DNA from: Chrysochromulina parva
Taxonomy: Eukaryota > Haptophyta > Prymnesiales > Chrysochromulinaceae
Direction: 5' to 3'
Length of the DNA: 13,890 bases
Assembly: GCA_002887195.1 (NCBI GenBank)
Contig: PJAB01001526.1
Span: forward strand, 1 to 13,890
Shown here: positions 1-13,890 of the stretch, piece by piece
Layout: the number at the start of each line of letters is the position of its first letter
Position numbering within the stretch: the stretch's first letter is position 1
The notes under the pieces: model-generated
Told to the model about the DNA's origin: nothing
What the model saw: the letters and a program-made list of their open reading frames with translations, nothing else
Database searches by the model: none
Position numbers and translations under genes: made by a program

Positions 1-117
1 GGAGATTGCCATCTCGGAGCGCGCGGAGCCTCGGCTCGCGGAGATTGCCATCTCGGAGCGCGCGGAGCCTCGGCTCGCGGAGATTGCCATCTCGGAGCGC
101 GCGGAGCCTCGGCTCGC
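1..117. repeat. 39-bp tandem repeat, three copies
   Basis: Three perfect copies of a 39-bp unit begin at 1, 40 and 79, and the array may continue left of the window. The unit begins GGAGATTGCCATCTCGGAGC. Its length is 13 codons, so it is translated as a 13-residue repeat in the minus-strand ORF. Confidence 0.97.
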
Positions 118-1338
118 GGACGGTCGAGGCGCCGTGCTGCCGCCGCGCCAGCCGGAGCCGGCGGCGCCAAACATGCCCTCCCCGGACAGTCGATCGAGGG
201 CGATCAGGAGCGCCGGCGCGGGGCTCGGGGGCATGAGAGGCGGAGCGCCCGAGCTGGCGAGCTCGAGGGCGAGCCGAGCCGAGCCAGCGAACGGGGAGCC
301 GGCGAGGACGGAGCTCTGAGTCACTGGGCGAGCTGTCGAGGACGCGGCGGCGCCGCTCGCCATCATCGAAGCCTCGGCGCGAGATTGCATCTGCGAGGGC
401 GGTCGAGATTGCATCTGCGAGGGCGGTCGAGATTGCATCTGCGAGGGCGGCCGGCGGCCGGCGAACGAGCTGCTCAGCACGGCGCTCGCGCGCATTTCGT
501 GAGCCGTGATTGCCTCCCTCATCAGGTGCGTGCTGCCGCCCGCGTGCACAGTCTCGCCTTCCTCAAAGGCCGGCGGCTCCGCCGCCACCGCCGCCACCGC
601 CGCTGCCACCGCCGCCATCACCGTCTCCGCCGCCACCGCCGCCACCACCGCTGCCACCGCCAACGCCTCCGCCACCGCCTCCTCTTCCGCCGCCGCCGCC
701 ACCGCCGTCCGCGCGTCGAAGCCCTTTGGTAGGACGACGGCGATTGAAGGACGGAGGCTCCGCCATGGCCACGACGGCGGCTCCGACATCGACGCGAGGT
801 TCGCAGCTGCCACGAACGCGCCGGCGCCGGGCGTCCCACCCGTCCCATCACCGGTCTCCTCCGCAGGCCAGTCGCCGTGCGGCCAGAAGAGATCGCTCGG
901 CGTGTACGACGGATGCGTGCTGCGTGCAGCGCTTGCAGCGGCGAGGCGCACGCCGTAGCGAGGCGACGGCGGTGCGCTCATCACGCCCGGAGGCGCAGGT
1001 GGCACGACGGGGCTATTGTAACAGATATCAGACCGACCCATCAGCAGTCGTCGTCGAAACACGTGGTCCGGCATCGGCGCTGGCGCGGCACTTCTTGTCG
1101 TAGTTAACAAGAGCGCGGCGGGCACGTCGATCGACCCGACATGGAGCGCGTTCCGGTCCGCGCTCGCCCAGCCCGTCGTCGAGGTTGGCTGCTGCGGCAT
1201 GGCCAAGCCGAGCTGCTCCCGCTGCCGCCGTTCCGCGACGAACGAATTCACCTCGGCGAGGTCCTGCGTCGCTGAGAGAAGCGCGGATCGGCGCCGAGGA
1301 CGAGCGAAAGACTGCAAAGGGACAGTGAGGGAGTACAT
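1..1338 (-). CDS. Hypothetical low-complexity protein, C-terminus beyond the window
   Basis: In this minus frame no stop occurs from 1362 down to base 1, and a TAG lies at 1365-1363. The first ATG is at 1338-1336, giving 446 codons still open at the left edge. I recognise no family. Visible parts: a moderately ordinary N-terminal ~200 residues, with DLFWPHGDWPAEE near residue 149; an Ala/Val/Glu-rich stretch at about 209-256; an 8-residue unit RPPSQMQS repeated three times at about 296-320; a Ser/Ala/Gly-rich region; and a 13-residue unit containing SRGSARSEMA repeated three times up to the edge. Both minisatellites have lengths divisible by three (24 and 39 bp), and third positions are mostly G/C, which favours real coding. 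The protein is probably disordered. High GC alone can open long false frames, and undetected introns are possible (see 505-528). The next ATG, at 1200, is an alternative start. Confidence 0.55.
   Translation of the reverse strand, partial: MYSLTVPLQSFARPRRRSALLSATQDLAEVNSFVAERRQREQLGLAMPQQPTSTTGWASADRNALHVGSIDVPAALLLTTTRSAAPAPMPDHVFRRRLLMGRSDICYNSPVVPPAPPGVMSAPPSPRYGVRLAAASAARSTHPSYTPSDLFWPHGDWPAEETGDGTGGTPGAGAFVAAANLASMSEPPSWPWRSLRPSIAVVLPKGFDARTAVAAAAEEEAVAEALAVAAVVAAVAAETVMAAVAAAVAAVAAEPPAFEEGETVHAGGSTHLMREAITAHEMRASAVLSSSFAGRRPPSQMQSRPPSQMQSRPPSQMQSRAEASMMASGAAASSTARPVTQSSVLAGSPFAGSARLALELASSGAPPLMPPSPAPALLIALDRLSGEGMFGAAGSGWRGGSTAPRPSASRGSARSEMAISASRGSARSEMAISASRGSARSEMAIS
381..452. repeat. 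24-bp tandem repeat, three copies
   Basis: Copies start at 381, 405 and 429. The unit begins GAGATTGCATCTGCGAGGGC, and the third copy differs in one base near its end. It encodes RPPSQMQS on the minus strand. Its first bases resemble the 39-bp unit at 1-117 (GAGATTGC/CATCT), so the two arrays may share an origin. Confidence 0.95.
570..706. repeat. CCG/CCA trinucleotide-rich low-complexity tract
   Basis: An interrupted run of CCGCCACCG-type triplets. On the plus strand it would read as polyproline. On the minus strand, in the frame of the open ORF, it reads as Ala/Val with scattered Glu. It has no function of its own that I can see. Confidence 0.9.
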
Positions 1339-1593
1339 TGCAGTCCAAGTCTGTTGAAAACTCTATGAGCCCAGGAGAACGCGGTTTGACGAACCGACCA
1401 ATCTGTGGCGGACAGACCGTTTCGTTACAAGCACACTGCTTCCGCGGGCTGTGGGAAGTCGAGATGAAAGAAGTCTTTTTTTCGAAGTTTCGGCACCAAA
1501 CTTATTCTTGATAGTTTGGACAAAACGGAAAAAGAGGCGCGTCGGACTGCGGAGCCAAAGCTGCCCTCACGCGAGCGGTCAAGGTTGTTGTTC
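1339..1593. promoter_or_regulatory. Shared divergent upstream region
   Basis: These 255 bp separate the start of the minus-strand ORF from the ATG of the plus-strand multidomain gene, so they should hold both promoters and 5' leaders if both starts are right. The stretch is less GC-rich than its flanks. I see no convincing TATA box or other named element. The promoter role is inferred only from the divergent layout. Confidence 0.35.
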
Positions 1594-4500
1594 ATGGATA
1601 GCGACGACGTGCCACCACCTCCTCCGCCAGTGGGGATCCCCGACAGCACCGACGAGCTGCCAGCTCCACCGCCTCCAGAAGTGTCGCCGCCACCCGAGTC
1701 ACGCCGTTTGCAAACCAAGGCCTTGAGGTCATTTCGGGGCGGGCGCGATTCCAGCGAGGCCACCTCCTCCAAAGACGATGCGACGACGATCAATGATTGG
1801 GTCCAGGAGGCTGGCTTGGGGACCATCCCTAATTTGAGCGAGACGCTCTTTGAGAAGGCGGGCACCCTCGACAACTTGCGCCGCATGGGGCTGGCCGAGC
1901 GGGATGAGATGCTCTTGCCGCTGCGGCTCAAGGGCGTGACTGCCAAGAAGGTGCAAGCCGCCCTGGACGCCCTCCGTGGGCCGGAGATACCGAACGGGCC
2001 GTCCAGCATCCTGTGGAACCTGGACCTCGCCGTCACCAGCGCCCCTCGCTCATATCGGGCAGACCAATCGGGGATCCAGAGCGCGCGACTACCCTCCGAG
2101 AGGACGCCCTCGTACCGGTCGGCGATGGCGTTGAAGCCCGCGCCGATCCTGTCGAACCGAGGCTCGCCTACCAAGCTCCTCTCCAACCGTGGCTCTCCCT
2201 CGAAGCTCTCGCCTCCCATGTCCGATGCGCAGGAGGTCGACGACCTCGTCGCGATGCTGTCCTCGCGGGGATCCTCGAGCAGCGCGCACTCGCCGCAGCT
2301 GCAGGCGCTGCTGGAGGCACAGGAGAAGGCGGCGGCCGAGAAGGCGGTGGCCGAGAAGGCGGCGGCCGAGAGGGCGGCGGTGCTGGCGCTCGAGCCCGGG
2401 CAACGTTACGCTGTCGGCACGTCCGTGTATTTCAAACGGAGTGACGGCTCGGAAACGGCCGCGATCGTCGACGAGTTCGACGACTCGCACCACCCACCCA
2501 TCTACGTGCTCCGACTCGCGACTGGGGATGTGAAGCGCGCGCGCGAAAAGGAGTTGCGCCTCGACCGTGGGCCTGAGGCTGAGGCGGCGGCGGCGGCCGA
2601 GGCGGCGGCGGCCGAGGCGGCGGCGGCCGAGGCGGCGGCGGCGGCCCTAGCGGTGGACGAGGACGCGGCGGCCGACGTGGAGGTCCTCGAGCGCGAGTAC
2701 GAAGAGTCTGATTCAGACGACGAGGAAGAGGAGGAGGAGACCGAGGAGGAGCGCGCGACCCGAGAGGCCGCGGCCGCCTTCGAGCAGAGCGGCATTCCGG
2801 TCGCTACTGCCCAACGCAAGGGGAAGAGAGAGCCACTCCCTTTCACGCTCAAGCTGCCCGCACAACAGCCGTCCTCGGACATAGAGGTCTCCGAGGACGG
2901 CCCCATCTTCACGGCGCGCGGGACGATGATCTTCGCAGGCTCGGGCACGGGCGAGGGTGAGGACATGCCCATCTTCACGCCACGCACGATCGCTCTTCAA
3001 GTAGCAGCGATGGAGGAATTACAGTTGCAGTCGCAAGCTTTGGAGTCCGATGTGCCCGTCTTCACGCCGCGCTCGATGGCGATCGCTCTCAGTGCGCGCC
3101 TCACCCACCCCTCTGCACACCGTACCCCCCCCCCCTGTACACCGTACCCATCCCCCCTGCACACCGTACCCAGTCCCAAGTCCACGCTCCCTACGCTGAC
3201 CCCCCCCTCCCCGTGTGAACACGCTCCCTGCGCGGTGTGAACACGCTCCCTACGCTGACCCCCCCTCCCCTTCCTCCCCTGCCTCCCCTGCCCCGCTCAG
3301 TGATCGTGGCTGCCGACGAGGCGGATGAGGGCGCGTCGGCGCTCTCGCAGCGCGGCGCCCGGCCAGGTGGCGAAGGTGGGCCTATCTTCACCCCCCGCGA
3401 TTTTCTGGACGACGACACGCCCGTCGAGAGCCTGTTCACACCGCGCTCACGGGAGCGCGTACTCACGCATCGCGACCGCGAGGGCGAGGATCCGGAGCTT
3501 GAAGGGGCGATGTCGGGGCTGTCGCTGGGTGCCTCGTCCAAGGGCCCTTCCCCATCGAAAAAGAAGGGCAAAGGTGACAAGGCAGCCAAGGCCAAGGGGG
3601 ATAAGACAGCCAAGGGGGACAAGACAGCCAAAGGTGAGAAGACAGCCACGGCCAGGGGCAAGGAGAAGGCAGTCGAGGCAGCTACGGCAGCTACGGCAGG
3701 TGCATCGTCGGAGGAGCCGTTGGCGGCGGCAGGTGCATCCGAGGAAGCGCCGAGCGACGGCGCGAGCAAAGAGAAGGGCAAGAAGGGCAAGAAGGAGAAG
3801 AAGGACAAGGCGCCCAAGGCTCGTAAGGAGTGGAGTTTTGTGCTTGACGTGCAGACGGCCGACGGTACCGTCGTGCACTCGATGGGGACGGTGCTCAAGG
3901 CGAAGGCGATGGAGAAACCCGTTTGGGCGGGGCTGATCGTGCCCGCGCTCGACGCGTACGCCAACGCGGCGTTCGAATCCCAAGAGGCCTTCAACACAGC
4001 CGTCTCCGACAACCTCGGCAAGACCGAGCGCGTGCGCGTCTCGGTCGACGGCACGCTGCTTGAAACGTCCCAAAAGGAGACTAAGATCTCATCCTTGCTC
4101 AAGCCCGAGTCGCAGGCGTATCAGTTCACGCGCATCGTGATCGCGCTGCCGTTGCTCGGTGAGCAGGCGCCGTTGGCCAAGAAGCCCATCGACGCCGACA
4201 CGGCCCACTTTCATGTAGACCTGCGCTCGCTCGACGGCGTGATCCTCACGTCTCTCGAGTGCGTCGTGCCCAAGAGCTCGTTCAACAAGGTGCTCACGAA
4301 GGCGGTCGTCGTGCCCGCACTTAAGCACTATTTCAAGTTGTGCCCGGACGCGCCACGCGTCGCGTACGACGCGATCCAAATCGAGGTGGATGGCGTGGTC
4401 ACCCCTGGCGACGACAAGGCGATCTCATACGTCAAGGCGGCCAACTTGCCCGTGCCGATCAAGCTCACGCTCCCTACGACCCTGCTCGGGGGCTCTGAGG

Positions 4501-5681
4501 GGGGTGCGCCCGCAACGGCCGACGAAGAAGGCGCCTCGGCCAAGAAGGACAAGGGCAAGAAGAAGGGCAAGAAGGAGAAGAAGGAGAAGGGGGCCAAGGA
4601 GGTGCCTTTGCCCCTGGGCCCCCCGTCGAAATTCGTCATCGATCTGCAGACCGACACGGGTGAGGTCGTCTCGTCCTTCGGCACCGAGCTGACCGCCAAG
4701 TTCCTCAACATGCCGATCACCGAGTCGATCGTGAAGCCGCTGCTCATCGACTGGTGCAATAAGAACAAGCTCAAGATGTCGGTCGACCCCTCCGCCATCC
4801 GGATCATTGTCAACGGCCAGCCTGTGGAAGGCGCGTCCAAGTGCTCGAGTTTCGTACGGCCGGACGCCGACGTCGTGGGCGTGGTGCTGATGCTGCCCGC
4901 GAGCTTCGAGCTGCCCGGCGCGGGCGATGGGCCACTGAGGGCTGCGGACTTCCACGTCATCATGCGGTTCACCTCGGGTGAGATGGCCGAATTTGACGTG
5001 AAGCTCAACGAGCGGTGGCTTGCCGAGCCGATCTTGAAATCCATCGTCAAGACCGCCCTCAAGACTGCCAAACAGGGGGGTCTCGCGCCCGAGAGGGTCG
5101 GAGTGATCATCGACTCCGAGCCGATCGAGCTGCGCGACCTCGAGAAGCGACCCTCGTCCTATTTCGTCAAGCGGGCCAGGTTAGGGCCGACGCTCGTTGA
5201 GCTCGCGTTGCCCGATTACGACATCACGCAGAGCCCAGCTCCGCCCTCGTTCTTCGGCGCGCTCGTCGCTGGCGCCAAGCACGCGGTCAGCCTCTTCAAC
5301 CCCTTTTCGCACGCATCACACCCCAAGGGCAGCACCGCCTTGGCTCTCCTCGAGCCCGCCCAGTTCCAGGTCAATATCCACGGCGGTCTGAAGCGCTGGG
5401 AGACGGAGACTGAGCTGGTGCACAAATGGCTCAACAAGTCCCTCAGGGACGGTCTCGTGGCTCCCGCGCTCAAGGCATATTTCCGCGATGACATTGGCTC
5501 CGTGCCCGTGAATGCGGACGACGAGGGGCTCAAGGTCGAGGTGAATCACAAGGCGATCTCCGCCGCTGACCTCAGCAAGCACTCGGAGGCCTTCGTCGAT
5601 CGCCGGAACAATACCCCGACTCGGATCGACATTACCCTGCCGACGCGCCAGTACACGCTCAAGCGCATAAGCAAGGCGTGA
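1594..5681 (+). CDS. SAM/Tudor-like protein with five copies of a novel alpha/beta domain (spliced)
   Basis: Join 1594-3091 and 3301-5681: 1293 codons, 1292 aa. Start: the first ATG in frame (ATG GAT AGC); the frame is open upstream but has no earlier ATG after a stop at 1465. Domains in order: Pro-rich N-terminus (about 7-45); SAM-like helical domain (about 65-129, INDWV...VQAALDAL); Ala/Glu/Lys helix (about 233-268); Tudor/SH3-like barrel (about 268-326, VGTSVYFKRSDG...YVLRLATGDVKRA); EAAAA tract; acidic tract (about 362-397); five F-T-[P/A]-R motifs with F at 439, 461, 490, 529 and 545; Lys-rich tract (about 588-676); then five divergent domains at about 677-785, 801-895, 942-1037, 1048-1141 and 1186-1284. 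No signal peptide or membrane helix, so probably a soluble scaffold, nuclear or cytoplasmic. No enzyme motif is visible. SAM and Tudor calls are by pattern only; the function is unknown. Confidence 0.85.
2575..2646. repeat. 15-bp GAGGCGGCGGCGGCC repeat encoding EAAAA
   Basis: Imperfect tandem GAGGCGGCGGCGGCC units encode successive Glu-Ala blocks between the Tudor-like domain and the acidic tract. A related shorter array at about 2326-2385 encodes KAAAEKAVAEKAAAER. Such tracts usually form single helices or linkers. Confidence 0.85.
3092..3300 (+). other. Intron of the multidomain gene
   Basis: This is a 209-bp GT-AG intron (donor GTGCGC, acceptor CCCCGCTCAG). Removing it converts frame 1 of exon 1 exactly into frame 0 of exon 2 and joins the two halves of the FT[P/A]R motif cluster; the junction codon is A|TG (Met500). 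The body is pyrimidine-rich and repetitive: ACACCGTACCC three times, and a CACGCTCCCTACGCTGACCC segment twice. GCTGAC at about 3254, 40 nt from the acceptor, is a plausible branch site. Exon 2 has a spurious ATG inside the intron at 3237. Confidence 0.85.
3564..3650. repeat. Lys-rich GDKTAK coding repeat
   Basis: Repeated 18-bp units (GGGGACAAGACAGCCAAG and variants) encode consecutive GDKTAK-like hexapeptides in the basic linker ahead of the first alpha/beta domain. A second basic cluster of KKGKKEKK type sits immediately before domain 1 (about 3765-3830), and a third before domain 3 (about 4545-4600). Confidence 0.8.
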
Positions 5682-6314
5682 GCGAGCGCACAGATGAGGC
5701 GAACTCGTGTACCGGCATGCATCGGAGCGCTTGAAGCCACGCCGCCCGTCACGGCGCCGCGTCGGAGTTTGGTGCGGGTGTGACAAAGACAGATTTGTTC
5801 AGCAGTGATATGGCCATGCGTGGCTTGTCCGAGATCGATCGAGGCTTCCGAGCTTCGCTGTCTGTGCTCGTCCACCCGTACCAGGGAGTGATGAAAGTTG
5901 CGAGCGTTGGTGGTTGCATTTGAATTGACCGTTGAACACGGCTACTGACAGAGTCCAAATTCTCTTGTTTTCCAGAAACATGGCCGACCTCCACCCGACA
6001 GTCACCCAGAGAGTTGGGGCCCCCGCTAGTTCCGGTCAAGTGACAGAACATGACCAAAATCGAAACCAAACTCATACTCAAACATGACACCCTCACCGAA
6101 AAAGGACGTCGCCACGTCGGTTCAAAAACACCCGGGGAAGCCGGAACACACACGAGACTGGAACACGTGCCTTCCTAACTTGAAACGGATCGCGACGAAA
6201 CTGACGGACTTCTTCCTGAAACTGTCGGAGGTAGTCGGAGGTCATGAATGCAGTCATCGAAGATGGACTCCACCGATGAATTGCGTACCGAGCCTTCTCC
6301 GCTCGTGCGTGCCG
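5682..6314. other. Intergenic region, 3' UTR of the multidomain gene and GST leader
   Basis: This 633-bp stretch has lower GC than its neighbours and no recognisable gene. The plus frame of the GST is open upstream to an ATG at 6084, which would add 77 residues. That extension resembles no GST sequence and overlaps AT-richer DNA, so I treat it as 5' UTR. A minus-strand frame at 5749-6153 opens with GTG and shows no family signature. Confidence 0.6.
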
Positions 6315-7076
6315 ATGCCCCGGCCGATTTTCACTTACTTCGACTTTGGAGGGCGCGCGTTTGCGGTCCGCGTCGCGCTGTTCAAGGCACTGGGCAAGGA
6401 CGGGTGGGAGGACGAGCGCATCGACGGCCCGACGTTCGCGCGGCGCAAGGCTGCGGGAGAGCTTCCGCTCGGAGCGCTGCCGATGATCACGCTACCTGAC
6501 GGGCTGAAGGTGTCCCAGTCGACTGCTTTGGCGCGTTGGGCCGGCCGGCAGTCAACTCTGTACCCTACCGACCCGACCGCCGCGCTGATCGTCGACTTCG
6601 TCATGGAGACCGCCAACGAGATCCTTGGCAAGTCACCGACGTCGAAGGATCCGGACGAGAAGAAGAAGGCACGAGAGGAGTACTCGCAGTCGGGGTTCAT
6701 GTTCCGCGCGATGAGCGCGCTGGAGGCGAGATACGACGACGCGAGCGGCTTCTGCACCGGCAGCCTCACGATCGCCGACCTCGTTCTGTACGGCTTCGTC
6801 GACATGGTGCTCACGGGCAACTTTGACTATGTGCCTTCCTCGTACATGCTCGCCCACTGATTGCTCCTGATTGATCCTGATCACTCCTGATCGCTCCGGA
6901 TTGCTCATGGTAATCTCTACTGGTCTCTCTGATGGCCTCCCTGATGACCTCCGTGATGGCACCTGATTGACTCCCACATTAGGTACATGGATGGCTACCC
7001 CAAGCTGCTCGCGATGCATGCGGCGGTCAAGAGCGACCCACTGGTCGTCGCGTACTTTGCAGAGTACAAGGACTGA
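6315..7076 (+). CDS. Sigma-like glutathione S-transferase (spliced)
   Basis: Join 6315-6841 and 6983-7076: 207 codons, 206 aa, the usual length for sigma/prostaglandin-D-synthase-like GSTs. These cytosolic enzymes conjugate glutathione to electrophiles or isomerise substrates. N-terminal thioredoxin fold: TYFDFGGRAFAVR, with Tyr8 in the catalytic position; LPMITLPDG with the cis-Pro at 56; QST at 68-70 matching the gamma-glutamyl-binding turn. C-terminal helical domain: FCTGSLTIADLVLY with the N-capping motif and Asp155, then exon 2 supplies YPKLLAMHAAVKSDPLVVAYF. The start at 6315 fits the family; an in-frame ATG at 6084 would add an unrelated leader. Splicing restores SSYMDGYPK across the junction; without it the protein ends LAH. 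Class assignment is by pattern, so substrate is unknown. Confidence 0.88.
6842..6982 (+). other. GST intron with CTGAT repeats and terminal GTACATG duplication
   Basis: A 141-bp GT-AG intron. It begins GTACATGC, and the downstream exon begins GTACATGG, so 7 bp at the donor are repeated directly after the acceptor. CTGAT occurs seven times inside it, mostly in CCTGATTG/CCTGATGA contexts. The splice choice is fixed by frame (TC|G) and by the GST C-terminus. Confidence 0.9.
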
Positions 7077-7505
7077 GTCTGAGATAGCGCTCCCGTTGTG
7101 GGATCTTGGATCCGATCTGGCTCAACGTTCTCGCGGCAGCTCTCCACCATTGACGTTCGTCGGTTGGGCCGTGCCGAGTACGCAGCGTATAGGATGCGAA
7201 CACGCGGGTCGGCTGCGTCGCGTACACGCGAGTATCGCGTGGGTGCATTAACGCAGGGTATGCGTGTAGGTGACATAACAGGATTAAATGCATTTCGCCG
7301 AACAAGTGGTTTCTCGGAGATCGTCGAGATGCCACGAAAGTCGATAATTACAGACACGTGCGCACGCAGTTTGCGCGATGAATCGGCTCAATCGCGCGTG
7401 AAAATTCAACTATAAGGTACGTTAAAACCTAGACGCGTGTGCTTGGTGTGCGGCTGTCAGGCAGGGTTGTCAGGTGTGTCGTGAATGACAAGTCGTTACA
7501 TATCA

Positions 7506-7525
7506 TTGACTTGACTTGACTTGAC
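7506..7525. repeat. TTGAC x4 microsatellite
   Basis: Four perfect tandem copies of TTGAC, followed by AT-rich sequence ACAAACAAAATATAAG. Confidence 0.95.
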
Positions 7526-7556
7526 AAACAAAATATAAGTTGGCCAGGGTACATTG

Positions 7557-7601
7557 TAGGCCAGGTAGGCCAGGTAGGCCAGGTAGGCCAGGTAGGCCAG
7601 G
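7557..7601. repeat. 9-bp minisatellite TAGGCCAGG x5
   Basis: Five perfect tandem copies of TAGGCCAGG begin at 7557, 7566, 7575, 7584 and 7593. A partial related GGCCAGGGTA lies just upstream at about 7542. Confidence 0.95.
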
Positions 7602-7719
7602 TACTGTACAGGCCACAAGGTCAGGGGCGCGCCGCTCAGGCTGTGGGTAGAGCTGTAAACTGAGTCTGGGCACAGCGTGGTCCATGGGCTGAGTTGGTCT
7701 GGGGCGGGAGCTCCAGAGG

Positions 7720-7742
7720 GGTGCGGGGCAGCGCCCCGCACC
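7720..7742. repeat. Perfect GC-rich hairpin, 10-bp stem and 3-nt loop
   Basis: The arms GGTGCGGGGC and GCCCCGCACC are exact reverse complements separated by AGC, followed at once by the palindromic AGAAAATTTTC. Found 170 bp upstream of the BLOS1 ATG. It could be a dispersed-element end, a structured RNA leader or a replication or recombination relic. No homology can be tested here. Confidence 0.85.
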
Positions 7743-7911
7743 AGAAAATTTTCAGGTACTAAGGTCTCCGGACTTTGAAAACTTGATGATCTTTCCAAAC
7801 GTAGAAGAGGCTCGATGGGAGCGCGAGCGAAGCGTGCGTCTCGCGGCGCGTGCGTAGGAACTTGCGTAGGGTCCCTACGTTCACCCTCTCGAGGTTGCCT
7901 ATCTGGGTGAC

Positions 7912-8334
7912 ATGTTCACCGAGCTGGTCCAAGAAAGCCGCGTGCGGCGTGAACGGCTGGCGGCTGACAATGAGGTGCGCAAGCGCGAGGCCATAGCATC
8001 GATCGGCGCGGCCACGGATGCGGCAATGGACTCGATCAATGACGGCTCCGCCGCCGTGTGGCACAATCAGCAGCAACTTGAGGCAGAAGCGCGTCTGCTC
8101 CACCAGAACTCACAGCGTCTCGCCGCCGAAGCATCACAATGGGTGGCCTCCTACCAAGGATTCCACCAGGCGCTCAAAAACCTCGGTGATATCGAGAACT
8201 GGGCGCGGGCGATCGAGTCAGACATGACGTTCATCAGCTCGTCGCTTGACGGACTACAGCAGCGAATGCGGTCGCCTTCTTCGGGCTCGAGTTCTCTTCC
8301 GAGTGCATCGAGCCGAGCAAAAGCAGTGGACTAG
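7912..8334 (+). CDS. BLOC1S1: BLOC-1 subunit 1 (BLOS1/GCN5L1-like)
   Basis: A single-exon gene of 140 aa. In animals BLOS1 is a small coiled-coil subunit of BLOC-1 and BORC, which act in endosome-to-lysosome-related-organelle sorting and lysosome positioning; plants also carry it. The family signature is clear: a charged N-terminal helix with KREAIASIGAATDA, central helices with QQQLEAEARLLHQNSQRLAAEASQW, and the hallmark LGDIENWARAIESDM at 91-105. Length and start fit: the family begins with a short helix some 25 residues before the KREAI motif, as here. The last 20 residues are a Ser-rich tail not expected to be conserved. It is convergent with SURF4. In an alga without lysosome-related organelles in the animal sense, the role is presumably endosomal or vacuolar sorting, which is inference. 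Confidence 0.94.
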   Translation: MFTELVQESRVRRERLAADNEVRKREAIASIGAATDAAMDSINDGSAAVWHNQQQLEAEARLLHQNSQRLAAEASQWVASYQGFHQALKNLGDIENWARAIESDMTFISSSLDGLQQRMRSPSSGSSSLPSASSRAKAVD

Positions 8335-8758
8335 ACATTTCGGCTCTGCTCTGCAGCCCACACAGTGTGAGAGTCTCTCACTCGGATTGTAGTGAGTGTG
8401 ACTGTGGCAAATTGGTACGAGACTCGAGGCGCCTAAGTATCGCAGATCATCTATGAATAGGCGCTAGGCCAACACTCACCATACACGTGGGCACAAAAAA
8501 GGGGTGTTATCGAGTCAAAACTTCACCGCGTGATCTTTCCCCCCTGCGCTGCGGCCGCCGCAACCGCACGAGCGCGTCCCTCCTGTGAGTGTTCCTGTCG
8601 CCGTGTGCCTTGTCAACCCATGCGCGAAACCTAACCAGCGGCTCCTGACGAAACCGGCTCTGAGGTCGAGCAGAGCCACGCGCACGCGACTTTCCACAGC
8701 GCGCCAGCCTCTCGCGTTTCGTAGTCGGTTTCGTCAGCCACTCGGGTCCTTAGTGTAC
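8335..8758. other. Convergent intergenic region with nested inverted repeats
   Basis: These 424 bp lie between the BLOS1 stop and the SURF4 stop and hold both 3' ends. No gene is recognised. A 15-bp palindrome GTGAGAGTCTCTCAC spans 8367-8381. Larger nested inverted repeats lie at 8645-8737 and are listed separately. Confidence 0.6.
8645..8737. repeat. 12-bp inverted repeat enclosing a second hairpin
   Basis: CTGACGAAACCG (8645-8656) is the exact reverse complement of CGGTTTCGTCAG (8726-8737), with 69 bp between. Starting at the last base of the left arm, GGCTCTG (8656-8662) pairs with CAGAGCC (8671-8677) across 8 nt. A transcript could fold into a stem with an internal hairpin, or the arms could be ends of a small inserted element. 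Confidence 0.85.
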
Positions 8759-9939
8759 TTAGTCAGTCGCCTTAGCCTCCATTGCATGCAAGGCGCTGGT
8801 CTCGCCGTGAACCGCCTCGTCTAACGAGAGGCGGCCGGGCCCGAACACCACGAGCTGCAGCAAGGCACCGGCGGTGGACCACTGTTGGAAGAAGAAGTAG
8901 CGCTGGTGCGTCGCGTAGACCCACGCGGGCACCACAGCACCTTCGAAGCCAATCACCTGACGACGGACGCAATCAGACGTCATCAGAGGAGCCATCAGAT
9001 GCAATCAGGATCGAGCACCTCCGAAGCCAATCACCTCGTCGAGCGTGTAGTTGCGATCGGACCAGAGAACGACATACCAGGGATGTGAATAGAGCGCCGC
9101 GAACAGCGTCACCACCGCGAGGATGAAAGCGCACCTGATGAGGGAGCCAATCAGCATGCACTCAGAGAGGCACTCAAAGGCCATCCCCATCGAGCGCGTC
9201 ACCACCGCCGCGAGGAGGATGAGAGAGCCGCCTAATGAGGGAGGCAATCAGCATGCACTCAGGATGAGAGAGCGCGGCACCAGCGCGATCTCAATCCAAT
9301 GACGAGCCAGGCGGTGAGCGGGAGCAACATGACGAGTAGAGCGATCTCCGTCATCGTGGCGGGCAGGTTCTCATGGGTGAATCCGTCGTTCAGCGCCGCG
9401 AACCGCTCGCGCGCCATCTTCTGCGCATAGAAGAGATAGAGAGCCGACAAGCAGCAGCGGCCTGCTAGCTGCAGGCGATCCGTCTCGGTCTGGCGCTCCT
9501 CTTGCGACACGACGGGCAACGCGCTCGAGCGCAGCGTCGCGCGCGTGCTCGACAGCAGGATGAGTAGGCCGCCGATGATGGATACCTCCTCGACGACAAA
9601 CTCTGTGTTGCGCTGCTGCTGGTAGAGGAAGGGATGAGCGGCGCTCCAGGAAATCAGCACGACGCAGCCGATTTGCACGAACCGCGCCTGCCCGGAGAGC
9701 ACGAGGCCGGCGCCGATGCCCTGCACCGCGCAGAAGAGCGCAGGCAGGATGGAGGACGCTGGTTCGCCGAATCCGACCGTCCGCATCGAGTCTGCTTGGC
9801 CAGTGTAGTCACTGGCGATACGCACAAAGTCGTCCACGAAGGTACCGACGATCAGCGCGCGCGAAAGCGCCTGCAAGGGCCGCCACGTGCGCTTCACATG
9901 GGGCCTGTCGAGGAGGGAGGTGAAGGCCTGGTGCGCCAT
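8759..9939 (-). CDS. SURF4: SURF4/Erv29-like ER cargo receptor (three exons)
   Basis: Minus-strand join 9939-9281, 9134-9035, 8956-8759: 319 codons, 318 aa (human SURF4 is 269). SURF4 is a multi-pass receptor that packages soluble cargo into COPII vesicles and cycles between ER and ERGIC/Golgi. Landmarks: ALIVGTFVDDFVRI near residue 28, EEVSIIGGLLILLSSTR near 117 (family GGGLLLLLAESR), LQLAGRCCLSALYLF near 157, the hydrophobic segment EIALLVMLLPLTAWLVIGL, FILAVVTLFAALYSH from exon 2, and the C-terminal FFFQQWSTAGALL...GPGRLSLDEA from exon 3 (family GPGGVSMDE). Each exon alone is incomplete; splicing restores frame at both junctions (RWC|AFIL, LDE|VIGF). The C-terminus EAKATD lacks the di-lysine retrieval signal seen in animal SURF4. 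The start codon lies in a 41-bp duplication. Confidence 0.94.
8957..9034 (-). other. SURF4 intron 2, flanked by a 21-bp direct repeat
   Basis: A 78-bp GT-AG intron. Its first 21 bases (GTGATTGGCTTCG...GGTGCT) match the first 21 bases of exon 3 with one mismatch. Two splice pairs are therefore almost equivalent: GTGATTGG donor with CGTCAG acceptor gives VIGFEGA, while a donor 15 nt later with acceptor after CGAAG gives VIGFGGA. CTGAT occurs four times inside. Confidence 0.88.
9135..9280 (-). other. SURF4 intron 1 with internal 97-bp duplication
   Basis: A 146-bp GT-AG intron (donor GTGCCG, acceptor CCCTCATCAG). The segment GAGTGCATGCTGATTG occurs twice, 97 bp apart (plus positions around 9150 and 9247). 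After the first copy comes a decayed imitation of the exon 2 start (CTCTCTCATCCTCCTCGCGG, compare exon CTTTCATCCTCGCGG). The distal acceptor is chosen because only it continues the SURF4 frame with AFILAVVTLF. Confidence 0.88.
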
Positions 9940-9980
9940 TGGGGCCTGTCGAGGAGGGAGGTGAAGGTCTGGTGCGCCAT
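9894..9980 (-). other. Possible upstream ORF overlapping the SURF4 start
   Basis: The duplicated ATG at 9980 opens a 28-codon frame that begins MAHQTFTSLLDRP, leaves the SURF4 frame at the duplication junction and ends at TGA 9896-9894, past the main ATG at 9939. If both ATGs are in the mRNA, translation of SURF4 would need leaky scanning, or transcription must start between them. Confidence 0.5.
9899..9980. repeat. 41-bp tandem duplication covering the SURF4 start codon
   Basis: Two copies, 9899-9939 and 9940-9980, differ by one base. Each carries an ATG on the minus strand with the same following codons. Because 41 is not a multiple of three, the outer ATG at 9980 reads a different frame after one unit and stops at 9894. 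Confidence 0.96.
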
Positions 9981-10465
9981 TCTTGAGAAAAGGTCAGTGG
10001 AATCGATCAGATTCATACGAAAAGGTCAGCAGAGTTCCCCTCTAAGACGCCCAGACCTAGAAAAACATCGGCAATCGAACTCCACTAAGACCAGAGTTAC
10101 CGACGCCGACTCACAGACGCGCACGCGCTCGACGCACGACCACGCCCCCCGATGCTCACACCGACGGCGGCCGACTCCTGAACGCTGAAGAGGTCGCCCC
10201 CCGGGGTTAAGTACCGTGTCGTCTGTGTGCCGTAGACCCGTGGGAGAAAGGATGTGGTACAGAGTTTCGATGTATGCTGCTTGAGCCGAGTGGGCACGCC
10301 GTGTTCTTCGCTGCGTTGACACCTCCTCGTGCTGCCTGTGTACCTACCGTGTCTTGCGTGGGCGGGGGCTCGTGCTGCCTGTTTTTACCTACGGTCTCGC
10401 GGTGGGGGGGCGTGCTGCCTATTTTACCTACGATCTCGCGGTGGGGGGGCTCGTGCTGCCTGTTT
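9981..10465. other. Intergenic region between the propeller gene and SURF4
   Basis: Both flanking genes are on the minus strand, so these 485 bp hold the 3' UTR of the propeller protein and the promoter and leader of SURF4. No gene is recognised. The main feature is the ~41-bp minisatellite at 10328-10482. Frames on the plus strand are products of that repeat. Confidence 0.55.
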
Positions 10466-10482
10466 TTACCTACGATCTCGCG
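10328..10482. repeat. 40-43 bp minisatellite, four copies, overlapping a stop codon
   Basis: CGTGCTGCCT begins copies at 10328, 10371, 10411 and 10452 (periods 43, 40 and 41). The rightmost copy overlaps the last codons and TAA of the propeller gene on the minus strand. Each unit contains minus-strand GGTAGGTA or GTAGGTA, so AGGT recurs in every copy. Confidence 0.9.
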
Positions 10483-13161
10483 GCGACGAAGCCGTATGTG
10501 GCTTGTACTCGAGGCCCATCGCTTGCAGCGTGCGTGTAAGGGCGTCCGCCCGCGCGAGCGATTGCGGCGTCGGCGGCGGCGTCGTCGGCGGCGATGACGT
10601 TGTCGACGACGTTGACGACGGCGGCGAATGAAGCGGCTGCGGCAGCAAAAGCGGCGGTAATCGCGGAGACTCTCCTGGGATGGTCGTCGCCATCGCCTCT
10701 GCGTGCCTAGGAGGTGAGCGTGGTGGCAAGTTCATTTCGAGCTCGCTTTCCGTGCCGTAGCTGCTCCCGTTAGAGGGGATGCCAGGTCGAGCAATGAATT
10801 GGTCCAGGTGGCCCATGGCTGAGGACGCCGCGGCCCGCGAGGGGGATGCCGCTCTCCAAAGTGGTGCCGCAGCGCGCGAAGGCTCTGGCGGGCCCGCGGC
10901 TCTGACAACGGCTGACATGCTTTGGGTGGAGTGCGGGGCGGCGCCCCCGGCAGCGATCGCGAGGGCGGCACTGTCCGTAGGCAGAGGTGCACTGTCCCGA
11001 GGCGGACCGGTACCCCTCGGCCTCACTGTCGCTTTGAATCGGGAAAGTAGGATCTGACGCCTAGATCGCTTATCAATCGGCACCATCTCGACCCCCAACG
11101 CATCCGGCCCAGGCGCCCTCGCTGCCCTAACGGGCCGAGCAGTACTCGCGCCCGTGTCCTCGACGTCATTCGGGTCCGAGGCGTCGTTCCGAGCAGTACT
11201 CGCGCCCGAGTCGTCGACGTCATTCGGGCCCGAGGCATCGCTGGTGCGATGCCCGTCCCTCAAGTGGTCCCCGTTTTGTGACTCCTCTGGGGGAGTAGAG
11301 TTCGGGTTAGGGTTAGGGTGGTCCCCGTCATGTGACTCCTCTTGGGGAGTCGAGTTCCTCGAGTAGAGGGCGTGGAGGGCGAACGATCGCTCGTACTTGA
11401 GTCGCTCCTTCTCCCGTGCGAGCTGAGCGTTGCGCCGGTGCGAGTTCCTACGCGCACACCCAACAGCCAAGCACGATCGGTCAGTGAAGCCAAGGACGGT
11501 CGGTCAGTGAAGCCACCGGCGCGTGCTCATTCAGCTTCAAAAGGCACAGGGAAGGCTCACCAGAGCAACAGTGCAGACACAGTGAGGACCGAGGCCGCGA
11601 AGGCCAACGAGGCGCCCAAGACGGCGTAGTTGTCGTCGAGTGGGCTACCCTCTCTCGTGGGCGCTGTGCTGGGCGCTGTCTGGGGACTCGGAGGTGGACT
11701 TGGAGCGTCGGGCTCAAAGTCCGGGAACGGCACCAATCCCGTATCCTTACCAGGCACAAGTGAAGCAGCGAAACAGGTGGGTTTGTCCGCATGGAGGGAC
11801 AGCGCCTTCGAGCCGAACGACGCGTCGCCCATGAAAGTACCGCTCACGAGCACACGTCCACTGCCGGTGTAGTGTGCGATGCCAAGGCCGTACCGGAAGC
11901 CTGGTTCGCTGGACGTGCTACTAGCCCGGACAACCCAGTCAATCGCGCCCGACGCCGTCACGTGCATCACAAAAGCGTCGTAGGCGTTGTTGTCCGTAAC
12001 GTATTCGTACATTTGAAACCACGCCGTGCCAGCAAAGGAGCCGATCACGAAAGCGCCGCCCACGCCATCGTGCGCGATGCCGCGGCCTTCGTCGTTGGAC
12101 GCACCGCCCGCCTGTATGGCCCAGTCGATGACGCCCGATGCCGTCACGTGCATCACGAAAGCGTCGGCGTTGCCGCGGCTTACAAGCGTCGTCGAGCCGA
12201 ACGAAGCCTTGCCCATGAAGTCGCCCGTGACGAGAGCACCCCCTGCGCCATCGTGCGCGATGCCGTGCCCATGGTTTGAACCCATGCCCCCCGCCTGGAC
12301 GGCCCAGCCGATGGCCCCCGACGCCGTCATGTGCATCACGAAGATATCTAACGTGCCGGTGCTCGCGAGTGACGTCGAGCCGAACGATGTTTCGCCCCTA
12401 AAGTCGCCCGTCACGAAAGCACCCCCAGCGCTATCGTGCGCGATGCCGTAGTACTCGATGCTGTTGCCTGCTTCATCGAACTCGCCGCCCGCCTGGACGG
12501 CCCAGTCGATGACGCCCGACGCTGTCACGTGCATCACAAAGGCGCCGTAACTGCCGCGGCTTACGAGTGTCGTCGAGCCGAACGAAGCATTGCCCCTGAA
12601 GTCGCCCGTGACGAGAGCACCACCCATGCCATCTTGCGCGATATCGTAGCCATGGTCTGGGCCCATGCCGCCCGCCTGCACGGCCCAGTCGATGGTCCCA
12701 GACGCCGTCACGTGCATCACGAACGCATCGTACACGAACCCTGAAGCTTCGAGCACGGTCGAGCCGAACAATGCCTTGCCAGCGAAGTACCCTGCCACGA
12801 AAGCACCCCCGGCGTCATCAGACGCTATGCTGTAGCCTACGCATTCGGATTCTCCACCAGCCTTCACACCCCAGTCAATTGTGCCAGACGCCGTCACGTG
12901 CATCACGAAAGTGCTCATACTCCTGCTGGATAGGAGGGACGTCGAGCCGAACAATCCCTTATCGCTGAACCAGCCTGTCACGAAAGAACCGCCTGCGCCA
13001 TCGGGGGCGATGGTACTGCCAGAGCCGGCCGACTGGACAGCCCATGCGGGAGCCTGGACAGCCGTCGTCGCGGGAGGTTCCAATCGTACGGGTGGCGGAG
13101 GCAGCGGCACGGTTTCTGGTGGTTGCACGAACATTAACGGCACCATCATGAGCACGATCAT
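10466..13161 (-). CDS. Seven-bladed SBBP-type beta-propeller type I membrane protein (two exons)
   Basis: Minus-strand join 13161-11561 and 11447-10466: 861 codons, 860 aa. Start: ATG at 13161, followed by a short hydrophobic stretch MIVLMMVPLMFV that could be a weak signal peptide, then a Pro-rich linker. Seven repeat units follow, marked by Trp at 40, 97, 159, 220, 286, 347 and 409, each with DGxGGxxVTGxFxGxAxFGST and FVMHVTASGxIDW. This is the SBBP beta-propeller repeat pattern, common in bacterial surface proteins; the last strand CFAASLVPG at about 463-471 likely closes the ring. A Pro/Ser-rich stalk (480-508) leads to one TM helix at about 512-533, then a basic stop-transfer NSHRR and a 326-residue tail with a charged helix, 18-residue repeats and Pro/Ser-rich low complexity. 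Probably a cell-surface or vesicle protein; ligand unknown. Splicing joins LW|NSHRR in frame. Confidence 0.86.
11137..11357. repeat. Two 54-bp-period coding repeats with a telomere-like spacer
   Basis: Array 1: 11137-11190 and 11191 to about 11240, 54 bp apart. Array 2: 11264-11303 and 11318-11357, also 54 bp apart, separated by TTAGGG-type sequence (GGGTTAGGGTTAGGG at 11304-11318). In the propeller protein's cytoplasmic tail these read as four consecutive ~18-residue units: two NSTPxEESxxGDH units and two DASxPNDVxDxGASTA units. Confidence 0.92.
11448..11560 (-). other. Intron of the propeller gene
   Basis: A 113-bp GT-AG intron with a consensus-like donor CTG|GTGAGC, placed directly after the transmembrane helix codons; the unspliced frame meets TGA at the donor. 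It contains two tandem 23-bp units (TGGCTTCACTGACCGA...), each with CACTGAC, a good branch-site candidate. Unlike the GST and SURF4 introns, its start does not resemble the downstream exon. Confidence 0.9.
11800..13060. repeat. Tandem ~170-200 bp repeats encoding propeller blades
   Basis: The plus-strand segment GCCGTCACGTGCATCACGAA and close variants recur at each blade. Blade lengths are 57, 62, 61, 66, 61 and 62 codons. The nucleotide similarity between central blades is high enough to suggest fairly recent duplication or gene conversion. Confidence 0.85.
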
Positions 13162-13800
13162 GTGTGGTCTCCGTCTCGCTGCAACAAGAACCCAGAAAGG
13201 AAACGCGTCTCTTGAAATTGATTTAGAACTTCATCCAGAAAGTCAGTTTCGTCGCGGTGCTCCCGCGCTCAAGTTCAAGTTCAAGTTCAAGTTCAAGTTC
13301 AACAACTTGAACTCCCGCGCTCACCACTAGAACTTTGATATAGAACTTGAGTGAGAACCCAACGCGCAAATAGTTTGGCATGGATGGGGAGGATTCTTTT
13401 GGATTGACACATGGATCCGATGATACGCCCAGACCCCACCTTACTCCTTAGCGCACCTTCCTGACTTGGACGCTCTCTGAGCGGATTTTGGGTCAATATT
13501 TTGGGTAATAAACAAGTCAGAGCCGATCTAGTACCCAGTCCCAGACGCGCGGTTAGTTTTAAGTTTAAAGGACACCGCGGGTGTAATGACAGAGAGGCGG
13601 TACCATAGTAATCATTTCCACAGACACCAAGACACGTCATCGAGAGCAACGCTGGAAGGATGTAGATTGTTGCGAGAGCGTGGCCTTATCGAGCTGCACC
13701 ATCTCGCCTGCAACCCCGCCATTGCTGCGAGAGGCGCCCGAGCCCGCAGCGAGTGGCCGCTGCCGCTGCACAGGGGACGAACCCTCGTCCCCCTTGATTA
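13162..13800. other. Intergenic region upstream of the propeller gene
   Basis: These 639 bp are AT-richer than flanking genes and hold no recognised gene. On the minus strand TTTCCTTTCTGGGTTCTTGTTGCAG ends near 13180, a good 3' splice-site look-alike just upstream of the ATG, so a 5' exon cannot be excluded. The AAGTTC array lies at 13271-13300. A plus-strand ATG frame of 71 codons at 13586-13801 has basic, low-information composition and is not called. Confidence 0.5.
13271..13300. repeat. AAGTTC x5 hexanucleotide repeat
   Basis: Five perfect copies, followed by AACAACTTGAACT, so the array end forms an inverted repeat (AGTTCAA-CAAC-TTGAACT). The 12-mer CTCCCGCGCTCA flanks the array as a direct repeat on both sides, as if the array sits in a duplicated target. 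Confidence 0.93.
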
Positions 13801-13890
13801 ATGTCTCTTTCGGATAACATGGCCGCGTCGCACCCTGCTCCTGGCGCTCAAAACATCGACATGACGATCGCAACCCCTGGGAAGGACGCC
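13801..13890 (+). CDS. Possible first exon of a gene running off the right edge
   Basis: An ATG follows an in-frame TGA two codons upstream (13795) and opens 30 codons to the window end, starting MSLSDNMAASHPAPGAQNID. Third positions are mixed and no family is recognisable. It could equally be untranslated or chance sequence. Confidence 0.3.
   Translation, partial: MSLSDNMAASHPAPGAQNIDMTIATPGKDA

What the first reader, a model, noticed from the sequence alone, without database searches (positions are those of the whole stretch)
6842..9280. Introns whose 5' ends duplicate the start of the next exon: signature of recent intron gain
In the GST intron, GTACATG is repeated at the start of the intron and of the next exon (7 nt). 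In SURF4 intron 2 the repeat is 21 nt with one mismatch. In SURF4 intron 1 a gapped match (GTGCCGCGCTCTCTCATCCT against GTGCGCTTTCATCCT) is seen. All three interiors carry CTGATTG/CTGATGG motifs (7, 4 and 2 CTGAT). The two other introns of the window lack both properties. Duplication of an AGGT-containing exon segment, or insertion of introner elements with target-site duplication, are both known routes to new introns.
Basis: partly seen in the sequence, partly recalled or inferred. Interest (0 to 1): 0.8.

Follow-up and report, generated by a model that had tools for sequence, protein, structure and literature searches.

The report
New introns with long target duplications
A marine alga-like genome carries thousands of short repeated intron pieces, and where one lands it copies roughly 10 to 50 letters of the gene beside it, so that piece and copy can be spliced out together; the copies are several times longer than those reported for intron-making elements.

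Summary
The finding is real and much larger than the window. The GST and SURF4 introns belong to a dispersed family ending CTGATTGCCTCCCTCATCAG: 3,366 matches with up to 3 mismatches in the 45 Mb genome, 0 for the reversed pattern. A second, unrelated family (core GCATGCAAGTGCTCACCACGGCGCC) has 874 matches.

In loci chosen by element sequence, the downstream exon is repeated at the intron's 5' end in 45 of 76 family-1 loci (swapped pairs 3 of 754) and in 26 of 36 testable family-2 loci, of 40 fetched (0 of 347). Clean repeats run 10-48 nt, medians 23.5 and 23, alike in both families. Introners and Daphnia neo-introns in the papers seen have 3-9 and 4-12 bp.

Splicing from repeat start to element AG keeps the coding frame in 42 of 54 (chance 18).

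Anatomy (strong): the element brings branch point and acceptor; the duplicated target brings the donor. Mechanism (inferred): capture of intron copies at staggered breaks; RNA-primed insertion is the main rival. In the window only SURF4 intron 2's repeat beats chance by itself. No RNA evidence; organism haptophyte-like.

The parts
6315..6841 (+). GST gene, exon 1 (from the ATG assumed)
   Evidence: reading frame; Pfam GST_C_3 on joined exons; homologues P0037-P0044
6842..6982 (+). GST intron, family-1 element with 7 CTGAT
   Evidence: matches elsewhere in the genome (query 13-159)
6842..6848 (+). 5' copy of possible target duplication GTACATG, donor GT
   Evidence: weak alone (4% of swapped pairs reach 7)
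6983..6989 (+). exon copy of GTACATG
6983..7076 (+). GST exon 2
   Evidence: reading frame
8759..8956 (-). SURF4 exon 3
   Evidence: reading frame, Pfam SURF4 on joined exons, alignment with relatives
8957..9034 (-). SURF4 intron 2: 21-nt target copy plus 57-nt family-1 element
   Evidence: (matches of about 60 nt at 90-95% elsewhere)
9014..9034 (-). 5' copy of target duplication GTGATTGGCTTCGGAGGTGCT, donor GT
   Evidence: 20 of 21 identical to exon 3 start
8936..8956 (-). exon copy of the same 21 nt
8957..9013 (-). family-1 element, 3' end CGTCCGTCGTCAG
9035..9134 (-). SURF4 exon 2
9135..9280 (-). SURF4 intron 1: decayed two-unit array of exon copy plus short family-1 element
   Evidence: two element ends, internal exon-like copy
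9281..9939 (-). SURF4 exon 1 (from the second of two ATG copies)
   Evidence: P0004 and P0005 read through its end into intron 1
9899..9980 (-). plain 41-nt tandem duplication (1 difference) at the SURF4 start, no element inside; P0004 and P0005 lack the second copy
   Evidence: proteins
506..525 (+). another family-1 3' end (GTGATTGCCTCCCTCATCAG) followed by GT, gene unknown, no repeat found

Best explanation
These introns are insertions of short repeated intron pieces (introner-like elements). Anatomy, well supported: each insertion duplicates about 10 to 50 nt of the exon it enters; the first copy becomes the start of the intron and gives the GT donor; the inserted piece gives branch point, pyrimidine tract and AG; removal of first copy plus piece leaves the mRNA as before. 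Mechanism, inferred: two nicks 10-50 nt apart on opposite strands leave a staggered break; both overhangs are filled in, which makes the duplication; a copy of an existing intron's 3' part is captured or copied into the gap, using a few bases of microhomology at its 5' junction. Of such insertions, mainly those that can be spliced exactly survive in exons, so good intron ends become ever more common donors. Likelihoods: anatomy about 0.9, break-capture mechanism about 0.5.
For: Repeat excess: 45/76 against 3/754 swapped; 26/36 against 0/347; in the match-chosen sample 34 of 67 clusters score 12 or more against 4/335 shifted and 1/315 swapped; under a rule that assumes no splice site, 32 of 40 family-2 loci have flanking repeats scoring 12 or more against 0 of 40 with the right side shuffled. 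Clean lengths are continuous, 10-48 nt in family 1 (54 single-copy) and 11-47 in family 2 (24), medians 23.5 and 23, p=0.43. Frame kept 42/54; acceptor +1 7/54, +2 5/54; open 33/54 if spliced against 4/54 if retained. Target and element lengths are inversely related (rho -0.35, p=0.009 for all 54; -0.45, p=0.001 for 49 with elements under 100 nt), as if total intron size were selected. Microhomology at the 5' junction 2.1 nt against 0.5 (41 recipients) and 1.9 against 0.4 (18). A C967 intron recurs in C622 and C1551 from its 5' end and truncated in C173, C705 and SURF4 intron 2. 22 of 76 loci have two or more element ends within 150 nt. Tandem duplications of 15-60 nt without element-like words: 77 regions in 212 kb, 0 in a shuffle. 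In print, breaks with 46-nt overhangs give tandem duplications (PMC5730883, passages).
Against: No enzyme, break or intermediate is shown. Thousands of copies of two cores suggest a more efficient route than chance capture. In family 1 the 3' end is exactly AG, which RNA copying would explain directly (selection and my search pattern also force it). Copies in C622 and C1551 begin exactly at the donor intron's 5' splice site, as an excised-intron template would. The microhomology controls are one-sided, a fair null is about twice the control value, and one recipient (L120, 10 nt) is an artefact of a repeat that runs into the element. 40 of 76 family-1 loci have no repeat of 12 or more; I assume they are older or different. 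12 of 54 fail the frame test and 21 of 54 have a stop in the joined flanks; part of the length compensation may come from where the repeat boundary is drawn.
Confidence: 0.52

Rival explanations
1. RNA route: an excised intron RNA, ending at AG, is reverse transcribed at a nick next to the GT (target-primed, as in LINEs and SINEs); a second nick at variable distance makes the target duplication and the 5' end is often truncated.
For: Constant 3' end and variable 5' end in family 1; variable target length; 5' truncation series from one donor intron and two copies that begin exactly at its 5' splice site; messy 5' and clean 3' junctions.
Against: Only 5 RVT_1 matches in the assembly (assemblies may lose repeats). 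Family-2 copies L112, L116 and L130 end after GGCGCC without the AG tail, and in L109 the target copy supplies the acceptor. I noticed no poly-A tail in the copies printed; no test was run.
Confidence: 0.27
2. Non-autonomous DNA transposons moved by an unknown enzyme that cuts with 10-50 nt staggers.
For: High copy number and two defined cores. Most introner families in the survey show at least one DNA-transposon mark (PMC9860276, results section read).
Against: I know of no DNA transposase with such long and variable duplications (recall). By eye I saw no terminal inverted repeats in the consensus. Element ends vary at the 5' side in family 1 and at both sides in family 2.
Confidence: 0.13
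3. Tandem duplication of AGGT-containing exon pieces makes the introns (or overwrites the 5' ends of old introns); the shared 3' part is older intron sequence.
For: AG precedes the donor in 27 of 54 (7% before any GT in the sample); tandem duplications are common in this genome.
Against: Thousands of places share element sequence. Relatives have a single uninterrupted copy at the SURF4 sites. Donor-recipient chains show movement between contigs.
Confidence: 0.06
4. Chance similarity or assembly artefact.
For: The GST repeat alone is within chance at 4%.
Against: Controls. Protein clusters from other records read from the exon into the same intron starts (P0005, 48 members; P0038, 61 members).
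Confidence: 0.02

Closest known systems
Introners (survey of Gozashti et al. 2022, PMC9860276; results section and TSD-method section read, other passages by term search)
   Same: Families of similar introns inserted in genes of aquatic protists; element carries the acceptor and the target duplication supplies the donor, one of the geometries described there; copy numbers of hundreds to thousands.
   Different: Duplications of about 10-48 nt and variable, against the 3-9 bp cited there; no terminal inverted repeats seen by eye; tandem arrays; low-complexity CTGAT units, a kind of family that survey filtered out. Its Chrysochromulina example has 4 bp and carries its own donor.
Introns gained at staggered double-strand breaks in Daphnia (PMC4202315, passages read)
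   Same: Direct repeats of adjacent exon at the other end of the intron, internal repeats, repeated rounds.
   Different: Repeats of 4-12 bp there; in the passages I saw those introns are not described as one dispersed family.
Tandem genomic duplication of AGGT segments (review PMC3443670, passages read)
   Same: Duplicated exon supplies a splice site; mRNA unchanged.
   Different: Here the acceptor and branch point come from an inserted element, not from the second AGGT.
Amoebophrya introner elements (PMC7789003, passages read)
   Same: Repeated introns flanked by direct repeats in a marine protist.
   Different: 3-5 nt direct repeats and 8-20 nt inverted repeats there; mostly among non-canonical introns.
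Direct repeats near intron borders (PMC11782384, abstract and passages read)
   Same: Reports repeats of 4-30 bp around introns of many kinds.
   Different: Mean 11.4 bp, similarity from 71%, found by hand; not a dispersed element family.

Membership tests
Introners | group of introns with similar sequence at many unrelated sites | tested here: met
   3,366 and 874 matches, 0 in reversed-pattern controls
Introners | similarity reaches near both splice boundaries | tested here: inconclusive
   It reaches the acceptor; the 5' 10-48 nt are local target sequence, so the element itself ends short of the donor
Introners | insertion into exons making spliceable introns | tested here: met
   Frame test 42/54; coding statistics only, no RNA evidence
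Introners (DNA-transposon type) | short target duplication, 3-9 bp | tested here: not met
   10-48 nt, continuous, where a repeat is detectable; repeats under about 10 nt could not be told from chance
Introners (DNA-transposon type) | terminal inverted repeats | tested here: inconclusive
   Not seen by eye in the consensus; no separate computation
[quoted passage not shown]
Staggered-break intron gain | absence of the intron in sister alleles | tested here: inconclusive
   Uninterrupted homologues at 73-77% for SURF4 and about 55% for GST, but they may be transcripts or virus genes; no sister allele seen
Target-primed retroelements | constant 3' end, variable 5' truncation, variable target duplication | tested here: inconclusive
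   Fits family 1, chosen by its 3' end; family 2 has variable 3' ends
Target-primed retroelements | reverse transcriptase that acts on it | tested here: inconclusive
   5 RVT_1 matches, none linked to the element
Tandem genomic duplication | intron is only the duplicated segment between two AGGT | tested here: not met
   A shared element lies between the copies

The most novel reading that the evidence does not exclude
Intron pieces can spread as selfish sequences with no transposase of their own. Ordinary staggered-break repair copies them into exons and splicing is the only trait that keeps them, so good branch-point-plus-acceptor pieces multiply because they make their own insertion harmless. 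Two unrelated cores with the same duplication-length profile would be two winners of that process.
Probability: 0.3. Interest if true: 0.87.

Novelty: new variant of a known kind. Interest (0 to 1): 0.7.

Why it matters
How introns arise is an old open question with two leading answers: mobile elements and break repair. Here the marks of both lie in the same introns, in a family with thousands of copies, and often well preserved (in 23 of 54 single-copy cases the two target copies are still identical). The long target copies allow each gain to be ranked by age and show the former empty site, so a long-read population survey of this lineage could settle the mechanism.

Tried and rejected
Tried without result: family-1 pattern in viral contigs, 0 matches. 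Rfam on the window at gathering scores, 0 matches. A scan for repeats upstream of NN|NN sites was muddied by minisatellites and by element arrays on both strands: duplications were most frequent at AG|GT (58 per 1000 sites), but AG|GC had 38, and the nine other site types 9 to 24, so its element-free part is not clean. A scan of left-maximal repeats found 100 pairs with and 163 without the family-1 core, and the start of the repeat was scattered, not fixed at the AG, because arrays and decayed copies break the match; I did not use it as support. All-against-all comparison of introns gave 525 hits, mostly trivial array matches, and its output was cut; I used only its consensus, lengths and a few pairs.

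Considered and rejected: element inserted between two pre-existing exon copies (homologues have one copy at SURF4); simple reverse splicing (most of the 84 introns with repeats do not carry a donor intron's 5' end). A first idea that insertion is strictly specific for AG|GT was dropped: the family-1 pattern itself contained GT, so the 45 loci chosen with it start with GT by construction; of the 39 others 30 begin GT and 5 GC. In family 2, of 32 looser repeats 17 start within 3 nt before an acceptor found by my rule, 6 start 3-7 nt behind it and 9 are not aligned to one (my count from the table).

Mended on checking: earlier figures of 52 and 53 nt as longest repeats came from arrays or from repeats that run into the element (L056, L120, L131); clean maxima are 48 and 47. 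The count of 241 tandem repeats (2 in shuffles) includes element arrays; without element-like words 77 of 140 regions remain.

Not done: own-genome search for empty paralogous sites. The query was built but not sent.
Full report
What was checked in the window. The window is a whole contig (C1526, 13,890 bases) of a 45 Mb genome in 2,199 contigs. Taken alone, only the 20-of-21 repeat of SURF4 intron 2 beats chance clearly. The 7-nt GST repeat is reached by 30 of 754 swapped pairs. The match at the start of SURF4 intron 1 is not significant, but that intron holds two element ends and an internal exon-like copy (local score 36; shuffled mean 17, maximum 36 of 500), so I read it as a decayed two-unit array.

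The introns belong to a family. A DNA search of the own genome with 6842-9280 found 75 matches besides the window itself, all in or overlapping the three introns, and a few places (on C142, C1007 and C1521) matched both the GST and a SURF4 intron. The 3' end CTGATTGCCTCCCTCATCAGG has 3,366 matches with up to 3 mismatches and 0 for the reversed pattern; an exact, partly degenerate form ending in GT has 539 against 0. The conserved 3' end has a branch-point-like CTGAT, a pyrimidine stretch and AG; upstream lie 10-11 nt CTGAT units, often alike within one locus. Calling CTGAT a branch point rests on general knowledge of splicing, not on a test here.

Long target duplications. One search listed 100 places; I left out 11 already held, merged neighbours and fetched the remaining 76 loci. 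I asked whether the sequence after the element's AG recurs upstream. A score of 10 or more was found in 45 of 76, against 3 of 754 swapped pairs; 12 or more in 36 of 76 against 1 of 754. In the larger sample chosen by similarity to the window (71 clusters, 67 testable), 34 score 12 or more, against 4 of 335 shifted and 1 of 315 swapped. Together 84 introns have a repeat of score 10 or more, 45 and 39 from the two samples. Among the 54 single-copy ones (34 and 20) the length runs from 10 to 48 nt, median 23.5, middle half 17-29; shorter repeats could not be told from chance. The two copies are 95.4% identical, 23 of 54 without any difference. Element and repeat lengths compensate each other, as expected if total intron size (median 81.5 nt) is under selection.

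A second family. Reading the repeats showed an unrelated element, GCATGCAAGTGCTCACNACGGCGCC followed by a CT-rich stretch and usually CCCCACAG: 874 matches with up to 1 mismatch, reversed control 0. I fetched 40 loci, the first of the list, two neighbours merged. 36 gave an acceptor by my rule and 26 of those had a repeat of score 10 or more, against 0 of 347 swapped; one of the 26 (L117) is a GAG-rich run. With a looser rule that does not assume splice sites, 32 of 40 have flanking repeats of 12 or more, against 0 of 40 when the right side is shuffled. Leaving out L120 and L131, whose repeats run into the element, lengths are 11-47 nt, median 23, not different from family 1 (p=0.43; with them 25.5 and p=0.20). 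Exceptions are informative: in L109 the repeated 27-28 nt lie before the splice site and supply the acceptor; in L112, L116 and L130 the element stops after GGCGCC; in L119, L124 and L135 the repeat does not start with GT. So the duplication looks like a property of insertion, and splicing decides what survives.

They behave as introns. For the 54 single-copy family-1 cases, joining from repeat start to element AG keeps the best coding frame in 42 (chance 18). Shifting the acceptor by 1 or 2 gives 7 and 5, removing only the element 16, and no removal 17. The frame is open in 33 if spliced and in 4 if retained; the element's strand is the better coding strand in 40 of 54. This is coding statistics, not RNA evidence; 12 of 54 do not fit. 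AG stands before the donor in 27 of 54, against 7% before any GT in the sample.

Recent movement. Introns share donor-specific sequence. The C967 intron begins with 29 nt of its own next exon; the same 29 nt plus element stand in C622 (three tandem units, two of them with 2 changes in the 29 nt) and in C1551, and shorter parts in C173, C705 and SURF4 intron 2. At 5' junctions the exon and the preceding bases of the best-matching donor agree for 2.1 nt on average against 0.5 in swapped pairs (41 of 110 recipients had such a donor). The donor is a proxy, the control is one-sided and one recipient (L120) is an artefact, so the excess is smaller than it looks. In 22 of 76 loci two or more element ends stand within 150 nt. 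Close relatives' SURF4 (73-77% identity) and several GST relatives (about 55%) are uninterrupted at these sites. P0011 (54%) sits on a 7,981 bp contig and P0039 on a 12,715 bp contig, but P0039 and P0041 have lysine-rich starts and could be virus genes, and short contigs could be transcripts. Clusters P0004, P0005, P0037 and P0038 from other records read from the exon into the same intron starts, which speaks against an artefact of this assembly.

How it works. Shown: two element families, a long and variable copy of the target beside many of their members, frame-preserving geometry. Inferred: staggered breaks or paired nicks fill in to make the copy, and an intron 3' part is captured. Support: the length range, its sameness in two unrelated families, variable element ends, microhomology, arrays, and the many plain tandem duplications of this genome (77 regions of period 15-60 without element-like words in 212 kb, 0 in a shuffle). 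One is a 41-nt duplication at the SURF4 start that P0004 and P0005 lack. Experimental breaks with 46-nt overhangs give tandem duplications in mouse cells (PMC5730883, passages). The main rival is target-primed reverse transcription of excised introns; it explains the constant AG end in family 1 and two copies that start at a donor's 5' splice site, but the family-2 ends and the few reverse transcriptase matches (5) speak against it. Neither is proven.

Comparison. Introners in print have 3-9 bp duplications as cited in PMC9860276, Amoebophrya 3-5 nt (PMC7789003), Daphnia neo-introns 4-12 bp (PMC4202315). PMC11782384 reports repeats up to 30 bp, mean 11.4, at lower similarity. In the listings of my searches and in the passages that I opened, I saw no introner family with duplications of this length; the library holds open papers only and I did not open most of those listed. 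The survey in PMC9860276 included ocean metagenome assemblies and removed low-complexity families (passages), so this genome may have been in it.

Noticed in passing
G000 genome-wide; L105-L144: A second introner-like family (GCATGCAAGTGCTCACCACGGCGCC core, 874 matches), unrelated in sequence, with the same long target duplications.
   Followed up: yes
window 9899-9980 (-): 41-nt tandem duplication covering the SURF4 start codon; near-identical proteins from other records (P0004, P0005) lack the second copy.
   Followed up: partly
L120: Hybrid intron: family-1 CTGAT units run straight into the family-2 core at a shared TTGCATGC.
   Followed up: no
L025, reverse-strand positions about 2136-2750: About a dozen tandem copies of a 54-nt unit, exon-like piece plus element, in one cluster.
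   Followed up: no
window 1-120 and 397-460: Tandem repeats of about 39 nt and about 24 nt, three copies each, near the contig start.
   Followed up: no
window 7555-7610: Tandem CAGGTAGGC-like nonamers between the GST and GCN5L1 genes.
   Followed up: no
window 7912-8331 (+): GCN5L1-like gene in one open frame between GST and SURF4 (PF06320, E 2.5e-30).
   Followed up: no
window 11560-13230 (-): 557-aa frame with SBBP beta-propeller repeats (PF06739, E 6.1e-16).
   Followed up: no
window 11304-11318: Telomere-like GGGTTAGGGTTAGGG inside a long open frame of the other strand.
   Followed up: no
window 13270-13302: Run of AAGTTC hexamers.
   Followed up: no
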